Assembly (NCBI GenBank): GCA_028870115.1
Contig: JAGWQH010000055.1
Coordinates: forward strand, 1-64,000
Reading direction: 5' to 3'
DNA from: Candidatus Methylomirabilota bacterium
GTDB taxonomy: Bacteria > Methylomirabilota > Methylomirabilia > Methylomirabilales > Methylomirabilaceae
DNA: 64,000 bases
The notes beneath the pieces are model-generated. The model was not told the origin of the DNA, did not search any database, and saw only the letters and a list, made by a program, of their open reading frames with translations. The position numbers and the translations under genes are program-made. Numbering within the stretch: position 1 is the stretch's first letter; every line of letters begins with the position of its first letter. Shown here in pieces: positions 1 through 64,000 of the stretch.

Positions 1-1
1 C

Positions 2-979
2 TTCGGCGGGACGCTGTCCATGTATGAAGCCACACACGATGTGAAATATCTGGAACGAGCCCTCGCATGGGCAGAGACAATGGTCTCAAAGGCTACAATC
101 ATCGACAGTAACGGTAATCACAACTGGTCGGGACCGTGGTCATCACCATATTCGACCACTCCTATTGCCTACCAGTTAGACGACTTGCAGGGATCAACGG
201 AATTAGCCAGACTTGCAAACATTATTCTGACCAATCCAACACTAAAGAGTAGCTATGGTTCTCGCGGCACTGCCATTTACACATTCGTGAGAGACCAAAT
301 CCTCAATAAACACCTCTTCACGCGAGGAGGACTCCATTGGTTTCGGGATGAAGTGGTTCACACAACTCGCAACATGAACGATAAAGCCGCTCTACTAATC
401 CGCGTCCTGAGGGATGTCTACCTCACAAGCGCCTCTTTGGGAAGCGCCGACAATAGCACGTACAATTATCCGGACATCCTTATTGAACTCGCACAAGGAT
501 TCAAGGGTCGGTTTCAGCCGTATCAGGGAGGGCTGATATGGGACAAGGGGCTCGGCAACTATGGCCCCATCCCTCCCAATGATCCCACAACCTTTATGGA
601 CACCTCGCATGCCAATCGCTTTCTCTTTGCTCTCGTAGATCTCTACGAAGCAGGGATTGTATTCACCAAGGACGATGTCGTTGGGGTATCTGCGCTGTTG
701 ACAAACGTGATCTGGAATCAATCCTTGGCGGATCCCCGATTCACGAATTTCATAGACGGCACGAACTACCCAGCATTGAATAAAACGGAGTGGGGTCTTG
801 GGCAAATTTACTCAGGCTGGGTCGTGCTGGCCGAATTTGATTCGCAAGTTCTGCAAGTGGCTGACGCCACGCTGAAGACGATGCTGGCTGGAGTGGCGAA
901 CCCCTCGCTCGACAGCATAGATAATCTCCATGGGAGGATCGCGCTCTCAGGGCATTTGGCGAAGGCGGTAGCGCAGTAG
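2..979 (+). CDS. Partial alpha/alpha-barrel protein (probable carbohydrate-active enzyme), 5' end outside window
   Basis: The reading frame is open from base 2, upstream of the first ATG at 20, so the N-terminus lies outside the window. The visible 325 codons are rich in Trp, Tyr and Asn, with repeated helix-loop segments (for example ALAWAETM, ELARLANIIL, DILIELAQGF, RFLFALVDLYEAG). This resembles the six-hairpin (alpha/alpha)6 barrels of glycoside hydrolases, polysaccharide lyases and uronyl epimerases. No catalytic motif could be assigned, so the enzyme class is inference. It converges with the minus-strand glycosyltransferase, only about 35 bases beyond its TAG stop, and sits at the edge of a polysaccharide locus, which suits a role in trimming or remodelling the glycan. 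Confidence 0.6.
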   Translation, partial: FGGTLSMYEATHDVKYLERALAWAETMVSKATIIDSNGNHNWSGPWSSPYSTTPIAYQLDDLQGSTELARLANIILTNPTLKSSYGSRGTAIYTFVRDQILNKHLFTRGGLHWFRDEVVHTTRNMNDKAALLIRVLRDVYLTSASLGSADNSTYNYPDILIELAQGFKGRFQPYQGGLIWDKGLGNYGPIPPNDPTTFMDTSHANRFLFALVDLYEAGIVFTKDDVVGVSALLTNVIWNQSLADPRFTNFIDGTNYPALNKTEWGLGQIYSGWVVLAEFDSQVLQVADATLKTMLAGVANPSLDSIDNLHGRIALSGHLAKAVAQ

Positions 980-1014
980 GACAATTCCCAGATTTCCCAG
1001 AATGGGATGTTCCT

Positions 1015-2067
1015 CTAACCCAGTGCCTTAGAAATGTGGGCTATAGCTCGCACGGCAGCTTCCCGCAGGACGCCCAGGACGCCAATGTCCAGCATTCCCC
1101 ACATAAACCCTATTCCGTAACTAGAGTGGAGGACAAAGAACGCCGCAGGCAGGGCTAGCGCAACCCTCCATCCCCGATTCCGCATAGCTTTTACGGAAAA
1201 GCTGAACGAGAACCCTAAGTATGCGATGACCATAAGCGCCCAGAGTTCAAGTGCCACAGAGCTGAAAATACCAACCACAGGTAACCCAATCAGAGCCGAT
1301 GCAAACAGTACCGGTACTACTTGGCGCCAAGATCCGGGCCGGCCGTGCTTCAGAATGACCCGGAGCTTCCAGTAACCGTATTGGAAATACTGCTGCCAAA
1401 GCTTAGACAGGGTCTCGCGAGCGCGATAGGTTGAACAGATACCCGGATCCATGAATATCTTTCCGCCCGCCTTCAGTATACGGTAGTTCAGCTCAGCGTC
1501 CTGATTCCGGATCAATTTCTCGTCGAATAGCCCCACCTTCTGGAAAATCTCCCTTCGATAGGCACCAAATGCCACCGTGTCAACGTACCCGTGGTACTGC
1601 GACGTTCTGAACTTTGCGGTCCCGACCCCAAAGGGGCTCGACATGGCTAGGGCAATCGCTCTTGCCATAGGAGTGTCTGCCCTCGGAAGAGTCGTGATAG
1701 GCCCGCCCACGCAGTCAGCTCCTACCTTCTGAAGGGTTTCAACGCACCGGCTTATATATTGTTCTCCATATTCGGCGTGAGCGCTAACGACCATCACTAT
1801 GTCGCCCTTGGCCTCTCGAATTCCAATGTTCATTCCGGTTGCGGTATTGTGCTTGGGATTTCTTAACAGGCGCACGAAACCATGCTGTCGTGCCATCCTT
1901 TCGACCACCTCTTGAGTTCCGTCGTGGCTTTCACCGTCAACGACAAGGATCTCGAGTTGATTCTTGGGGTAGCTATCCGAAGCGAGCGATCTGAGACACC
2001 CCTCGATCGAGCCCGCTTCGTTCCGGCAAGGAACCACAATAGAAACCATGGGAAATTGCCACCCCAC
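1015..2067 (-). CDS. ExoA-like family 2 glycosyltransferase with C-terminal membrane segments
   Basis: Inverting GT2 enzyme of about 350 residues, probably adding a sugar to a lipid-linked repeat unit on the cytoplasmic face. The nucleotide-sugar fold starts at residue 7 (MVSIVVPCRNE), followed by LEILVVDGESHDGT. The region VVSAHAEYGEQYI matches the DAHAxY segment of the succinoglycan ExoA group, although the first Asp is replaced by Ser here. RNQDAELNYR and QYFQYGYWKLR are further ExoA-type signatures. Two or three hydrophobic segments occupy residues 245-330. The true start may be residue 7. It is the last gene of the minus-strand run that begins at 6315, but a gap of about 290 bases separates it from the gene upstream. 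Confidence 0.85.
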   Translation of the reverse strand: MGWQFPMVSIVVPCRNEAGSIEGCLRSLASDSYPKNQLEILVVDGESHDGTQEVVERMARQHGFVRLLRNPKHNTATGMNIGIREAKGDIVMVVSAHAEYGEQYISRCVETLQKVGADCVGGPITTLPRADTPMARAIALAMSSPFGVGTAKFRTSQYHGYVDTVAFGAYRREIFQKVGLFDEKLIRNQDAELNYRILKAGGKIFMDPGICSTYRARETLSKLWQQYFQYGYWKLRVILKHGRPGSWRQVVPVLFASALIGLPVVGIFSSVALELWALMVIAYLGFSFSFSVKAMRNRGWRVALALPAAFFVLHSSYGIGFMWGMLDIGVLGVLREAAVRAIAHISKALG

Positions 2068-2215
2068 TATTTTACCCCATATGTCTCATGCTCGGCGAGC
2101 TTCGCTATACCAGGAAGCACCTGGCTGTGCTGAGCACCAGCCTTAGCCATCATGTGGATATCGAGCGATATACTTGACAATCCCCGCTAGCAAGCTCAAG
2201 CTAGCGCCTATGGCA

Positions 2216-2358
2216 TCATCGGCGCCTCAAGTGGATCAAATCTTTAACGATATTGGCAAATTCTTCATCTTTTGGCGTACCATCAACACTTGTGACACCA
2301 GGGGCAAATACAGGGAGACTCCACGATAGCATGAGACGCAGCACAGCAGCTCCGGCCT
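2216..2358 (-). other. Coding-like remnant in the gap between two glycosyltransferase genes
   Basis: The roughly 290-base gap (2068-2358) holds an open minus-strand stretch of about 46 codons ending in TGA at 2216-2218. It contains SLPVFAPGVTSVDGTP and EEFANIVKDLIHLRRR. There is no start codon with a ribosome site, and the stretch begins directly after the upstream glycosyltransferase stop in another frame, so it may be the tail of a deleted gene. I do not recognise the family. A perfect 7-base inverted repeat (CGCTAGC/GCTAGCG) with an 8-base loop follows at 2185-2206, without a T-run. Confidence 0.25.
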
Positions 2359-3489
2359 CTACGCATGCCCTACGAGACTCTCATATAGCGCCACGAGCTT
2401 CTTTTCCTCAGAGCCCCAGTTGTACCGATCGAGGACCGCTATGCGGCCCCTTTGCCCCATCTCAACAGCCTTCGACGGATCACGAAGAAGAACTTCAATC
2501 GCCTTGCTCAGGGCAGCGGCATCTCCAGGGGGCACGAGCAATCCGCATCCGGTGTCGCGGACGATCAGTGAAATAAAGCCGAAACCCGAAGCAACAACTG
2601 GGATCCCTGCCAGCATGTACTCGAACAGCTTCACGGGTGTGCCCTTAAGGTGGTTGGGCGTAGGAAGCCACGGAATCAAGCCAACCCGTGCGCGTTGAAG
2701 CCACTTCAAGATGTCCCGATGGGGAACTCTACCCAGGTATTCCACTCCATAAGCACCCCACCCGTCAACAAATGCGTACTCCCGACGAACGCCGGCTAAC
2801 TCTAAGGGACCTAGAACTTGAATGCTCGCCTCGGGATACGCCCGCCTTAACCGCTCGCCCGCCTCGAGCAGTACCTCCAGTCCTCGATCTTTCGAGAGGC
2901 CACCCACATAGATCCCCACTGGCTCATCAGCAGAATGCCCGCCGTCCAGCGCGGCATCCTGTAGCTCCGGGTAGTTGTGGACGGTAACAACAGGACGAGG
3001 CGATGAGAGCCCTGCTCGGAAGAGTTTGGCCATATCCTCATTAACGACCACGATGCCGCTCATCTTCTTCACAGCGTAACGATCCAACCACATTACGGCC
3101 CTGCTCACCGTGCGCCTCGCCTCTGTCGGCAGCCAATGCTTTGTCAACATGGTGTCGGCATTATACTCATGAATGTCGTAAATGACCTTCTTGCCAAGCA
3201 AACGAAGAAACAGTCCCGCAGGAATCAATTCCGGGTCGTGAAAGTGATAAATCGCCGCCTTCACCTTCAGGCCCCGTAGCAAAACTTGGCCAGAAGTGAC
3301 CAGCATTCGGCACCAGCGCGTGCGCCTCTTAGGTACACTAAGGACCCGAACGCCATCCAGCTGCTCATCCTGCTCATGCGGAGCCACAAGAGTCACCTCA
3401 TAACCCGCTCGAACGAGACTCTTGGCCTCCTTATGGAAGATCCGATTGTCAAAGGCCCTGTGGACCGAGGTGAGCATGCAGACCTTCAT
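2359..3489 (-). CDS. Family 4 glycosyltransferase
   Basis: Retaining GT-B glycosyltransferase of 376 residues from the chosen ATG at 3489, where MKVCMLTSVHRAFDNRIFHKE gives the usual N-terminal strand and loop. The open frame continues 23 codons upstream, but those residues are not family-like. The acceptor domain holds IYHFHDPELIPAG. The C-terminal nucleotide-sugar domain has GIYVGGLSKDRGLEVLLEA and the E-x7-E type region KLFEYMLAGIPVVAS. The ATG overlaps the TGA of the preceding FemAB fragment (ATGA), so translation is probably coupled. Its role is inferred to be assembly of the polysaccharide repeat unit; donor and acceptor are unknown. Confidence 0.88.
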   Translation of the reverse strand: MKVCMLTSVHRAFDNRIFHKEAKSLVRAGYEVTLVAPHEQDEQLDGVRVLSVPKRRTRWCRMLVTSGQVLLRGLKVKAAIYHFHDPELIPAGLFLRLLGKKVIYDIHEYNADTMLTKHWLPTEARRTVSRAVMWLDRYAVKKMSGIVVVNEDMAKLFRAGLSSPRPVVTVHNYPELQDAALDGGHSADEPVGIYVGGLSKDRGLEVLLEAGERLRRAYPEASIQVLGPLELAGVRREYAFVDGWGAYGVEYLGRVPHRDILKWLQRARVGLIPWLPTPNHLKGTPVKLFEYMLAGIPVVASGFGFISLIVRDTGCGLLVPPGDAAALSKAIEVLLRDPSKAVEMGQRGRIAVLDRYNWGSEEKKLVALYESLVGHA

Positions 3490-3761
3490 TTGCCGAACTT
3501 TGATGCAATCCGCTGGGCCAGCGGCATTAGTATCTTGTATCCATACTCGCCGCGGCACGCCAGCCAGCCGTAGCTACGATGAAACGTGACACATGGTACG
3601 AATCGCCTGCCAAAACCCCTCTTGAATTGAGCGATACAGGGGATGTTGACGCCTGCCATGTCATGAGTCCGCAACCCACACTCGATTCCCCATCGTATTA
3701 TCGACCATTCGAGTGAATGGTTCGGCAGCACGAAAATATAGGGGGCTTGAAGCGGCCTCAC
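3486..3761 (-). pseudogene. C-terminal fragment of a FemAB/GNAT-like acyltransferase
   Basis: Only about 91 codons of a family normally 330-360 residues long. LEWSIIRWGIECGLRTHDMAG followed by IAQFKRGFGRRFVP matches the end of FemAB-type transferases (aromatic-Asp-x-x-G strand, then FKxxFG), so the first two thirds are missing. It opens with a GTG that overlaps the stop of the upstream glycosyltransferase (GTGA) and its own TGA overlaps the next ATG. The deletion has therefore left a short, still translatable frame inside a coupled operon. I regard it as a remnant, although a retained small peptide cannot be excluded. An intact relative is at 12367-13437. Confidence 0.6.
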
Positions 3762-4963
3762 TCAGGCGTTCCCATTTGAATCGCCGCTCGATATACGGCA
3801 AGTGTCTTTTCGGCATTGGCGACCCACGTATATCCTGCGGACGCTGCTCGCCGCGCCTCAATCACTATATTCTCGACTTGGTCACCCCTTGAAAGCATCG
3901 TTTCTATCCCGCGAGCGAGTGCTGTCACATCGCCGCGAGGGACCATCCAGGCATTCTTTCCATGTGAGAGCAGTTCAGGTATCCCACCGACATCGGTTGC
4001 CACAATTGGGATACGACATAGCATGGCTTCGGGGAGGAGAGTTGGAAAGCCCTCGCTCAGGCTCGGCATTATCAAACAATCTGCGGCAGACAGCCAGAGC
4101 GGTATCTCCTCATGGGGCCTTCGACCTACAAACACCGTTGATCCACGGATGCTAAGTGTATTAGCCAGCGAGTCCAGGGCTTGCCTCAAGTGGCCGTCAC
4201 CCACCAGATAGAGCATAGCGTCAACATGGCCAAGTCTCGCGAACGCATGAAGAAGAAACTCCACACCCTTTACCCCAACCAAGTTGCCAACAAATAAGAG
4301 AATGGTCCGTTCGGCTGGCAAATTCAACTCCCTACGACATTCTTTCTTGCAGCGCGGCATGAACTTAGTAGGGTCGGCACCATTATGGATGACGTCGACC
4401 TCCAGCGGACCTGCCAGGGATACGACATTCTCTCTCAAACGATGGCTGACGGTAACCAGTCGACCGACATGCTTCAAAGCCCATCTTGTAGCCAAGTTGG
4501 TGCAGCCATTGCGGAATGGGTAGAGATTGATGTCAGAGCCGTGGATGGTACAGATCACAGGGAGGTTTAATGTTCGTCCGAGGAGCACACTCGCGAACCC
4601 ATCAGGCATAATCGTGTGCGCATGAATTACCTGTATTTTGTGCTCGTTTACTAGACGTCTTACAAGACGTAAGCATCCCAGATAATAAAATACGCCATAC
4701 AGGTAGAAAAGCCTACTTCCTGGGAGACACAGTACCCTGGGGTACTCCGTAGGAAATCCCTGAAGATTATCTCGCTGAGGGATCGTGCTGTACTTCTGCA
4801 CACGCGGGAGAAATCCCAGTATTGGAGGAGCCCATGGCGTTGGTGTGACCACAAAGATCTCTACCCCGAGCTCTCGCAGCGCCTTCATCTGCTCTAGAAC
4901 AAATATCCCCGCTATTGCATTCGCCGGTGAAGGAAACATATGCGAGAGAAAAAGGACTCTCAT
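3758..4963 (-). CDS. Family 4 glycosyltransferase
   Basis: GT-B enzyme of 401 residues and normal family length. The N-terminal domain starts MRVLFLSHMFPSPANAIAG, typical of GT4 enzymes, with IHAHTIMPDG and CTIHGSDINLYP in the acceptor half. The donor half contains LLFVGNLVGVKGVEFLLHAF, and the E-x7-E type region reads PSLSEGFPTLLPEAML, then IPIVATDVGGIPELL. The start overlaps the stop of the polymerase/ligase gene upstream by 4 bases (ATGA), placing it second in the operon driven from the 6.4 kb promoter. Sugar specificity cannot be read from the sequence. Confidence 0.9.
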   Translation of the reverse strand: MRVLFLSHMFPSPANAIAGIFVLEQMKALRELGVEIFVVTPTPWAPPILGFLPRVQKYSTIPQRDNLQGFPTEYPRVLCLPGSRLFYLYGVFYYLGCLRLVRRLVNEHKIQVIHAHTIMPDGFASVLLGRTLNLPVICTIHGSDINLYPFRNGCTNLATRWALKHVGRLVTVSHRLRENVVSLAGPLEVDVIHNGADPTKFMPRCKKECRRELNLPAERTILLFVGNLVGVKGVEFLLHAFARLGHVDAMLYLVGDGHLRQALDSLANTLSIRGSTVFVGRRPHEEIPLWLSAADCLIMPSLSEGFPTLLPEAMLCRIPIVATDVGGIPELLSHGKNAWMVPRGDVTALARGIETMLSRGDQVENIVIEARRAASAGYTWVANAEKTLAVYRAAIQMGTPE

Positions 4964-6315
4964 GATTCAACAGAGACACTCTGATTTTTAGAAACGGACA
5001 CGGCGAGAGCCAGCAGAATCCACACAAACCAGAACCCCTTGCGCCAGACAATATCTAAGAAGAACCCCGAAACCAGCAACCCAAAGCACGCGCACTTGAC
5101 CGCAAGCATATAGGAGTTGCTCTCATCCGTGGAGTTTCGCCGCCATGACCTCACTGAACGCAACTGAGAGAGGATTGCAGCCATCATAAAGAAGAACCCG
5201 ACGATCCCAAGTTCGACCCATATGCCCAAGTAGATATTGTGGGCTCCGCGAGAGTACCCGCGGAACCCGTATTGGTGTCCCGCGAACTCATCATAGGCAA
5301 ATGGAAAGTTACTCAGGCCGGCACCAATAATCCCGTAGTCAAGAAGGGCGCGGAGACCCACCCGCCAGATATCGATGCGCCCAGCCGACGCGGTCTCATA
5401 GGGCATTTCAAGTCGTCGATAGAACTGATCGGGCATGACCACGACTATCAATCCCAAAAGCGCGACAGGAACCCAGACCTGCCACTTTGACCGAGCATGA
5501 TACATATATGCGAGAACTACCACCAGGACCGCCAGCAACGAACCCCGAGACATAGTGAGAAAAATCCCGGCGGCTATCACTAGCATCGCGTACAGGGGAA
5601 AGAGTCTTTCAGACCATCTTCGGGCCTCCAAGAATCTGCCTATCACCAAGCTCAACGGGAGAAGCAGACTAGTTGCGAACTGGTTCGGATCGGTGTCACG
5701 CTCGCCCTCGATTAACGAGGCCCGGCCTGTTGCCCCAAGATAAAGAACGCCCTCGCTGTACATATAACACGCGTAAGCCGCTGCAACCATCCCGCCGAGG
5801 ACTACAAGCGTACCAATGCTGAATAATTCCTTTTCAGAGACACGCGCGGAAACAGCAACAAGGTACAGGAGAAGCAGGCTAACGGCTGTCGGCAGGCGAT
5901 CGTACACAGTCTGGGCGTCCAGTGCCCATGCTGCGGTCACCGCGCCCCATACAATGAACAGAAACCACCAAAGGGCAGCACGCGGCGGGCGCACCAACCG
6001 ATGCCGCATAACTCCTGTTGCCAGCAGGATCCCTGCAGTCGCTACCCCGATCAGCTTATTGAGTGTCGGCCCGGTTGACCCCCCGCCCAGAACAGCAATG
6101 GAATCAAACGGAATCAGAAAAGCGTAAACACCTAACGAAGCCTGCACCGGCCAGCGAACCGCCACGGGAATCGCCGCCAGAGCACCGAACAGTGTGAGGT
6201 AGAGCCAGTTGCCCCGAACCATCGCCAAACCCAAAATTAATGCGCTTCCGGCCCCAAGGCCAATGACCAATGCCTGTTGCGTAATCCGGGAGCGCTGGAT
6301 TCTCTCACCGTTCAC
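4960..6315 (-). CDS. O-antigen ligase/polymerase-type membrane protein (Wzy/WaaL family)
   Basis: A 451-residue inner-membrane protein with about 11-12 hydrophobic segments. The Wzy_C region is recognisable: GRIDIWRVGLRALLDYGIIG, then a periplasmic loop with GAHNIYLGIWVELGIVGF, whose His is the conserved residue of the family. Such proteins either polymerise undecaprenyl-linked repeat units or ligate glycan to a lipid acceptor; the sequence does not separate the two. First gene of the minus-strand operon; a TTGACA/CATAAT promoter lies about 60 bases upstream. Weak similarity between family members means the exact reaction is inferred. Confidence 0.85.
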   Translation of the reverse strand: MNGERIQRSRITQQALVIGLGAGSALILGLAMVRGNWLYLTLFGALAAIPVAVRWPVQASLGVYAFLIPFDSIAVLGGGSTGPTLNKLIGVATAGILLATGVMRHRLVRPPRAALWWFLFIVWGAVTAAWALDAQTVYDRLPTAVSLLLLYLVAVSARVSEKELFSIGTLVVLGGMVAAAYACYMYSEGVLYLGATGRASLIEGERDTDPNQFATSLLLPLSLVIGRFLEARRWSERLFPLYAMLVIAAGIFLTMSRGSLLAVLVVVLAYMYHARSKWQVWVPVALLGLIVVVMPDQFYRRLEMPYETASAGRIDIWRVGLRALLDYGIIGAGLSNFPFAYDEFAGHQYGFRGYSRGAHNIYLGIWVELGIVGFFFMMAAILSQLRSVRSWRRNSTDESNSYMLAVKCACFGLLVSGFFLDIVWRKGFWFVWILLALAVSVSKNQSVSVES

Positions 6316-6374
6316 TTTATTCTACTCTGCGCCACCATATTTAGCTGATTAACGCCGGTTTGACCTAATTACAT

Positions 6375-6404
6375 ATTATGCGATAGGTGTAATAGGCATG
6401 TCAA
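6375..6404 (-). promoter_or_regulatory. Sigma70-type promoter for the minus-strand glycosyltransferase operon
   Basis: On the minus strand TTGACA (6399-6404) is separated by 18 bases from CATAAT (6375-6380), in an AT-rich stretch just upstream of the gene starting at 6315. The -35 box is a perfect consensus match. Confidence 0.65.
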
Positions 6405-6425
6405 GTTGCCAAGTCCCCATTTGCC

Positions 6426-6454
6426 TTGACAAGACATGCCCACAAGTTTACTAT
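6426..6454 (+). promoter_or_regulatory. Sigma70-type promoter for the plus-strand Wzm/Wzt arm
   Basis: TTGACA (6426-6431), a 17-base spacer and TACTAT (6449-6454) on the plus strand. Its -35 box lies 21 bases from the -35 box of the divergent minus-strand promoter, so the two RNA polymerase sites are back to back. It leads into the glyA remnant and the ABC exporter genes. Confidence 0.6.
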
Positions 6455-6543
6455 TTCTATAGACTTGAGTTATTGGCCCCACCCCTTATCAAAGGGATCC
6501 CAGGTTGAAGAATATTATCGATGTTGACCACAAAATCGCTTAA

Positions 6544-6726
6544 ATGGTCCGGCTCGAGATCAAGCGTCAGGGAACCAAACAGGGGGACTTTGAGGCCCTC
6601 CGGCGCCTGGCCAAGGAGCACCGGCCCAAGTTGATTATCGGGGGTGCCAGCGCCTGCACCCGGATCTTTCGCTTTGCGAGGTTCAGCGAGATTATCCATG
6701 AGGCCAGCGCAGTTGTCGTCATGAAG
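6544..6726 (+). pseudogene. glyA: Internal fragment of serine hydroxymethyltransferase
   Basis: About 60 codons match the GlyA interior: FEALRRLAKEHRPKLIIGGA, then an SA-x-x-RI-x-x-FARFSEI pattern. In GlyA this segment precedes the catalytic Asp strand. Neither the PLP-binding Lys region nor either terminus is present, and the frame ends in unrelated sequence. It lies between the promoter and the ABC permease gene, so it is a scar of an earlier rearrangement. A functional copy would have to be elsewhere in the genome. Confidence 0.6.
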
Positions 6727-6742
6727 CCTAGACGCGAGCCGA

Positions 6743-7687
6743 ATGCAGGGAGTTCGCTTCACACTGCGGAATCATACATTGAGCGGTACGATCATCGGAA
6801 ATATTGTGGAAAAGACTCAGGGTAGGGCCAGCGGGATCCAGGCTCCTGATTACGGCGCCGAAAAAGGAACGCTGACCCTAGTCATCCGCCCTTCCAGGGG
6901 GTGGAGTGCGCTCAATCTGGCCGACCTGTGGCACTACCGCGAACTGATCTACTTCCTCACGTGGCGCGACATCAAGGTGCGGTACAAGCAGACCGTGCTG
7001 GGCGCGGCCTGGGCGATCATCCAGCCCTTCTTTACCATGGTGGTGTTCAGCATCTTCTTCGGCCGGCTGGCCCGGATCCCGTCCGATGGGCTCCCCTACC
7101 CAATCTTTGCATACTGCGCGTTGCTCCCCTGGCAGCTCTTTGCTCATGCGCTGACCGAGTCGAGCAACAGCCTAGTCGCGAATGAGCGACTGATCACGAA
7201 GGTCTATTTTCCCAGGCTGGCAATCCCGATTTCGGCAGTACTCGCCGGGCTGCTGGACTTTCTGATTGCTTTTGTGGTGCTGATTGGGATGATGATGTAC
7301 TACCACGTAAAGCCCACCCTCGCCGTATGGACCGTGCCCCTGTTTGTCGTGCTTGCAGTGGGAACTGCCTTGGGCGTTGGCATGTGGCTGTCGGCGCTGA
7401 ACGTCCAGTACCGTGATGTGCGATACACCATCCCGTTCCTGACACAGATCTGGCTGTTTGCCACGCCGGTGGCTTACTCGAGCACGCTGGTCCCAGAGTC
7501 ATGGCGGGCGCTGTACGGGCTGAACCCCATGGCGGGTGTCGTCGAGGGCTTCCGCTGGGCGCTGTTGGGAAAAGCAGAAGGGCCTGGAGCACTCTTGGCC
7601 GTCTCGGTCACCATTGTCATCCTGATCCTGGTTGGCGGCCTGTACTACTTCCGGCGTATGGAGAAGACCTTTGCCGACGTGGTGTAA
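6743..7687 (+). CDS. wzm: Polysaccharide ABC transporter permease (Wzm type)
   Basis: ABC-2 family permease that forms the membrane channel for export of a lipid-linked glycan across the inner membrane. RELIYFLTWRDIKVRYKQT just before the first membrane helix is the typical amphipathic entry segment. About six hydrophobic segments follow, with PFFTMVVFSIFFGRLARIPS and the C-terminal NPMAGVVEGFRWALLG characteristic of Wzm/TagG proteins. The open frame gives 314 residues from ATG 6743; GTG 6806 (293 residues) is an equally plausible start and closer to family length. The partner ATPase gene follows after about 200 bases that contain a gene remnant. Confidence 0.9.
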   Translation: MQGVRFTLRNHTLSGTIIGNIVEKTQGRASGIQAPDYGAEKGTLTLVIRPSRGWSALNLADLWHYRELIYFLTWRDIKVRYKQTVLGAAWAIIQPFFTMVVFSIFFGRLARIPSDGLPYPIFAYCALLPWQLFAHALTESSNSLVANERLITKVYFPRLAIPISAVLAGLLDFLIAFVVLIGMMMYYHVKPTLAVWTVPLFVVLAVGTALGVGMWLSALNVQYRDVRYTIPFLTQIWLFATPVAYSSTLVPESWRALYGLNPMAGVVEGFRWALLGKAEGPGALLAVSVTIVILILVGGLYYFRRMEKTFADVV

Positions 7688-7775
7688 CTATAGATCTCTG
7701 AGTGCGAATTGCGAATTTCGAGGTGCGGATCGCAAGACGAGGTTGGAGCTATTTGAAGAGGTCGGGCATGGAAAT

Positions 7776-7892
7776 ATGACAGAGCGGCGGGTTTTGCTCA
7801 AAGAATCTGACGAACTCCTGGCCATCTTCACGGCTATTGGCAAGAGTACGAAGGCTAAGAATCCGAAATCCGGAATTGGAAATCCGAAATGA
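7776..7892 (+). pseudogene. C-terminal remnant of a four-helix bundle (23S rRNA intervening-sequence type) protein
   Basis: A 38-codon frame containing RRVLLKESDELLAIFTAIGK, which resembles the last helix of the four-helix bundle family (ESxxLLxIFxxxIKTAK). The rest of the family, usually about 120 residues, is absent. The TGA stop overlaps the ATG of the downstream ATPase gene (ATGA). The assignment rests on a short stretch and is moderate at best. Confidence 0.4.
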
Positions 7893-9193
7893 CCGACATC
7901 GCCATTCGCGCCGAAAACCTGGGCAAGTTGTACCGCATCGGCCATCGGGAGCGCTACAGGGCCTTACGTGATACACTGACCGATGCCATGTATGCGCCGT
8001 TGCGCCGAATCCGTTCCGCCTTTCAGCGTCCCAGCGTCCCAGCGTCCGAGCATGCCAATGAAGACAATACCTTCTGGGCCTTGAAAGACGTATCCTTTGA
8101 AATCATGTGTGGCGAGGTAGTCGGAATCATCGGCCGCAACGGAGCTGGCAAGAGCACGCTGCTCAAGATCCTCTCCCGCATCACCGAGCCCACGGAAGGC
8201 ACCGTAGAACTCCACGGCCGCGTGGGGTCGCTTTTAGAGGTGGGCACCGGCTTTCATCCTGAATTGACCGGGCGGGAGAATATCTACCTCAATGGCGCCA
8301 TCCTGGGGATGAAACGGATAGAGCTTGACCGCAAGTTCGATGAGATTGTTGCTTTCGCCGAAATCGAGAAATTTCTCGACACGCCGGTGAAACACTACAG
8401 CAGCGGCATGTATGTGCGCCTGGCCTTCGCTGTGGCCGCCCACCTGGAACCTGAAATCCTGCTGGTAGACGAGGTGCTCGCGGTGGGTGATGCCGCATTC
8501 CAAAAGAAATGTTTGGGCAAGATGAGCGACGTTTCCAAGGCTGGCCGTACAGTGCTATTTGTGAGCCATAATATGCAGGCGGTAAACAGCCTTTGCTCTC
8601 GAGGGATTTTCCTCAGCACTGGTAAGATTGCAGGAAGCGGAGACGTGGCTTCAGTAGTCAAGGTGTATCTAGCCTCTGCGACGGGACACGTTCCGGAGCG
8701 GCTCGAGCAAGTTTGGGACGACATGGATACAGCACCCGGAAACGATAAAATTCGTCTGCATCGGATAGCAGTCGTTCCGGAAGGTAGCGCACACTTGATC
8801 GACCTAACCACCTCTTTCCGAGTCGAGATTGAATACTGGAATTTGACGCCCTTGACCCGGTTACATATAGATCTCTGCTTATATACCTTGGAAGACAGTC
8901 CCGTCTTCGAAACGCTCAGTTGGAAGGAGCCCCATTGGCACGACAAGCCGTTTCCGAGTGGGCTTTTTCGAAGCACCTGTCATATTCCCGGAGATCTGCT
9001 AAATGAAGGAACGTATCGTATCAGAGTCCTGTTCGTAGACGACTGTTCACGAAAGCTTTACGACAACCATGAGGCAACAACATTTGCTGTTCACGAAATG
9101 GCTGGCAGGCAAGACCTATGGTACGGCAAATTCATTGGCCCCGTGCGCCCGCAGCTCCAGTGGGAAACCGAGCTAGTAAGCTCTCACATGTAG
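7889..9193 (+). CDS. wzt: Polysaccharide ABC transporter ATPase with C-terminal glycan-binding domain (Wzt type)
   Basis: ATP-hydrolysing subunit that powers glycan export with Wzm. Walker A GRNGAGKST lies near residue 80, the signature is YSSGMYVRLAFA and Walker B is ILLVDEVLAVGD, followed by the switch histidine in LFVSHNM. The N-terminus carries the 60-70 residue lead typical of Wzt/TagH. Residues from about 260 to 434 form an extra domain (start near VWDDMDTAPGN) that fits the Wzt C-terminal beta-sandwich, which in known systems reads the terminal modification of the O-polysaccharide. Full length, 434 residues. Methyltransferase genes follow directly, consistent with a capped chain being the export signal. 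Confidence 0.92.
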   Translation: MTDIAIRAENLGKLYRIGHRERYRALRDTLTDAMYAPLRRIRSAFQRPSVPASEHANEDNTFWALKDVSFEIMCGEVVGIIGRNGAGKSTLLKILSRITEPTEGTVELHGRVGSLLEVGTGFHPELTGRENIYLNGAILGMKRIELDRKFDEIVAFAEIEKFLDTPVKHYSSGMYVRLAFAVAAHLEPEILLVDEVLAVGDAAFQKKCLGKMSDVSKAGRTVLFVSHNMQAVNSLCSRGIFLSTGKIAGSGDVASVVKVYLASATGHVPERLEQVWDDMDTAPGNDKIRLHRIAVVPEGSAHLIDLTTSFRVEIEYWNLTPLTRLHIDLCLYTLEDSPVFETLSWKEPHWHDKPFPSGLFRSTCHIPGDLLNEGTYRIRVLFVDDCSRKLYDNHEATTFAVHEMAGRQDLWYGKFIGPVRPQLQWETELVSSHM

Positions 9194-9257
9194 AGTTCAT
9201 ATCGCGGATTTGGCGGTGTTGGCCTTTGATTAGTAGTCATGCAAATTGGCAAGAACG

Positions 9258-9983
9258 ATGAGCCTGCGCGGATTGATGGCTGTTCTCCTGCGTCGGAAGA
9301 GAATTGACTTACCGACCGAACTTGTTACCGATGTTGTACAGCGTGCCAGAGCACAACCGTGGTTTGTCTATGCTTTTGAAACTCGCGGATCGCGGTGGCA
9401 CGTATGGAAAGTCTCCTTCTGGTTGGCCACGCGTCTCAAATCGCAGGCGAGGATTCTTGAGACGGGATGCGGATGCGCCTTGAATCTCATTTGGTTTGGC
9501 CAGCATGGATTTAGCCAGCTCTACGGGTTTGACAACGACCCGGATGCGATTCAGGCCGGTACACAACTGTGCTCTGCTGCGAATATTTCTGCAACACTCT
9601 GGATCGATGATGGTCTTAGACCTTTCCACCTCTCTGAGCAAACCTTTGATGCCATCTTGGCCGTTAATTGGACCTATGGAGTTGAAGCGTTTGACTTGAT
9701 TAGGTTTCTTATAACTTACCGCAGCCACCTAACGAACCGTGGATTCCTTGCGCTGGATGTTGTGGATATTGCTTATAATTCAATGCCCGATAATCAATAC
9801 CTCACGTCCGACAGGAATAAGCCAGCGACTGAGAGAGGGCCTTCAGAATACAAGAAAAGGTATTCACAGGAACAAGTGTTTCACGCCGCAAGCTGTGCAG
9901 AAATGAAGGTGGTCCATACGATATCTCGCCGGAGTCAAGTTGCAGAGATTCCGCGATGCGTTTATATTCTTTCGAGACAATAA
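9258..9983 (+). CDS. Class I SAM-dependent methyltransferase
   Basis: A 241-residue protein with motif I ARILETGCGCALNLIWFG (GxGxG-like) near residue 70, followed by the acidic strand-2 end YGFDNDPDAI, then FDAILAVNWTY, which resembles motif IV. The chosen ATG is four codons inside an open frame beginning with TTG 9246. Following Wzt directly, it may methylate a sugar of the chain or its non-reducing end; that role is inferred from position only. Confidence 0.75.
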   Translation: MSLRGLMAVLLRRKRIDLPTELVTDVVQRARAQPWFVYAFETRGSRWHVWKVSFWLATRLKSQARILETGCGCALNLIWFGQHGFSQLYGFDNDPDAIQAGTQLCSAANISATLWIDDGLRPFHLSEQTFDAILAVNWTYGVEAFDLIRFLITYRSHLTNRGFLALDVVDIAYNSMPDNQYLTSDRNKPATERGPSEYKKRYSQEQVFHAASCAEMKVVHTISRRSQVAEIPRCVYILSRQ

Positions 9984-10072
9984 CTGGCCCCGATTGATAG
10001 AGGCCAATCACTCCAAGAATCATTGATGATCAGAAAGTAATGGTCTACAAGTAGCTAGAATCTAACGCTTTT

Positions 10073-10426
10073 GTGAATTTCTTTCCGCCTCTAAGCGAAA
10101 TAGCACAGCTCGCTAGACGAGCAAATGGTCAAGATGAAACTAATCTTACCTATCCGAAATCATCGGACCGAGGCTATGCCGCGGCGCTTTTGCACTGGGA
10201 GATGATTCTCTACTTTAGAAAAGAAGGGTTTGAGACTTACGATTGGGGTGGCATTGTATTGGACTCAACTGATCCGCGCTACTCGATAACGCAGTTCAAG
10301 CTGAGCTTTGGTGGCACCCCGGTGAGGCTACTTGATTATTCGTACCGATTTTCAGTTTCACGTAGCAGGCGCCTCTGGCGGCGCCTGCTTAGAGGGCTGA
10401 GGAAAACTCATCAGCCTCTGCTTTGA
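10073..10426 (+). pseudogene. C-terminal fragment of a FemAB/GNAT-like acyltransferase
   Basis: The frame starts at GTG 10073 and gives 117 residues. LLHWEMILYFRKEGFETYDWGG and the following ITQFKLSFGG are the closing part of the FemAB-type acyltransferase fold (xxDxGG then FKxxFGG). The N-terminal two thirds are missing and the first 25 residues show no family features. It lies alone between a methyltransferase and a nucleotidyltransferase gene. This is the second such fragment in the window; the two are not closely similar to each other, so they probably come from separate genes. Confidence 0.55.
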
Positions 10427-10541
10427 ATGATGTACAGAATTCTTGCCGCGGCAGAACCAAGAAGGCCAAAGAAAGGCGTGGTGATATCTCCGTTTTCTCT
10501 GAAATGAGATCAATCTACTCTGCAACAGTAGGACACGAAAG

Positions 10542-11249
10542 ATGAAGGCCGTCATTCTTGCCGGTGGACTTGGAACGCGATTGCGACCCTTCACGGAGGT
10601 GATTCCCAAGCCCTTGTTACCCCTGGGTGAGGAATCCCTAATGGAAATCCAAATCCACGCATTACGCAACCACGGGCTTGATGAGATATTCATCGCTACG
10701 AACTACATGTCAGACTACGTCGAGGCATTTCTCGGGAACGGCTCCAAGCACGGAGTGACATTGCATTTCAGCCGCGAGAAGAAACCCTTGGGAACCTGCG
10801 GCCCACTCACGCTGCTTCGCAAGGAACTGACGGAGCCATTCATCGTAATGAATGGGGACATTCTGACAAAACTCAACTTCCAAAAGTTCTACGACTTTGG
10901 GGTTCGCGCCAACTCCTTGCTCACGGTTGCTACAAAAACCATCTTCACTCCGTTTTCCTTTGGTAACGTGACGGCGGATGACAACGACCATATTGTTGAT
11001 GTCGAGGAGAAGCCGAACTTGCGAATGGAGATCATCGCAGGAGTTTACTGCATGAAACCGGAGATTTTCTCTTGGATTCCAGACAACGAATATTTCGGGA
11101 TGGACACGCTGATCAAGAAGCTCCTCAGCGCTCACCAGCACGTCTCCCGCTATGTGATCCATGAGTACTGGCTCGATATTGGGCAAGTCGAGGACTACAC
11201 CAAGGCACAGCAGGATTATAGGACTTACTTTTCGGATAAATCGAAATGA
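10542..11249 (+). CDS. Sugar-1-phosphate nucleotidyltransferase
   Basis: A 235-residue enzyme that would join a hexose-1-phosphate to an NTP. The N-terminal LAGGLGTRLRPFTEVIPKPL is the pyrophosphorylase signature with the catalytic Arg and Lys. VMNGDI provides the metal-binding Asp, and VDVEEKPN the conserved Glu-Lys-Pro. There is no left-handed helix or acetyltransferase domain, so it is monofunctional. It resembles RmlA/GlmU-N and the guanylyltransferases of heptose and legionaminic acid routes; the LegB and LegC genes downstream make the last idea attractive but unproven. Confidence 0.85.
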   Translation: MKAVILAGGLGTRLRPFTEVIPKPLLPLGEESLMEIQIHALRNHGLDEIFIATNYMSDYVEAFLGNGSKHGVTLHFSREKKPLGTCGPLTLLRKELTEPFIVMNGDILTKLNFQKFYDFGVRANSLLTVATKTIFTPFSFGNVTADDNDHIVDVEEKPNLRMEIIAGVYCMKPEIFSWIPDNEYFGMDTLIKKLLSAHQHVSRYVIHEYWLDIGQVEDYTKAQQDYRTYFSDKSK

Positions 11250-11290
11250 ACATTGGAGGCGGGAGATTTTAGGAGACAGAAACAAGAGCA

Positions 11291-12360
11291 ATGAATCTCA
11301 GGGTTGGCCGTACTCTCATGGGTGGTGATTTGGAAATCAGCCTGCCGAGATTTGGTGCCTCGGCGCGCTTGGATCACCTCGACTGCGGAATCGATGGCTC
11401 TCCGGTAACGGTGGGCGATCTGCATCGTAGAGTGTTCTTAAGTATCTGAAGAAGACAGGTGTTAAACATGCCCATCTGCCGGTATATGTATGCGGGAGCA
11501 TCCTGGAGCCAGTGAAGTGGAGCGGATTGGAATTCTCCTTCTATCCCGTAGACCAAGACCTCACTGCACACCCAGACCCACCTAGGAGTTCGGCTGTGCT
11601 TCTAATCCACTATTTCGGTCGACTAAATCAATCCGCAAGAGAACTAGGCGCGGCGGCGGGCCAGGGTTCCTTTTATCTCGTCGAAGAGTTAAGCCAGTCC
11701 GCGCTTAGCAGTTGGCACTTGCAGGAAGGCGAGAGCCAGTTTTTGATATTCAGCCTTCGCAAGCCTTTTCCGACCTCGCTAGGCGGGTGGTGTAACCTGC
11801 GAGTATCTGAAGGCGCTTCCTCCGCCGTGGTGGACGCACTAACACGGCGTTTCTTGGCCGCGAGGTTGATAAAGGCTGCCTATCCGGCTGAGCCAAGGTC
11901 GCCTGTTAGCCCAGAGATTGAGGCGACTTACTTGGATGCCTTCAAATCTGTTGAGGTGTTCTTAAACACGCAACAACTACACGCCAAGTTGTCGGGGATT
12001 GTGTTGCCAATGCTTGCTGGTTTGGACTTCGACCAGATCCGTGCCACCCGTCGTTCAAACTGGAACTTGCTCAAGAGCCTTCTCTCAGGCCAAGCAGAAG
12101 CTTTGGTACGAGATCTGTCAGAAGATGAAGTACCTCTCGGTTACGTTGTGTGCGCGCCAGATCGAGATCGTCTTCGCGAGCGCCTTGCGACGAAACGCAT
12201 CTGTAGTCCCATTCACTGGCTTCTGCCGCCGGAGGTGAGCCGTCAACGCTTTTCGGAAGCGACGCAGTTGGCTAGCCGATCTCTAACCTTGCCGATAGAT
12301 GAGAGATACCGTGCTGACCACATGGTGCGACTTGCCGAAGCTGTAAGGACGGCTCTTTAG
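11291..12360 (+). pseudogene. DegT-like PLP-dependent aminotransferase-family gene, 5' part broken
   Basis: From GTG 11512 there are 282 codons resembling the DegT/DnrJ aminotransferase fold: LLIHYFGRLNQSA, FYLVEELSQSALSSW, and LIFSLRKPF with the expected PLP lysine. The same frame continues upstream with YLKKTGVKHAHLPVYVCGS, the normal N-terminal segment, but is cut by an in-frame TAG at 11428-11430. The frame from ATG 11291 (52 codons, stop at 11447-11449) appears to supply the original start and is shifted relative to the rest. One frameshift plus one nonsense codon make this a probable pseudogene. A shortened protein from 11512 would lack the cofactor-phosphate loop. Confidence 0.6.
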
Positions 12361-12366
12361 ATCTTT

Positions 12367-13437
12367 ATGGCCACGGAGATTCTTGACGCCTTCGATGACG
12401 CGGCGCGATGGCATAGTGTGCTGAGTCACCTCCCAGCGCAATGCAGAGACATCTACTTCCGCCCCGAGTATGTGCGCCTGCATCTCTTTCAACCCGGCAG
12501 TCGCGCACTCCTCTTTGCGTATCGACAAGGAATGGACACTTGGGCGTATCCGTTTGTTTTGCATCCAATTTCGCGCGTCGGCGAAGAAGTTCTCAAGAGC
12601 AACTGGTTTGACATTGAAAGTGCCTATGGGTATGGGGGGCCGCTTTCCACGACGGACGCACGCGATTTCATTGAAAGGGCGAATCTCGCTTTTGCCTCTT
12701 GGTGCGACCTGCGAGGAGTCGTTTCCGAATTCATGCGACTGCACCCGCTCTTAATGGGACAGAAATGGCTCAGCGGTGGCGAAGTAACCTATGACCGCGA
12801 AACCGTGTCGCTTGATCTCAACCGCCTCGGCGTGTACGAGTCTCTATTGAGCAGCACGACGCGCAACAAGCTGCGGCGAGCCGAGCGCCTGGGGGTGCGC
12901 GTGGCAGCCTACCCTGCTAGCGAAGGATTTGACCGATTCCGGCAGCTTTATTTAGACACGATGAAGAGAATCGGCGCTGACGATTACTATCACTTCAGTG
13001 ATGCATACTTCCGCGGTCTCGGGCAACTTGTGAAAGAGACCGGTTGGCTCTACGTGGCGGCACTCGGGCATGAATGGATTTCTGCGGCTTTGTTTCTGAA
13101 GGGCCAGGCATGGATGCATTATCACTTATCCGCTTCAAGTCCCGATCGACGCGTTCCTGGCGCCACAAACTTGGTTTTGTTCACCGCCGCTCAAGTCGGC
13201 CGGCATGAAGGGCTTGAGCGCCTCCACTTGGGTGGAGGGCGCACGGCGGACCCGGATGATTCCTTGCTAGACTTCAAGAAGTCTATGGCGACGGATTCGC
13301 ATCGTTTCTACATCAGCAAGAGGATTCGGAACCCGGAAGCTTACACTCAACTGCGTGAACTCTGGGCGAAGCGGTATCCTCATCTGGTGGCAAAATATGG
13401 GACCCGGTTACTGTGTTACCGACATGCTCAGCAGTGA
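12367..13437 (+). CDS. FemAB/GNAT-like acyltransferase
   Basis: A 356-residue protein of full family length with the double acyltransferase fold of FemAB-type enzymes. The centre reads LLSSTTRNKLRRAERLGVRV (the TRxxLRRAxxxG motif), then FRQLYLDTMKRIGADDYYHF, and the C-terminal half has AALFLKGQAWMHYHLSAS, LHLGGG and LLDFKKSMA. Such proteins in polysaccharide loci are thought to transfer an acyl or aminoacyl group to a sugar or peptide; the substrate cannot be told. It begins six bases after the broken aminotransferase, so the two were probably cotranscribed. Confidence 0.8.
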   Translation: MATEILDAFDDAARWHSVLSHLPAQCRDIYFRPEYVRLHLFQPGSRALLFAYRQGMDTWAYPFVLHPISRVGEEVLKSNWFDIESAYGYGGPLSTTDARDFIERANLAFASWCDLRGVVSEFMRLHPLLMGQKWLSGGEVTYDRETVSLDLNRLGVYESLLSSTTRNKLRRAERLGVRVAAYPASEGFDRFRQLYLDTMKRIGADDYYHFSDAYFRGLGQLVKETGWLYVAALGHEWISAALFLKGQAWMHYHLSASSPDRRVPGATNLVLFTAAQVGRHEGLERLHLGGGRTADPDDSLLDFKKSMATDSHRFYISKRIRNPEAYTQLRELWAKRYPHLVAKYGTRLLCYRHAQQ

Positions 13438-13461
13438 GTCTGCTGCTATCATAACAGAACC

Positions 13462-14175
13462 ATGAGTATCTCCCGCTCCTACTTCTATCGGATCGCCATA
13501 TCCCTTAAAGACAGAGGGGTCGTGCGTACCGCCAAATTGGTCTACGCCGAGCGCGCATTCGACTGGAGGCATGGCACTGACACCGCCGGCATTGTTGACC
13601 TCCACGAACTGGGAATCGACTCTGCCAACAAAGGCGATGGTGGACGCTACGAAGGCGCGAACCCCGTCGTGTTTCACCTTATGATGCAACAGATACCGAT
13701 CCATGACTTTTGTGAACGCACGTTCTTGGATTTCGGCTGCGGCAAAGGATTGGCGATGATGCTGGCCTCACAGTATGGATTCCGAAAAATCATCGGAGTC
13801 GAGTTCTCCAGGAATCTCTGTGATATCTGCCTGCGTAATCTGAAGAAGTACCAGCGGTCCACATGCACTGTCAACAACTTCGAGATAGTCCACGCCGACG
13901 CCGCGGAATACCAGATCCCGCCGGAAGCCACAGTTTTCTTCTTCTTTAATCCGTTCGGGTCGAGTGTCCTCGCTCGCGTTTTGCACAACATCGAAACCAG
14001 TCTTGCGCAGGCGCCACGTCAGATATGGATTGCTTATGAAAACGCGTTGCACCATGATATATTTGTCGCTCGCGGCTTCCGCGTCATCCTTCGGCAGACA
14101 CAAAACAGTCTTCGTATCTACCCCGGTGGCTCGTCGATCTATACAAATGCTATTTCAAACTCGATCCAGGACTGA
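13462..14175 (+). CDS. Class I SAM-dependent methyltransferase
   Basis: A 237-residue protein with motif I TFLDFGCGKGLAMMLAS near residue 90 and the acidic residue of strand 2 in IIGVEFSRNL. ATVFFFFNPFG at the motif IV position gives the N-P-F variant seen in small-molecule and sugar methyltransferases. ATG 13462 follows the acyltransferase stop by 24 bases, which suggests one transcript. It probably modifies a sugar of the exported glycan; the target is unknown. Confidence 0.75.
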   Translation: MSISRSYFYRIAISLKDRGVVRTAKLVYAERAFDWRHGTDTAGIVDLHELGIDSANKGDGGRYEGANPVVFHLMMQQIPIHDFCERTFLDFGCGKGLAMMLASQYGFRKIIGVEFSRNLCDICLRNLKKYQRSTCTVNNFEIVHADAAEYQIPPEATVFFFFNPFGSSVLARVLHNIETSLAQAPRQIWIAYENALHHDIFVARGFRVILRQTQNSLRIYPGGSSIYTNAISNSIQD

Positions 14176-14217
14176 ACCACAGCCTTTTCGACAACTGGCG
14201 CAACACAGATCCAAACT

Positions 14218-15201
14218 ATGAACTGGAAATCCAAACACGTCCTGGTCACCGGCGCCGGAGGGTTTATTGGGAGCCACTTGGCGGAGCAGCTCGTGAACGA
14301 AGGCGCCCGCGTCCGCGCCTTCGTTCACTACAACGCGCTCGGAGGCGCGGGCTGGCTCGATGATTCTCCCCTGTCCGACCAGATGGAGATTTTTGCCGGC
14401 GACATCTGCGACCGCGATAGCGTTCGCAGTGCCATGCGAGGCACAGAGGTCATCTTCCATTTAGCGGCGTTGATCGGCATCCCCTACTCCTATCATGCGC
14501 CTGCATCCTATGTGCGCACGAATATCGAAGGAACGCTGAACATCCTGCAGGCCGCACGCGACCTCAACGTGCAGCGAGTCATTCACACCTCTACGAGCGA
14601 AGTATACGGAACCGCGTGCTTCGTCCCGATCACCGAGGAGCATCCACTCCAAGGTCAGTCACCCTACTCCGCCAGCAAAATTGGAGCGGACAAATTGGCG
14701 GACGCATTCCATTTCTCGTTCGGACTACCTGTTGTCACGTTGCGTCCGTTTAACACCTTTGGCCCGCGCCAGTCAGCACGCGCGGTTATTCCTACAATTG
14801 TTACGCAATGCTTGGCGGGCGAAACCGTGCGCTTAGGGAACCTGCATCCCACCCGCGATCTCAACTTCGTCGACAACACGGTCGAAGGCTATCTGCTGGC
14901 CGCCACCGTGCCGGGTGCCATCGGCAAGACTATCAACATCGGTTCAGGTCGGGAAATCAGTGTGGGCGACCTTGCCCGGTTAATCGGCACACTCGTCGGC
15001 CATCCTATCAAGATTGAAAGCACCGCGGAACGTGTACGACCAGAAAAGAGTGAGGTCGAGCGCTTGCTTGCCAGCAACGCATTGGCAGAGAAGATTCTCG
15101 GGTGGAAGCCCAAAGTAAATCTTGAAGATGGCTTGGCCGCAACGGTTACCTGGATTCGCGAGAACTTGGAGATGTACCGCCCGGGCAAATACGTACTTTA
15201 G
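14218..15201 (+). CDS. legB: NAD-dependent nucleotide-sugar 4,6-dehydratase, LegB-like
   Basis: Short-chain dehydrogenase of 327 residues. The NAD site is GAGGFIGSH near residues 12-20. The catalytic Thr/Ser-Glu strand is HTSTSEVYG, the Tyr-x3-Lys pair is YSASK, and RPFNTFGPRQSARAVIPTI closes the substrate pocket. These segments, with the HYNALGGAGWLDD region, match LegB closely. LegB removes water from a GDP- or UDP-GlcNAc-type donor to give the 4-keto-6-deoxy sugar. The LegC-type aminotransferase gene follows after 10 bases. No NeuB/LegI condensing enzyme is in the window, so the end product may be a 4-amino-4,6-dideoxy sugar rather than legionaminic acid. Confidence 0.85.
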   Translation: MNWKSKHVLVTGAGGFIGSHLAEQLVNEGARVRAFVHYNALGGAGWLDDSPLSDQMEIFAGDICDRDSVRSAMRGTEVIFHLAALIGIPYSYHAPASYVRTNIEGTLNILQAARDLNVQRVIHTSTSEVYGTACFVPITEEHPLQGQSPYSASKIGADKLADAFHFSFGLPVVTLRPFNTFGPRQSARAVIPTIVTQCLAGETVRLGNLHPTRDLNFVDNTVEGYLLAATVPGAIGKTINIGSGREISVGDLARLIGTLVGHPIKIESTAERVRPEKSEVERLLASNALAEKILGWKPKVNLEDGLAATVTWIRENLEMYRPGKYVL

Positions 15202-15211
15202 GAGCGTTCAG

Positions 15212-16381
15212 TTGCAGCAGCCACAACCAATCATTCCACTCAGTGAGCCCTCGCTCCGCGGCAACGAGTGGACCTACCTCAAGGAGTGCTTGGATACAAA
15301 TTGGGTGTCCTATGCGGGGCCTTTCGTGGACCGGTTCGAACGGGAATTGGCGGCAAAAGTCGGAGCGAAGCACGCGGTCGCAGCGGTGAGTGGAACCGCC
15401 GCGCTTCACATTTGCCTTCTGTTGGCGGGAGTGGGCCACGACGATGAAGTTGTCATGCCGGCGGTGACTTTCGTAGCGCCTGCAAATGCAGTCCGCTATT
15501 GTGGCGCGTGGCCGGCGCTCATCGATATTTCCCCAAACGACTGGCAACTGGACGTCGTACAGTTGGAGCGGTTCCTCGCTAACGGATGCGAGCGGCGTGG
15601 AGGTCGACTTATCAACAAGGCCACAGGACGACAGGTAGCTGCACTCCTGCCTGTACATTTGCTTGGCGGCATGTGCGATGTGGACCGGGTCGCAGAGCTG
15701 GCAACACGATACGATCTCCCGTTGATTGAAGATGCCGCCGAATGCTTGGGGGCCGCTTACAAAAGTCGTCCGATTGCTGCCCCCTGCCCCGCCTACCGGG
15801 GGCCGATGCGGCTGGTCATCACCAGTTTCAACGGGAACAAGATCATCACCACCGGTGGCGGTGGCGCGATTTTCACGGAGGATCCGGGGCTGGCGGCACA
15901 TGCCAGGCACCTCACCACCACGGCCAAGGCCGACAAGATCGAGTTCTTCCACGACGAGGTGGGCTACAACTACCGCCTGACCAACATTGCCGCGGCCCTG
16001 GGAGTTGCCCAACTGGAGAAACTCGACGAATACGTTAAGATCAAGCGTGGAATCGCCGCCCGATATGCTGAGTTGCTCAAAAACAACCCGCACATCAAGG
16101 CGCATCCCGCACCGCAGCACTGCCGGAGCACCTTCTGGATGTACAGCGTGATGCTGGACCGAGTTGCCCGTCCGGTCATCGACTCGATGATGAGAGAGGG
16201 CGTGATGAGTCGCCCAATCTGGATACCGATTCACAAACTGCCCGCTTTTTCGGACGGGGCATTCCAATTCAACGTGACGGCGGCCGAGACGCTGCACCGG
16301 TCCGGGCTAAGCCTTCCATGCAGTGTTGAGATCACTGAGGCGCAGGTAGGCAGGGTCCTTAATCTGTTGCTAGAGGGTTAG
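15212..16381 (+). CDS. legC: PLP-dependent nucleotide-sugar aminotransferase, LegC-like
   Basis: DegT/DnrJ/EryC1 family enzyme of 389 residues expected to aminate the 4-keto sugar made by the upstream dehydratase. The start is taken as TTG 15212 because AGGAG sits 7 bases before it and the following PIIPLSEPSLRGNEWTYLKE is the family N-terminus; an ATG 30 codons upstream lies inside legB. SGTAALHICLLLAGVG forms the cofactor-phosphate loop, LIEDAAECLGA the Asp contacting the pyridine ring, and FNGNKIITTGGGG carries the Schiff-base lysine. Confidence 0.85.
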   Translation: MQQPQPIIPLSEPSLRGNEWTYLKECLDTNWVSYAGPFVDRFERELAAKVGAKHAVAAVSGTAALHICLLLAGVGHDDEVVMPAVTFVAPANAVRYCGAWPALIDISPNDWQLDVVQLERFLANGCERRGGRLINKATGRQVAALLPVHLLGGMCDVDRVAELATRYDLPLIEDAAECLGAAYKSRPIAAPCPAYRGPMRLVITSFNGNKIITTGGGGAIFTEDPGLAAHARHLTTTAKADKIEFFHDEVGYNYRLTNIAAALGVAQLEKLDEYVKIKRGIAARYAELLKNNPHIKAHPAPQHCRSTFWMYSVMLDRVARPVIDSMMREGVMSRPIWIPIHKLPAFSDGAFQFNVTAAETLHRSGLSLPCSVEITEAQVGRVLNLLLEG

Positions 16382-16436
16382 TCCGCTAACTCGGCCCTGC
16401 GTAAGAACCATGGGGTTTTTGCTCTAATCCGATGCA

Positions 16437-17882
16437 ATGAAGACGTGGCCACAGGGTAAACCTGCCGTTATCATTGGGGATCCAGCGAGCGTGTTTCCCC
16501 AGCGGCTGGCGAGTTTCTGGCGGAGACAGGGCCTGGAGGTCGCTATCGTGACGCGACGGTGGCAGGGACCCCTTCAGTTGGAAGATGGGACCAAGATTCT
16601 TCAGAGTGTCGATTCGGAAAGCCCAGCGCTGCACGAGCGATTGAGTGCGCTCCATGAACATTGGTTGCGCGTCGAACGCGGCGTAAATGCTTGGGAGCGT
16701 TCACGATACCGGCGTGCGATGGGTCCGCCGGAACATCGAGACTATCATCCGTCCTTTGCGAATTCGCTCGTGGAGGCAGTGAGCATTCCTCCATTTGTCG
16801 CCCAACTTGATCCCGCTTTTATCTTTGGCCAGGAGGTGTTCACCTATGGTCTGGCCACGGCCTTGTGCACGGCTGGCCCTAAGGTGCTGATGCCCTGGGG
16901 TGGCGATGTCTTCCGGTTTTCCGAAACTAGTTCAGTGGCCTTCACAATGGTCCGCCGAGCACTCCATGGGGTGGATCTGGTCGTGCCGGGTGCAGTGGTC
17001 GGAGCTCAGCGCGTCGTGGACCGATTCGGGGTGCCGGCTGAGAAGGTGTACGTCAATTCGTGGGGAATTGATCGGACGCTATTCCGCAGAGCCTCTGAAG
17101 AGGAGCGGCGCGCATTTTGTATACGACATCGAATTGACCCGGCGTCGCTGATCATCCTTAATATCCGGCGGTTCAAGCCACGCTGGGGTTGTGACCTTGT
17201 GACAGAAGCCTTTAGTCGGCTTGCGCTGGAAGATGCCACATTACAGTTTTTCGCGCTTGGCGGAGAGGGCAGTGAGTCGTTTGTCGCCGAGGCTCGCAAG
17301 CGGATTTTGGCGAAGGGCCTGGCGCGTCGGATCACGATTCTTGATGGGCATATCCCCGATGCATCCGTGCGGCAACTCGTTTCGGTGGCGGATATATTCA
17401 CTTCTCTCGTCAGGCTCAATGATATGGGCTCAGACAGCGTGAAGGAAGGCGCCGCCGCGGGTGCCACGCCCGTGGTGAGCGATATCGCGTCAAATCGGGA
17501 GATGGAACGTCTTGGCTTCCGGGCGTTGTTCACCGAGAAGCTGGATGCCTCAGCCGTAGTTGCAGCGGTGCAACGTGCGATCCATGACCCCGCACTCCGC
17601 GCAGAGGTCGCGGCGGCGAACCAGCGGTATCTGGAGAAGTACGAAGACAACGACTACAACATGCTGAGACTGCTTGATTTGATAGCCAGTTGCCCGGTGC
17701 GCACGGAAGAGAGCGCGCGCGCAGGTATTTCATATACCCTGGCAGTGATTGATGAGATCATCGGCGGACGCAAACACTTGGGGCTGCTGTCCAATCTTGT
17801 GCGTCTCCGCCGGGGGTGCAGTCATCCGCTTAACAGCGCACGCTCTGCTTGGCGAGAGTTACGAATGTTCCTCCACTTCTAA
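16437..17882 (+). CDS. Family 4 glycosyltransferase, long form
   Basis: A 481-residue GT-B type enzyme. The N-terminal domain begins KPAVIIGDPASVFPQRLASF, and the middle has LMPWGGDVFRF, the acceptor-side WGGD motif seen in some GT4 groups. The donor domain has ILNIRRFKPRWGCDLVTEAF and FFALGGEGSESF, then SDSVKEGAAAGATPVVSDI in place of the usual E-x7-E. It is followed by 17902-18939 after about 20 bases, so the two are probably coupled. Confidence 0.8.
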   Translation: MKTWPQGKPAVIIGDPASVFPQRLASFWRRQGLEVAIVTRRWQGPLQLEDGTKILQSVDSESPALHERLSALHEHWLRVERGVNAWERSRYRRAMGPPEHRDYHPSFANSLVEAVSIPPFVAQLDPAFIFGQEVFTYGLATALCTAGPKVLMPWGGDVFRFSETSSVAFTMVRRALHGVDLVVPGAVVGAQRVVDRFGVPAEKVYVNSWGIDRTLFRRASEEERRAFCIRHRIDPASLIILNIRRFKPRWGCDLVTEAFSRLALEDATLQFFALGGEGSESFVAEARKRILAKGLARRITILDGHIPDASVRQLVSVADIFTSLVRLNDMGSDSVKEGAAAGATPVVSDIASNREMERLGFRALFTEKLDASAVVAAVQRAIHDPALRAEVAAANQRYLEKYEDNDYNMLRLLDLIASCPVRTEESARAGISYTLAVIDEIIGGRKHLGLLSNLVRLRRGCSHPLNSARSAWRELRMFLHF

Positions 17883-17901
17883 TGCACCGCCCAGAGGATT
17901 T

Positions 17902-18939
17902 ATGACGCTTCTTCAGCAGATCCGCTCCATTCGCAATCGGCTGCGCCAAACCGCCTGGCGGAGACCGGATAGGGATATGGACGGCTGCCGGCTGGATACA
18001 TGCCTCATAGTGACAATCGATGTGGAAGCTGACTCCGACAAGAACTGGGGCGCACCTGCCGTGCGGACATTCAAGAGTGTCCTCGAGACAATGCCGAACC
18101 AACTCCATCCGCTCTTCGCTCGGCACGACGTCCGTCCAACCTATTTGATCAGTCCAGAGGTCCTGCAGCGTAACGACTGCCGAGCCGTCCTGCGCAGCTT
18201 AGCGCACTGCGAACTTGGTGCTCATCTTCACGTAGAGGATGTTCCGCCAGAATTCATCGCTGTCGGTCCGACTCGACCCCATCGGGGTATGCAATGGGAG
18301 TGCGCCCCTGAGATCGAACGACAGAAGCTCCAGAATCTAACGCAGTTATTCTCGGATGCTTTTGGGAAGGCGCCGCGATCTTTCCGGGCAGGCCGGTTCG
18401 GGATAGGTCATCACACTGGCAAGTTTCTGATGGAGTTCGGATACGTAGTGGACAGTTCCGTGACACCGCATGTCCGGTGGACCAGCCAGGACGGCGCTCG
18501 ATTTCCAGATTTTACTGAGGCGCAGGAACTGCCCTACTGGGCCGCGGACGATGGTGACATCTTCAAGAATGGCGGTTCTGGCCTGTTGGAAATTCCAGTC
18601 ACAATTGTGGCCGCGCCGGAGGTGCCGTCGTCGAGAGGCAGCAATCCAATATGGTTTCGGCCTTGGTACACGTCTAAGGATCTCCTGCAGCAGCTCGTGC
18701 GTGCCACCGCGTCTGCGCCACCCTCGCAAGGTGTTCGGCGCCCGCTGGTCATGATGTTTCACAGCATGGAGGTGGTGGCCGGCGCTTCTCCCTATCCGCA
18801 AACACAAGCAGACGTTAAGAAGTACCTGAACACCTTAGGAGCGGTGTTTGATACGGTGGCCGATTGCGGGATCAAATCCTGCACGCTCTCCGAATACAGA
18901 GAGAAGTTCCTTGGCGTCAGAAGCCCTGGCTCCTCGTAG
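17902..18939 (+). CDS. Polysaccharide deacetylase-like protein (NodB-homology fold)
   Basis: From ATG 17902, preceded by AGAGGA, the protein has 345 residues. CLIVTIDVEADSDKNWG corresponds to motif 1 of carbohydrate esterase 4 enzymes with the metal-binding Asp. CELGAHLHVED resembles the His motif, and FRAGRFGIGHHTGKFLMEFGYVVDSSV the later Arg and Asp motifs. VMMFHSMEVVAGASPY near the end supplies the last His. The spacing is loose, so activity on an N-acetyl sugar is probable rather than certain. No signal peptide is visible. Confidence 0.75.
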   Translation: MTLLQQIRSIRNRLRQTAWRRPDRDMDGCRLDTCLIVTIDVEADSDKNWGAPAVRTFKSVLETMPNQLHPLFARHDVRPTYLISPEVLQRNDCRAVLRSLAHCELGAHLHVEDVPPEFIAVGPTRPHRGMQWECAPEIERQKLQNLTQLFSDAFGKAPRSFRAGRFGIGHHTGKFLMEFGYVVDSSVTPHVRWTSQDGARFPDFTEAQELPYWAADDGDIFKNGGSGLLEIPVTIVAAPEVPSSRGSNPIWFRPWYTSKDLLQQLVRATASAPPSQGVRRPLVMMFHSMEVVAGASPYPQTQADVKKYLNTLGAVFDTVADCGIKSCTLSEYREKFLGVRSPGSS

Positions 18940-18973
18940 CAGGGCCTGGTGCCGGCTGTGACTCGCGCATTCG

Positions 18974-19180
18974 ATGCCTTTCAACTCGTTGACGTTCTCG
19001 GTTTTCTCCGAGGTTGTGCTGGGGCTGTACAACCTGCCGATGCCTTGCCCGTCAAGAAGGTCAATCTTTTTTGGACGAGCTATGTGTTCAACGGGGCATG
19101 AAATCCGCCTTTCGTCCTGCTGCTGATACTCTCCATGCTGGTTGACTGGTTCACAGCGAAGGGCCTCTATATGGCCTGGG
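18974..19180 (+). pseudogene. N-terminal remnant of an MBOAT O-acyltransferase (AlgI-like)
   Basis: The 18940-19256 gap holds the first 60-70 codons of a decayed membrane-bound O-acyltransferase. One frame reads MPFNSLTFSVFSEVVLGLYN. A second then continues with LFWTSYVFNGA, a stop (TGA 19099-19101 where the family has Trp), then NPPFVLLLILSMLVDWFTAK. Together they follow the AlgI-family pattern FNSLxFLxFF...LLxxSYxFYGxW...LLxxSTxxDY. A frameshift, a nonsense codon and loss of the other 400 or so residues show it is dead. It suggests an ancestral O-acetylation step at this place in the cluster. Confidence 0.6.
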
Positions 19181-19256
19181 CGACGGGCGCTGGCGGCGCT
19201 CCCATTCATTCCGTTTTGGGAAACGCGCAGCTACCTGAAACATTAACAGTGCTTTG

Positions 19257-20474
19257 ATGCGAATAGCGTTTATAACACCAGAGTTTATCACCGACGTGCC
19301 AGACGGCGGCGGTCTAGGAAACTACCTGAACAGGATCGGGAAGCTCTTGATTGACCATGGGCATCAACCAGAGATTTTTGTTTCCAGTTCTCTTGAGCCT
19401 CGAATCTTGATGCACGAGGGCATTCGGGTGGAGCGGGTTCCGCCGCGGTTGTGGCCTAGAATCCTGGGGCGAGTGTTAACGGTGGCTGGAGATCATTGGG
19501 GAACTCTATTTGGGTCGGTTGCGAGGTCGCTTGCACTAACGGAAGCAATGGAACGCAGACACCGAGAACTCCCCTTCGACATAGTTCAGAGTGCAGATTA
19601 CCTCGCCGTCGGTCTCACTATACGCCGAGCGAAGAGCCGTGTTCATCTTGTTCGGTGTAGCTGGGCGGCTGACTTGTTTAATAAGGTTGATGGGCGCCAT
19701 CACAGGGCTGCAAGATGGCAAGAAGGATTGGAGCGCGCGGCAATACGACGCGCGGACAAAGCATATGCACCAAGCCAGTTTGTGGCTGAACACTTCCGAA
19801 CCCGGCACCGAATACCAGTCGAGGTTTTGCGTCCACCACTCGGGCTGGAGGTAGCCTCTTCCGCAAGTCGTCCCTGTGGACTGCCTGAGCGATTCTTTCT
19901 CCATTTTGGCCATCTCAGACGCCCGAAGGGAACGCATTGGCTTGGCGAATCGCTCAAGCGCGTTTTCGAGGTAGAACCATCCCTACGGATGGTCTGGGTG
20001 GGACGTGGTAACTTCACCGAAGTGGGAACCCTGCTCTCCGGACTTGGGCGGCATCGCTCAAAAGTCCAGGTTCTGTATCCACTCCCAAAACCGGAAATGT
20101 ACGGCGTATTGCAGCATGCCGATGCGGCCGTACTTCCGTCGCTTGTGGACAATCTGCCAAACACCGTGATTGAAAGTCTGATGGTGGGGATTCCGGTCAT
20201 CGGAACCCGCGGCGCGAGCATTGATGAGCTTGTTGAACAAGGCGTAACGGGCGAACTTGTTGCTCCGGGTGACGTCGAAGGTCTTGCTTCTGCTATGGTG
20301 CGAGTTTGGAGGGGGCAAAGCCCGGTTCGAAAAGGCTTCGTGTGGCGTGGCGGTATTGTGGACGAAATGCAGCCCGAAAGAGCCGTTGAGAAGTTCCTGC
20401 AAATGGCTGGAGCGCGGAATGGCGAGAGCTACCCGTTAGTAAAAAGTGCATCATCAGGTAATCTGCGAAGTTAA
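19257..20474 (+). CDS. Family 4 glycosyltransferase
   Basis: GT-B enzyme of 405 residues starting at ATG 19257 (a TTG lies one codon upstream). The N-terminal strand is RIAFITPEFITDVPDGGGLG, with the glycine-rich loop found when the donor is held between domains. FFLHFGHLRRPKGTHWLGES opens the C-terminal domain, and AAVLPSLVDNLPNTVIESLMVGIPVIGTRG is the conserved nucleotide-sugar region. It is the last gene of the plus-strand arm; it faces the minus-strand gene at 20666 across about 190 bases in which I see no gene or terminator. Confidence 0.88.
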   Translation: MRIAFITPEFITDVPDGGGLGNYLNRIGKLLIDHGHQPEIFVSSSLEPRILMHEGIRVERVPPRLWPRILGRVLTVAGDHWGTLFGSVARSLALTEAMERRHRELPFDIVQSADYLAVGLTIRRAKSRVHLVRCSWAADLFNKVDGRHHRAARWQEGLERAAIRRADKAYAPSQFVAEHFRTRHRIPVEVLRPPLGLEVASSASRPCGLPERFFLHFGHLRRPKGTHWLGESLKRVFEVEPSLRMVWVGRGNFTEVGTLLSGLGRHRSKVQVLYPLPKPEMYGVLQHADAAVLPSLVDNLPNTVIESLMVGIPVIGTRGASIDELVEQGVTGELVAPGDVEGLASAMVRVWRGQSPVRKGFVWRGGIVDEMQPERAVEKFLQMAGARNGESYPLVKSASSGNLRS

Positions 20475-20665
20475 CCGGTGGGGTTGCAGCAGCACAGTGG
20501 TGAGTCGCAACGATGAAACCCAAACAGGGTGTCGCTTGGCTCCCAAGATCGGATATCAGCCGAACGCTGGCAAATATTTCGCAAGTTTGCCAACCCGCAC
20601 AGCGCCTGTCTCAGGCGTGGGGGGAAAGAGGTGCGCAAGCGTTAGGACCTTACGATGCACGGACT

Positions 20666-21523
20666 TCATACGAGTTTCTTTGGGCGGAACCATCTAACAA
20701 CATCTCCATACAGAAAGAGTAGCCCCGTTCCAATCACCGCAAGCCAAAACGCAAACCAATTTATCAATGACTTCGGCATATTCTTCTCGAAAAGATACCT
20801 GTGATTTCGAAACCTCGTACGCCTAAGCTTCTCAACGCGGTCGCCCCCAATTGGTGATGGGTAATGACTACAACGGGCAGCCGGCACATAATAATTTCGG
20901 AATCGTCGCGATACTCGGTATGAAAAGTCCGCATCTTCCATCAGCGCATAACCTTCGAGCGATTCGTCCCAGGAAAACTCCTTGAGTACGCGCTGATGAT
21001 AAGCTGTTATTCCTCCCGAAAGAAAATCCGTTGCTAAGACCTCTCCATCTTTGTTGCATGGGAATGTCGCCAATCCTGAGCGCAGAAAGCGACCATTACC
21101 GGGCCTGCTCAAGCAAAACACACGACAATATAAGTTCAGTAACCATCTTCTGTGAGGAAGATTTACAATCCGACCCATTACTCCCCCAACTTGTCCCGTA
21201 ACATCATTCTCGAACACTCGAAGAATCTCAGCCAAGAAATCTGGCTCAAGAACAACGTCATCATCAAAAAAGAAGACAACTTCTCCTCTCAGCACACCCA
21301 GAGAGACATTCCGCTGGTACGTCAGACCAGGTTTCGAATGCTTGTACACCAAGGGCACTCGCGAGGCGGCAAATGTCTCTTCGATCCGCTTTTTGAGTTG
21401 ATCTCCTCCGCTCGCGTCGATAATGACAATCTCATCGGGCAAACGTGTCTGGCAAAGAAGCGACTCGATGCAGCGGACAGGATCTTCGAGGCGGTCCTTT
21501 GTGCAGATTACAACTGAGACCAA
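20666..21523 (-). CDS. Family 2 glycosyltransferase
   Basis: GT-A enzyme of about 285 residues. The start is uncertain. TTG 21523 gives MVSVVICTKDRLEDPVRCIE, a typical GT2 beginning, with GGAGG some 13 bases upstream; the open frame runs ten codons further to TTG 21553. The fold continues with LPDEIVIIDASGG, the metal-binding motif VVFFFDDDVVLEPDF, and the acceptor-side YALMEDADFSYRV (Glu-Asp pair). A hydrophobic segment near residues 260-280 may bind the membrane. It follows the 2-epimerase gene on the same strand. Confidence 0.85.
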   Translation of the reverse strand: MVSVVICTKDRLEDPVRCIESLLCQTRLPDEIVIIDASGGDQLKKRIEETFAASRVPLVYKHSKPGLTYQRNVSLGVLRGEVVFFFDDDVVLEPDFLAEILRVFENDVTGQVGGVMGRIVNLPHRRWLLNLYCRVFCLSRPGNGRFLRSGLATFPCNKDGEVLATDFLSGGITAYHQRVLKEFSWDESLEGYALMEDADFSYRVSRRFRNYYVPAARCSHYPSPIGGDRVEKLRRTRFRNHRYLFEKNMPKSLINWFAFWLAVIGTGLLFLYGDVVRWFRPKKLV

Positions 21524-21708
21524 AATTTCGAGATCTCCTCCGGCCACAAACAATCGGGGAGATCCGTGTGTTCCCCACGGATCTCCCAGTGAACTACTGA
21601 TCTACGCATAAGCAATAGAAATACCATTAGCCCAAGGAAAAGTACCTATGCCGAGCCATCACACCAACGCCCTACGCCACAGCCGACGTCCATAGCTGTG
21701 TGCATCGC

Positions 21709-22812
21709 TCAGTTGATTGTAGCGGCGGATCCTACATGAGCCTTCCAGGACCCGGCCAGAATCCCTACAACGCGCTCGGCAGCGCGGCCATCATCGCAGA
21801 GCCTCAGGGGACTTACCGGAATAGCGGGCGATTTCGCCGCAGCCACGATACGGTCGGGGTCAGTGCCCGCTACCGTATTCCAGCCTTGCTCCACTGTTTC
21901 CACCCATTCGGTCTCGTCGCGTAGCGTGACACACGGCACTCCAAACCAATAGGCTTCTTTCTGCACGCCTCCCGAGTCCGTAAGAATCACATGCGAACGC
22001 TTTTCCAATACCAGCATGTCGAGATATGAGACGGGATCAATCAGGCGCAACGACTGATTGATTTGGAGTGATGGGTGGTGACTCTCGAGGGCTAGGCGAG
22101 TGCGGGGGTGGACCGGCCAGATGACAGGATGGATAGCGCTGAGTTCCTGAAGTGCCACAAGGATGGACTGGAGCCTCCTGCCATCATCTGTATTTTCCGC
22201 CCGGTGAATCGTGGCGAGGAAGTACCCCTTGGGTTGCAAGTTGAGTCGTGTGAGAATCGCTGATCTGCATTCGGCAATCTGCAAGTTGTTGAGCAGAGCT
22301 TCGTACATCACATCGCCCACGAGCTCTACCCCCTTGGTAATTCCTTCCTGCGCCAGATTTTTCACCGCTGTTTCGGTAGGACAAAAGAGTAAAGATGAAA
22401 GGTGGTCGGTTATCACCCGGTTGATTTCCTCCGGCATCTGCCGGTTGAAACTCCGCAGACCTGCTTCAACGTGCGCGACCGGAATATGCAGCTTTGCCGC
22501 CGCTAAAGCCCCCGCGAGCGTAGAATTGGTATCCCCGAACACCACGACGTAGTCGGGCCGCTCCTTTAGCAATACTTCTTCGATCAGTTTCAGCATCTCG
22601 CCGCTCTGCGCCCCATGAGAACCAGAACCAACACAAAGATTGTAATCCGGCTTCGGGATCTCGAGATCCCGAAAGAACAGATCGCTCATGTTGTCGTCGT
22701 AGTGCTGGCCAGTGTGAACCAACACTTCGCTTGCCACTTTACGAAATTCACGAGATACCGGGGCACACTTGATAAACTGTGGGCGGGCTCCTACGATTGT
22801 AACAATCTTCAT
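21709..22812 (-). CDS. wecB: UDP-N-acetylglucosamine 2-epimerase family (WecB/WbpI type)
   Basis: Non-hydrolysing 2-epimerase of 367 residues, the usual length. The N-terminus MKIVTIVGARPQFIKCAPVS contains the GxRPQxxK motif. Also present are VHTGQHYDDNMSDLFF, VVFGDTNSTLAG, HVEAGLRSFNRQMPEEINR and VILTDSGGVQKEAYW, all diagnostic. In this context, with WbpB/D and WbpE-type enzymes upstream, it is likely to act like WbpI, turning UDP-GlcNAc3NAcA into the manno form. A plain WecB activity (UDP-ManNAc) is the alternative. Its start overlaps the stop of the aminotransferase fragment (ATGA). Confidence 0.88.
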   Translation of the reverse strand: MKIVTIVGARPQFIKCAPVSREFRKVASEVLVHTGQHYDDNMSDLFFRDLEIPKPDYNLCVGSGSHGAQSGEMLKLIEEVLLKERPDYVVVFGDTNSTLAGALAAAKLHIPVAHVEAGLRSFNRQMPEEINRVITDHLSSLLFCPTETAVKNLAQEGITKGVELVGDVMYEALLNNLQIAECRSAILTRLNLQPKGYFLATIHRAENTDDGRRLQSILVALQELSAIHPVIWPVHPRTRLALESHHPSLQINQSLRLIDPVSYLDMLVLEKRSHVILTDSGGVQKEAYWFGVPCVTLRDETEWVETVEQGWNTVAGTDPDRIVAAAKSPAIPVSPLRLCDDGRAAERVVGILAGSWKAHVGSAATIN

Positions 22813-23059
22813 CTCTTATAGAATTCACTCAGCACGCTTACGACATATCGCTGTTGAGCCTCGGTCAATTCTGGGTACATTGGTAGAGCCAACGAACCAT
22901 CCGCGGCAGCCTCTGCGTGAGGAAAATCTCCCTTTTTGTAGCCAAGGTCCTTGAAGCATTCCTGGAGATGCAGGGGAAGTGGGTAATAGATATGCGTGTC
23001 CACCCCTGACTCACGAACAAATGCCCGAAGTTGGTCCCGCTGAGGGACGCGGATGACAA
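22707..23059 (-). repeat. Direct repeat copy A (wecB 5' end plus aminotransferase 3' end)
   Basis: About 353 bases that recur without indels at 24086-24438 with constant offset 1379. The repeat spans the junction aminotransferase C-terminus / ATGA / epimerase N-terminus. The two copies enclose the deacetylase-like gene. Confidence 0.85.
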
Positions 23060-23156
23060 GTTGTACGCCGGTTCCTGGACAACCCTTAAATTCCTGTCTA
23101 ATGGGTGCCACCAGCCATGATTCGTTGCAATAGCCATCTCCGCTCCATCCTGACAA
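22809..23156 (-). pseudogene. C-terminal fragment of a DegT-type aminotransferase
   Basis: From about residue 32 onward (VQLVIRVPQRDQLRAF through to the stop) this frame is nearly the same as the end of the intact aminotransferase at 24188-25303, including SGVDTHIYYPLPLHLQECFK and ALPMYPELTEAQQRYV. The first 30 residues are unrelated and overlap the end of the deacetylase-like gene. The catalytic lysine and cofactor site are missing, so it is not an enzyme. Its stop overlaps the wecB ATG, so it may survive because it keeps wecB translationally coupled. Confidence 0.8.
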
Positions 23157-24021
23157 GGGAGGGCTTTGAGATCGTTTGCTCCGTTGATGGCCGATTGTTC
23201 TTTAGCCAGTCAAGGAGCTGACTCACTGGAACAAACCACCCAGGACGCTCTGAAACATCTTTCATCACGCGAATAAACCGGGGGTCCAACCGCCCATTAC
23301 TGACAAATCCGTTGGCAAAGTGAGCGTAAATAATGCAGGCGCCTCTTTCCCGCTGGAGATCGTCAATTGAACCCAAGGTGTGAATGAATCTTTCGACGTC
23401 TCCACCGTCCGAAGAAGCAAACCAAAGATTCACATACGGTCTCTGGGGATCGTAGTATGGCATTTCTGGGCACATCTGAAGTGTATTGATCTCCTTAAAA
23501 ACTAGATTCCGAACGTAACGGATCGTCTCCTTGCAGAGGTCACCCCAGAAATATGGGCTCCCTTCTTCGTCTCCGTGGAAGCGACGGTTCTTTCTAATCG
23601 TGAGCGCATGATAAATCGAGCGTACCAGTGGGTCGCTGAATCTCTTTAGGCCCCAGTAAATATTTTCTAGAGCGCTACTATGGTTTGCGTGAATGTAGGG
23701 AAGATGCCCAAAGTGATGACAAAACAAGTCCAGCCCCTTTTCTATTCTGTCTCTCGTCGAGCTGCCAGCAGAAACGTTGTGCAACCCGAGTTCGAACCCA
23801 GTAGCCTTGATTTGCTTTAGCCATGCAAGGTAGTCAGAGTCCTCGCAAGTAGCACCGGGATGAAACGCGGCCCCAGCGGCCCTTAAAACCCATACCGACT
23901 TTGTAGTGCGAAAGCCCAGTTCAGTTAAAAATCTGTAGACGAGGGAAACCTCTTCCAGAACGGCCCCATCGGTATCATCGAATATTGTGAACGCGAACTC
24001 CTTATTCTCAGGCCATCTCAT
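23098..24021 (-). CDS. Polysaccharide deacetylase-like protein
   Basis: A 307-residue protein. FAFTIFDDTDGAVLEEVSLVYRFL resembles the first NodB motif (two Asp after a beta strand), TGFELGLHNVSAGSSTRD the H-x-x-S/T metal motif, and IHANHSSALENIYWG a later substrate loop. It lacks a signal peptide, so if active it acts on a cytosolic nucleotide- or lipid-linked sugar. ATG 24021 overlaps the TGA of the short wecB remnant (ATGA). The gene sits exactly between the two copies of the 353-base repeat, so it was inserted by, or together with, that duplication. Confidence 0.7.
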   Translation of the reverse strand: MRWPENKEFAFTIFDDTDGAVLEEVSLVYRFLTELGFRTTKSVWVLRAAGAAFHPGATCEDSDYLAWLKQIKATGFELGLHNVSAGSSTRDRIEKGLDLFCHHFGHLPYIHANHSSALENIYWGLKRFSDPLVRSIYHALTIRKNRRFHGDEEGSPYFWGDLCKETIRYVRNLVFKEINTLQMCPEMPYYDPQRPYVNLWFASSDGGDVERFIHTLGSIDDLQRERGACIIYAHFANGFVSNGRLDPRFIRVMKDVSERPGWFVPVSQLLDWLKNNRPSTEQTISKPSLVRMERRWLLQRIMAGGTH

Positions 24022-24191
24022 ACGTCTCGATCCTTCATGTCGAGTTCGCGGAAAAATACCTCACTCGGAATCTCATCGGAGTACCGGCCAGTGTGAACCA
24101 ACACTTCGCTTGCCACTTTACGAACCTCACGAGATACCGGGGCACACTTGATAAACTGTGGGCGAGCCACCACGACGGTAACAATTTTCAT
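24018..24191 (-). pseudogene. N-terminal fragment of a WecB-type 2-epimerase
   Basis: A 57-codon frame, MKIVTVVVARPQFIKCAPVS followed by VASEVLVHTG and SEVFFRELDM, that duplicates the first part of the intact epimerase and then stops. Both ends overlap neighbouring genes by ATGA. Note that the GAR motif has become VAR. It is the leftover of the second epimerase copy created by the local duplication. Confidence 0.75.
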
Positions 24192-24438
24192 CTTTCGTAG
24201 AACTCTTTTATGAGACCCATGACGTATTGCTGCTGGGGCGTGGTCAATTCCGGATATATTGGAAGAGCTAACGAGTCATCCGCGGCAGCCTCTGCGTGAG
24301 GACAATCCTCTTTTTGGTAGCCAAGGTCCTTAAAGCATTCCTGGAGGTGCAGGGGAAGTGGGTAGTAGACATGCGTGTCCACTCCTGACTCACGAAAAAA
24401 TGCCCGAAGTTGGTCCCGCTTAGGGACTCGGATGACAA
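24086..24438 (-). repeat. Direct repeat copy B (wecB 5' end plus aminotransferase 3' end)
   Basis: Partner of the repeat at 22707-23059, same orientation. Substitutions are scattered, mostly at third codon positions, so the duplication is not very recent or the copies came from related clusters. Confidence 0.85.
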
Positions 24439-25303
24439 ACTGATTATAGATATGCCCCGGCCTGTCCTGTGGTAGCGTTACGAGACCCGTCAAGCCTGCT
24501 TCATCGCATAACATCCGGTACCGCTCCGCATTGCTCCGGCGCATTTCATTCCACGCCGGTAGAAACTTCAGCTTCACTCGAAGAACTGCCGCATGCAGCG
24601 CGTCTAAACGAAAGTTTCCTCCGATAATACGGTGGTAATATTTCGGCTTGGAGCCGTGAACTCGCATCATTCGAATCGTCTCGGCCAGCTTTGCGTCATT
24701 CGTGACGACCATCCCGCCGTCACCGAACGCACCAAGGTTCTTGCCAGGAAAGAACGAAAAACATCCCATCTGCCCAATGGTTCCGGCATGCCTTCCCGCA
24801 TTGTCTCGGGATCCGATCGCCTGGGCCGCATCTTCGACCACAACGATCCTACGCTCTTCGGCGACCTTGACGACCAAGTCCATGTCGGCGCACCGCCCGA
24901 ATAGATGAACCGGCATGATCGCTTTTGTCCGGGATGTGATCTTTTCACACGCTGCCACCGGATCGAGATTGAAGGTCAACGGATCAATATCCGCGAAGAC
25001 AGGGCGGGCGCCACACCGGGCAATCACTCCGGCCGTAGCAAAAAAGGAGTATGGGGTGGTGATCACCTCATCACCCGGTCCAACGCCGATTGTCATAAGA
25101 GCTGCCAACAGCGCATCGGTCCCGGATGACACCCCAATAGCGAACCGACCAGCACAGAACGCGGCGACCTCCTGCTCAAACGCCGCCACTTCCGGACCAA
25201 GGATGAACTGTTGAGACTCGCAGACCCGGTCTATCGCTTCTCGGACCTCCGAGCGGATGGTAGCATACTGGGCTTTCAGATCGAGAGACGGGACGGTCAT
25301 CAT
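24188..25303 (-). CDS. wbpE: PLP-dependent UDP-sugar aminotransferase (WbpE-like)
   Basis: DegT/DnrJ/EryC1 enzyme of 371 residues from ATG 25303, which overlaps the upstream stop as ATGA; the open frame runs 15 codons further but into the fusion gene. MTVPSLDLKAQYATIRSEV is the family start. SGTDALLAAL is the phosphate-binding loop, VVEDAAQAIGS the ring-stacking region with Asp, and GCFSFFPGKNLGAFGDGG holds the catalytic lysine. Expected to transaminate UDP-3-keto-GlcNAcA made by the fused WbpB domain. The order oxidoreductase/acetyltransferase, aminotransferase, epimerase supports the WbpB-D-E-I pathway. Confidence 0.88.
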   Translation of the reverse strand: MMTVPSLDLKAQYATIRSEVREAIDRVCESQQFILGPEVAAFEQEVAAFCAGRFAIGVSSGTDALLAALMTIGVGPGDEVITTPYSFFATAGVIARCGARPVFADIDPLTFNLDPVAACEKITSRTKAIMPVHLFGRCADMDLVVKVAEERRIVVVEDAAQAIGSRDNAGRHAGTIGQMGCFSFFPGKNLGAFGDGGMVVTNDAKLAETIRMMRVHGSKPKYYHRIIGGNFRLDALHAAVLRVKLKFLPAWNEMRRSNAERYRMLCDEAGLTGLVTLPQDRPGHIYNQFVIRVPKRDQLRAFFRESGVDTHVYYPLPLHLQECFKDLGYQKEDCPHAEAAADDSLALPIYPELTTPQQQYVMGLIKEFYER

Positions 25304-26874
25304 GTCAATGACACCATTTGACCTTTCTTTCGATACATTCTCTGGCACACCTGACAGGTACCAGACTCGGCCCGATCATCAATATCGATACGATTCCCAC
25401 AGACACACATCCATCCGATAATCTTGCCGGGATTTCCAACAAGTAGCGCAAAGTCCGGGACATCTTTCAGAACGACCGCGCCGGCGCCGATAAAAGCATA
25501 CTGACCGATGGTCACGCCACAGACGATTGTGCAGTTGGCCCCAAGCGTCGCACCCCGCCGGACCAGCGTCGGACGAAGCTCATCCATGCGCCTGATCTCG
25601 CTGCGCGGGTTAAACACATTGGTGAACACCATGGATGGACCGCAAAAGACATGATCCTCCAGGGTCACCCCCTCGTACACAGAGACGTTATTTTGTATTT
25701 TGACCCCATCGCCGATGTTCACGTTCGGGCCGATCATCACGTTTTGGCCGATCCTGCAATTCTTTCCAACCCTGGAGTTTTTCAGGATGTGGGAGAAATG
25801 CCAGATCGTGGTCCCTTCGCCGATCTCAACGCCCTCGTCGATACTTGCGGTCTCATGCGCAGTGTATGGTCGCGTACGTTGTGAGGCAGGTTGATTGATT
25901 GGCGCTTCGACGCGCCTGAGACTTTCCTCACAGCCACTAAGAACCGTCAGGACCCGAAGTGCCTCGCTGCCATCGGTCCGTGGCGTAGCGCGTTCTCTGA
26001 TGCACTCGACAAAATGGGCGCATTCGGCCTTCAATGGTTCGACCCAGTCGAACTCAACAGGCTGAGCCTCAGCTTTGCTGGCAACCGGAATATGATTTTT
26101 CCAGTTGATAGAATGGGGATACAGCAACAGCTTGTCTTTCTTTTCCACGTCGTCGAATACTGCCATCTTGCGAGTCCCGACAACAACCAGTTTCTGCTCC
26201 TTGAATGGATGCAGCCACGACACAAAGACGTGGGCCTTGACGCCGCTGGGAAACGACAGAAGGCTCACAGTAACATCAGCGATCCGGTCGTCAAGGTAGT
26301 TGCCACCCTTGGAGAGAATAACATCCGGCATCTCTCCCACTAAACCCAAGATTACCGAGACGTCATGGGGCGCAAATGACCAGAGGATATTTTCTTCACG
26401 GCGGATCTTCCCAAGATTGAGTCGGTTGGAATAGATGTACTGGATTCGGCCAAGTTCGCCTGCTTCAACCAGTTCCTTGAGCTTGAGCACGGCTGGATGA
26501 TACCAAAGGAGGTGGCCTACCATAAGCACGCGGCGTTTTTCCGAAGCCAGGGCCACGAGTTCCTGACCTTCAGGAACTGTCAGGCAGAGAGGTTTTTCAA
26601 CAAAGACGTCTTTGCCGGCCAGGAGTGCTCGTCGCACAATGCGCCCATGGGTCTCGGCTGGGGTCGCAATCGCCACGCCAGCTACGTCCGGATCAGCAAG
26701 AATTTCGTCGAACGAATCAGCGCATCTTGCCGACGAATATTCTGTAGAGAGCTGCGTTAACCTTTCGTGGCTCGAATCGCAGATCCATGAGAGGACACCA
26801 AGGTTGCTGAAGTTGCGAACCAGGTTTGTCCCCCAGTATCCAGCACCAATGCAAGCAATCTTGGTATTACACAT
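25300..26874 (-). CDS. Fusion of Gfo/Idh/MocA dehydrogenase (WbpB-like) and left-handed beta-helix N-acetyltransferase (WbpD-like)
   Basis: A 524-residue bifunctional protein from ATG 26874 (MCNTKIACIGAGYWGTNLVR). Residues 1-330: NAD-dependent dehydrogenase with GAGYWG, ATPAETHGRIVRRALLAGKDVFVEKPL (EKP motif) and HLLWYHPAVLKLKEL. Residues about 340-480: hexapeptide-repeat acetyltransferase (IDEGVEIGEGTTIWHFSHIL, CRIGQNVMIGPNVNIGDGV, GAVVLKDVPDFALLVGNPG). Residues 480-515 add a possible zinc-binding tail, CVCG...CQVC. The two halves correspond to UDP-GlcNAcA 3-dehydrogenase and 3-amino N-acetyltransferase, steps before and after the aminotransferase encoded next. The UDP-GlcNAc 6-dehydrogenase (WbpA) is not in this window. 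Confidence 0.88.
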   Translation of the reverse strand: MCNTKIACIGAGYWGTNLVRNFSNLGVLSWICDSSHERLTQLSTEYSSARCADSFDEILADPDVAGVAIATPAETHGRIVRRALLAGKDVFVEKPLCLTVPEGQELVALASEKRRVLMVGHLLWYHPAVLKLKELVEAGELGRIQYIYSNRLNLGKIRREENILWSFAPHDVSVILGLVGEMPDVILSKGGNYLDDRIADVTVSLLSFPSGVKAHVFVSWLHPFKEQKLVVVGTRKMAVFDDVEKKDKLLLYPHSINWKNHIPVASKAEAQPVEFDWVEPLKAECAHFVECIRERATPRTDGSEALRVLTVLSGCEESLRRVEAPINQPASQRTRPYTAHETASIDEGVEIGEGTTIWHFSHILKNSRVGKNCRIGQNVMIGPNVNIGDGVKIQNNVSVYEGVTLEDHVFCGPSMVFTNVFNPRSEIRRMDELRPTLVRRGATLGANCTIVCGVTIGQYAFIGAGAVVLKDVPDFALLVGNPGKIIGWMCVCGNRIDIDDRAESGTCQVCQRMYRKKGQMVSLT

Positions 26875-27074
26875 TGATTTCACACGCCCTACGGCGCCAA
26901 CCGTGTTAGAAATCCGACATCCCTCGCGAAAGAACGGACCCAAGCATAAACCGCCGGAGCCTAACCACGTTAAGCAGTTTCAGTATCTCCCACAGAATCT
27001 CACAAACCTCCTGTCTCCCGGTCAGAGAAACCATTGGACGAGAAACGTGTAGAAAAGTGGAAAATATCGAGAGG

Positions 27075-28517
27075 TCAGCGGCCATTTCCACCGAGAACGA
27101 CCCATAATGTCTTGGTAAGGATGGTGACATCAAGGAGGAGTGATTGATTCTTAATATAGTACAAATCGTACGCAAATTTTTCCCAGCTTTCTTCCACTGA
27201 TGCAGCGTAATTTCCATTGATCTGAGCCCAACCAGTGATTCCTGGCTTGACCGCAAACCGCAGTGAGTAAAGTGGAATTGTTTCCTGCCAGCCGGTTTGA
27301 ACCCTCGCGTTAGCTGGATCGTTCTTTCGTTTCCCCTCTCGATATACTGGCACCCGACCTTGAAACTGCCTGATGAACGGCTCTCGTTCAGGGCGAGGCC
27401 CCACCAAGCTCATGTCCCCCAAGAGGACATTGATGAGTTGCGGGATTTCATCAAGGCGCGATCGCCTCAAGAAACGGCCGAACCGGGTAATACGCTGATC
27501 ATTCTCTGAAGCCCAGACAGGGCCGGTGTTCTGCTCCGCATTTTCAGTCATGGTTCGAAATTTCAGCAATTTGAACTTCCGGCCACCTGCACCAAGCCTT
27601 TCCTGGACGTAGACAATGCCCCCAGGCGACGTGAGCATGGTTCCCACCATTATGAGAAAAGCAATAGGGGAAAGGAGAACTAACGCAAGGAGCGCCGCTG
27701 ATTTGTCAATCAACCCTTTGACCCTCTTTGCATATATTGGCGACCGAATAATGCCCATATGTAACAAATAATCCGAAACATAGTGGATCGGTACCTTACC
27801 AGTAGTCTTTTCATAGAGATCGGAAAGGTGGATCACCTCCGTTCCATGACGCTGTTGGATAAAAAGCTCCTGACACACGTCATGGCGCGACAAACAGCCG
27901 TTTGACGTGATTAGCAAATCAGGCGCTTGCTCAACAAGCACTTTCTCCAAGCGATCCATGCCTCCCAGTATTGTGATCCCATTTCTCTCATCGTTATGGT
28001 GAGAAGGCCAGTCATCAACCAGCGCTCCGATAAGCCGAATTCCTGAAGTCTTTATCTCGATCACTTCGTGGAGTAACTGCCCCTCTTCCTTACCCAATCC
28101 CAAAAGAAGTGCTCGCCTTTGGAACGATGGGCGGACGACCAGCCGGCTGTAGAGCCTTCTCCAGAGGGCGATACCCAGCGTAACCAAGATCGCGTTCAGC
28201 AAATAGACTCCTCGCCCAACCCTCAGTGACCAGTCGACGTAAAATAAGCTCGTCGAAAGCATAAAAGCGCCTATGGACACATACAGTAGGGTCAAGAACT
28301 CGGGAAGGGAACGATAGTCTTTTCGTACATCATACTGGTTTCCGATAAACAAAAGAACGATGTACGTCAGTCCGCTGACTAGGAATGAAATAGTGTGCGC
28401 TTCAAGGTACTGAACTCCCGGTTCGATTCCCAATCGCAAGAATGCTGAACTGACGATTGAGCCAATGATGATGGCCACATCGATCCCGACAAGCAGCAAC
28501 TCTCGTTTCCTAGGCAT
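27075..28517 (-). CDS. Priming polyprenyl-phosphate sugar phosphotransferase (WbaP/EpsB type)
   Basis: A 480-residue membrane enzyme that transfers the first sugar phosphate to undecaprenyl phosphate. The N-terminal 120 residues form four hydrophobic helices. A Rossmann-like middle domain follows (RRALLLGLGKEEGQLL to about 250). One more membrane helix sits near 275-300, then the catalytic domain: YVQERLGAGGRKFKLLKFRTM, TRFGRFLRRSRLDEIPQLINVL, MSLVGPRPEREPF and KPGITGWAQINGNYAASVEE. It lies upstream of the sugar-nucleotide genes on the same strand, with about 200 bases between where I see nothing definite. In PEP-CTERM/exosortase-type clusters this family is typical, but no exosortase is in the window. 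Confidence 0.92.
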   Translation of the reverse strand: MPRKRELLLVGIDVAIIIGSIVSSAFLRLGIEPGVQYLEAHTISFLVSGLTYIVLLFIGNQYDVRKDYRSLPEFLTLLYVSIGAFMLSTSLFYVDWSLRVGRGVYLLNAILVTLGIALWRRLYSRLVVRPSFQRRALLLGLGKEEGQLLHEVIEIKTSGIRLIGALVDDWPSHHNDERNGITILGGMDRLEKVLVEQAPDLLITSNGCLSRHDVCQELFIQQRHGTEVIHLSDLYEKTTGKVPIHYVSDYLLHMGIIRSPIYAKRVKGLIDKSAALLALVLLSPIAFLIMVGTMLTSPGGIVYVQERLGAGGRKFKLLKFRTMTENAEQNTGPVWASENDQRITRFGRFLRRSRLDEIPQLINVLLGDMSLVGPRPEREPFIRQFQGRVPVYREGKRKNDPANARVQTGWQETIPLYSLRFAVKPGITGWAQINGNYAASVEESWEKFAYDLYYIKNQSLLLDVTILTKTLWVVLGGNGR

Positions 28518-28588
28518 CTCAGTTCTTTCCGATCTGATACTTGAGCGTGAGCAACTGTTTCCTCTTTTTCAGCGCTGGTGACCCTTCA

Positions 28589-28822
28589 TCAGTGGAGATC
28601 CTGCCATCCCTTGAGAACTTGCTCCTCTATCGGGACCTTGCTTACGAGGAGCTCTTTCATGTCTACTTTCTTGCTGGCATTATCAATATCAATACCCACG
28701 ATATTCCCATCAACATCATAATCGAGGATAACTCCTTCCGATATCTCTTTGCTGTCAGCGCTGACCTTGCCCGACAAATCTATGTAGAGAGAATCAGTGT
28801 CCGGATAGTATTTCAACTTCAT
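28589..28822 (-). CDS. DUF2283 family small protein
   Basis: A 77-residue protein beginning MKLKYYPDTDSLYIDLSGK, followed by ILDYDVDGNIVGIDIDNAS, the conserved DUF2283 pattern. Function unknown; family members are common beside toxin-antitoxin genes. It is the first of several small genes in this islet, and copy 1 of the palindromic repeat lies just upstream. Confidence 0.85.
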   Translation of the reverse strand: MKLKYYPDTDSLYIDLSGKVSADSKEISEGVILDYDVDGNIVGIDIDNASKKVDMKELLVSKVPIEEQVLKGWQDLH

Positions 28823-28900
28823 GGCTTATACCCCCAATGTCGTAGGGGAAGGCTTTACGCTCTCCCGTGGGATGGGCGGAGATAAACCCCGCCCCTGCAT

Positions 28901-28962
28901 CCCCCCCATCCTAACCTTCCCCCGCAAGGGGGGAAGGGAAGTGCGGTGGCACCTTCACCCGG
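28901..28962. repeat. Palindromic repeat, copy 1
   Basis: About 60 bases with a central hairpin (CCTTCCCCC gcaa GGGGGAAGG type), followed by GTGCGGTGGCACCTTCACC. Other copies in the same orientation are at 29924-29979, 30383-30443 and 30885-30922. Confidence 0.85.
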
Positions 28963-29035
28963 TGGGGGGAAGGGAAAGAATCGCCTACCCCGCCGTGCTC
29001 ATTCCAGCTTGCGAGAGGAGTCCAGATACGAGCGG

Positions 29036-29335
29036 TCAGGCTCTCTTTGGCTTCGCTGTATGCTTTTTGGGGAGTAGTGGGATTAAACACCGCAAAGCCC
29101 TATTTACAGACTCTGAGTTTGGGAAATATGCTCGAGTATCCGGCTCTAGAACCACTATGCCCTCTTTAGGCATCACGTCCTTAACAACAGTTGTACCATC
29201 TGCCTTACGGATAGTAATCGTATACCCAGCTTGCATAGTTCTATAATGTTTACCACGCACTCCACCCCTAAAATCATATTCGGCACGCATGTCGTTGTCT
29301 TCCACCTGTACCATTTTAGTCGCCACCTTCTTCAT
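29036..29335 (-). CDS. Probable antitoxin partner of the BrnT-type toxin
   Basis: A 99-residue protein. The first 35 residues, MKKVATKMVQVEDNDMRAEY then DFRGGVRGKHY, and the later VVLEPDTRAYFPNSESVNRALRCLI match the small proteins usually encoded with DUF497 toxins. The middle (TITIRKADGTTVVKDVMPKEG) departs from the usual short loop. It overlaps the end of the toxin gene by 20 bases, an arrangement typical of type II toxin-antitoxin operons. No DNA-binding motif is obvious, so autoregulation is only assumed. Confidence 0.7.
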   Translation of the reverse strand: MKKVATKMVQVEDNDMRAEYDFRGGVRGKHYRTMQAGYTITIRKADGTTVVKDVMPKEGIVVLEPDTRAYFPNSESVNRALRCLIPLLPKKHTAKPKRA

Positions 29336-29600
29336 AAAGTTTCCGCTCCGATGAGGTCGCCTTACGGCAACTTATAATACGTATATTGGAGCCGCGTTCG
29401 GTATAAACTACTACCAGCACACGACCTTTCTCAGAACTACCGAGGTCAATATACCGTTGCTCATCCACCGAGTAGTCAGGATCAGGTACCGTTATTGACA
29501 ACGGATCAATAAAAACCGTTGTTGCTTCATCAAAAGTGACTTTGTGTTTTTTAAGATTAGCTGCGGCTTTCTTTTCATCCCACTCAAATCTTAGCTTCAC
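29316..29600 (-). CDS. brnT: BrnT-family (DUF497) toxin
   Basis: A 94-residue RelE-fold ribonuclease toxin from GTG 29600, chosen because GGGGAG lies 6 bases upstream; a GTG at 29663 is also in frame. LRFEWDEKKAAANLKKHKVTFDEA is the hallmark N-terminus, and RVLVVVYTERGSNIRIISCRKAT carries the conserved basic residues of the active site. In the family these toxins cleave RNA and are neutralised by the adjacent antitoxin. Confidence 0.88.
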   Translation of the reverse strand: MKLRFEWDEKKAAANLKKHKVTFDEATTVFIDPLSITVPDPDYSVDEQRYIDLGSSEKGRVLVVVYTERGSNIRIISCRKATSSERKLYEEGGD

Positions 29601-29678
29601 TATGGCTCCCCAGAAGGTTCTGTCAATGGGTGCGTGAACGGTGCCAGGCAGCTTTCTCCTCACCCTAGTACACGGTGG

Positions 29679-29897
29679 TTACTCCAATCCGAGTCGCCGC
29701 ACCACATCTTCAAATGGCTCGCCGCGCTCCCCTGCGCGAACAGCCTATTTCTGGCGAAAAAGCCTATCTCGCACTGACTTTCTGAACGGCAATCCTTCAT
29801 CAGGATCGCCAAGTAATTCCAACAACTTCTGCTCGATGGAGGTTTCAATCATCTCCCTGAGTTCGCCTTTTGTCATCTGAGCTACTTTAGCAGTCAT
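29679..29897 (-). pseudogene. Small antitoxin-like gene interrupted by an in-frame TAG
   Basis: From ATG 29897 the frame reads MTKGELREMIETSIEQKLLE after a seven-codon lead, then LLGDPDEGLPFRKSVRDRL, and stops at TAG 29745-29747. After the stop the same frame continues with AVRAGERGEPFEDVVRRLGLE to TAA 29679-29681. The whole 72-codon pattern, including the GERG-x-P-x-EDV-x-RLGLE tail, is that of a common small protein found next to toxin genes. Without read-through only a 50-residue product would be made. No toxin partner follows. Confidence 0.6.
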
Positions 29898-29923
29898 ACT
29901 GACCCTCCAAAAATCCCCCCGCG

Positions 29924-29979
29924 CCCCCCCATCCTAACCTTCCCCCACAAGGGGGGAAGGGAAGTGCGGTGGCACCTTC
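29924..29979. repeat. Palindromic repeat, copy 2
   Basis: Same element as 28901-28962. It supplies the last codons and the stop of the zinc-finger gene at 29934-30197, so that C-terminus (HFPSPLVGEG) is repeat-derived. Confidence 0.8.
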
Positions 29980-30197
29980 TTACCATGAATGGCAAAGAAC
30001 TGCCGCTCGATTTCCTTGAGAACAACCGCATCGTAGTAAACCATGCCACAATTCAGGCATACTTCAACAGGGGTATTCGGCACCAGCAAGTATTTCCCCT
30101 CGTGGCTATAGAGATACTCAATCCTTCGTTCCTCATGGCGGTCACTGCCGCAGAAATTACACACTATTGTTATCTTCCTCTTTATCCTCGCGTCCAA
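29934..30197 (-). CDS. YgiT-type zinc-finger protein (MqsA-like antitoxin)
   Basis: An 87-residue protein with IVCNFCGSDRHEERRIEY, then TPVEVCLNCGMVYYDAVVLKEIE: two CxxC pairs in the YgiT/MqsA-N spacing, expected to bind one zinc. Such proteins pair with DUF4258 toxins, and the remains of one lie immediately upstream. The start is uncertain: TTG 30197 lies inside the toxin remnant, and no better ATG or GTG with a ribosome site is seen. The end has been replaced by repeat sequence, so this may be an orphan, partly eroded antitoxin. Confidence 0.7.
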   Translation of the reverse strand: MDARIKRKITIVCNFCGSDRHEERRIEYLYSHEGKYLLVPNTPVEVCLNCGMVYYDAVVLKEIERQFFAIHGKKVPPHFPSPLVGEG

Positions 30198-30323
30198 GGG
30201 TCGTTCAATAGCGCCTCTTCTACTTGGGCGAAGGTTAATCCATCCGCTCTCCGCTCAATCTCGGCATGATGGCTGTACACATACGTTGTCGCGAACCCTC
30301 GCCTTTATCTCTTCAATGTCCAT
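30182..30323 (-). pseudogene. Frameshifted, truncated DUF4258-type toxin gene
   Basis: ATG 30323 opens MDIEEIKARVRDN; one extra base later the sequence continues in another frame as YVYSHHAEIERRADGLTFAQVEEALLND and then stops. Joined, this is the N-terminal half of a DUF4258 protein, the usual partner of YgiT-type antitoxins. The C-terminal half is missing and its end overlaps the zinc-finger gene. The toxin is therefore inactivated while the antitoxin frame remains. Confidence 0.65.
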
Positions 30324-30382
30324 CTCTGCTTATAACGATACTGCGCGTCTGCCTATGTACCGCACACGCCGTCCTTCATTCA

Positions 30383-30443
30383 CCCCCCATCCTCACCTTC
30401 CCCCGCAAGGGGGGAAGGGAAGTGCGGTGGTACCTTCACCCGG
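30383..30443. repeat. Palindromic repeat, copy 3
   Basis: Same element and orientation as the copy at 28901-28962. A diverged relative in the opposite sense (CTCCCCC...GGGGGAG) lies at about 30500-30565 and encodes the tail of the DUF559 protein. Confidence 0.8.
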
Positions 30444-30479
30444 TAAAGGGAAAGGGTACCCATGGTGGATTCCTCGCCA

Positions 30480-30884
30480 TCACGCCTGACGCTCATCTCC
30501 CTTCCGAGGGAGGATTCCCTCTCCGACCTCCTCCCCCCTTGTGGGGGAGGATTCAGGTGGGGGGGTTAATGCCTCCCAGATGACGCGCTTCACCGCATCA
30601 GGAGCCTGCAAGACTTCGTGATCCCAAAATCGGAGCACCCGGAAGCCTTGTCCTTCCAACCATGCCGTGCGCTTTGCGTCAGAGTCCGCTTGCTGGGTAT
30701 GCTGCCCCCCGTCCGCCTCGACCACGAGTCTGCTCCCGAAGGATACGAAATCCACAATGTAGGGTCCAATCGGCTGCTGCCGTCGAAACTTCGCTCCAGC
30801 CATCTGTCTCATGCGCAGGGACTTCCACAAGGCCTGTTCTGCATCGGTCATATTTTTCCTCAACCGCCTGGCCCTGCCGTTCAT
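30480..30884 (-). CDS. DUF559 domain protein (Vsr/restriction endonuclease-like fold)
   Basis: A 134-residue protein. ARRLRKNMTDAEQALWKSLR is the usual start, and FRRQQPIGPYIVDFVSFGSRLVVEADGGQHTQQ carries the PD-(D/E)xK-like core (Asp in YIVDF, then ExDGxxH). The family is predicted to be a DNA nuclease related to very-short-patch endonucleases, but its role is unknown. The last 25 residues (TPPPESSPTRGEEVGEG onward) come from a repeat element rather than the family. It is bounded on both sides by palindromic repeats. Confidence 0.85.
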   Translation of the reverse strand: MNGRARRLRKNMTDAEQALWKSLRMRQMAGAKFRRQQPIGPYIVDFVSFGSRLVVEADGGQHTQQADSDAKRTAWLEGQGFRVLRFWDHEVLQAPDAVKRVIWEALTPPPESSPTRGEEVGEGILPRKGDERQA

Positions 30885-30922
30885 GCCCCCATCCTATCCT
30901 TCCCCCACAAGGGGGGAAGGGA
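30885..30922. repeat. Palindromic repeat, copy 4 (short)
   Basis: Contains CCCCCATCC and the CCTTCCCCC-acaa-GGGGGGAAGG hairpin but lacks the GTGCGGTGG flank. It closes the islet of small genes, just before the TPR gene end at 30930. Confidence 0.75.
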
Positions 30923-30929
30923 CATCCAG

Positions 30930-32207
30930 TCAGTGGATCTTCTTGAGGGACACATGGTCGATCCAGGCTGTACCCGCGATAAGATTATCGATTTTCTGGC
31001 TCGGTTCTCGACGGATCCTGACTACGATCGCTTGCGATCGAGAGGACGTCAGAAACGAAGTCTTCAGCTCCGACCAGTCGTGGTCCCCGACGAGTTCCTC
31101 TGTTGCGCCATAGAGCCTTCCGTCGAGCAGGTCAAAGGCTTCGATGCGAAGGCCACTCCCGGTCGTGATGCCGTGAGTCTTGATGTAACCGTCCAGGAGA
31201 TATCTGGTGTCCGGCATGACCCGAACAACCTGTCGAATGCCGGAAAGATCGACATTATGAGTCCCATCGAATGAGATTTTCAGGGACCGGTTCCCCTCTT
31301 TCGAATGATACGCATCGATCCCGACATCCGCACCGGCGACGGAATACAGTCTCCAGTCGAATCCCTTCCCCAGCGTCTCATCGCGTTCAAATCCACCATT
31401 CCAGATAAGATTGTCCGAGGCGCTGCGATCACCGATCCCCTTCCCCTTCAAAGCCATTGACCAGGCAACCCCTGCCTCCGGTATCTCCTTCTGGGCGAGC
31501 ATAAAGTCGGCATAGGAAAGCGCAAGGGCAGGATCAATGGCCGGTCCTGCAATCTGGACCAGCCTTTTCCAGACAGCTCGGACGTCGCTGGCTTCCTGAT
31601 GCCTGATGAGATACCCCAGATAGTCCGACAGCACCTCACGATCCGGCGGCAGAATTGATTCAATGAGATCTGCCGGTGTGGTCAGCGTGCGAACCAACGC
31701 GAAGTAGCTCCATCGTTTGCTCCGATCCGTTCTCATGAGATAGGTGAGATTCGCCACCGCCTCGTCAAAGCTTCCAAGCTGGATCTGAAATAGGGCGGCC
31801 TCCCAGCGCAGTCTCGCCTCGCTGGGATTGAAACGCAACGCCAGCCTGAGGGCTGACTTCGCCTCCTGAGTCTGCCCCAGCCACCAGTAGGTCCTCGCCA
31901 CATCGAACCACGTCCGACTTGAGAGGGGATTCTCTCGGAGGACCATTCGATACTGGTTCAGCGCCTCCTGATAATCCTGGAAAGCCACGCTGTAATGGCG
32001 GATCCTTCCCACGTACTGATGCTGATACTGGGGGTCTTCAGGATGAGACCGCCAAGCGCGCAGGAGGTCGGGATCATTGGGAAGGGGGGGGATCGCGAAG
32101 CTGGCCGCCCAAGGGTGGATGATCACCCAGGCGGTCAGGATGGCGAGGCAGGAGAGCACGAGGAGTGAGGCGGCCTTGCTTGACGAAGTCCTGAGCTCGA
32201 AGACCAT
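30930..32207 (-). CDS. Membrane-anchored TPR protein with C-terminal beta-sandwich domain
   Basis: A 425-residue protein. A single hydrophobic helix near residues 12-33 anchors it in the inner membrane. Residues about 60-240 are tetratricopeptide-like (for example ALNQYRMVLRENPLSSRTWFDVARTYWWLGQTQEAKSAL). From about 262 (NLIWNGGFERDETLGKGFDWRL) to the end the pattern of strands resembles carbohydrate-binding jelly-roll modules. Such proteins accompany polymerase and export genes of exopolysaccharide clusters, and a glycan-binding scaffold role in the periplasm is inferred. It is separated from the Wzc-like gene by a dispersed repeat. Confidence 0.75.
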   Translation of the reverse strand: MVFELRTSSSKAASLLVLSCLAILTAWVIIHPWAASFAIPPLPNDPDLLRAWRSHPEDPQYQHQYVGRIRHYSVAFQDYQEALNQYRMVLRENPLSSRTWFDVARTYWWLGQTQEAKSALRLALRFNPSEARLRWEAALFQIQLGSFDEAVANLTYLMRTDRSKRWSYFALVRTLTTPADLIESILPPDREVLSDYLGYLIRHQEASDVRAVWKRLVQIAGPAIDPALALSYADFMLAQKEIPEAGVAWSMALKGKGIGDRSASDNLIWNGGFERDETLGKGFDWRLYSVAGADVGIDAYHSKEGNRSLKISFDGTHNVDLSGIRQVVRVMPDTRYLLDGYIKTHGITTGSGLRIEAFDLLDGRLYGATEELVGDHDWSELKTSFLTSSRSQAIVVRIRREPSQKIDNLIAGTAWIDHVSLKKIH

Positions 32208-32282
32208 GCGATCTCACCTCCCATCCTGAAGCCAACGCGGGAAAACTATTCCAGGTCATTAGTTCGAAAGCCTCTCTCGCGG

Positions 32283-32404
32283 GTCATTGCGAGGGAGTGG
32301 AGCGACCGAAGCAATCTGGCCCGAAGGGTCATTCCGAGCAAAGCGAGGAATCTCACCGAACTGCGTGTCGGATTGCCGCGCTCCCGTTGGTCGCTCGCAA
32401 TGAC
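32283..32404. repeat. Dispersed repeat R, copy 1 (GTCATTGCGAG...CGCAATGAC)
   Basis: About 120 bases bounded by inverted ends GTCATTGCGAG and CTCGCAATGAC, with internal AGCGAGGAATCTCACCG. Related copies are at 48719-48868 and 57939-58028. Non-coding, resembling a MITE or REP-type element. Confidence 0.8.
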
Positions 32405-32424
32405 CACCTGGTTGTGGGTCGTGG

Positions 32425-34782
32425 TCACGAACTTTCATGCTCATGGGAGTGGGAGGCTCCTGCTGGGGTATGGCTTTGATTATGATGCTCCCTCGCAACG
32501 ATACCGTGTCGTTCGGATTTCCGATGATAGTAGTGTTGATAGTCCTGATAATACGAATACCCATGGCTATGCAGATCCATATTGTTCAGGACGACGCCCA
32601 AGATTTTCGCGTTGACTGCGTTGAGTGTTTTTACCGCTCTTTGAGCGGCATCTCGAACCGTTTTACCTGCACGGATAACAAACAAGGTGCCCTCGGCGAA
32701 TGTGGACAGCAGAACGCTATCGGTAAACCCCAACACCGGCGGCGCGTCGATAATCACATGCTTGAACTTCTGACAGAGCAGATCCATGGCGTCCTTCATC
32801 CGCTCGGAGCCGAGCAACTCCGCCGGATTCAATGGGGATTGTCCCGCCGGCAGCAGATAGAGGTTGGGGATCGTCGTTTGTTTGATCGTGGCGCCGAGCT
32901 CTGCATCCCCCACAAGAAAGTTCGACAGCCCGGGCGTCCGATCCTCCCCCAGGATCCGGTGACAATCGGGATAGCGCATATCCCCATCGATGAGCAGAAT
33001 ATCACCGCCGAGTTGCGACAGCGCGATAGCAAGATTGATCGATACTCCTGTTTTACCGTCGCCCGGTTCCGCGCTCGTCACGAGGAGCAACTTGGGAGGG
33101 TTCTCCGGGAGAGAGAAGAGGAGCGAGGTCCGAATATTCCGGATAGCCTCACTCACCAACGAGGACTGATCCTGATACATGGCCAGTTCAAACGACTTCG
33201 TTTCCTGGCCGTTGCTGGTTCCTTTCAGTCGCCTTCTTCGTTCGGCGGAGGCTAATGCCGGCACGGCCCCCAGAATCGGCAATGCGAACGTCGATTCGAC
33301 CTCTTCGATCTTATTGACAGTATTGTCGAGGTAGTCGGCGAAGAACGCTAAGCCGATCCCCAGACTCAAACCAAGGACGATCCCGAGCGTCAGGTTGAGC
33401 AGCTTCTTAGGGCGATCGGGCCAGAGCGGAACTTTTGCCCGATCGGTGACCTGGATATTCGTGGAATCGAGTCCCACAGAGACGGCCGTCTCCTTCATGC
33501 GCTGCAAGAGACCGGCGTACAGCTCACGATTAATATCCACTTCTCGCTTCAGGATGTTGTACTGGATGGCATCTTCATTGGTCTTGAGGGTCACCTGTTT
33601 CTGCTGGTCCACCGAGCTTTGTAGCAGATGTTCCGATTTCAGAGCTGCCTCATAACTCGACCGCAGCCCGCCAATAATCTTTTGAACCTCACCATCGAGC
33701 CGTGCCTTCACCTCATCGATATTGCTCTTCAGCGCCACCATCCTCGGGTAGTCCGGCAGAAACGTCTCGGAGAGCTTTCTGTATTCGGCTTGAAGGCGGA
33801 AATACTCTGTCTTCAAGCTAGTAATCAGCGGATTTTCCAGCACCGATGGAAGCGACTGGGACTCTTGTCCTTGAGCCTGTCGATACAGCGCCTCTTTCGC
33901 CAATCGATCGCTGCGCGCTTTCATCAGAGCATCGGTGAGCAGTGAAAGTTGCTTGGTTGTCTGCTCCTGTTTTTCATCGAGCACGAGGTATTGCTTCTGC
34001 TTGGCAAACTTTTGGAGCAGTTCATCAGAGCTTTCAAGCTTCACCTTCACCTCTTGAATCTGCTTCGCCAGGAAGTCGCCGGCATATTTCGTCGCGCCCA
34101 CTTTCTGCTCGATGCTCTGTTCGATAAAGTTTTCTGCCATCGCGTTAGCCACCTGGGCAGAGAGCTCCGGCGAGGTACTAAGGAAAGCGATCTTTACCAG
34201 GCGGGTATTCTTGACGGGTTCAATCTCGAGCTTACTCAAAAAACGGTTCACTATAGGCGACTCAATCGTTGACACCTCGCCGGGAACCCGTTGCGTAGAG
34301 GATTGTTGCAGCAGAGAGGCAACGATGCCGGCTAACCCGGCCCAGGCATTGGAAACCGGACCACCTGTATCCGTTCCCGAGAATTCCGGGTTGGTTTCAA
34401 GTTTGAGTAGCTTCACGACCCGCTCCGCCAGGGAATAGCTCGTCAACAGCTTGTATTGCGTTTGATAATAGTCGTCAGTTTCTTTGTTGACCGACGGCGA
34501 GACCTCTTCAAATTTCAGGATCCTGGGTTCTGTTTTGTCAATCTGGATGGTCGCGGCGGCCTTATACACCGGCTGCTGAATGAAGGTTGCCGTCGCCACG
34601 GTAATTACCGTGACAAGAAAACAGGTGAGGACGATCCAGCGGTGCTTGAGTAGCACATGCCAGTAGTCTCTGAGATGCGGATCTTTCTTTTGCTCGGGAA
34701 ACGCCTGGACAGGCCATAGCTGGGGTTTCGCCGGAACTCCGCTCTCGTCCCTCACTTTTACGAGCGCATTATCGGGGTCCAT
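32425..34782 (-). CDS. wzc: Polysaccharide co-polymerase fused to BY-kinase (Wzc-like)
   Basis: A 785-residue inner-membrane protein that sets chain length and links Wzy polymerisation to Wza export. Wzz-type domain: first membrane helix about residues 50-70 (RWIVLTCFLVTVITVATATF), PVYKAAATIQI, then a long coiled-coil stretch 200-420, and a second helix near 470-495 (LLNLTLGIVLGLSLGIGLAF). Kinase domain: Walker A SAEPGDGKTG near 585, Walker A' ILLIDGDMRYP, Walker B VIIDAPPVLG. The end is Tyr- and His-rich (YSYYQDYQHYYH), the usual autophosphorylation cluster. No separate phosphatase gene is seen nearby. Confidence 0.92.
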   Translation of the reverse strand: MDPDNALVKVRDESGVPAKPQLWPVQAFPEQKKDPHLRDYWHVLLKHRWIVLTCFLVTVITVATATFIQQPVYKAAATIQIDKTEPRILKFEEVSPSVNKETDDYYQTQYKLLTSYSLAERVVKLLKLETNPEFSGTDTGGPVSNAWAGLAGIVASLLQQSSTQRVPGEVSTIESPIVNRFLSKLEIEPVKNTRLVKIAFLSTSPELSAQVANAMAENFIEQSIEQKVGATKYAGDFLAKQIQEVKVKLESSDELLQKFAKQKQYLVLDEKQEQTTKQLSLLTDALMKARSDRLAKEALYRQAQGQESQSLPSVLENPLITSLKTEYFRLQAEYRKLSETFLPDYPRMVALKSNIDEVKARLDGEVQKIIGGLRSSYEAALKSEHLLQSSVDQQKQVTLKTNEDAIQYNILKREVDINRELYAGLLQRMKETAVSVGLDSTNIQVTDRAKVPLWPDRPKKLLNLTLGIVLGLSLGIGLAFFADYLDNTVNKIEEVESTFALPILGAVPALASAERRRRLKGTSNGQETKSFELAMYQDQSSLVSEAIRNIRTSLLFSLPENPPKLLLVTSAEPGDGKTGVSINLAIALSQLGGDILLIDGDMRYPDCHRILGEDRTPGLSNFLVGDAELGATIKQTTIPNLYLLPAGQSPLNPAELLGSERMKDAMDLLCQKFKHVIIDAPPVLGFTDSVLLSTFAEGTLFVIRAGKTVRDAAQRAVKTLNAVNAKILGVVLNNMDLHSHGYSYYQDYQHYYHRKSERHGIVAREHHNQSHTPAGASHSHEHESS

Positions 34783-34848
34783 CTATTTTTCTCTCTTGAC
34801 CTTTTTTGAATCCACTGGGGGTGCATTCCCCGCGACTTGCCGCGAGTA

Positions 34849-34914
34849 CGTCATACCGGCGGAAGCCGGTATTCAGAAGGCCCGACTGGATTCCGGGTCA
34901 CGCCCGGAATGACG
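34849..34914. repeat. Dispersed repeat E, copy 1
   Basis: Sequence of the type GTCATaCCGGCGGAAGCCGG...CTGGATTCCGGGTCACGCCCGGAATGAC with two internal hairpins, lying between wzc and wza. A second copy is at 62502-62563, and the sequence just after both copies is also alike. Confidence 0.8.
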
Positions 34915-34947
34915 AACTGGCTGAAACATATATGCCGTCACATATAA

Positions 34948-36063
34948 TCAGTAAAATGATGCCCCAACGCCGAAACGGATGAACTCAAGGAACCCGAACC
35001 AGGCCGACTTGAACCCATGGCTGTTCACCAAAATTACGTCGTTTTTCATTACAAGAGGGCCTTTCTGACCCTGCTCTATCTCGTTGAGACTGACCTCAAT
35101 GATCTGTTTCTTTTGTCCTTTAATCTCGCGAAATATCTTGACGCCCTCAAAATCTGCGATACGCGTAACACCGCCGGCTTCGATGATCGCTTGATCGACG
35201 GTGACCTCTCTCCCTTTCAAGAGATACGAACCAGGCTTCTGGACCGCTCCCCCTACAAAGAAGCTGCCCGCCTTAGGAACATGGACGACATCTCCGGACT
35301 GCAGGGGTGCGTTCAACTCCTCTTTTCCACCGACCAGCATCTCCTCCAGATTGATTTCGAGAACCGCCTCCTGGGTAGATTTCCCATTAGACCCAGTCTG
35401 GGGTTGCGAACCAGGTGGGTCCGGCAGACCCGGCGACTTCGCCGCCTTGCGGATCAGATAGACAACCTGGTCGGATTGCTCAGTGAGTCCTTCGGCCATC
35501 GCCAGCATATCCACGACCGAGCGCGGGCCGCTGACCTCAAAGACACCGGGCTTTTTCACGGCGCCGAAGACACTGATCCGATGGCTGTGATGTTCGAGCA
35601 CAAAGACGCTGACTTGAGGATCCCGGACATACCTGGAGCCAAGCGCTGTCTTTATAACTTCTTCGAGCTCCATCGCACTTTTTCCACCAGCAGCCACTGT
35701 GCCCGCAAGCGGGAGCGTCATGAGTCCTTCCGCGCCGATTCTGGCTTTGATCTTGCTGAGTTCCGGGATATCGAAGACGGAAATCTCCAGAAGATCGCCT
35801 GTCCCCAACTTGTAATCGCCAGCCAGGCCATCTGGATTTGCCATGGCAAGGATCCTGCTGTTCAGTGCTAGATTGTCATGGTTCTCATCATGGGCCAAAT
35901 TGGCGATCAGAGCTTCGGTCTTTGAAATCCCGGAACTTGTCGCGCAACCCGACGCAAGGAGGGCTGCTATCGCGCCCACAACGAGCATCGTACTCCGGAC
36001 GCACGCAGTCCCGGTTTTGGGGGTTGATGGGGGGATGTTGCTATTTGAACCTCTGTACGGCAT
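34948..36063 (-). CDS. wza: Outer-membrane polysaccharide export lipoprotein (Wza-like)
   Basis: A 371-residue lipoprotein. The signal sequence ends in a lipobox (LLASGC, Cys about residue 40); the first 24 residues before MLVVGAIAALL may not be translated. The polysaccharide-export domain begins YKLGTGDLLEISVFDIPELSK at about 80, and SLBB domains follow (VFGAVKKPGVFEVSGPRSVVDML and FFVGGAVQKPGSYLLKGREVTVDQAI). In Wza the octamer forms the outer-membrane pore. AGGAGG lies upstream of the annotated ATG. Gene order FecR protein, Wza, Wzc on one strand fits a single transcript. Confidence 0.9.
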   Translation of the reverse strand: MPYRGSNSNIPPSTPKTGTACVRSTMLVVGAIAALLASGCATSSGISKTEALIANLAHDENHDNLALNSRILAMANPDGLAGDYKLGTGDLLEISVFDIPELSKIKARIGAEGLMTLPLAGTVAAGGKSAMELEEVIKTALGSRYVRDPQVSVFVLEHHSHRISVFGAVKKPGVFEVSGPRSVVDMLAMAEGLTEQSDQVVYLIRKAAKSPGLPDPPGSQPQTGSNGKSTQEAVLEINLEEMLVGGKEELNAPLQSGDVVHVPKAGSFFVGGAVQKPGSYLLKGREVTVDQAIIEAGGVTRIADFEGVKIFREIKGQKKQIIEVSLNEIEQGQKGPLVMKNDVILVNSHGFKSAWFGFLEFIRFGVGASFY

Positions 36064-36203
36064 CCCTACAACCTCCTACCTTCGTGTCTTCGACACTCAT
36101 CAGCTATTTTCACTACTTTAATTGTTGCAATAGACATGCCGTCGATACGCTACATCCCCCGCTCTCGTCCGTCTTCGGACTCATACGAACCGGTAGAACT
36201 CAT

Positions 36204-37523
36204 CTAGGGGGCGACGTTGCTGGCGACAGGAGTGGATCCACCGCCACTGTGCAACACGCCGAGCGGCACTCCAATAGCGGCACCGCCTGCCGCACCCCCA
36301 GCTACCAAGGCCGCAATACCAGGCCCCGCGGGGACCAGAAATGCCGCAGCTAAGCCGCATTCCTCAACGACGACCCATCGTTTTTCAGGTTGTTCTTCCC
36401 AGGCCCAGGTAAAGTCTCGGTACAGCTCCTGATCCGGTCGCGGCGGTTCGGTAGGCGGAGATCCGAGTTGCACCTCCTGCCATCCGCCCCACACATCCGG
36501 TGGGTTCGAGGGATGCCACGCCCATACATAATCCGCCTTGGGAGCTTGGGATGGCGGATTGACTGGCGGCGGGAGCTTGGCGGTTTCCTCATTGGAAGCC
36601 CGACGGAACGGCGCAAACTGGCCGCACTCTCGCTTGGCGATGACCCACTGATCTTTCCACGCCCACGCAAAGCCTTCGCGCACCTCCTGCGCAGGCGGAG
36701 GCGGGGTCACCGGCGGGATGCCGAGCTTCATCTCCTGCCACCCACCCTGAACGTCTTGGGGGTGAGAGGGGTGCCATGTCCAAACGTTCTCAGGCTTTGG
36801 CGCCTGGCTGGGTGGATCGGTCGGCGGAGGAGCTTGCTGTCCACCAGGCTGAGCGGCCGCGTACTGCTTGAACGGGACCGCTCCCGACGATTGCGCAGCC
36901 ACGGTCCGTACCTGCCCTTCTGTCAGTCGTTCTGTGACAGAGCCGTTCTGTGAGACAAGGAACGCTTCACCGGACAGCAGGCGGACTCGAGGAATCCCAC
37001 CCTTCTGAGCCGTAATCACACCCAACGTGTCCCGTTGAGTCTGTGAACTCGTGCTGATACGGGTCGCCGCTGCGTGGCCGGTACCACCCGTAGTAATTGC
37101 GGCGGTCTGGATGAATCCACCCGGCATCACAAGTCGGGTAGACGATGAGGGTCGCAATCTAAACAGCACATTACCCTCTGCGATGCGTACGATCATGGAC
37201 GATCCCATCATAGTGACCGCCAGTTCTGTCGTAGGACTGGCTTCCAGTCGGCTTCCGTCGAACAGGCCCAAAGCAACGGTTCCTGTTCTAGCCCTGACCA
37301 ACGTCTTGTCGAATACGGGAAGCGTTCCCGAGCCCAACGCGATCCAGCCCTTGCCGTCGAAGGAGATCTGCGCGGGCGACGTCCCTCGGATTTCACCAAG
37401 CGGCTGATTGAACCGAGGTGTTGCCGCGATCGCTCCCGATATAAATACTGACAAGACGGCCGACGCGAGTATCGCAAACGCAAAACTCGCGCAACTTCTG
37501 CGGACTGTTCCAGAGGTCAACAT
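36204..37523 (-). CDS. Secreted FecR-domain protein with two Trp/Pro-rich tandem repeats
   Basis: A 439-residue protein from ATG 37523, preceded by AGAGGAGG. Signal peptide about residues 1-35 (SFAFAILASAVLSVFISGAIAA). FecR-type beta-rich domain about 60-200 (GSRLEASPTTELAV, FRLRPSSSTRLVMPGGFIQT, VRLLSGEAFLVS). Two tandem units of about 70 residues then follow at roughly 232-301 and 318-390, each with NPPSQAPK-like lead, W-x-WHPS-x-P-x-DV-x-GGWQE and F-x-WAW. The last 50 residues are Gly/Ala-rich and partly hydrophobic. It sits between the Wza gene and the response regulators, so a role in surface assembly or sensing of the polymer is inferred. Confidence 0.75.
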   Translation of the reverse strand: MLTSGTVRRSCASFAFAILASAVLSVFISGAIAATPRFNQPLGEIRGTSPAQISFDGKGWIALGSGTLPVFDKTLVRARTGTVALGLFDGSRLEASPTTELAVTMMGSSMIVRIAEGNVLFRLRPSSSTRLVMPGGFIQTAAITTGGTGHAAATRISTSSQTQRDTLGVITAQKGGIPRVRLLSGEAFLVSQNGSVTERLTEGQVRTVAAQSSGAVPFKQYAAAQPGGQQAPPPTDPPSQAPKPENVWTWHPSHPQDVQGGWQEMKLGIPPVTPPPPAQEVREGFAWAWKDQWVIAKRECGQFAPFRRASNEETAKLPPPVNPPSQAPKADYVWAWHPSNPPDVWGGWQEVQLGSPPTEPPRPDQELYRDFTWAWEEQPEKRWVVVEECGLAAAFLVPAGPGIAALVAGGAAGGAAIGVPLGVLHSGGGSTPVASNVAP

Positions 37524-37584
37524 TATCAATACCTCCTCTCTTCTCTTACGATCGAACGGCTCACAAAAAACTACCAACACTCAC

Positions 37585-38055
37585 TTATGCGGGCGCCGGC
37601 TCCCCTTCGGTTGCCTGAAGGATCGAACCGGCAAGACCAATGAGGTGATCCAGCGCTTGCGCCAACACTCGCCGCCTGGCCCACACCTCCCCACGCTCCA
37701 CAGCTCGGATCACCTTTTCCAGGCTGGTTCTCTCGCCTTTAACGATGTATCCTCTGGCCCCGAGTTCAAGTGTCTGCTGGATGATCTCTTCTTCGTCATG
37801 GCCGGAGCGAATAATTACTCTTGTGTTCGGGTTGAACCATCGAACCAGCCTGAGGACCTCGAAGCCATCGATCCCCGGCAGATCCAGATCAAGAATCAGT
37901 ATGTCCGGGTCCAGCCGCGCGACGTCAGCAATCGCCTCCAGCCCGTCACACGCCTCTGCAGCAACTTGAAAGTCTGGCACGCATGCGAGCTGCTCCCGAG
38001 CCAGCTCGCGAAGCCCAGGATCATCCTCAGCAATAACGATTCGAATAGATGACAT
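37585..38055 (-). CDS. Single-domain response regulator (receiver without output domain)
   Basis: A 156-residue protein from ATG 38055 (MSSIRIVIAEDDPGLRELA). The receiver domain is complete: acidic pair EDD, phospho-acceptor in LILDLDLPGIDGFEVL, Ser in IIRSGHDEEE, and Lys in YIVKGE. It ends shortly after a linker-like GEVWARRRVLAQALDHLIG that resembles the linker of the full NarL-type regulator next door (GEIWADRKVLTHVLENL), but the DNA-binding helix-turn-helix is missing. It may be a truncated paralogue or a protein-interaction regulator. It lies between the FecR gene and the full regulator. Confidence 0.85.
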   Translation of the reverse strand: MSSIRIVIAEDDPGLRELAREQLACVPDFQVAAEACDGLEAIADVARLDPDILILDLDLPGIDGFEVLRLVRWFNPNTRVIIRSGHDEEEIIQQTLELGARGYIVKGERTSLEKVIRAVERGEVWARRRVLAQALDHLIGLAGSILQATEGEPAPA

Positions 38056-38243
38056 CGTCACACTTCCTTCTGATGATCCGTTGGATGACCCATGGACTCG
38101 CCAAGACATCCGGTCCAGCTACGCAATCCACACCTATCCTCCGTGTGTGCAACATGTCACATCTGTATGCGCAAGGTTCACGCCGTCTCCGACAGCGACC
38201 TTACAATCGCATGCGCAACACCCTCGCCATCCTTATATATGAA

Positions 38244-38272
38244 AAGATAAGTACGAAATCCCTTATTGGCAA
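38244..38272 (-). promoter_or_regulatory. Possible promoter for the short response regulator and FecR/wza/wzc run
   Basis: On the minus strand TTGCCA (38267-38272), 17 bases, TATCTT (38244-38249). The 38056-38417 gap has no gene. It also holds a perfect 12-base palindrome TGGCCTAGGCCA at 38304-38315, just upstream of this promoter, which could be an operator. Confidence 0.4.
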
Positions 38273-38417
38273 TCGGCTATTTAGCGTATTTTACCAAAAA
38301 AAATGGCCTAGGCCAGATATTACTCAAAACGTAAAATAGTTTTCCCTTTTTTAAAGAGAGTTTGTTTGAGATGTTGTGCAGGTGGGTGAGATGAAGTGCG
38401 TGGAGCGGTATCAGGGG

Positions 38418-39071
38418 TTAGCTGTTACGTTCTGCGATCCGATGGAGGGTGAGCTCCAAGCGCCGACTAATCTTTAACTTACTGAAAACATTGCTTAAAT
38501 GGCTCTTTACCGTCTTATCGCTGATCCCAAGTCGAACGGCGATCTCTTTGTTCGTCATGCCCTGGATGACCCACCTGACGATCTCCTGCTCCCGGTCGGT
38601 CAGAGTCTCTTGCGTCTCCAGGAGGGGCGCATTCACCCCGTGCACTTTCCGGTACAAGTTCTCCAGCACATGTGTCAGGACTTTGCGATCCGCCCAGATC
38701 TCCCCGTTATAGGTGGCCCGGATGGCCCTGGCAACATCTTTGTGGCTGAGTGTTTTTTCCAAATATCCTTTCGCGCCAAGTTGTAAGGCTTGGATCATGA
38801 ACTCATCGTCGGAAAATCCGGAGAGGATTAACACACGTGTCCGGGGAGATTTCTTGTGGATCTGCGGGAGCGCCTCAATACCTCCAAGCCCAGGCATCTG
38901 GATGTCCAGTAGCAGGATATCCGGTTGAAGCGTTTCAGCCATGCTGACGGCCTGGAGGCCATCAGCGGCCTCTCCGACCACGGAAATGGTCGACTCTTGC
39001 TCCAACAGCATCCGCAGTCCTTCTCGAAAAAGGGCATGATCGTCAGCGATGAGTACCGTAATCCGATTCAT
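38418..39071 (-). CDS. NarL/FixJ-type response regulator
   Basis: A 217-residue two-domain regulator. Receiver: VLIADDHALFREGLRMLLEQ, phospho-acceptor in LLLDIQMPGLGGIE, Ser in LILSGFSDDEF, Lys in GYLEKTLSHKD. DNA-binding domain from about residue 150: LTDREQEIVRWVIQGMTNKEIAVRLGISDKTVKSHLSNVFSKL, a complete LuxR-type helix-turn-helix. No histidine kinase is encoded nearby. A consensus promoter and paired dyad sites lie upstream, so it may regulate itself and the export genes. Confidence 0.92.
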   Translation of the reverse strand: MNRITVLIADDHALFREGLRMLLEQESTISVVGEAADGLQAVSMAETLQPDILLLDIQMPGLGGIEALPQIHKKSPRTRVLILSGFSDDEFMIQALQLGAKGYLEKTLSHKDVARAIRATYNGEIWADRKVLTHVLENLYRKVHGVNAPLLETQETLTDREQEIVRWVIQGMTNKEIAVRLGISDKTVKSHLSNVFSKLKISRRLELTLHRIAERNS

Positions 39072-39178
39072 CCCCCTTCCCTCCCTACTTGGCTAAGCCA
39101 TTAGCAATCGAGGAGTAGTGCCGCAACAGCCCTCTGTGTACTTAACCAATCAAAGAACCTACTAGTAATCCAAATGAT

Positions 39179-39207
39179 AACATAATAAACCGAGCGCCAA
39201 CTGTCAA
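39179..39207 (-). promoter_or_regulatory. Sigma70-type promoter of the NarL-type regulator
   Basis: Minus strand TTGACA (39202-39207), 17-base spacer, TATGTT (39179-39184), about 110 bases before the gene start at 39071. Confidence 0.6.
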
Positions 39208-39251
39208 GTCTTATCACAGTTCATCTAACCATCCATATCCAAACGTCAAAA

Positions 39252-39286
39252 TGACACTATTTGTCCATACTATGACACTGTTGGTC
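39252..39286 (-). promoter_or_regulatory. Paired dyad sites upstream of the regulator promoter
   Basis: TGACACTATTTGTC (39252-39265) and TGACACTGTTGGTC (39273-39286) are direct repeats 21 bases apart, that is, on the same face of the helix. Each has an imperfect GAC...GTC dyad. Placed about 45 bases upstream of the -35 box, they look like binding sites for an activator, perhaps the regulator itself. Confidence 0.45.
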
Positions 39287-39325
39287 GCTACTTTGTACCC
39301 TCCTCCTGTGCCTCACCAAGTGAAC

Positions 39326-40051
39326 CTACTGAGCAGGAGGCTGTGAGCGCGTGCGGCTACGCTCCCACATGAACAGGCCAAAGGCGATTATGCCGAGAAG
39401 CACCAACGAGGCATAGCCGAAGTCGCGGGAGGCAAAGAGGATCAGATCATCGAACCGGCCGATGAGGAGCGACATTCTGGCCATGACCGTATAGCCAAAG
39501 CCGGCGCCGAAGTTAATCATGAGGAAATAGATGCCGATTCGTGCTGCGACTTGGATCGGTCCCTTGTGCTCGATGGAGAAGAAGAAATAGACCAGCACCG
39601 TGACGACGCCGACCAGGATCAGCAGGGTATTGATCTGCGCCATCCCGAAGGAGGACTGCCCGGCATTCAGGATCGGCCTTAATGTCCCCTGCACTTGCTG
39701 AAGGATGTTGGAGGAGATGATGCGGGGAATGGCGACGCCGGAGCCGAAACCCACGATCACGGCAAACGAGATCCGGCTCAGCCAGCTCACTTTCGGGATG
39801 AAGCGGGTCAGGACCAGGAGACCCAGGATAGCGGCGATCAGGAACCACCATTTCCCTTCCTGCATCACCGGAGCGTAGAGGCTTTTGACCATCACATCGT
39901 AATAGATCCGGACGATGGTGTACCCCATCGAGATTCCAACGTAGAGATGCTCACCAAATCGGAAGAACGGGTTATCCTTATACAGGAAGCTGAACATGCA
40001 CAGAGTGAGACCGGCGGCCACCCAGGCGCCGAGCAGGACAGAAGGCGTCAT
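39326..40051 (-). CDS. Conserved membrane protein of the MutL-like/DUF6754 operon (seventh gene)
   Basis: A 241-residue protein with about seven hydrophobic helices and no signal peptide (MTPSVLLGAWVAAGLTLCMFS). NPFFRFGEHLYVGISMGYTI and GFGYTVMARMSLLIGRFDDL look like conserved loops. I do not recognise a named family. ATG 40051 overlaps the TGA of the gene upstream by one base, so it is the last member of a coupled operon. Confidence 0.75.
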   Translation of the reverse strand: MTPSVLLGAWVAAGLTLCMFSFLYKDNPFFRFGEHLYVGISMGYTIVRIYYDVMVKSLYAPVMQEGKWWFLIAAILGLLVLTRFIPKVSWLSRISFAVIVGFGSGVAIPRIISSNILQQVQGTLRPILNAGQSSFGMAQINTLLILVGVVTVLVYFFFSIEHKGPIQVAARIGIYFLMINFGAGFGYTVMARMSLLIGRFDDLILFASRDFGYASLVLLGIIAFGLFMWERSRTRSQPPAQ

Positions 40052-40941
40052 CAGCGTCTCGCCTCTCGCGGCGAGCCGGGCACACTAGACCCACTATGGG
40101 TACCCGCTGAGGGCCGGATCCCCAATCGGGGCGTCAGGAAGTACAGGAGATTGCAGAGCAGAATCAGGCCGATAATGATAAAATGCGTGGCTGATTGCGC
40201 GTCCATCCCGGCCACCGCCTTCCCCTTCATCCCGATCAACGTTTCGTACTCGGCTGCCCCGCGCAACCCGCCGATCAGGCCGTTGATCTGCCCGGTATCG
40301 AGGAATGGGTAGAGGCCTGGCGCGATCACGGCCGTCACGCCGCCCCCCAACTCGAAACCGTACTTCTCCTTACCATACAGGTACCAGCTTTCGACGCCGG
40401 GGGTCCCCGCGGCCAGACTGACCACGTAGTTGACCTGCCTCAGCGATTTGACCCCTTGCATGACCGGCAGGTCCGCAGTCCGCTCGCCATAGTGGTCGGT
40501 CGGAAAGGCGGCAGCCAGGTCCTGGCCCATGTTGATGATGACGTTGGTCCCGCCTGGCGAGTATCCAAGGAAGGTGTAGTCCACGCCTCGTCGTTTCCCG
40601 TGCTCGCTTGCGATCCCGCTCACTACCTTTTCGGCCATTCCCGTTCCTGTCACCCAAAGCGTCATCCCGACGACCCGCAGATTCCGTTTGAAGGCGTGAT
40701 TAAGCAACGCGACCGCCATCGGATAGAGTTCCGGTTTGGAGGCCGGATCGAAGTCCAGCGACAACAAAAATACCGATCCCGGCGGAAGCGACTCGATGTA
40801 GTCGTAGACTCGCCTGACCTCTGGCGAGATCCGGATCGGAAAGCCGATCGGACGCAAGAGCGGGATCAGCGTGGCAAGCGCGACCAGGACGAAGATCACC
40901 CGACGATCCAGCCGCAGCAGCTTGCGGGCCAGCTCCCTCAA
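40051..40941 (-). CDS. Conserved membrane-anchored protein of the MutL-like/DUF6754 operon (sixth gene)
   Basis: A 296-residue protein with one N-terminal helix (residues 14-32, VIFVLVALATLIPLL) and a C-terminal helix near 255-275 (FIIIGLILLCNLLYFL). The domain between, about 220 residues, has a mixed alpha/beta pattern: GSVFLLSLDFDPASKPELYPM, NLRVVGMTLWVTGTG, VDYTFLGYSPGGTNVIINMGQ. No catalytic motif or named family is recognised. It overlaps its upstream neighbour by 4 bases. Confidence 0.75.
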   Translation of the reverse strand: MRELARKLLRLDRRVIFVLVALATLIPLLRPIGFPIRISPEVRRVYDYIESLPPGSVFLLSLDFDPASKPELYPMAVALLNHAFKRNLRVVGMTLWVTGTGMAEKVVSGIASEHGKRRGVDYTFLGYSPGGTNVIINMGQDLAAAFPTDHYGERTADLPVMQGVKSLRQVNYVVSLAAGTPGVESWYLYGKEKYGFELGGGVTAVIAPGLYPFLDTGQINGLIGGLRGAAEYETLIGMKGKAVAGMDAQSATHFIIIGLILLCNLLYFLTPRLGIRPSAGTHSGSSVPGSPREARR

Positions 40942-41576
40942 TCTCGGCCCCCCAGGTACGATCGCTCGATCCCGAAAATAATCTTGATCGAGGTGGCGAT
41001 TCCACCAAGGCTGATTCCGATGATGATCCCCCGCCTGGCTGCCGTGTTGAGGACGTTCAGAAGCCAGCCGGCTATAGGCCCTGCAGCAGGAACCAGATAC
41101 TCACCCAACGGCACGCGACCGAACATCATCAGGACCGCCGCCACCAGCAATACGGCTGCCTCTTTACTCCTGGCCCGAAAGGCGCGGAATGCAGCGGAGG
41201 CTACGAAGAATCCGAGCATGGAAAACATCGTTCCCTGAAGCGCAAGCAGGGCATACGTGTAGATCCAACCGAAACCTGTCCCCTCCTCCTGTCCTCCTGA
41301 CCATAATCCTACCGCGACCGTGGCCAGCATCGAGAGATAGACCACCAGACTGTACCCCCAGCCGGCGACCCGTGTCCGGATCTTCGCATAATGGACGTGG
41401 CACAGGCTGGCGATCCCCAGGATCATCGCAAATCCGAGGATGATCCGCAGCCAGACCGAGACCTCGGTGAGCGCCGCTTCCGAGACCGGGTGGGGAATGT
41501 AATACTGGAGGGCAGCCGCCACACCAAACACGAAGGTCAGTATCAGCGGGAACGTCCGCCGCAGAAATAGTGTCAT
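40938..41576 (-). CDS. Conserved membrane protein of the MutL-like/DUF6754 operon (fifth gene)
   Basis: A 212-residue protein with about six hydrophobic segments (for example FPLILTFVFGVAAAL, IILGFAMILGIASLCHVHYA, LVVYLSMLATVAVGLW). The small polar loop GGQEEGTGFGWIYTYALL lies in the middle. No family recognised. Overlaps both neighbours by 4 bases, so it is almost certainly translated together with them. Confidence 0.75.
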   Translation of the reverse strand: MTLFLRRTFPLILTFVFGVAAALQYYIPHPVSEAALTEVSVWLRIILGFAMILGIASLCHVHYAKIRTRVAGWGYSLVVYLSMLATVAVGLWSGGQEEGTGFGWIYTYALLALQGTMFSMLGFFVASAAFRAFRARSKEAAVLLVAAVLMMFGRVPLGEYLVPAAGPIAGWLLNVLNTAARRGIIIGISLGGIATSIKIIFGIERSYLGGRD

Positions 41577-42835
41577 TTGAAATCCCGGAACAGTTGCAGC
41601 AGCGGCACAAACGCCTCAGGCCCGACAAGTCCGCCGATGGTGGCAAGGACGGTCCCGATCACCATAGAGAGCAGCAGAAACGCTTTTCCCAGATCCTGCC
41701 CCCGCAAGGTCCCAACCAGTACCGGCTCGCGCGAGAGGTACGCGCTCGCGGCGTACAGCTCCTCGCCGATCAGTGTGTAATCGCAGGTCGTAATGAAGAA
41801 AGGCAGTTGCAGATCGGCGTCGGTCCCGGCGATCTGGATCGCCCCGGTCCCGGCGCCGGTCTCTGCCAGCAACAGCGCCTCAGCATAGTAAAAGCCCATG
41901 AAGAAATTAGCTGCCGGCCGCTCCCGGAGCATAATACCGTTCACCGCGGCGGTGTAGCTGAACTGATCGTTGGTGATGAAGAAGTTGGAGTCATCACGAT
42001 AGGCATCGGGTCGTCCAGCCTCCAGGTATGACTCCTTGACGATCTCCTGACAGATGGCCATGACGATCGGGTCCCGATGCGGCACCTGGAGCTGCGTATC
42101 GTACGCCGCCGTCTTCTTCGCAACCTGCCCAAGGATCACCGTCGCCGCAATAGTCGAAAGACTCGACATATCGTCGGAACCGGTAAGGTAGAGGATCGGC
42201 CGTCCCATCTCGGTCGCACGACCGATCGCCTCCTCCACCGCATCCAGACCCGGAATCCGGCGCAGGAAGATAGCGGGATGTCGCTTAGCCTGGGCAATCG
42301 CAAACAGGACAAGAGCGGAGAAGAGAACCATTAGCAGAAAGTTGTTCGCCTTTGCCAGGTTGAAAAAATTTGGCGCCGGGACGGCGGATTGCACCGGCCC
42401 TTCAATCGTCTGCATCCCGCCTGCCTGGCCGGCAGACAGGTCGGTCGCCGCCACCTTGAAGAAGTAAGTCCGGCCGTTCTCGAGGCGGAGATCTTGCGTC
42501 GATTTTACCTGGTAAAAGTGATACGCCTTGCTCCGATCCCAGCTCCACCAGGGGCGATCAACATCACTCTTGTAGTGGGTGTCGGCAGCAAACTCGGCGA
42601 GTCGCGTAAAGGGTCCTTGCGCCTGATCGGCTATGTAGATTTGATAGCGAACTGTCGGTCCATCGAACGGGGCTGCCCGCCACGACAGTCCGATGCTGCC
42701 CCCGCCATCGCCGGGCATATCGAAGGCCTCGAACTGCTCGGGAGGGGAAAGGGATAAGGCGAAAGTGGAAGGTGGAGGGAGGAGGGGAAACAGGACGAAA
42801 AGAACTGCGACGGCAAGAGCGCGCACGATGCTCAC
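41573..42835 (-). CDS. Fibronectin type III/DUF6754 membrane protein (fourth gene of the operon)
   Basis: A 420-residue protein. Residues 1-26 are a signal or anchor segment (ALAVAVLFVLFPLLPPPSTFA). An FnIII-like domain runs from about 32 to 145 (GSIGLSWRAAPFDGPTVRYQIYIA, GRTYFFKVAATD). A membrane helix lies near 163-182 (FLLMVLFSALVLFAIA). The cytosolic DUF6754 domain follows (GRPILYLTGSDDMSSLSTIAATVILG, DLQLPFFITTCDYTLIGEELYAASAYLS). A second helix lies near 388-405. Biochemical function is unknown. It overlaps both neighbours by 4 bases. Confidence 0.8.
   Translation of the reverse strand: MSIVRALAVAVLFVLFPLLPPPSTFALSLSPPEQFEAFDMPGDGGGSIGLSWRAAPFDGPTVRYQIYIADQAQGPFTRLAEFAADTHYKSDVDRPWWSWDRSKAYHFYQVKSTQDLRLENGRTYFFKVAATDLSAGQAGGMQTIEGPVQSAVPAPNFFNLAKANNFLLMVLFSALVLFAIAQAKRHPAIFLRRIPGLDAVEEAIGRATEMGRPILYLTGSDDMSSLSTIAATVILGQVAKKTAAYDTQLQVPHRDPIVMAICQEIVKESYLEAGRPDAYRDDSNFFITNDQFSYTAAVNGIMLRERPAANFFMGFYYAEALLLAETGAGTGAIQIAGTDADLQLPFFITTCDYTLIGEELYAASAYLSREPVLVGTLRGQDLGKAFLLLSMVIGTVLATIGGLVGPEAFVPLLQLFRDFK
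42419..42441. repeat. Short palindromic repeat inside the DUF6754 gene
   Basis: GCCTGCCTG-gccgg-CAGACAGGT, coding for AGQAGG in an FnIII-proximal loop. The same arms with a longer centre occur at 51840-51868 between genes. Confidence 0.55.
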
Positions 42836-43974
42836 GCTTCCAGTAGTTCTACGTTGGCGCGAGGGACGACGATCTGCTGCCCGTCGTCAAGCTCCGCTTC
42901 CAGAACGCGGACCTTGCTTCCCGTGGCCAGCAACCGAAGGTTCGCCGGAAGGGCGGATACTTTACAAATCCGGCCAAAATACGGCTCCCGGATAATCCTG
43001 ATCTGATCGCCGACCTGCAGTCCGCTTCCCACGCCTGCGGTCTCATCCGCTGAAGGCTGAAGGCTGAAGGCTGAAGGCTCCCCCATCGGAACAATCACCT
43101 CGGGCCTGATAACGCCGGCCCGGATCTGCGTCGCTCCTGAGCAGGATGCGCGCCGGCCGACCTTGGATGACAGGAGGTCGAAGGTTCGCCGAGCCATGGC
43201 AATTCGGCCAAATCCTTCGGTAATGATCAGCGTGAGACCAACCTGTTCAGTTCCGGTGATGGCAACGCCAAGGTCCCGCCCGAGGAGCAGTTTCAGATCG
43301 AGGTCGTGGATACCGCCTACGACGACAGCGGCCACCCCCGCCTGCTTTGCCCTGGCAAAGCCGTCCCGACCGATCAGCGAGCCGCCCACGAGGATCGTCC
43401 CCCGGTGCGCATCGGTAATCCGCTCCGGCGTGAGTTCGTCCTCGCGGTTGTCGACAGCGACTGCGATCGTGCCCACAGCCTCGCCGCCGATGCCGAAAAT
43501 CCCCTGCACCAGACTGCACGCCGTCTCCACGGTGGCTCCCTGACCCGGGATGGTCTCAACCACAAGGCCGTCGAGATAGGCCGTCAAGGCCAGTGGTCTT
43601 GGCGGTTCTCTCAGGAACACCTGCCCGGTCACCTCGGACACGGTCTCGATCGTTCCGGTGATCGGGGAAGGGACCTGGGTCTTCAACCATTTGATGAGTG
43701 GCTTATTTTCGGCCAACGGCTCCCCGGCGCGGACCGCATCGCCCTCTTTTTTTTGCATGTAGCGCCGGACCTCCTGCGGAACGATCCCCAGCAGGTTGAC
43801 CACATTCACCGCGTGGACCTTGCCCGGCAACTCGGTCTGAGCAATCACCGTAGCAGCGGTGACCGCCTGCCCCTGGTGGACAAGCACCTGCCCCGGAATC
43901 GGCAAGATCCGCCGCTTCCGAACCACGGTCTGCGGCGCCATACGCAAGCCTGGTGTGTATGAATGAGCCATCAC
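42832..43974 (-). CDS. Barrel-sandwich hybrid protein (third gene of the MutL-like/DUF6754 operon)
   Basis: A 380-residue cytosolic protein. Residues 15-140 look like a biotinyl/lipoyl-type barrel-sandwich fold: ILPIPGQVLVHQGQAVTAATVIAQ, GDAVRAGEPLAEN and VPSPITGTIETVSEVTGQVFL, similar to RnfC/membrane-fusion adaptors but without a modified lysine motif. The middle has a glycine-rich alpha/beta region (GTILVGGSLIGRDGFARAKQAGVAAVVVGGIHDLDLK). The C-terminus has two small beta domains (GSGLQVGDQIRIIREPYFGRICKV resembles a KOW motif). Family name and role unknown. It overlaps the DUF6754 gene by 4 bases. Confidence 0.75.
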   Translation of the reverse strand: MMAHSYTPGLRMAPQTVVRKRRILPIPGQVLVHQGQAVTAATVIAQTELPGKVHAVNVVNLLGIVPQEVRRYMQKKEGDAVRAGEPLAENKPLIKWLKTQVPSPITGTIETVSEVTGQVFLREPPRPLALTAYLDGLVVETIPGQGATVETACSLVQGIFGIGGEAVGTIAVAVDNREDELTPERITDAHRGTILVGGSLIGRDGFARAKQAGVAAVVVGGIHDLDLKLLLGRDLGVAITGTEQVGLTLIITEGFGRIAMARRTFDLLSSKVGRRASCSGATQIRAGVIRPEVIVPMGEPSAFSLQPSADETAGVGSGLQVGDQIRIIREPYFGRICKVSALPANLRLLATGSKVRVLEAELDDGQQIVVPRANVELLEA

Positions 43975-43984
43975 TCAGCAGGGA

Positions 43985-45787
43985 TTAGGGGTTAGGGGAT
44001 AGGGTGTATGTAGGATACAGATCCATTGCTGCTGCCCAGTCACGCAGTTGGGTAACTCGCTCCGATTCCTCCTCTGCCAGGTAGAGCGGCCGTCCTCTGG
44101 CATCCAAGATCAGCCCGACTACGCCGCCTTTTACCTTCACCGTCACCGGCTTCCCCTTCCCGGCCCCCAGATCAAAGCCCTTCGACGGCTCCGCCAGAAG
44201 TTCGGCTTCTGCTCCGGTGGGAAGATCGAGGCAAAGAATCTCCCCGAAGCGAAGCGTACCCTGCGCTTGCCGACCATCTGGAAATCGGGCGGTATATGCG
44301 AAACACGGCTCGCCGCGCTTCGCCCTCCCCTCGGCGGCCAGGCAACTGCCCAGTGGAACCAGACAATCTTTCAGAAAAACCTCAGTGGCGGCTCGCTCGT
44401 TGACCTGGGACAGCACACCGAGGTGCGGCATCATGAAGATACTGTCTACTGCGAGTTGCGTCAGTCCAAGCGGCTGGTAGGCGTCGATCATCATCATCAT
44501 CGCCTGAACGCGGCGCGGCGCATGGGACAGGATCCCGCCGCTCCCGATGATGAGATCGATCCGGTAGAGGTCGATGAGGCTCTTCCCGCCCTCTTCCTGC
44601 TCGAAGGCATCCGCGATGGTTCGTTCCTGCTGAACACCCTTCAGACTGACGGCCAGCGCCTTGTGTTGGTCAAAGGCAAGACGGAGTGCCTCCCGAGCGA
44701 TCGCCTGCTCCAGGGCCAGATCCGCCAACGTCTGAGGGATCGTGGTGGGGCGGATCATCTTATTCTTGATCCGATTCCGCAGCTCCTGCTCTGCAATCGG
44801 TTCGACCAGCCACCGTTCGATCTTTTCGATACCGGCCTCGGCCAGGACATTACTTACGCTATAACTCATCCCCAGATTGGCGCTGACTGTGCGGGTAAAC
44901 TGCCCGTCCATCACTGAGAACACATCCGTTGTGGCACCGCCGATATCCACACCCAGCAGGTTCAACCCCTGCGCCTTTGCCGCCTGCTCCATGATGAGGC
45001 CGACGGCGGCGGGCGTCGGCATGATCGGCGCACCCGTCCACCCCATAAGCGTTCCGTACCCCGGCGCCTGAGCCATGACATGCTCGAGAAACAGGTCGTG
45101 GATCGTGTGGCGGGCCGGTCCGAGATTCTCCCGCTCCAGGATGGGCCGGATGTTGTCGGTCATGACGAGGGCCGTTCGATCGCCCAGAATCTCCTGAACC
45201 CGATTCCGCGCATCTTTGTTTCCGGCAAAGATAACCGGAAGCTTAAAGCTCCCGCCGAGCCGAGGCTTCGGATCGGCCGCCCGGATATACTCCGCCAACT
45301 CAACCACGTGTGAGATCGTTCCGCCATCGGTCCCGCCCGACAGCAGGATCATATCGGGCCTCAGCACCCTGATCCGCTCGATCTTCTCATGGGCAGCCCT
45401 GCCATCATTGCCGGCCAGAACGTCCATGACGATGGCGCCGGCGCCAAGGGCGCACCGTTGGGCGCTCTCCGCCGTCATGGCCATCACTACGCCCGCCACC
45501 ATCATCTGGAGGCCTCCACCGGCGCTGCTCGTGGAGACGTAAAGATCAACACCGCGGCCCTCCTCGGCAGGCGTCAGAATCTTCTCCCCATCCAGGATCT
45601 TCCGCCCCGACAGCTCCTCCACCTCCTGAATGGCGTTCAGCACCCCGCGCGTCACATCGTCGAATGGAGCCTCTACGGTGGTCGGGGACTCGCCGCGGAA
45701 GGTCTGACGGTACTCCTCCCCCACCTTCTCGATCAGAATCGCCTTGGTGGTCGTGCTCCCGCAGTCGGTGGCCAGGATCGCCGTCAT
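43985..45787 (-). CDS. MutL/GlmL-type ASKHA ATPase (second gene of the operon)
   Basis: A 600-residue protein from ATG 45787; the longer open frame has 33 unlikely residues. The N-terminal phosphate-1 loop MTAILATDCGSTTTKAILIEK is the ASKHA (actin/Hsp70) signature. LLGVDIGGATTDVFSVMDG gives phosphate 2, and LIIGSGGILSHAPRR the adenosine loop. The length and the pattern NIRPILERENLGPARHTIHD match the GlmL/MutL protein found with glutamate mutase, where it is thought to maintain the B12 enzyme. No glmS, glmE or other B12-dependent mutase gene is present here. Instead all neighbours encode envelope-type proteins, so a different client is likely. Confidence 0.85.
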   Translation of the reverse strand: MTAILATDCGSTTTKAILIEKVGEEYRQTFRGESPTTVEAPFDDVTRGVLNAIQEVEELSGRKILDGEKILTPAEEGRGVDLYVSTSSAGGGLQMMVAGVVMAMTAESAQRCALGAGAIVMDVLAGNDGRAAHEKIERIRVLRPDMILLSGGTDGGTISHVVELAEYIRAADPKPRLGGSFKLPVIFAGNKDARNRVQEILGDRTALVMTDNIRPILERENLGPARHTIHDLFLEHVMAQAPGYGTLMGWTGAPIMPTPAAVGLIMEQAAKAQGLNLLGVDIGGATTDVFSVMDGQFTRTVSANLGMSYSVSNVLAEAGIEKIERWLVEPIAEQELRNRIKNKMIRPTTIPQTLADLALEQAIAREALRLAFDQHKALAVSLKGVQQERTIADAFEQEEGGKSLIDLYRIDLIIGSGGILSHAPRRVQAMMMMIDAYQPLGLTQLAVDSIFMMPHLGVLSQVNERAATEVFLKDCLVPLGSCLAAEGRAKRGEPCFAYTARFPDGRQAQGTLRFGEILCLDLPTGAEAELLAEPSKGFDLGAGKGKPVTVKVKGGVVGLILDARGRPLYLAEEESERVTQLRDWAAAMDLYPTYTLSPNP

Positions 45788-45788
45788 C

Positions 45789-46181
45789 TCATGACTCACG
45801 GCGCCCGCCCTCCTCCATGAGTCGAAGCCTGTCGATAAAAACCGCCGGAGTCTCTTCCCGTTCCAGCACGCGCGCCAGCCGTTCAATGTCGTCAGGGGAG
45901 GCGACCATGCCCATGATCGGTGTCAGGGCATGGATCAGTTGACTTGCAAGGAAACCAAGTGGGACGAGAGACTCCACCAGGAATATGGCAGGGGTTACAA
46001 GACCGCGATCCGCGAGAAGGCGGGCAAAACGATCCAGCAACGCAAGATCTTCCGCGTCGAGCCGGCTGTCTTGCCCGCGGAGTGCGAAGGCATGGGCGAA
46101 GCCGCGGCGCAAGCGGGACCGGGCCCTCGACCAGCGGCCCCTATAAGTTGAAACCTGGGGAACTACTGAAGGAGTCGCCAT
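45789..46181 (-). CDS. Hypothetical protein, first gene of the MutL-like/DUF6754 operon
   Basis: A 130-residue protein from ATG 46181. The first 35 residues are very basic (RGRWSRARSRLRRGFAHAF). The rest is helical, with DLALLDRFARLLADRGLVTP, an apolar stretch AIFLVESLVPLGFLASQLIHALTPIMGMV that could dip into a membrane, and DDIERLARVLEREETPAVFIDRL. No family recognised. It ends one base before the ATPase start codon, which supports both reading frames and common translation. Confidence 0.65.
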   Translation of the reverse strand: MATPSVVPQVSTYRGRWSRARSRLRRGFAHAFALRGQDSRLDAEDLALLDRFARLLADRGLVTPAIFLVESLVPLGFLASQLIHALTPIMGMVASPDDIERLARVLEREETPAVFIDRLRLMEEGGRRES

Positions 46182-46219
46182 AGACCAACAACCCTGCGCT
46201 GCAAATCGTGAACGCCTCT

Positions 46220-46245
46220 TTCGCCGGAAGATATGGTTCGGCGAA
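46220..46245 (-). terminator. Hairpin after secG
   Basis: A perfect 7-base stem TTCGCCG/CGGCGAA with a 12-base loop, about 32 bases past the secG stop. No U-run follows, so termination is only possible. Confidence 0.3.
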
Positions 46246-46277
46246 GAATCAGGGGTGGCGGGCCTAGGGACATCGAG

Positions 46278-46649
46278 CTACTTAGCGGCTGAAGGGACCT
46301 GCCCCTGCGGCGTCTGTCCGGCTGGAGACGTTGACGGCGCTGGAACACCGGTCGGAGGAGATGCGGGAGCCGGGGCGGTCTGCTTGACCCGTTCCTCTGT
46401 AATCACCGAGGAAGTACCCCTGCGCTCCGACAAAATAGTCAGTAAGAGCGAAGAGACCATAAAGAGCACAGCCGCCGCCAGCGTCAGCTTACTCAAGAAG
46501 GTCGCCGCGCCGCGCCCACCGAAGACGGTCTGACTCGAGCCGCCGCCAAATGCGGCGCCAATATCGGCGCCCTTGCCGCTCTGAAGGAGCACAATCACGA
46601 CGAGTACCACTGCAATAAGCAGATGCAAAACGGAAAGCGCGATGATCAT
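46278..46649 (-). CDS. secG: Protein translocase subunit SecG
   Basis: A 123-residue inner-membrane protein of the SecYEG channel. Two helices with the conserved loop between: [50 protein letters not shown], then [16 protein letters not shown]. The 40-residue Pro/Ala-rich tail is longer than average. It follows tpiA by 43 bases, the order gap-pgk-tpi-secG seen in many bacteria. Confidence 0.95.
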
Positions 46650-46692
46650 TCATGCCTCCTCAAATACCTTATACCCTCAACCCTCTGCACTG

Positions 46693-47451
46693 TTATCTTC
46701 TGGCAGCTTTTGCGATCGCCGCGAACGAATCGGCCTGTAAACTTGCCCCGCCGACCAGTGCGCCGTCGATCTCAGATCGCTCCAGCAACTCCTTGGCGTT
46801 CTCCGGCTTGACACTTCCTCCGTAGAGGATACGGATATCGGACGCGATCTCGGCATCGAACAGCATGGCGACGGTCTTGCGGATATGGGCGTGCATCTCC
46901 TCAGCCTGGCTCGGGGTGGCCGTCTTGCCTGTGCCAATGGCCCAAACCGGCTCATACGCGAGGACGAGCCGTTGAACCTGCTCAGGCAACAGCCCCGACA
47001 GCGCCCCCTTAAGCTGTGTCTCCACAACAGCGTACGCGCGACCCGCCTCTCGCTCGGTGAGGGTCTCACCTATACAGATGATCGGCCTAAGGCCGCTTGC
47101 CAAGGCAGCACGGCTCTTTTTATTCACCCACTCATCGGTCTCTCCGAAATACTGGCGTCGCTCGGAGTGGCCGATGATGACATAGCGGCACCCGATATCC
47201 CGGAGCATCTCGGCCGATACCTCGCCGGTATAGGCCCCCTCCTTTGCCCAATGCAGATCCTGCGCGCCAAGGCCTATCTTTGACCCGGCAACGACCTGGC
47301 CGACCGCAGCAAGCGCCGTAAATGGAGGGCACACCACCAGCTCCGGCCCATCGAACGACCACAAAGCCTTTACTACTCCCTCCGCCAAGACGATAGCCTC
47401 TGAAGGAGTTTTATACATCTTCCAGTTACCGGCAATGACTGGGATCCGCAC
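46693..47451 (-). CDS. tpiA: Triosephosphate isomerase
   Basis: A 252-residue TIM-barrel enzyme interconverting dihydroxyacetone phosphate and glyceraldehyde-3-phosphate. GNWKMYKT carries the catalytic Lys, [13 protein letters not shown] the electrophilic His, [14 protein letters not shown] the catalytic Glu and flexible loop 6, and [12 protein letters not shown] the phosphate-binding end. Full length. Lies between pgk and secG. Confidence 0.97.
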
Positions 47452-47466
47452 CCTCTCTCCTATCCC

Positions 47467-48654
47467 CTAGCTCTTATCGGTAAGCGCGGCGATGCCCGGC
47501 AGTTCCTTCCCTTCCAGAAACTCCAGAGATGCGCCCCCTCCCGTAGAAATATGAGTCATCCGGTCAGCAACTCCAGCCTGGGCCACAGCGGCGGCCGTAT
47601 CACCGCCACCGATCACTGAATGCGCACCCGAGGTCGCGACCGCCTTGGCCAGAGCAAACGTCCCCTCCCGGAACGGCAATAGCTCGAAGACGCCCATCGG
47701 CCCGTTCCACAGGATCGTTTTTGCGCGCTCAACCTCCCGAACAAACCGGCTGATCGTCGCGGAACCGATATCAAGACCCATCGAACCGATCGGGATACTC
47801 CCCTCCACCTGCCGGGTAGGCGCATCTGCGTCGATTCGCTCGGCAATCACATGGTCACTGGGCAGATGGATGGCCACATTCGAACGGCCGGCCTGCTCCA
47901 TCGTCTCCTGCGCGACCTTCAGTCCGTGGGCCTCTACTCGAGAGCTCCCCACTTCGTGGCCTTGAGCCTTCAGGAACGTATAGGCCATGCCGCCGCCGAT
48001 CAGGAAACCGTCCACCTTCGGGAGCAGATTGGCCAGGACACCGATCTTGTCCGACACCTTCGCGCCGCCAAGGATGGCGATGAAGGGGCGCGCGGGGTGG
48101 TCGAGCAGCGCCCCGAGCTGTTTGAGTTCCGTTTGCATGAGAAAACCGCATGCCGACTGCTTGACGAACCGTGTCACGCCGACAGTGGAGGCATGAGCGC
48201 GGTGCGCCGTCCCAAAGGCGTCGTTGACGTACAGGTCACACAGCTCCGCCAGCGCCCTGGAGAACGCCTCATCGTTCTTTTCTTCCTCCGGATGAAAGCG
48301 GCAGTTCTCCAGCATGAGCACATGCCCCGGCCCCATCCTGTCGATCCGGGCCTTCACCTCCGGCCCCACGCAATCCTCGGCCATCTCTACCGGAGCCCCC
48401 AGCAATGCAGCCAGCCGCCGTGCCACCGGCCCGAGGCTGAACTGCGGGTTGGGGCCGCCCTTGGGCCGGCCAAGGTGGGAGATGAGTATGACCTTCGCCC
48501 CATGTCGGACCGCGTAGCCGATGGTCGGAAGGGCCGCGCGGATGCGCGTGTCGTCGGTAATCATTCCCTGCTCGTCAATCGGGACGTTGAAATCGACGCG
48601 AATCAGGAGCCGCTTGCCCTGAAGTTCCAGGTCATCGATGCATAGCTTAGCCAT
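47467..48654 (-). CDS. pgk: Phosphoglycerate kinase
   Basis: Glycolytic kinase of 395 residues from ATG 48654 ([20 protein letters not shown]); a GTG three codons earlier is also possible. [15 protein letters not shown] and [11 protein letters not shown] are the substrate-site motifs. [15 protein letters not shown] and GGGDTAAAV form the nucleotide side. It is separated from gap by a dispersed repeat (48719-48868), so transcription from the gap promoter must cross that element. Confidence 0.97.
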
Positions 48655-48718
48655 ATCACTCACGGTGCAAAAGGAGATTGGAACTTACTACCGCAACAGA
48701 AATCAGTCTTGCTGTATT

Positions 48719-48868
48719 GTCATTGCAAGCGACCGCAGGAAGCGCGGTAATCCGACACGCAGTGTCGTGGCGAGGCGGAGCCGAAGCCATCTCGATGAGA
48801 TTCCTCGCTTTGCTCGGAATGACCCTTCGGGCCAGATTGCTTCAGTCGCTGCGCTCCCTCGCAATGAC
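48719..48868. repeat. Dispersed repeat R, copy 2
   Basis: Begins GTCATTGCAAGCGACCG and ends CTCCCTCGCAATGAC, with an internal block shared in reverse order with copy 1 (GAGATTCCTCGCTTTGCTCGG). Lies between pgk and gap. Confidence 0.8.
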
Positions 48869-48901
48869 GCTTCCCGAAATAATGCGGTTGTAAGAGAGTC
48901 G

Positions 48902-49903
48902 TCACCGACTACCGATAAACTTGATCAAATCGCGGACTCGACAGGAATAGCCCCACTCATTGTCATACCAGGACAGCACCTTGACTAGGGTGCCGTCTAC
49001 GACCGATGTCGAAAGACTATCCACAATCGACGAAAGCGAATTGCCGTTAAAATCGACAGAGACCAACGGCTCCTCGCAGAAACCGAGGATCCCCTTCAAT
49101 TCTCCGTCGGCAGCCTTCCGAAGGGCCGCATTGACCTCTGCGACCGTGACCACCCGCTCCGTCTCCGCAACGAGATCGACCAGCGAGACGTTCGCCGTCG
49201 GGACGCGGATGGCGAGCCCGTGCATCTTTCCCTGAAGCGCAGGAAGCACCAGGCCCACCGCTTTGGCCGCCCCGGTGCTGGTGGGTATCTGGGAGAGAGC
49301 GGCAGCCCTCGCCCGGCGGAGATCAGAATGGGGCAGATCCAGGATCTGCTGGTCGTTGGTATAGGAATGGATGGTGGTCACGAGGCTATGGCGAATCCCG
49401 AACTGCTCCATGATCACCTTCGCGATGGGCGCAAGGCAGTTGGTGGTGCAGGATGCATTGCTGATGACCGCATGCTTCGTCGGATCATACATCGTCTCAT
49501 TGACACCCAGAACAATGGTGATGTCCGGGTCCTTGGCCGGCGCTGAAATGATGACCTTCTGCGCCCCGGCCTGAAGATGCTTACTCGCGCCCGCCTTGTC
49601 GGTGAAGCGTCCGGTCGATTCGACGACGACCTGTATCCCCAGCTCTTTCCAGGGGAGCGCCGCCGGGTCTCTCTGAGCAAAGACCTTGATCTCGCGGCCG
49701 TCTACGACGATAGCGTTCTCTTTGGCCTGTACCTCTGCTTGTAGCGTCCCATGGACAGAATCGTACTTCAACAGGTGCGCGAGCGTCCTGGCATCGGTGA
49801 TGTCATTGACCGCCACGAACTCCAACGCGGGATCTTCCAGCGCCGCTCGAAACGCATTTCGACCGATGCGACCGAATCCGTTGATCGCAGCCTTAATCGC
49901 CAT
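48902..49903 (-). CDS. gap: Glyceraldehyde-3-phosphate dehydrogenase
   Basis: A 333-residue glycolytic dehydrogenase from ATG 49903, preceded by AGAGAGG. AAINGFGRIGRNAFRAAL is the NAD site, SNASCTTNCLAP holds the catalytic Cys, and the SYTNDQQILDL and WYDNEWGYSCRV segments are family signatures. First gene of the gap-pgk-tpiA-secG operon. Confidence 0.97.
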   Translation of the reverse strand: MAIKAAINGFGRIGRNAFRAALEDPALEFVAVNDITDARTLAHLLKYDSVHGTLQAEVQAKENAIVVDGREIKVFAQRDPAALPWKELGIQVVVESTGRFTDKAGASKHLQAGAQKVIISAPAKDPDITIVLGVNETMYDPTKHAVISNASCTTNCLAPIAKVIMEQFGIRHSLVTTIHSYTNDQQILDLPHSDLRRARAAALSQIPTSTGAAKAVGLVLPALQGKMHGLAIRVPTANVSLVDLVAETERVVTVAEVNAALRKAADGELKGILGFCEEPLVSVDFNGNSLSSIVDSLSTSVVDGTLVKVLSWYDNEWGYSCRVRDLIKFIGSR

Positions 49904-50003
49904 ACCTCTCTTCTCCTTCTTGAAATGAGACAACGACGACGGTTGTTCCAATGGACGAACGAATGACCACAAGGTATTCCCTTTGAAGGCAGGTCAGCGC
50001 CTT

Positions 50004-50032
50004 TTTATAAGGCCTTTGATCCCAAATGTCAA
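50004..50032 (-). promoter_or_regulatory. Strong sigma70-type promoter of gap
   Basis: Minus strand TTGACA (50027-50032), 17-base spacer, TATAAA (50004-50009), about 100 bases upstream of the gap ATG. Best promoter match in the window. The rest of the 49904-50144 gap shows nothing else definite. Confidence 0.75.
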
Positions 50033-50144
50033 TCCCTTAAGGTCAACCCTCCATAGAATTTTTTCGCGCTCCCTCTCGCTCCCTTAGTCTCTCGAACGGC
50101 TGATCCGCCCGCTTCAATGATTTGGCGGGGCTCCACAGGTATCT

Positions 50145-50915
50145 TCACTCTACTCGAGCGAGGGTGTAGACTCCGACTTTTTCGGCGCCGGCGGCGAGGA
50201 GGGTTCTGGCGCACTCGCCGGCGGTCGCGCCGGTTGTAAAGACATCGTCAATCAGCAGGAGCCTCCTGTCCTTCACTCGATCGGGCCGCGTGACGGCAAA
50301 CGCGCCCTTGACGTTGTTCTCCCGCTCTCGCCGACCCCCGCTTTGGGCCTCCGTGGCTCGGACCCGCCGCAGCAGGCGCTCGCCAACCTCAAGGCCGAAG
50401 CTTTGCCCGACCTCCTTCGCCAAGAGCGCCGCCTGGTTAAAGCCTCGCGTACGCTCCCGATTGGGATGGAGTGGGACCGGAATCAGCAGATCGAACTCAC
50501 GGGGATCAAATAGACATCCGGCGGTCTCGACCATCAGACGACCCAGATGACGGGATAGCATACGGCGACCGCCATACTTGAACAGGAGGATGGCCTGGCG
50601 CATTGTCCCTTCGGCCTCATACAACGTTGCCGCCCTCGCCATGGCGAACGACGGCAACCGCTCTCGACAAGATCCGCACAGGTGGTCAGGACTCGCCTCT
50701 AGGCTCTTCGGCGAGGCGAAGGGCCTGCCGCAACGGGGGCAGAACGGTTCGGTAACGGGCTGAATCTTGAGCCAACAGCAGCCACAGATAAGTGAGCGGC
50801 GAGTGGCATCCAGGGGTCGATGGCAGACTCGGCAGGGGGAGGGAAAGATGAGATGAAGAAAGGCCGCCAGCAGTTCCTTCAGCTCCGTTCTTCTTCCTCC
50901 TGACAGGCAATGCAA
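50145..50915 (-). CDS. comF: ComF family amidophosphoribosyltransferase-like protein
   Basis: A 256-residue protein. Zinc-binding start CRVCHRPL...CGCC...CPRCGRPF...CGSCRERL (four CxxC pairs) is followed by the PRT domain: LIPVPLHPNRERTRGFNQAALLAK and the PRPP loop LLLIDDVFTTGATAGEC. ComF helps natural transformation in some bacteria; elsewhere its role is unclear. The start is probably TTG 50915, inside the end of the upstream DksA-like gene (37-base overlap); no better codon is seen. Confidence 0.88.
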   Translation of the reverse strand: MHCLSGGRRTELKELLAAFLHLIFPSPCRVCHRPLDATRRSLICGCCWLKIQPVTEPFCPRCGRPFASPKSLEASPDHLCGSCRERLPSFAMARAATLYEAEGTMRQAILLFKYGGRRMLSRHLGRLMVETAGCLFDPREFDLLIPVPLHPNRERTRGFNQAALLAKEVGQSFGLEVGERLLRRVRATEAQSGGRRERENNVKGAFAVTRPDRVKDRRLLLIDDVFTTGATAGECARTLLAAGAEKVGVYTLARVE

Positions 50916-51232
50916 AATCTGGCAAAAGGCAACGCCTCAAGCCGCTTCTCGCTGATCGGCTCACTGCACCGTTCGCACTCGCCGTACGTCTTCTGCCGCA
51001 TCTTCTCCAGCGCAGCGTCCACCTGCTTCAACTGCTGGCGCTCAGTGTCGCTGATTGAGAGCAGAAACTCCTTGGTGTAAGCGGTCGTCGCTTGATCGGC
51101 GATATCTTGTGTGCCATCGCTCCCGCCCTCCAGATTATTTGCGCGCTTCTCCCGAACTGTGTTAATCAACGCACGTCGCTTCTCTAACAGCTTTTCCTTT
51201 AACCGTTCCAGGATCGCTGCCCTCAACGGCAT
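50879..51232 (-). CDS. TraR/DksA-type zinc-finger protein
   Basis: A 117-residue protein from ATG 51232, with GGAGG 8 bases upstream. An N-terminal coiled coil (AAILERLKEKLLEKRRALINTV) and QLKQVDAALEKMRQKTYGEC lead into a C-x2-C-x17-C-x2-C finger (CERC...CIAC). This is the DksA/TraR architecture, but the DksA-type coiled-coil tip DxxDxA reads as DIADQATT here. It may bind RNA polymerase; some relatives act in sporulation or stress. Placed between rsfS and comF. Confidence 0.85.
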   Translation of the reverse strand: MPLRAAILERLKEKLLEKRRALINTVREKRANNLEGGSDGTQDIADQATTAYTKEFLLSISDTERQQLKQVDAALEKMRQKTYGECERCSEPISEKRLEALPFARFCIACQEEEERS

Positions 51233-51409
51233 CCCCATCACCTCCCTGCCTATTTGTGGCCGCACGCAGACAGGCCACCCCGGCGATTCGGAAGATCACC
51301 CTCGCCCTCCAAGGAGAGAAAGGGGAGTACGGGCACGGCCAGCCCCCAACAAAAAAAGAAGCGGGGCTCATGCGCCCTCCGCTTCACAGATATCGACTTC
51401 ATGAACAGG

Positions 51410-51826
51410 TTATCTCAGAGGAACCGACGAATCGCTATGAACCAACTCTCGTTTCGGCGCGTCGGCCCACAACCCCTCCAGATCATAGTATAGCCGCATC
51501 TCTTCGTCGAAAATATGAATGATTACATCGCTGTAGTCAAGAAGAATCCAACGGGCTTCCAGGTCCTCCTCCCGGTGGAACATCCGAACGCGCGCTTCCC
51601 GAAGCTGCTCCTCAATCCGTTCGGCGACGGCTCGGACCTGTCGGACTGAGGGGGCACTCACAATGAGGAAATGATCGGTAAAGGAACACAAACCCCGGAG
51701 GTCAAGGTGTACCAGGGAGGTGGGCTTCACCTCGGAGGCTGCCGCCACTGCGAGCCGCAACAGCGTGTCGGTGTCGATCCGCCCGCTCGTGTCTGTCGAT
51801 AATGCAGGTCGTTCGGGTGAGTTCAT
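51410..51826 (-). CDS. rsfS: Ribosomal silencing factor RsfS
   Basis: A 138-residue protein binding ribosomal protein L14 to stop subunit joining. LDLRGLCSFTDHFLIVSAPSVRQVRAVAERIEE and ARWILLDYSDVIIHIFDEEMRLYYDLEGLWADA are the Iojap/RsfS signatures. The usual neighbour nadD lies upstream. About 20 extra residues follow the core at the N-terminus. Confidence 0.95.
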   Translation of the reverse strand: MNSPERPALSTDTSGRIDTDTLLRLAVAAASEVKPTSLVHLDLRGLCSFTDHFLIVSAPSVRQVRAVAERIEEQLREARVRMFHREEDLEARWILLDYSDVIIHIFDEEMRLYYDLEGLWADAPKRELVHSDSSVPLR

Positions 51827-51839
51827 GTCGAAGCCTCGC

Positions 51840-51868
51840 GCCTGCCTGTGCGTAGCACGCAGACAGGT
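51840..51868. repeat. Short palindromic repeat between nadD and rsfS
   Basis: GCCTGCCTG-tgcgtagcacg-CAGACAGGT, able to fold into a stem. Same arms as the element at 42419-42441; a half copy (ACGCAGACAGGCC) lies near 51265. Confidence 0.5.
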
Positions 51869-51872
51869 CAGC

Positions 51873-52565
51873 CTATGAGCCTTTTCGTCCAGGTTGATAC
51901 AGGCGATTCTTGCCTATGTAAGCGGCCACGGTGTCGGTCACCAGATGCCGGATGCTCCTCCCCTCTTTCACTAGTTGCCGGATCTCGCTGGAGGAGATAT
52001 CCAACGACACCACTTCAACCAACAAGACCAAGCGGGGTTCACGGTGTGCCGTTGCGGTCTCCCGCGTGATCTCAGAGATCTTCACGTACTTAAACCGAGG
52101 GTTACCCAGAAGATGCCGTTGCTCAGGCCTCATGGAGCGCTCAACCTCATCAAGCCGCCAGCCAGGACGGGCAGTGACGATGACTTGCGCCAGCGACAGT
52201 AACTCCCGCGCTTCTTTCCATGTGGCGATGTCAAGGAACGCGTCGACCCCCATGATAAAGTAGATCGTACTCTCATCCCCGTATAGCTTTCGAAACTCTC
52301 GGAGTGTCTCAACCGAATAGGATCGGCCCGGTCGGCTCAGCTCAATCGGGGAAACGCTGAAGTACGGCGTGTAGACCGTCGCCAGCGAGACCATCTCGTA
52401 TCGGTGCATGGCTGAGGCTTCGAACTCCTCTTCTTTGTGAGGGGGCTGGGCGGCCGGCACAAAGATAATCTTGTCCAGCTCAAAGGCCCAGTAGATCTCC
52501 TCGGCGGCCCGCAGGTGGCCGAGATGTATCGGATCGAAGGTCCCCCCCATCACACCGATATGCAT
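51873..52565 (-). CDS. nadD: Nicotinate-nucleotide adenylyltransferase
   Basis: A 230-residue enzyme making deamido-NAD from NaMN and ATP. From ATG 52565 the sequence is MHIGVMGGTFDPIHLGHLRAA, with the GTFDPxHxGH nucleotidyltransferase motif. FVPAAQPPHK, MGVDAFLDIATWK and the late ISSSEIRQLVKEG motif follow. The open frame extends 23 codons upstream without family residues. Followed by rsfS as in many bacteria. Confidence 0.95.
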   Translation of the reverse strand: MHIGVMGGTFDPIHLGHLRAAEEIYWAFELDKIIFVPAAQPPHKEEEFEASAMHRYEMVSLATVYTPYFSVSPIELSRPGRSYSVETLREFRKLYGDESTIYFIMGVDAFLDIATWKEARELLSLAQVIVTARPGWRLDEVERSMRPEQRHLLGNPRFKYVKISEITRETATAHREPRLVLLVEVVSLDISSSEIRQLVKEGRSIRHLVTDTVAAYIGKNRLYQPGRKGS

Positions 52566-52646
52566 AGTCGCCTCATAGCGGGTACCCGGTTCCGGGCTCC
52601 AAGTTCCTGGTTGATCATGGCATTTACAGCTCAAGACCGTCGGGAA

Positions 52647-52904
52647 CTACGCCGTCAGGAGTTCCAACTCGGGCGCATGGACCTCAGGCCTCTTGAACTT
52701 AATCAACACGACTCTTTCTCCGTGCGCACGAAGCTGAGTCACCATCTGCTGATTCTCTGCACTCAGTTCCGGGTCATCGGCCGGCAGGATCACAACATGT
52801 GCGTCTTCAGGAATCTGCTCGAGGATGGCCGGATGGTCAAACGCGTAACGCATGAACTCATCCAGCAGGTTAAGCTTCCTCGCGGCCAGATCATCTTTTC
52901 TCAT
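52647..52904 (-). CDS. Small conserved hypothetical protein (DUF5647-like)
   Basis: An 85-residue product from ATG 52904 (MRKDDLAARKLNLLDEFMRY); the open frame runs up to a TTG at 53003 but without a ribosome site. FDHPAILEQIPEDAHVVILPADDPELSAEN resembles DUF5647 proteins, whose function is unknown. The end carries KFKRPEVHAPELELL. It lies between proA and nadD on the same strand. Confidence 0.65.
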   Translation of the reverse strand: MRKDDLAARKLNLLDEFMRYAFDHPAILEQIPEDAHVVILPADDPELSAENQQMVTQLRAHGERVVLIKFKRPEVHAPELELLTA

Positions 52905-53079
52905 GAATCCCGTCACATTTCCTTCAGCTACCAAGGCCCTCACCCTTAGTCGATTACAAAGATCGCTTGACAAGGGGTAGAGGAAAGAAACTTCTCTAGC
53001 CAATTGCAGCTCAATCTAGGATCTTACGTCGCCAGCTCACACACTGGATATCAGAAAACAGGTGGACAACCTCAAACCA

Positions 53080-54342
53080 TCATTGCCGTGAGTCCCGCAC
53101 CTGGCCGTCACCGAATACGATGAACTTCTCGCAGGTCAGCTCCGTAAGACCAACCGGGCCCCGGGCATGGAGCTTTTGCGTACTGATCCCCATCTCGGCC
53201 CCCATCCCGAACTCCCAGCCGTCAGTGAAACGGGTGGAAGCGTTGACGAACACGGCCCCGGCATCCACCTCCCGAAGGAAACGCATGGCTCGGCCGTGAT
53301 CCGCTGTGACGATCGCCTCGGCCAGACCCGAGCCGTGCGCGGCGATGTGCGCCACCGCCTCTTCGAACGAGCCGATTACCTTTATCGACAGGATCAGGTC
53401 GAGATACTCGGTATCCCAGTCTACCTCGGTGGCAGGCGCAATACCCGGCACCAGGGCCCTTGTTCGAGGGCAACCCCGGACTTCAACTCCGGCCTCCTGC
53501 AAGCGTCCGACGATTCGCGGCAAGAAGAGAGCGGCCACCCGCTCATGCACTAGCAGGCTCTCCATGGCGTTGCAGACGCCGGGTCGCTCAACCTTGGCGT
53601 TGAAGGCGATCTCCTCCGCCATGTGAAGATCGGCGCCTTCATCGACATAGGTGTGACAGAGCCCTTTATCGTGGGCCAGAACTGGAATAGTTGAGGTTCG
53701 CTGCACCGCCCGAATCAACCCCTCCCCTCCTCGTGGGATAATCAGGTCCACGAGTCCCGTAAGTTGAAGCAGGTGGCTCACTGCCTCCCGGTCAACCGAA
53801 TCGATGAACGCTACACAACCCTTGGGCAGACCGCTTGCCATAGCCGCATCCGCAAGCAAACTGCTGATGACCCGGTTACTGCGGATCGCCTCTCGACCCC
53901 CTTTCAGTATGACGGCATTTCCCGACTTCAGGCAGAGGGCCGCCGCATCGGCAGTCACCCCGGGCCTGGCCTCGTAGATAACGCCAATAACTCCGAGCGG
54001 CACCCGCATCCGGCCGACGAGCAGACCGTTTGGGCGGCGCCACATTCCGGTGATCTCACCGACAGGATCGGGGAGCGCCGCCACCTGTCGTACGCCGGCC
54101 GCCATCTTCTCGATCCGCTTTTCGTCGAGCGCCAGTCGGTCCAGCAACGCAGGCGGATGATGCGCCGACCCGGCTTCCGCGAGATCGAGCGCGTTAGCCG
54201 AGAGGATCGCTGCCCGGCCGTTCCACAACGCGTCTGCCACGGCCGTAACTGCCCGGTTCTTCACCTCCGGCACCACCATGGCCAGGGCCCGAGCCGCAAG
54301 CCGCGCCGCTGTCCCAAGCTCTCGCACCATCTGCGCCGTCAC
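53080..54342 (-). CDS. proA: Gamma-glutamyl phosphate reductase
   Basis: A 420-residue aldehyde-dehydrogenase-fold enzyme, the second step of proline synthesis (glutamyl-5-phosphate to semialdehyde). GVIGVIYEARPGVTADAAALCLKSGNAVILKGG is the cofactor region, GVCNAMESLLVH the catalytic Cys, and FTDGWEFGMGAEMGISTQKLHARGPVGL the end signature. It follows proB by 4 bases. Confidence 0.97.
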   Translation of the reverse strand: MTAQMVRELGTAARLAARALAMVVPEVKNRAVTAVADALWNGRAAILSANALDLAEAGSAHHPPALLDRLALDEKRIEKMAAGVRQVAALPDPVGEITGMWRRPNGLLVGRMRVPLGVIGVIYEARPGVTADAAALCLKSGNAVILKGGREAIRSNRVISSLLADAAMASGLPKGCVAFIDSVDREAVSHLLQLTGLVDLIIPRGGEGLIRAVQRTSTIPVLAHDKGLCHTYVDEGADLHMAEEIAFNAKVERPGVCNAMESLLVHERVAALFLPRIVGRLQEAGVEVRGCPRTRALVPGIAPATEVDWDTEYLDLILSIKVIGSFEEAVAHIAAHGSGLAEAIVTADHGRAMRFLREVDAGAVFVNASTRFTDGWEFGMGAEMGISTQKLHARGPVGLTELTCEKFIVFGDGQVRDSRQ

Positions 54343-54346
54343 GTCT

Positions 54347-55525
54347 TCACCTCTCCAATATCACCAGGTTATCCCGGTGCACCACCTCATCGAACGGCTT
54401 GGCGCCAAGCGCATCCTCGATCTGGACGCTTCTGATGCCCTTGATCTTTTTCACCTGTTCAGCGTCATAGTTCACCACACCCCTCGCGAACTCTACGCCG
54501 CCGATGTCACAGAGACTCACCACCTCGCCTCCCTCGAACTCGCCATCGACGGAGACGACTCCGGATGGTAGAAGGCTCTTACCGTTACGGATGAGGGCCT
54601 CCTTCGCTCCGGCATCTACAGCAATCCGCCCCCTGCGCCCCGTCGCAAAAGCCAGCCAGCGCTTTCGGCTCCGCATCTTGGACGCAGACGCCTGGAAGAC
54701 GGTGCCGACCGCATCGCCGCGGACGATCCGCTCCAGAATCCCCTCCACAAGGCCGTTCGCAATAATGGTAGGGACGCCGGCAGCCGCGGCCGCGTACGCC
54801 GCTTCCACCTTTGTGGCCATCCCACCCGTACCGAGCCCGGTCCCCGACTCGTCGGCCCAAAAGTGAACGCCAGCAGATCGTCGAGGCACCTCATAGACGA
54901 GCGTCGCGGCGGGATCTTTCCTCGGATCAGCCGTGTACAATCCGTCCAGATCGGTCAGGATGATCAGCAGGTCCGCCCCGAGCAGCGTTGCCACCAACGC
55001 CGAGAGACGGTCGTTATCTCCAAACCTGATCTCCTCCACGGCCACCGTATCGTTCTCGTTGATAACCGGGAGCACCCCAAGGTGGAGCAGTGTAAATAAG
55101 GTGTTGCGCGCATTGAGGTACCGATGTCGCGAGCGAAAGTCCTCCTGGGTGAGCAAAAGCTGTCCCAGCTTCTGGCCATACGGCGCGAAGGCCTCCTCGT
55201 AGTAGCGCATGAGCAGGCTCTGGCCGACAGCGGCAGCGGCTTGCTTCAACGGGATGCTTCCGGGCCGCTCGGTCAGCCCAAGCCGACCCATCCCAGCGAG
55301 AATGGCGCCAGAAGTAACCAGCACCACCTGGCGCCCATCCTTGCGAAGCCACACAAGATCATGACAGATCCGCTGTAGCGTCGGCTGATGTAGGGCAATA
55401 TCACCCTTGGACAGAACGGCTGAGCCGACCTTCACGACCAGCCGTTTTGCCTCCCGCGCGCCTGTCCTGAGCGCGGTCGAAGGAGCGGATCGGGCGTCAG
55501 GCGATGATCTTTCTGCGCCACTCAT
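54347..55525 (-). CDS. proB: Glutamate 5-kinase with PUA domain
   Basis: A 392-residue kinase, first step of proline synthesis. ATG 55525 overlaps the obg stop by 4 bases, which supports this start over the ATG 20 codons upstream. The kinase domain begins RLVVKVGSAVLSKG, with VTSGAILAGMGRLG, INENDTVAVEEIRFGDNDRLSALVA and LTDLDGLYTADPRKDP. The PUA domain occupies about 300-392 (GRIAVDAGAKEALIRNGKSLLPSGV). Residues about 8-22 (APSTALRTG) are encoded by a dispersed repeat, an unusual N-terminal extension. Confidence 0.95.
   Translation of the reverse strand: MSGAERSSPDARSAPSTALRTGAREAKRLVVKVGSAVLSKGDIALHQPTLQRICHDLVWLRKDGRQVVLVTSGAILAGMGRLGLTERPGSIPLKQAAAAVGQSLLMRYYEEAFAPYGQKLGQLLLTQEDFRSRHRYLNARNTLFTLLHLGVLPVINENDTVAVEEIRFGDNDRLSALVATLLGADLLIILTDLDGLYTADPRKDPAATLVYEVPRRSAGVHFWADESGTGLGTGGMATKVEAAYAAAAAGVPTIIANGLVEGILERIVRGDAVGTVFQASASKMRSRKRWLAFATGRRGRIAVDAGAKEALIRNGKSLLPSGVVSVDGEFEGGEVVSLCDIGGVEFARGVVNYDAEQVKKIKGIRSVQIEDALGAKPFDEVVHRDNLVILER
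55462..55484. repeat. Short dispersed repeat inside the 5' end of proB
   Basis: CCTGTCCTGAGCGCGGTCGAAGG; its complement CCTTCGACCGCGCTCAGG belongs to the same CTTCGAC...CTCAGG family as the element at 63361-63385. Here it is read as protein. Confidence 0.5.
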
Positions 55526-56601
55526 GAGAACGGTCCGAGGTTCGATGTGCGATGCGCGATGTTCCCCATACTCTGTCCTTCGCATCTCGCAGGTCGCATC
55601 TCGTATCCAGCGGCGGACTGGAGCTGATCGGCCAGGTACTGGACGAGCGGCTCGACCCCCTCACCTGCCATGGCTGATAGCGGAAAAAGGGGCAGATTAC
55701 GCTCCGCGCAGAGCGCACGCAGCGCAGGAAGGCGTCTGCTGTGGGGAAGATCGATCTTGTTGGCGGCAATAACGCGAGGGCGCTTCAGCAGTTCGGGATT
55801 GAAGGCTCGGAGTTCTTCCTCGACGACAGCCAGCGCTTCCTGAGGATCTCTTGCAGTATCAGAGACATCAATGACATGCACCAACAGGCGGGTCCGCTCG
55901 ATATGTCGCAGAAAGCGGATGCCGAGACCCGCGCCTGAGGATGCTCCCTCGATTAACCCGGGGATATCAGCCACCACGAAGGCGCCCAGCGGATCGATCT
56001 CGACAGTGCCAAGGTGCGGGGTCAGCGTTGTAAATGGGTACTCGGCCACCTTCGAGCGGGCTGCCGAGATGCAGCACAGCAGGGCCGATTTACCCGCATT
56101 TGGCAGGCCGATCAGGCCGACATCGGCCAGCAGTTTCAGGGTGAGGTGAAACCGACGCCTCTGCCCGGATTCCCCAGGCTGAGCGTAACGAGGGGCTTGT
56201 CGCACTGGAGTAGCAAAGCGAGCATTGCCTCGCCCGCCTTTCCCTCCTCTGGCGATCAGCAGTTGCACGCCGTCTTCAACCAGGTCGCCCAGCAGCTCTC
56301 CCGTCTCATCATCGACGACCACCGTACCGAGCGGAACCGGGATGATCAGGTCGGCGCCGCGTCGACCATGCATGGTCTTCCCGCGTCCATGTACGCCACC
56401 CTGGGCCCGATAATGCCGTTGATACTTCTGATCGTCCAGCGTTCGGTATGAACGACTGGCAACGAGGTACACGCTCCCGCCGTCGCCGCCGTCGCCGCCG
56501 TCAGGCCCGCCTCGTGGGACATGCGCCTCGCGCCGGAAGCTGACACAGCCCCGGCCGCCATCGCCTGCCTCGACTCGAATGTAGGCCTCATCGATGAACA
56601 T
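55522..56601 (-). CDS. obg: Obg family GTPase
   Basis: A 359-residue essential GTPase of ribosome assembly. The Gly-rich Obg fold fills residues 1-155 (GDGGRGCVSFRREAHVPRGGPDGGDGG). G domain: G1 GLPNAGKSALL, G3 DIPGLIEGA, G4 ANKIDLPHS. The usual G1 ends KSTLL, so the Ala is a mild change. The tail after 330 (MRPARCEGQSMGNIAHRTSN) is short and not family-like. Sits in the classic order rplU-rpmA-obg-proB-proA. Confidence 0.96.
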   Translation of the reverse strand: MFIDEAYIRVEAGDGGRGCVSFRREAHVPRGGPDGGDGGDGGSVYLVASRSYRTLDDQKYQRHYRAQGGVHGRGKTMHGRRGADLIIPVPLGTVVVDDETGELLGDLVEDGVQLLIARGGKGGRGNARFATPVRQAPRYAQPGESGQRRRFHLTLKLLADVGLIGLPNAGKSALLCCISAARSKVAEYPFTTLTPHLGTVEIDPLGAFVVADIPGLIEGASSGAGLGIRFLRHIERTRLLVHVIDVSDTARDPQEALAVVEEELRAFNPELLKRPRVIAANKIDLPHSRRLPALRALCAERNLPLFPLSAMAGEGVEPLVQYLADQLQSAAGYEMRPARCEGQSMGNIAHRTSNLGPFS

Positions 56602-56651
56602 CGAAGTCGATTCGACGTACGGGGTGTGGGGGGCGAGACACCCTATCCCGT

Positions 56652-56906
56652 TCAGACACCGATGATGCTGAGGAAACGGCCTTGTCCCCCGCGGTGCTCG
56701 ACCGTTACAACCCCGGCCACTTTGGCAAACAGTGTATCGTCGGAACCGATCCCGACATTCTTGCCCGGTTTGAAACGGGTGCCGCGCTGGCGGATCAGAA
56801 TGCTTCCCGCTGATACCGTCTGCCCAGCCGCAGCCTTCATGCCCAGCCGCTGACTTTGGCTATCCCGGCCATTCCGGGAACTTCCCATTCCTTTTTTGTG
56901 TGCCAT
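56652..56906 (-). CDS. rpmA: 50S ribosomal protein L27
   Basis: An 84-residue ribosomal protein. [20 protein letters not shown] and the following [23 protein letters not shown] are clear signatures. The N-terminus starts MAHKK directly, without the cleavable leader of Firmicutes. Confidence 0.97.
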
Positions 56907-56928
56907 TGCTCCTCCAAATACCTACATT

Positions 56929-57240
56929 CTAACCCCTGATTTCTGTGACTCGTAAGGTGGTCTGGGCCTGGCGGTGACCCTGCGTGCGCCGATAGCGCTT
57001 TCGTCGTTTGAACTTGAAGACGGTAATCTTTGGCCCACGACCCTGCCGGACGATCTCGCTTACAACCGCAGCGCCCTCAACATAGGGGGCGCCGATCTTT
57101 ACCTGGTCGCCGTCGGCCACCATCAGAACGTTCGAAAGCTCGACCTGCTTCCCGGCCTCGCCCTCGATTCGTTCGAGGGTAACAAGAGCGCCAGGACTGA
57201 CACGGCGTTGCTTACCTCCCGACTCGATAATCGCGTACAC
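56929..57240 (-). CDS. rplU: 50S ribosomal protein L21
   Basis: A 103-residue ribosomal protein from GTG 57240, chosen because GGAGG lies 8 bases upstream and the family starts (M)YAIIESGGKQ. FKFKRRKRYRRTQGHRQAQT is the conserved end. An upstream in-frame ATG (57288), preceded by GGAGG at only 3 bases, would add 16 residues. First gene of the rplU-rpmA-obg-proBA operon. Confidence 0.95.
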   Translation of the reverse strand: MYAIIESGGKQRRVSPGALVTLERIEGEAGKQVELSNVLMVADGDQVKIGAPYVEGAAVVSEIVRQGRGPKITVFKFKRRKRYRRTQGHRQAQTTLRVTEIRG

Positions 57241-57279
57241 GATCTCGTCCTCCTGAATTGATGCCATCAAACAGAGCGA

Positions 57280-57300
57280 GGAGGCCATAGGCCTCCTTTT
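57280..57300 (-). promoter_or_regulatory. Hairpin in the rplU leader enclosing a second Shine-Dalgarno
   Basis: GGAGGCC-ATA-GGCCTCC (57280-57296), a perfect 7-base stem in the rplU 5' leader. The GGAGG of one arm precedes an in-frame ATG and is masked when the stem forms. On the plus strand TTTT follows, so it could instead end leftward-facing transcription; no plus-strand gene needs that. A regulatory leader is the better guess. Confidence 0.4.
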
Positions 57301-57327
57301 CCCAGTAACCAACTACTAATAGACAGT

Positions 57328-57356
57328 AGTTTAGACGGCTTATGGCGCTCTGTCAA
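57328..57356 (-). promoter_or_regulatory. Sigma70-type promoter of the rplU operon
   Basis: Minus strand TTGACA (57351-57356), 17-base spacer, TAAACT (57328-57333), about 90 bases before rplU. Confidence 0.6.
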
Positions 57357-57388
57357 GCAGAAGCGCCCACTGGGCCGGAAGTTTCGCC

Positions 57389-57418
57389 TTGACACGGCTG
57401 GACCCCCATTGGTATGAG
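57389..57418 (+). promoter_or_regulatory. Possible divergent promoter for the metal-uptake module
   Basis: Plus strand TTGACA (57389-57394), 18-base spacer, TATGAG (57413-57418). It lies 32 bases from the rplU -35 box and faces the small membrane protein gene. Confidence 0.4.
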
Positions 57419-57500
57419 ATGCCTATGCCTGAAACACAGACCGTCGCGAGTTGCCTGGCGGAAGGCAGGTAGATATCGATCGATATTGGGATGGAGGAAG

Positions 57501-57887
57501 GTGGACAGAGGTCGGCAAAGCGATAGAGGTTGTAGAAGCAGACGTCTGGCGGCCGCCCTTGTGGTCCTGGCCATCGGCTTTCTGCTGCTGGCCCCTGACC
57601 CCCACGATCATGGCGATGCCGGTTCCCTCGGGGGGCTGCTCCGGCCGCTCCTCCCCAGCTCGAGCCGGACCACTGATCCTCATCAGTCCGGGGACGAGCC
57701 TCAGCCCAAGGCGAACGGATCCTGCCCGATCCATTTCTGGCACCAAGTCGCCGCGACCGGACTCCTCGTTGTCTTCCTGCTACGCTTCTCCCTCAGCTCA
57801 CTCCTCCGCATTCCCTCATTCGTTATCACTCCATACGTCACCGATCTCGGATCGTTTCACAGTCGCGCCCCACCCTTCTGCCTGTAA
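57501..57887 (+). CDS. Small membrane or secreted protein upstream of the metal-uptake genes
   Basis: A 128-residue product from GTG 57501 (GGAGG just upstream); an ATG at 57414 gives a longer but basic, unlikely lead. SRRLAAALVVLAIGFLLLAPDPHDHGD looks like a signal or anchor helix ending in a His/Asp motif. GSCPIHFWHQVAATGLLVVFLLRFSLSSLLRI adds a Cys/His pair and a second helix. No family recognised. His, Cys and Asp residues in the non-membrane parts and the neighbouring metal transporter suggest a role in metal handling; that is inference. Confidence 0.5.
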   Translation: MDRGRQSDRGCRSRRLAAALVVLAIGFLLLAPDPHDHGDAGSLGGLLRPLLPSSSRTTDPHQSGDEPQPKANGSCPIHFWHQVAATGLLVVFLLRFSLSSLLRIPSFVITPYVTDLGSFHSRAPPFCL

Positions 57888-57938
57888 CACTCCGCGTTCG
57901 ACCGACCCGTACAACTAGCACACATTAGCGCCACCGTT

Positions 57939-58028
57939 GTCATTGCGAGCGACCAACGGGAGCGCGGCAATCTCACCGTCGTTATCCTGAAGGACTGTAA
58001 GATTGCTTCGGCTTCGCCTCGCAATGAC
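57939..58028. repeat. Dispersed repeat R, copy 3
   Basis: GTCATTGCGAGCGACCAACG...GCTTCGCCTCGCAATGAC, the short form of the element at 32283-32404. It lies in the leader region of the porin gene. Confidence 0.75.
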
Positions 58029-58074
58029 GCGGGAGCCTGTCCGGGCAATGACGCCTGCCGCGAGTTTTGGAGGA

Positions 58075-58167
58075 ATGGCACGGCGTCTGCTCCGCTTCTA
58101 TAGCATGAGTGGCCCATCGCTCGTGGCCTACCACAGGTGCGGCGACGAGCTTCGTACGGAGGGATGA
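58075..58167 (+). CDS. Possible 30-residue leader peptide ahead of the porin gene
   Basis: An ATG with GGAGG immediately upstream opens MARRLLRFYSMSGPSLVAYH and stops at TGA 58165-58167, three bases before the porin ATG. The spacing of the ribosome site is short. It could be a leader peptide covering the porin Shine-Dalgarno, or chance. Confidence 0.2.
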   Translation: MARRLLRFYSMSGPSLVAYHRCGDELRTEG

Positions 58168-58170
58168 TTC

Positions 58171-59655
58171 ATGCACTGGTCTAACCTGAAAAAGAAGAGC
58201 GTCATTGCGCTCATGGTACTTTCCACACTGATTATCGGAACGGGAGTGACCTGGGCACAGGTCAAGAATCCTGAACTGGAGGCCCTCAAACAGGTAGTTG
58301 AAGAGCTTCGCCGACGAGACGCGGAAAAGGAGAGGAAGCTGGCGGAACTCCAACATCAAATTGAAGCGATGCGATCTCAGTTGCCGGCAGCGGAGAAACC
58401 CGCAACCCCCGAATCGGCTCTTGAAAAGGCCGTACAGGAGATGGAGCCGCAGACGCCGGCGGCGGCGCCGACTGACCTGTTGTCGCGTCAGGTTGGCGGG
58501 AGCAGTTTCCGGCTGATCGACGTGTCGCTGGATGCGCTGTTTGCAGCCGGAAGTTCCACCGAACGGGAGGCCTCCATCCAGAGACTTGAGGGCGGCGATC
58601 ACGATCCCCGCAAGCGCGGCTTTACGGTCCAGCAGGCGGAGCTGTCATTCACCGGCGCCGTGGATCCATACCTGACGGGCGAGACCCATATCGTCTACCT
58701 CATCGACCCTGTCGTTGGCAACACCCGGGTCGAGCTGGAGGAAGCCTTCCTGACCACGCAGGCGCTGCCGTATGGACTGCAACTGAAGGGAGGACACTTC
58801 TTCACGGAGTTCGGCCAAATCAACCCTCAGCATCCCCATCAATGGGACTGGTTGGATCAGCCGGTGATCAATACTCGGCTGTTCGGACCTGACGGCCTGC
58901 GACAGGCGGGCGTCCGGCTGGGCTGGCTCACGCCGCTGCCTTGGTATTCTCAACTGCACGTGGGCGTCCAGAACGCAAACGGCGAGATCGCGGCCAGCTT
59001 CCTGTCCAACGAAGAATTCTTTAAAGAGCGGTCGATCGGCGGACGGCCGTTCGTCCAACGCGACGTGAGACACCTGACGGACCTTCTCTATCTGCTCCGC
59101 TGGGAGAACTCGTGGAACCTGAGCGACACAGTCACGACCAAACTCGGTCTGTCAGGGCTGTTCGGCCCCAATGCGACGGGCGCCGATGGCCACACACGCA
59201 TCTATGGGACGGACCTCAAACTGACCTGGCGCCCTGCTAACAGCTCCCGCGGATGGCCCCTCTTCCTGTGGCAGTCGGAGGCGATGGGGCGGGATTATGT
59301 AGCGGACCGGTTCACTGACGGAGTAGTAACGCTGCCGCGTAAGACGTTACGGGACTGGGGATTCTACACGCAGGCGCTGTACGGGTTTACCTATGGTTGG
59401 GCCGCCGGACTACGCTACGAATATGCGACAGGCAGCGGCGCGAGCGTGGGTGTATTCAACGGCCGCGAAGGCGACCCCTTCCGGGACGACCGGCACCGGG
59501 TCTCGCCGTTACTGGCCTGGCACCCTTCTGAGTTCTCGCGGCTTCGCCTGCAGTACAACTACGACCGGGCCGATCACCTGGAACACCAGGACGCCCATTC
59601 CGTCTGGCTTGGGGTGGAATTCCTCTACGGCGCCCACCCAGCTCACAAATATTAA
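58171..59655 (+). CDS. Outer-membrane porin-like protein of the metal-uptake module
   Basis: A 494-residue protein with a signal peptide (residues 1-30, IALMVLSTLIIGTGVTWAQ), a short coiled coil at about 35-75 (ELEALKQVVEELRRRDAEKE), a Pro/Ala linker, then a beta-barrel from about 110. FRLIDVSLDALFAAGSS, RRVELEEAFLTTQALPYGLQLKGGHFFTEFG-like strands and a final aromatic tail (GVEFLYGAHPAHKY) fit an outer-membrane barrel. It resembles zinc-regulated porin-like proteins seen next to ZnuABC genes, so passage of metal across the outer membrane is inferred. GGAGGG precedes the ATG. Confidence 0.75.
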   Translation: MHWSNLKKKSVIALMVLSTLIIGTGVTWAQVKNPELEALKQVVEELRRRDAEKERKLAELQHQIEAMRSQLPAAEKPATPESALEKAVQEMEPQTPAAAPTDLLSRQVGGSSFRLIDVSLDALFAAGSSTEREASIQRLEGGDHDPRKRGFTVQQAELSFTGAVDPYLTGETHIVYLIDPVVGNTRVELEEAFLTTQALPYGLQLKGGHFFTEFGQINPQHPHQWDWLDQPVINTRLFGPDGLRQAGVRLGWLTPLPWYSQLHVGVQNANGEIAASFLSNEEFFKERSIGGRPFVQRDVRHLTDLLYLLRWENSWNLSDTVTTKLGLSGLFGPNATGADGHTRIYGTDLKLTWRPANSSRGWPLFLWQSEAMGRDYVADRFTDGVVTLPRKTLRDWGFYTQALYGFTYGWAAGLRYEYATGSGASVGVFNGREGDPFRDDRHRVSPLLAWHPSEFSRLRLQYNYDRADHLEHQDAHSVWLGVEFLYGAHPAHKY

Positions 59656-59672
59656 CGACGGGAGAATCGCGT

Positions 59673-60734
59673 ATGCTGAAATGTCTGCAACGATGGTATG
59701 CGCTGGGGATCTTGAGCTGCATCTTGGCATCCTTCAGCCTACTGAGTGTGCGCGCCTCCGCCCAGGAAGGCGCCAAGTCAGTTGCTGTCTGCGCCACCGT
59801 GCCGGACCTGGGGAGCCTTGCCCGCGAGGTGGGAGGGGACCAGGTTTCGGTCACGGTGTTCGCCAAGGGAACGGAAGACGCGCATTTCATCGAGGCCAAG
59901 CCCAGCTTCATCAAGGCGCTGAGCCAGTGCGATCTCTATATCCAGATGGGAATGGATCTGGAGATCGGTTGGGCCCCGGTCCTCCTGCAGAACGCCAGGA
60001 ACGCAGCGGTCCTGCCGGGCGGTCGCGGCTATCTCGACGCCTCCAGAGTCATTGCCCCGCTCGAGGTCCCCATCGGACCAGTAGATCGCTCCATGGGCGA
60101 CATCCATCCTCTCGGCAACCCTCACTATCTATCGGATCCTGTGAATGGCCTGAAGGTAGCCCGGCTGATCCGCGACGCGCTCGTAGCGCTGCGACCGGAG
60201 CGCAAGCCCTACTTCGACGATCGTTTCATCGCTTTCCACCTGAGACTGGGCACAGCGCTGGCGGGCGAACGGCTTGCCAGGAAGTACGACGTTGAAAAGC
60301 TCGCCCTGCTCTATCAACACGGCAAGCTGCCGGCTTTCCTGAAGGGGCAAAGGGAGGAGGCCCTGCTGAGGGGATGGCTGGGCAGGATGCTGCCGTACTT
60401 CGGCACCAAGGTCGTCGCCGATCATAATTTGTGGCCCTACTTCGCTCGCCGATTTGGGATCGCGGTGATCGGGTTCATGGAGCCGAAGCCGGGAATTCCC
60501 CCAACGACCAGACATCTGAGCGAACTGGTAGAGCAGATGCGAGCGGAGGGGATACACGTTATCCTCTCGGCTTCATATTACGACCCTCGACATGCGCGGT
60601 TCCTCGCACAACAGACCGGCGCCAGGATCGTGAACCTGGCCCACCAGGTAGGGGCACGGGCCGGCACCGATGACTACGTTGCGATGATTGATTATAATGT
60701 CAGAGAGCTGACCACGGCGTTAGGAGGCTCATAG
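59673..60734 (+). CDS. znuA: Metal ABC transporter substrate-binding protein (ZnuA/TroA-like)
   Basis: A 353-residue periplasmic protein of the cluster A-I (cluster 9) family that captures Zn or Mn. Signal peptide about 1-30 (ILSCILASFSLLSVRASAQ). Binding His candidates are in GTEDAHFIEAKPSF, LGNPHYLSDPVNG and ADHNLWPYFARRFG, with the last acidic ligand in SASYYDPRHARFL or nearby. The long His-rich loop of many ZnuA proteins is absent. It follows the porin gene by 17 bases. Confidence 0.88.
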   Translation: MLKCLQRWYALGILSCILASFSLLSVRASAQEGAKSVAVCATVPDLGSLAREVGGDQVSVTVFAKGTEDAHFIEAKPSFIKALSQCDLYIQMGMDLEIGWAPVLLQNARNAAVLPGGRGYLDASRVIAPLEVPIGPVDRSMGDIHPLGNPHYLSDPVNGLKVARLIRDALVALRPERKPYFDDRFIAFHLRLGTALAGERLARKYDVEKLALLYQHGKLPAFLKGQREEALLRGWLGRMLPYFGTKVVADHNLWPYFARRFGIAVIGFMEPKPGIPPTTRHLSELVEQMRAEGIHVILSASYYDPRHARFLAQQTGARIVNLAHQVGARAGTDDYVAMIDYNVRELTTALGGS

Positions 60735-60779
60735 GGATGGTCCTTACTGGTCTACGGGTACCGCCGGCACTGGAGGAAT

Positions 60780-61553
60780 ATGGAACACGTTGATGTCGTC
60801 CTGCAAGCGACAGGGCTGACGGTCGGCTACGCGCGTCGGACTGTACTCGAAGACGTTGCCCTTGAGTGTCGAAAGGGGGAGTTCTGGTTCTTCATCGGGC
60901 CGAACGGTTCCGGAAAGACCACGCTGATTCGCGCCATGCTGGGGATCCTGCGCCCCAAGGCCGGTCGATTATGGCTTCACCCCAACCTGGCGCGTCGGGA
61001 GGGGATCGGTTTTGTCCCGCAGCGATGCGATCTGAACCCGGCCCTCCCCACTACGGTTCGGGAATTTGTCATACTGGGGCTCGTGGGCACTCGACTCGGC
61101 ACAAAAAAAGAGGAAATGGAGCGCCTCGAGTGGGCGCTCTACAAGGTCGGTCTGGAGGGGATGGCGCGACGCAGCTACTGGTCCCTTTCTGGCGGGCAAC
61201 GACAACGAGCGCTGGTGGCTCGAGCCCTCGTGCGGCGACCCGATCTGCTGATCCTCGACGAACCGACCAACGGCCTTGACCTCTCGACGGAAGACGCGTT
61301 CCTGCGATTGCTCGCCGACCTGAACCGGCAGGAGCATCTGACCCTCTTCTTCGTCACCCACGATATCGCCATCGCCGCCCGATATGCCACGCACCTGGCT
61401 CTCTTCCGTTCGGGCAGTATCGAGACCGGACCGCGTGAGCAACTGCTCAACCGGGACGTCCTGAAACGGGTGTACGGGGTGGGCGTGGAGGTCACGCGCG
61501 ATCCATCGGGCACTGTCGCGGTCCAGGTCTACCCTCCGGGGGCACATCCGTGA
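60780..61553 (+). CDS. znuC: Metal ABC transporter ATP-binding protein (ZnuC-like)
   Basis: A 257-residue ATPase. Walker A GPNGSGKTTL near residue 40, signature LSGGQRQRALVARAL, Walker B LLILDEPTNGLDLS and switch His in FFVTHDIAIAARYA. The EGIGFVPQRCDLNPALPTTV Q-loop is typical of the Zn/Mn class. It overlaps the permease gene by 4 bases (GTGA). Confidence 0.92.
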   Translation: MEHVDVVLQATGLTVGYARRTVLEDVALECRKGEFWFFIGPNGSGKTTLIRAMLGILRPKAGRLWLHPNLARREGIGFVPQRCDLNPALPTTVREFVILGLVGTRLGTKKEEMERLEWALYKVGLEGMARRSYWSLSGGQRQRALVARALVRRPDLLILDEPTNGLDLSTEDAFLRLLADLNRQEHLTLFFVTHDIAIAARYATHLALFRSGSIETGPREQLLNRDVLKRVYGVGVEVTRDPSGTVAVQVYPPGAHP

Positions 61554-62416
61554 TTGGGGAGTTCCTCTCATCGTGGCCCTTGTTTCAGAACACGTATCTC
61601 GTCGGTTGGTCGATCGCCCTGTTGCTTTCGTTGGTGGGGGTGCTGGCGGTGGCCCGCGACCAGATCTTCGTCGGCGCGGCCATGTCGCAGGCCTCAACGC
61701 TCGGTATCGCCTTGGCGATGTGGATCGGGGCATGGATCGCTCCCGCCACGCTCCCCTGGTTTCACTCGGACGAATTCCTGTCCGCCATGGCCGTAGCGTT
61801 CTCCCTGGTCGCCGCGCTCATCACAGGGGGCTGGGCGGAAGCGGATCGGGAAAGCCACGAGGCGATCACGGGTTGGGTATTTCTGCTGTCGGCCAGCCTC
61901 TCTATTCTCATCGTCTCCCGCAGCCCGCACGGTCTGGAGGAGATTCACCGGCTGCTCTCCTCGAGCATCATCGGCGCGACCCGCGCGGACGTCTGGGGCT
62001 TCAGCGCGCTCGCCGCCATGACCGCTCTTTTCCTCGCGGCCACCCATCGGCGCACCCTGCTCTTCCTCATGGACCCCGCTATGGCGGCCGCGGTAGGGAT
62101 GCATACCAGCCGGTGGGCCGCGATCATCTCCACGTTACTTGGTCTCGCCGTAGGGTTATCCATCCGATCCGCCGGGATGTTGTATACGTTTGGGTGCCTG
62201 GTACTCCCCGCCCTCGTCGCGAAGAACGTCTGCCGAGAGGTTGGCCCGATGTTCCTGGTGGCCCCTGTTGTTGCCGTCCTGACGGGCGCGATCGCGTTCG
62301 TGCTCGCGAACCATTACGATTATCCCCCGGCGCAAATGACGGTTGCGCTGCTGAGCCTGCTGCTCACAATCGCGTGGCTCTTCCGACGGCTGCGTCAGGT
62401 AAACGGGATGTTCTGA
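61550..62416 (+). CDS. znuB: Metal ABC transporter permease (ZnuB-like)
   Basis: A 288-residue inner-membrane permease of the ABC-3 family with eight or so helices, starting at GTG 61550. LSLVGVLAVARDQIFVGAAMSQASTLGIAL is the family opening and SIRSAGMLYTFGCLVLPALVAKNVCREVGPM the late signature. Completes a ZnuABC-type uptake system. Whether Zn or Mn is carried cannot be decided here. Confidence 0.9.
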   Translation: MIGEFLSSWPLFQNTYLVGWSIALLLSLVGVLAVARDQIFVGAAMSQASTLGIALAMWIGAWIAPATLPWFHSDEFLSAMAVAFSLVAALITGGWAEADRESHEAITGWVFLLSASLSILIVSRSPHGLEEIHRLLSSSIIGATRADVWGFSALAAMTALFLAATHRRTLLFLMDPAMAAAVGMHTSRWAAIISTLLGLAVGLSIRSAGMLYTFGCLVLPALVAKNVCREVGPMFLVAPVVAVLTGAIAFVLANHYDYPPAQMTVALLSLLLTIAWLFRRLRQVNGMF

Positions 62417-62454
62417 GCGCGATTACAAAATCGTTGTTCGCCCAGGGAGAACTT

Positions 62455-62471
62455 TAGACTACAATAGTCTA
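62455..62471. promoter_or_regulatory. Perfect palindrome after the metal transporter
   Basis: TAGACTA-caa-TAGTCTA, seven-base arms, 38 bases after the znuB stop. It could be a hairpin at the transcript end or a regulator site for the next gene. Confidence 0.35.
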
Positions 62472-62501
62472 TAGGTCCCGTCGTACGTCGCAACAATGGA
62501 A

Positions 62502-62563
62502 GTCATTACCGCGAAAGCGGGAATCCAGAAAGGCACTGGATTCCGGGTCAAGCCCGGAATGAC
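62502..62563. repeat. Dispersed repeat E, copy 2
   Basis: GTCATTACCGCGAAAGCGGGAA...CTGGATTCCGGGTCAAGCCCGGAATGAC, partner of 34849-34914. It fills much of the 62417-62695 gap. Confidence 0.8.
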
Positions 62564-62695
62564 AAACTGCCTGAGACGTATGTCGCCATGTATAGAACCA
62601 GCATCTCTGAGTGTACGACAGTTGGGCTGATTGGAACGAGAAGCGCAAGGCTCGATACTGACAACTCCATCAACCAAGCATCAAAGGAGGTTACG

Positions 62696-63304
62696 ATGGT
62701 CAAGATCGGATCAAAGGCGCCGGATTTCACCGCCAATACTACCAAGGGTCCCATTACCCTCTCGCAGTTCCGCGGCAAGTGGGTCCTGCTCTTCGCCCAC
62801 CCCGCCGACTTTACGCCGGTCTGTACGACGGAGTTCATCCAGTTCGCCAAGCGATACAAGGAGTTCAAAGACCTGAACTGCGAGGTAATCGGTCTGAGCG
62901 TAGACAGTATCTACTCACACATCGAGTGGCTCCGCCATATGGAGGAGAGCGCCAAGGTCAAGATCGATTTTCCAGTGGTCGCCGACCCCGAGAAGAAGGT
63001 GGCCAACGACTACGATCTGATCAACCCCGAGGTCGGCCTCACCGTCCGCGGCGTCTTCTTCATCGATCCCGAGGGGTTCGTCCGTTTCGCCATGTACTAT
63101 CCGATCCCGTTCGGGCGAAACATCGACGAGATCTTACGGAGCCTGAAGGCGCTGCAAACCGTGGACAAGTACGGGGTCGCCTGCCCGGTCGACTGGCAGC
63201 CAGGCCAGGATGTGATCGTGCCGCCGCCGCAGACGATCGACGAGGCCGACAAGCGCGCCAAGGCGGGCGCCGATCGCTGGTACATAACGCGGAAAAAGCT
63301 CTAG
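62696..63304 (+). CDS. Prx6-type peroxiredoxin
   Basis: A 202-residue thiol peroxidase from ATG 62696, with AAAGGAGG 7 bases upstream. The peroxidatic Cys is residue 43 in FTPVCTTEF. VIGLSVDSIYSHIEW and FFIDPEGFVRFAMYYP belong to the Prx6/archaeal AhpC group. A second Cys lies in GVACPVDWQPGQDV near the end. Reduces hydrogen peroxide and organic peroxides in the cytosol. Confidence 0.93.
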   Translation: MVKIGSKAPDFTANTTKGPITLSQFRGKWVLLFAHPADFTPVCTTEFIQFAKRYKEFKDLNCEVIGLSVDSIYSHIEWLRHMEESAKVKIDFPVVADPEKKVANDYDLINPEVGLTVRGVFFIDPEGFVRFAMYYPIPFGRNIDEILRSLKALQTVDKYGVACPVDWQPGQDVIVPPPQTIDEADKRAKAGADRWYITRKKL

Positions 63305-63310
63305 CGGCAT

Positions 63311-63345
63311 TCCGTTCGTGGTGAGCTGGTCGAACCATGAACGGA
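63311..63345 (+). terminator. Hairpin after the peroxiredoxin gene
   Basis: A 12-base stem with one G-U pair (TCCGTTCGTGGT/ACCATGAACGGA), starting 7 bases after the stop codon. No U-run follows. A second hairpin, the dispersed repeat TCACCCT...AGGGTGA, is at 63361-63385. Confidence 0.4.
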
Positions 63346-63360
63346 ACCAGTCAAAATACC

Positions 63361-63385
63361 TCACCCTTCGACAGGCTCAGGGTGA
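63361..63385. repeat. Short dispersed palindromic repeat
   Basis: TCACCCTTCGACAGGCTCAG and GGTGA: 7-base arms, of the same CTTCGAC...CTCAGG family as the element read through in proB. Confidence 0.55.
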
Positions 63386-63454
63386 ACGGTGAATGTAAAG
63401 AAGCAGTAGACCCGTTACGCTGGCTATTCCCCAATCATAGTCGAGGACAGGCCG

Positions 63455-63697
63455 ATGCAGCGCATTGTGGTTCGCGCGCTTACGTGTAGCGCGGATATCA
63501 TCACCTACGTAAAGGGCGTCCTCCGAATGCATGCCGAGGAGCTTCAGCCTGCCGAGCGCGTAGAGTTCGCGTTTGACGCCAACCGATTCCCGTTTGCGAT
63601 TGCGATCTTCGAATCGTTGCTGGCTGGCGTCGGCCTGAAACTCCTCTCAACACGCGAAGAGGATGGCATCCGAATTCTTGAGGCCGAGAAGCTATAG
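63455..63697 (+). CDS. Small conserved-looking hypothetical protein
   Basis: An 80-residue protein starting MQRIVVRALTCSADIITYVK, with ERVEFAFDANRFPFAIAIFESLLAGVGL and a final RILEAEKL. The beta-alpha-beta pattern and length recall TusA-type or similar small folds, but the Cys is not in a CPxP motif, so no function is claimed. The DoxX-like gene follows after 24 bases. Confidence 0.6.
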   Translation: MQRIVVRALTCSADIITYVKGVLRMHAEELQPAERVEFAFDANRFPFAIAIFESLLAGVGLKLLSTREEDGIRILEAEKL

Positions 63698-63721
63698 CGT
63701 GGGAACTCATAGGGAGTATCG

Positions 63722-64000
63722 GTGACCAAGCCGAGAGGTAACTGGCAGACAGAAACGAAGCTCTGGCAGGTCGCGATCTTGCGCATCTTTTTTGGCTACT
63801 ACTTTTTTCAAGATGGCCTCGGAAAGTTGACCGGCAGCTTTACCGGTCCGGGCATGTTGGAGAAGTGGCTTACGACCAAGGCCACGGGGGCGTTCAGTTG
63901 GTATAAGCCGTTTCTGACCGGTGTAGTTATTCCCTATCATCAGCTCTTCGCCGGGTTAATCGCTTGGGGGATGATTCTGGCCGGCTTGGCGCTCCTGTTT
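63722..64000 (+). CDS. DoxX-like membrane protein, 3' end outside window
   Basis: An open frame from GTG 63722, with GGGAG upstream, continues to the end of the window. WQVAILRIFFGYYFFQDGLGKLTGSF is the usual first helix and loop of DoxX-type proteins, and HQLFAGLIAWGMILAGLALLF a later helix. About 93 codons are visible. Function in this family is poorly defined; some members act with quinone or sulfur oxidation. Confidence 0.7.
   Translation, partial: MTKPRGNWQTETKLWQVAILRIFFGYYFFQDGLGKLTGSFTGPGMLEKWLTTKATGAFSWYKPFLTGVVIPYHQLFAGLIAWGMILAGLALLF

Follow-up and report, generated by a model that had tools for sequence, protein, structure and literature searches.

What could a FecR-like protein with two tandem units rich in tryptophan and proline do beside the genes of a Wza/Wzc polysaccharide exporter? 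This question arises from the gene at 36204..37523 of the window, by which we mean the whole stretch of 64,000 nucleotides analyzed here. An initial annotation assigned a FecR-domain protein to these coordinates and proposed that its repeats might bind the exported polymer. The coordinates are correct and the open reading frame lies on the minus strand, with an ATG at 37523, a stop codon at 36204-36206 and a length of 439 aa. Orthologues with 71-74% identity occur in four other genomes of the genus. The cassette type found in these five genomes is called type I in the following, and a second, paralogous one type II.

The protein begins with a hydrophobic N-terminus (residues 1-33, 37425..37523). 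Its 15-residue hydropathy maximum of 2.60 supports a signal-like character, and judged from its sequence the protein is probably exported. Among the five type I orthologues this leader is the fastest-evolving region (dN/dS 0.53). It is followed by the FecR-like domain (residues 34-222, 36858..37424), which is basic with a pI of about 11, by unit 1 (residues 232-308, 36600..36830) and unit 2 (residues 318-397, 36333..36572; acidic, pI 4.3), and, as read from hydropathy, by a Gly/Ala-rich hydrophobic C-terminal segment with a short Gly/Ser/Pro tail (residues 398-439, 36207..36332), all on the minus strand. The C-terminal segment has a 21-residue hydropathy maximum of 1.80 with 13 Gly+Ala; for its dN/dS, dS was computable for only five of the ten pairs. 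Among the 16 family members inspected for a hydrophobic tail, it is clearly absent from the shortened paralogue of genome G005 (L048). A scan for promoters and terminators gave nothing that clearly exceeded shuffles.

The assignment to FecR depends on the relatives. The whole window protein has no match in Pfam or NCBIfam, even at E 1, or in PHROG and PDB sequences, and it is the only one of 14 aligned family members that is not matched by PF04773 (FecR); the other 13 match this profile at E 0.1 or better (best 1.3e-6). The curated cut-off of 24 bits, checked singly for two members, is exceeded by L055 (27.9) and not reached by L047 (20.9), and a genome search at the stricter E 0.001 gave no PF04773 match in G009 or G014. 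We take residues 34-222 as FecR-like because the aligned relatives match PF04773 over the same region. The proposed FecR domain thus stands as homology to profile-matching proteins, and it does not stand as a profile match of the window protein itself over the curated cut-off. PF04773 is common in the phylum, with matches in 65 of 95 genomes. In common with FecR domain proteins, the window protein has a FecR-like domain and is probably exported; unlike them, it possesses the two units and a Gly-rich tail and is not matched by the profile.

The FecR-like gene is the first of a cassette on the same strand. It is followed by genes for a Wza-like OPX protein with a lipoprotein-like N-terminus as read from the termini (34948..36063; Poly_export, SLBB_2 and SLBB in Pfam), a Wzc-like co-polymerase/tyrosine autokinase (32425..34782; Pfam and NCBIfam), and a TPR protein with a CBM_4_9-like C-terminus (30930..32207; CBM_4_9 at E 0.0058, below the cut-off). 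In the TPR protein of a type II paralogue (L047:14301-15584) the CBM_4_9 match is over the cut-off (E 3.8e-8), and by their sequences both TPR proteins are themselves candidate polymer-binding factors. The cassette is conserved: the full gene order is present in 15 of 17 cassettes (type I 4/5, type II 6/7, more distant class members 5/5), where the TPR gene of G063 was detected by tblastn. In the remaining two, G012 (type I) and G001, the end of a contig truncates the cassette. The proposed location beside wza and wzc is accordingly confirmed in four of the five unit-bearing genomes, while the contig of the fifth (G012) stops inside wza.

A profile of the FecR-like domain found 19 genes in 16 of the 95 genomes. 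Linkage to wza, as expected of a Wza/Wzc accessory, was observed for 17 of the 19, each of which immediately precedes a Wza-type gene and shares its strand. Fourteen of the 19 had themselves served as rows of the profile and had been picked by similarity and not by neighborhood. In G075 the wza match is split over two adjoining frames. One exception is found on G092:C90, where the contig ends before wza is visible, and the other is the shortened type II gene of G005 (L048:9595-10410, C1:1329754; 271 aa), which has neither the hydrophobic tail nor wza, wzc or TPR genes alongside. It looks as if the remainder of this type II cassette was lost. The positions of PF04773 and wza were also compared by eye among the matches listed, and three of the loci were inspected. 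FecR and wza are separated in G028 by a barrel gene (BBP2_2) that adjoins the OPX gene and in G090 by a gap of about 0.9 kb, and the G067 locus has no FecR/wza pair. The Wza-like proteins of the FecR-like cassettes possess a C-terminal extension past the SLBB domains, in contrast to the OPX proteins of G028 and G090. The Wza-like protein of the window has matches in 139 plasmid records; for the FecR-like relative L055 no plasmid match was found.

These observations argue for an accessory role of the FecR-like protein in export. It is the best-supported part of our explanation, as the gene linkage recurs in paralogous cassettes, and we regard this step with good confidence as correct. The isolated gene of G005, which persists without wza, wzc and TPR, is an argument against it.

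The specific role of the protein has to be sought in its repeats. Unit 1 reads WTWHPSHPQDVQGGWQE...FAWAW and unit 2 reads WAWHPSNPPDVWGGWQE...FTWAW, and both carry the W-x-WHPS pattern that had been described for them. Their local alignment (residues 232-306 against 318-396, an offset of 86 residues) scores 260, compared to a mean of 39.9 (sd 7.75, maximum 80) in 2000 shuffles. The tandem Trp/Pro-rich units are therefore real, and only their length has to be corrected, from 70 residues to a conserved length of approximately 77-80. An internal half-repeat (the hairpin VWAWHP...GGWQE against FTWAW...WVV) was considered and dropped, as its profile-alignment score was equalled or exceeded in 16 of 300 shuffles. 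Each unit contains six or seven Trp, and the Pro content is 0.19-0.21. Exactly one Cys is present in each of ten units (C300 and C389 in the window protein), and in all five proteins any other Cys is confined to the N-terminal leader, so that a disulfide between the units may be possible.

The units had been described as not known from a named family, and no search gave a significant match. With the ten units at E 10, the only Pfam family found was PF03535 (Paxillin), for two of the ten (best 0.17); NCBIfam gave none, and the PDB only antibody light chains (E 0.36 and 1.2). Pfam profiles of CBM and cell-wall-binding repeat families gave no significant match either.

The units are under purifying selection. 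They are the most conserved part of the FecR-like protein in the five type I orthologues, with a mean dN/dS of 0.13 for unit 1 and 0.10 for unit 2, whereas the FecR-like domain has 0.245. When the ten units of the five genomes are aligned, they share 33 invariant columns. Within a unit type, similarity across species is 0.83 and 0.85; between the two types it is 0.60-0.61. As the two types differ and each is conserved, the duplication predates these species and the copies were not homogenized. This bears on the idea of a structural spacer or surface-exposed stalk, in which the units, as two rigid Pro/Trp modules, would bridge the FecR-like domain and the membrane-bound tail without any specific ligand. 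Their place between that domain and the hydrophobic tail fits this idea, and so does the observation that other family members have something different and shorter there. FecR-like proteins of type II and of more distant relatives consist of the FecR-like domain and mostly a hydrophobic tail, with no W units; by eye, some relatives (L054:1437-2525, L057:5590-6762, L060:1-1068) show at this position two short repeats that follow, exactly or closely, the form [VIL][FY]xxxGxSxGY, and others have a short linker only. The number of invariant columns and the low dN/dS exceed, however, what a spacer needs, and a spacer does not explain two units that differ from each other while each is kept across species. 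We consider a mere spacer quite unlikely.

A profile search with the unit over the 95 genomes of the phylum found it in five, all from one genus, which we take to be Methylomirabilis (5 of its 15 genomes). The units always number two and are always found in the FecR-like gene of a type I cassette. They occur in five of five type I and in none of eight type II FecR-like genes, and the paralogous FecR-Wza-Wzc-TPR cassettes without units include two in genomes that also hold the W-unit gene. A scan of genome contigs for the unit pattern gave 11 matches, one of them a relative (Candidatus Methylomirabilota bacterium isolate FeB_30). None of 28 pattern matches in viral contigs is a relative, and phage records had no unit match. 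Two partial matches in plasmid records (E 6 and 8) were taken as chance. The W units are thus most likely a module that is restricted to one genus and belongs to one of two cassette types. The initial annotation had named a failure to recur in other polysaccharide loci as one of two grounds against sugar binding, and this one applies, because the unit is confined to orthologous loci of one genus.

The trees show the same cassette types. The trees of the FecR-like domain (all 19 rows), Wza (17 rows; G012, type II G005, G075 and G092 left out) and Wzc (15 rows; in addition the partial G001 and G028, which is in pieces, left out) all recover three groups, namely type I, type II and the more distant relatives. 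The FecR tree supports type II only weakly (72/92), and the order of the three groups varies among the trees. Type I is separate in the FecR tree (100/99), although the units were omitted from it. Its stem measures 1.89 changes per column for the FecR-like domain compared to 0.58 for Wza and 0.68 for Wzc, a long branch that calls for caution.

This pattern is relevant for a further explanation, according to which the W units are a protein-protein module that ties the FecR-like protein to the type I Wza/Wzc or to a surface layer without touching sugar. The units track the cassette type, the long FecR-like stem is expected upon a change of partner or role, and the high Pro content fits protein-binding segments no less than glycan binding. 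On the other hand six or seven Trp per unit seem, in our judgement, many for a simple docking segment. We regard this module as a real possibility that nevertheless falls well short of an even chance.

For the protein as a whole we tentatively favor an exported accessory of a Wza/Wzc (Wzx/Wzy-type) exporter that is docked near Wza and contacts the polymer with its W units, although in all its parts this explanation has a somewhat less than even chance. The signal-like helix would lead the protein to the periplasm or the surface, where the FecR-like β-domain may dock to the export complex, with Wza as the most likely partner. The protein could be kept in or against a membrane by its Gly-rich C-terminal helix. 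The pair of Trp/Pro-rich units, whose single cysteines may pin them together through a disulfide, might then contact the polymer of their own locus as it exits Wza. Sugar binding by the units is plausible from their composition, context and constraint. Polymer contact is their most likely specific role, and binding of a protein partner is nearly as likely. It is an argument against polymer contact that the units match no carbohydrate-binding family or solved structure, and that with the TPR/CBM protein the cassette already contains a sugar-binding candidate. As paralogous cassettes do without the units, these are not required for export as such.

Structure prediction does not assist in this choice. 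AlphaFold2 gave a mean pLDDT of 51.5 for the unit (four sequences) and 35.2 for the whole protein (two sequences), so that no binding cleft can be demonstrated from the models. The sole element common to both runs is a low-confidence hairpin at unit residues 15-20 and 30-35. The models are too poor to use, and we draw no structural conclusion from them. Choline-binding and similar cell-wall repeats are likewise Trp-rich tandem modules, and the predicted unit shares with them at most this one β-hairpin. In contrast to such repeats the W units are longer and Pro-rich, have one Cys each and match no Pfam family significantly.

Partner genes of OPX proteins are known from Myxococcus, where β-barrel porins are paired with class 3 OPX proteins within a scheme of OPX classes (PMC9603273). 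The porin gene is likewise found in conserved synteny with the OPX gene; the window protein differs from these porins in that it has no barrel match, as judged by Pfam alone. The main text of PMC9603273 does not contain the term FecR, and that of PMC8671808, which deals with the surface layer of M. lanthanidiphila, contains neither FecR nor polysaccharide. Among the matches listed, in titles and the beginnings of abstracts with few subscription journals included, no such FecR-like subunit of Wza/Wzc export is described.

What would be new is a Trp/Pro-rich module of 77-80 residues, present twice on a scaffold of the FecR-like kind and pinned by a disulfide, in a Wza-linked accessory specific for one exopolysaccharide. 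In this full form we consider the proposal unlikely. Related cassettes have other modules or a linker at the same position, and the FecR-like protein would therefore be an exchangeable adaptor that reads the polymer. If this is true, some Wza/Wzc exporters of the phylum have an extra exported subunit whose middle module varies by locus, and there is possibly a recognition step between polymer and export channel. To our knowledge no genetics is available for these organisms, and the value of the finding lies in a testable protein rather than in an immediate phenotype.

A last hint arises from the genes upstream. Directly adjacent is a gene for a receiver-only response regulator (37585..38109, minus strand), with homologues at the same position in four of five type I loci including the window, G012 being the exception; by tblastn the identities are 55% in G005, 53% in G013 and 67% in G009, and in G013 and G009 the gene was detected by this search. 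A LuxR-type response regulator (38418..39071, minus strand) follows in five of five type I loci, again including the window. Neither regulator was found by tblastn at E 1e-4 at the 14 fetched loci that lack W units (L047-L060), although the upstream sequence is short in some of these. As they were found only at type I loci, the regulators track the cassette type that also carries the W units. Together with the FecR-like domain, this could suggest a FecR-type sensor that signals the state of export or of the envelope to these regulators. Such a protein should have a cytoplasmic anti-sigma segment before the helix and an adjacent gene for an ECF sigma factor. The hydrophobic leader starts, however, near residue 12-14 and leaves no cytoplasmic anti-sigma part; the adjacent upstream genes encode response regulators, no sigma factor is found among the neighbors scanned, which separates the protein from FecR regulators, and no sensor kinase was identified beside the regulators among the genes scanned. 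A sensor is improbable and the least favored of the explanations considered here, and an anti-sigma role in particular is given low weight.

Further upstream we note a DUF6754 protein (41573-42835) and a MutL-family protein (PF13941, 43985-45886); the two frames between these and the regulators (39326-40051 and 40051-40941) have no Pfam match. Like the CBM_4_9 domain of the L047 TPR protein, other genes of the region are in keeping with the favored explanation, as they encode a bacterial sugar transferase, a Wzy_C protein and several glycosyltransferases. Genes for an ABC-2 permease and an ABC ATPase (6743-9193 of the window) share this polysaccharide region with the Wza/Wzc cassette, and two export routes may therefore coexist.
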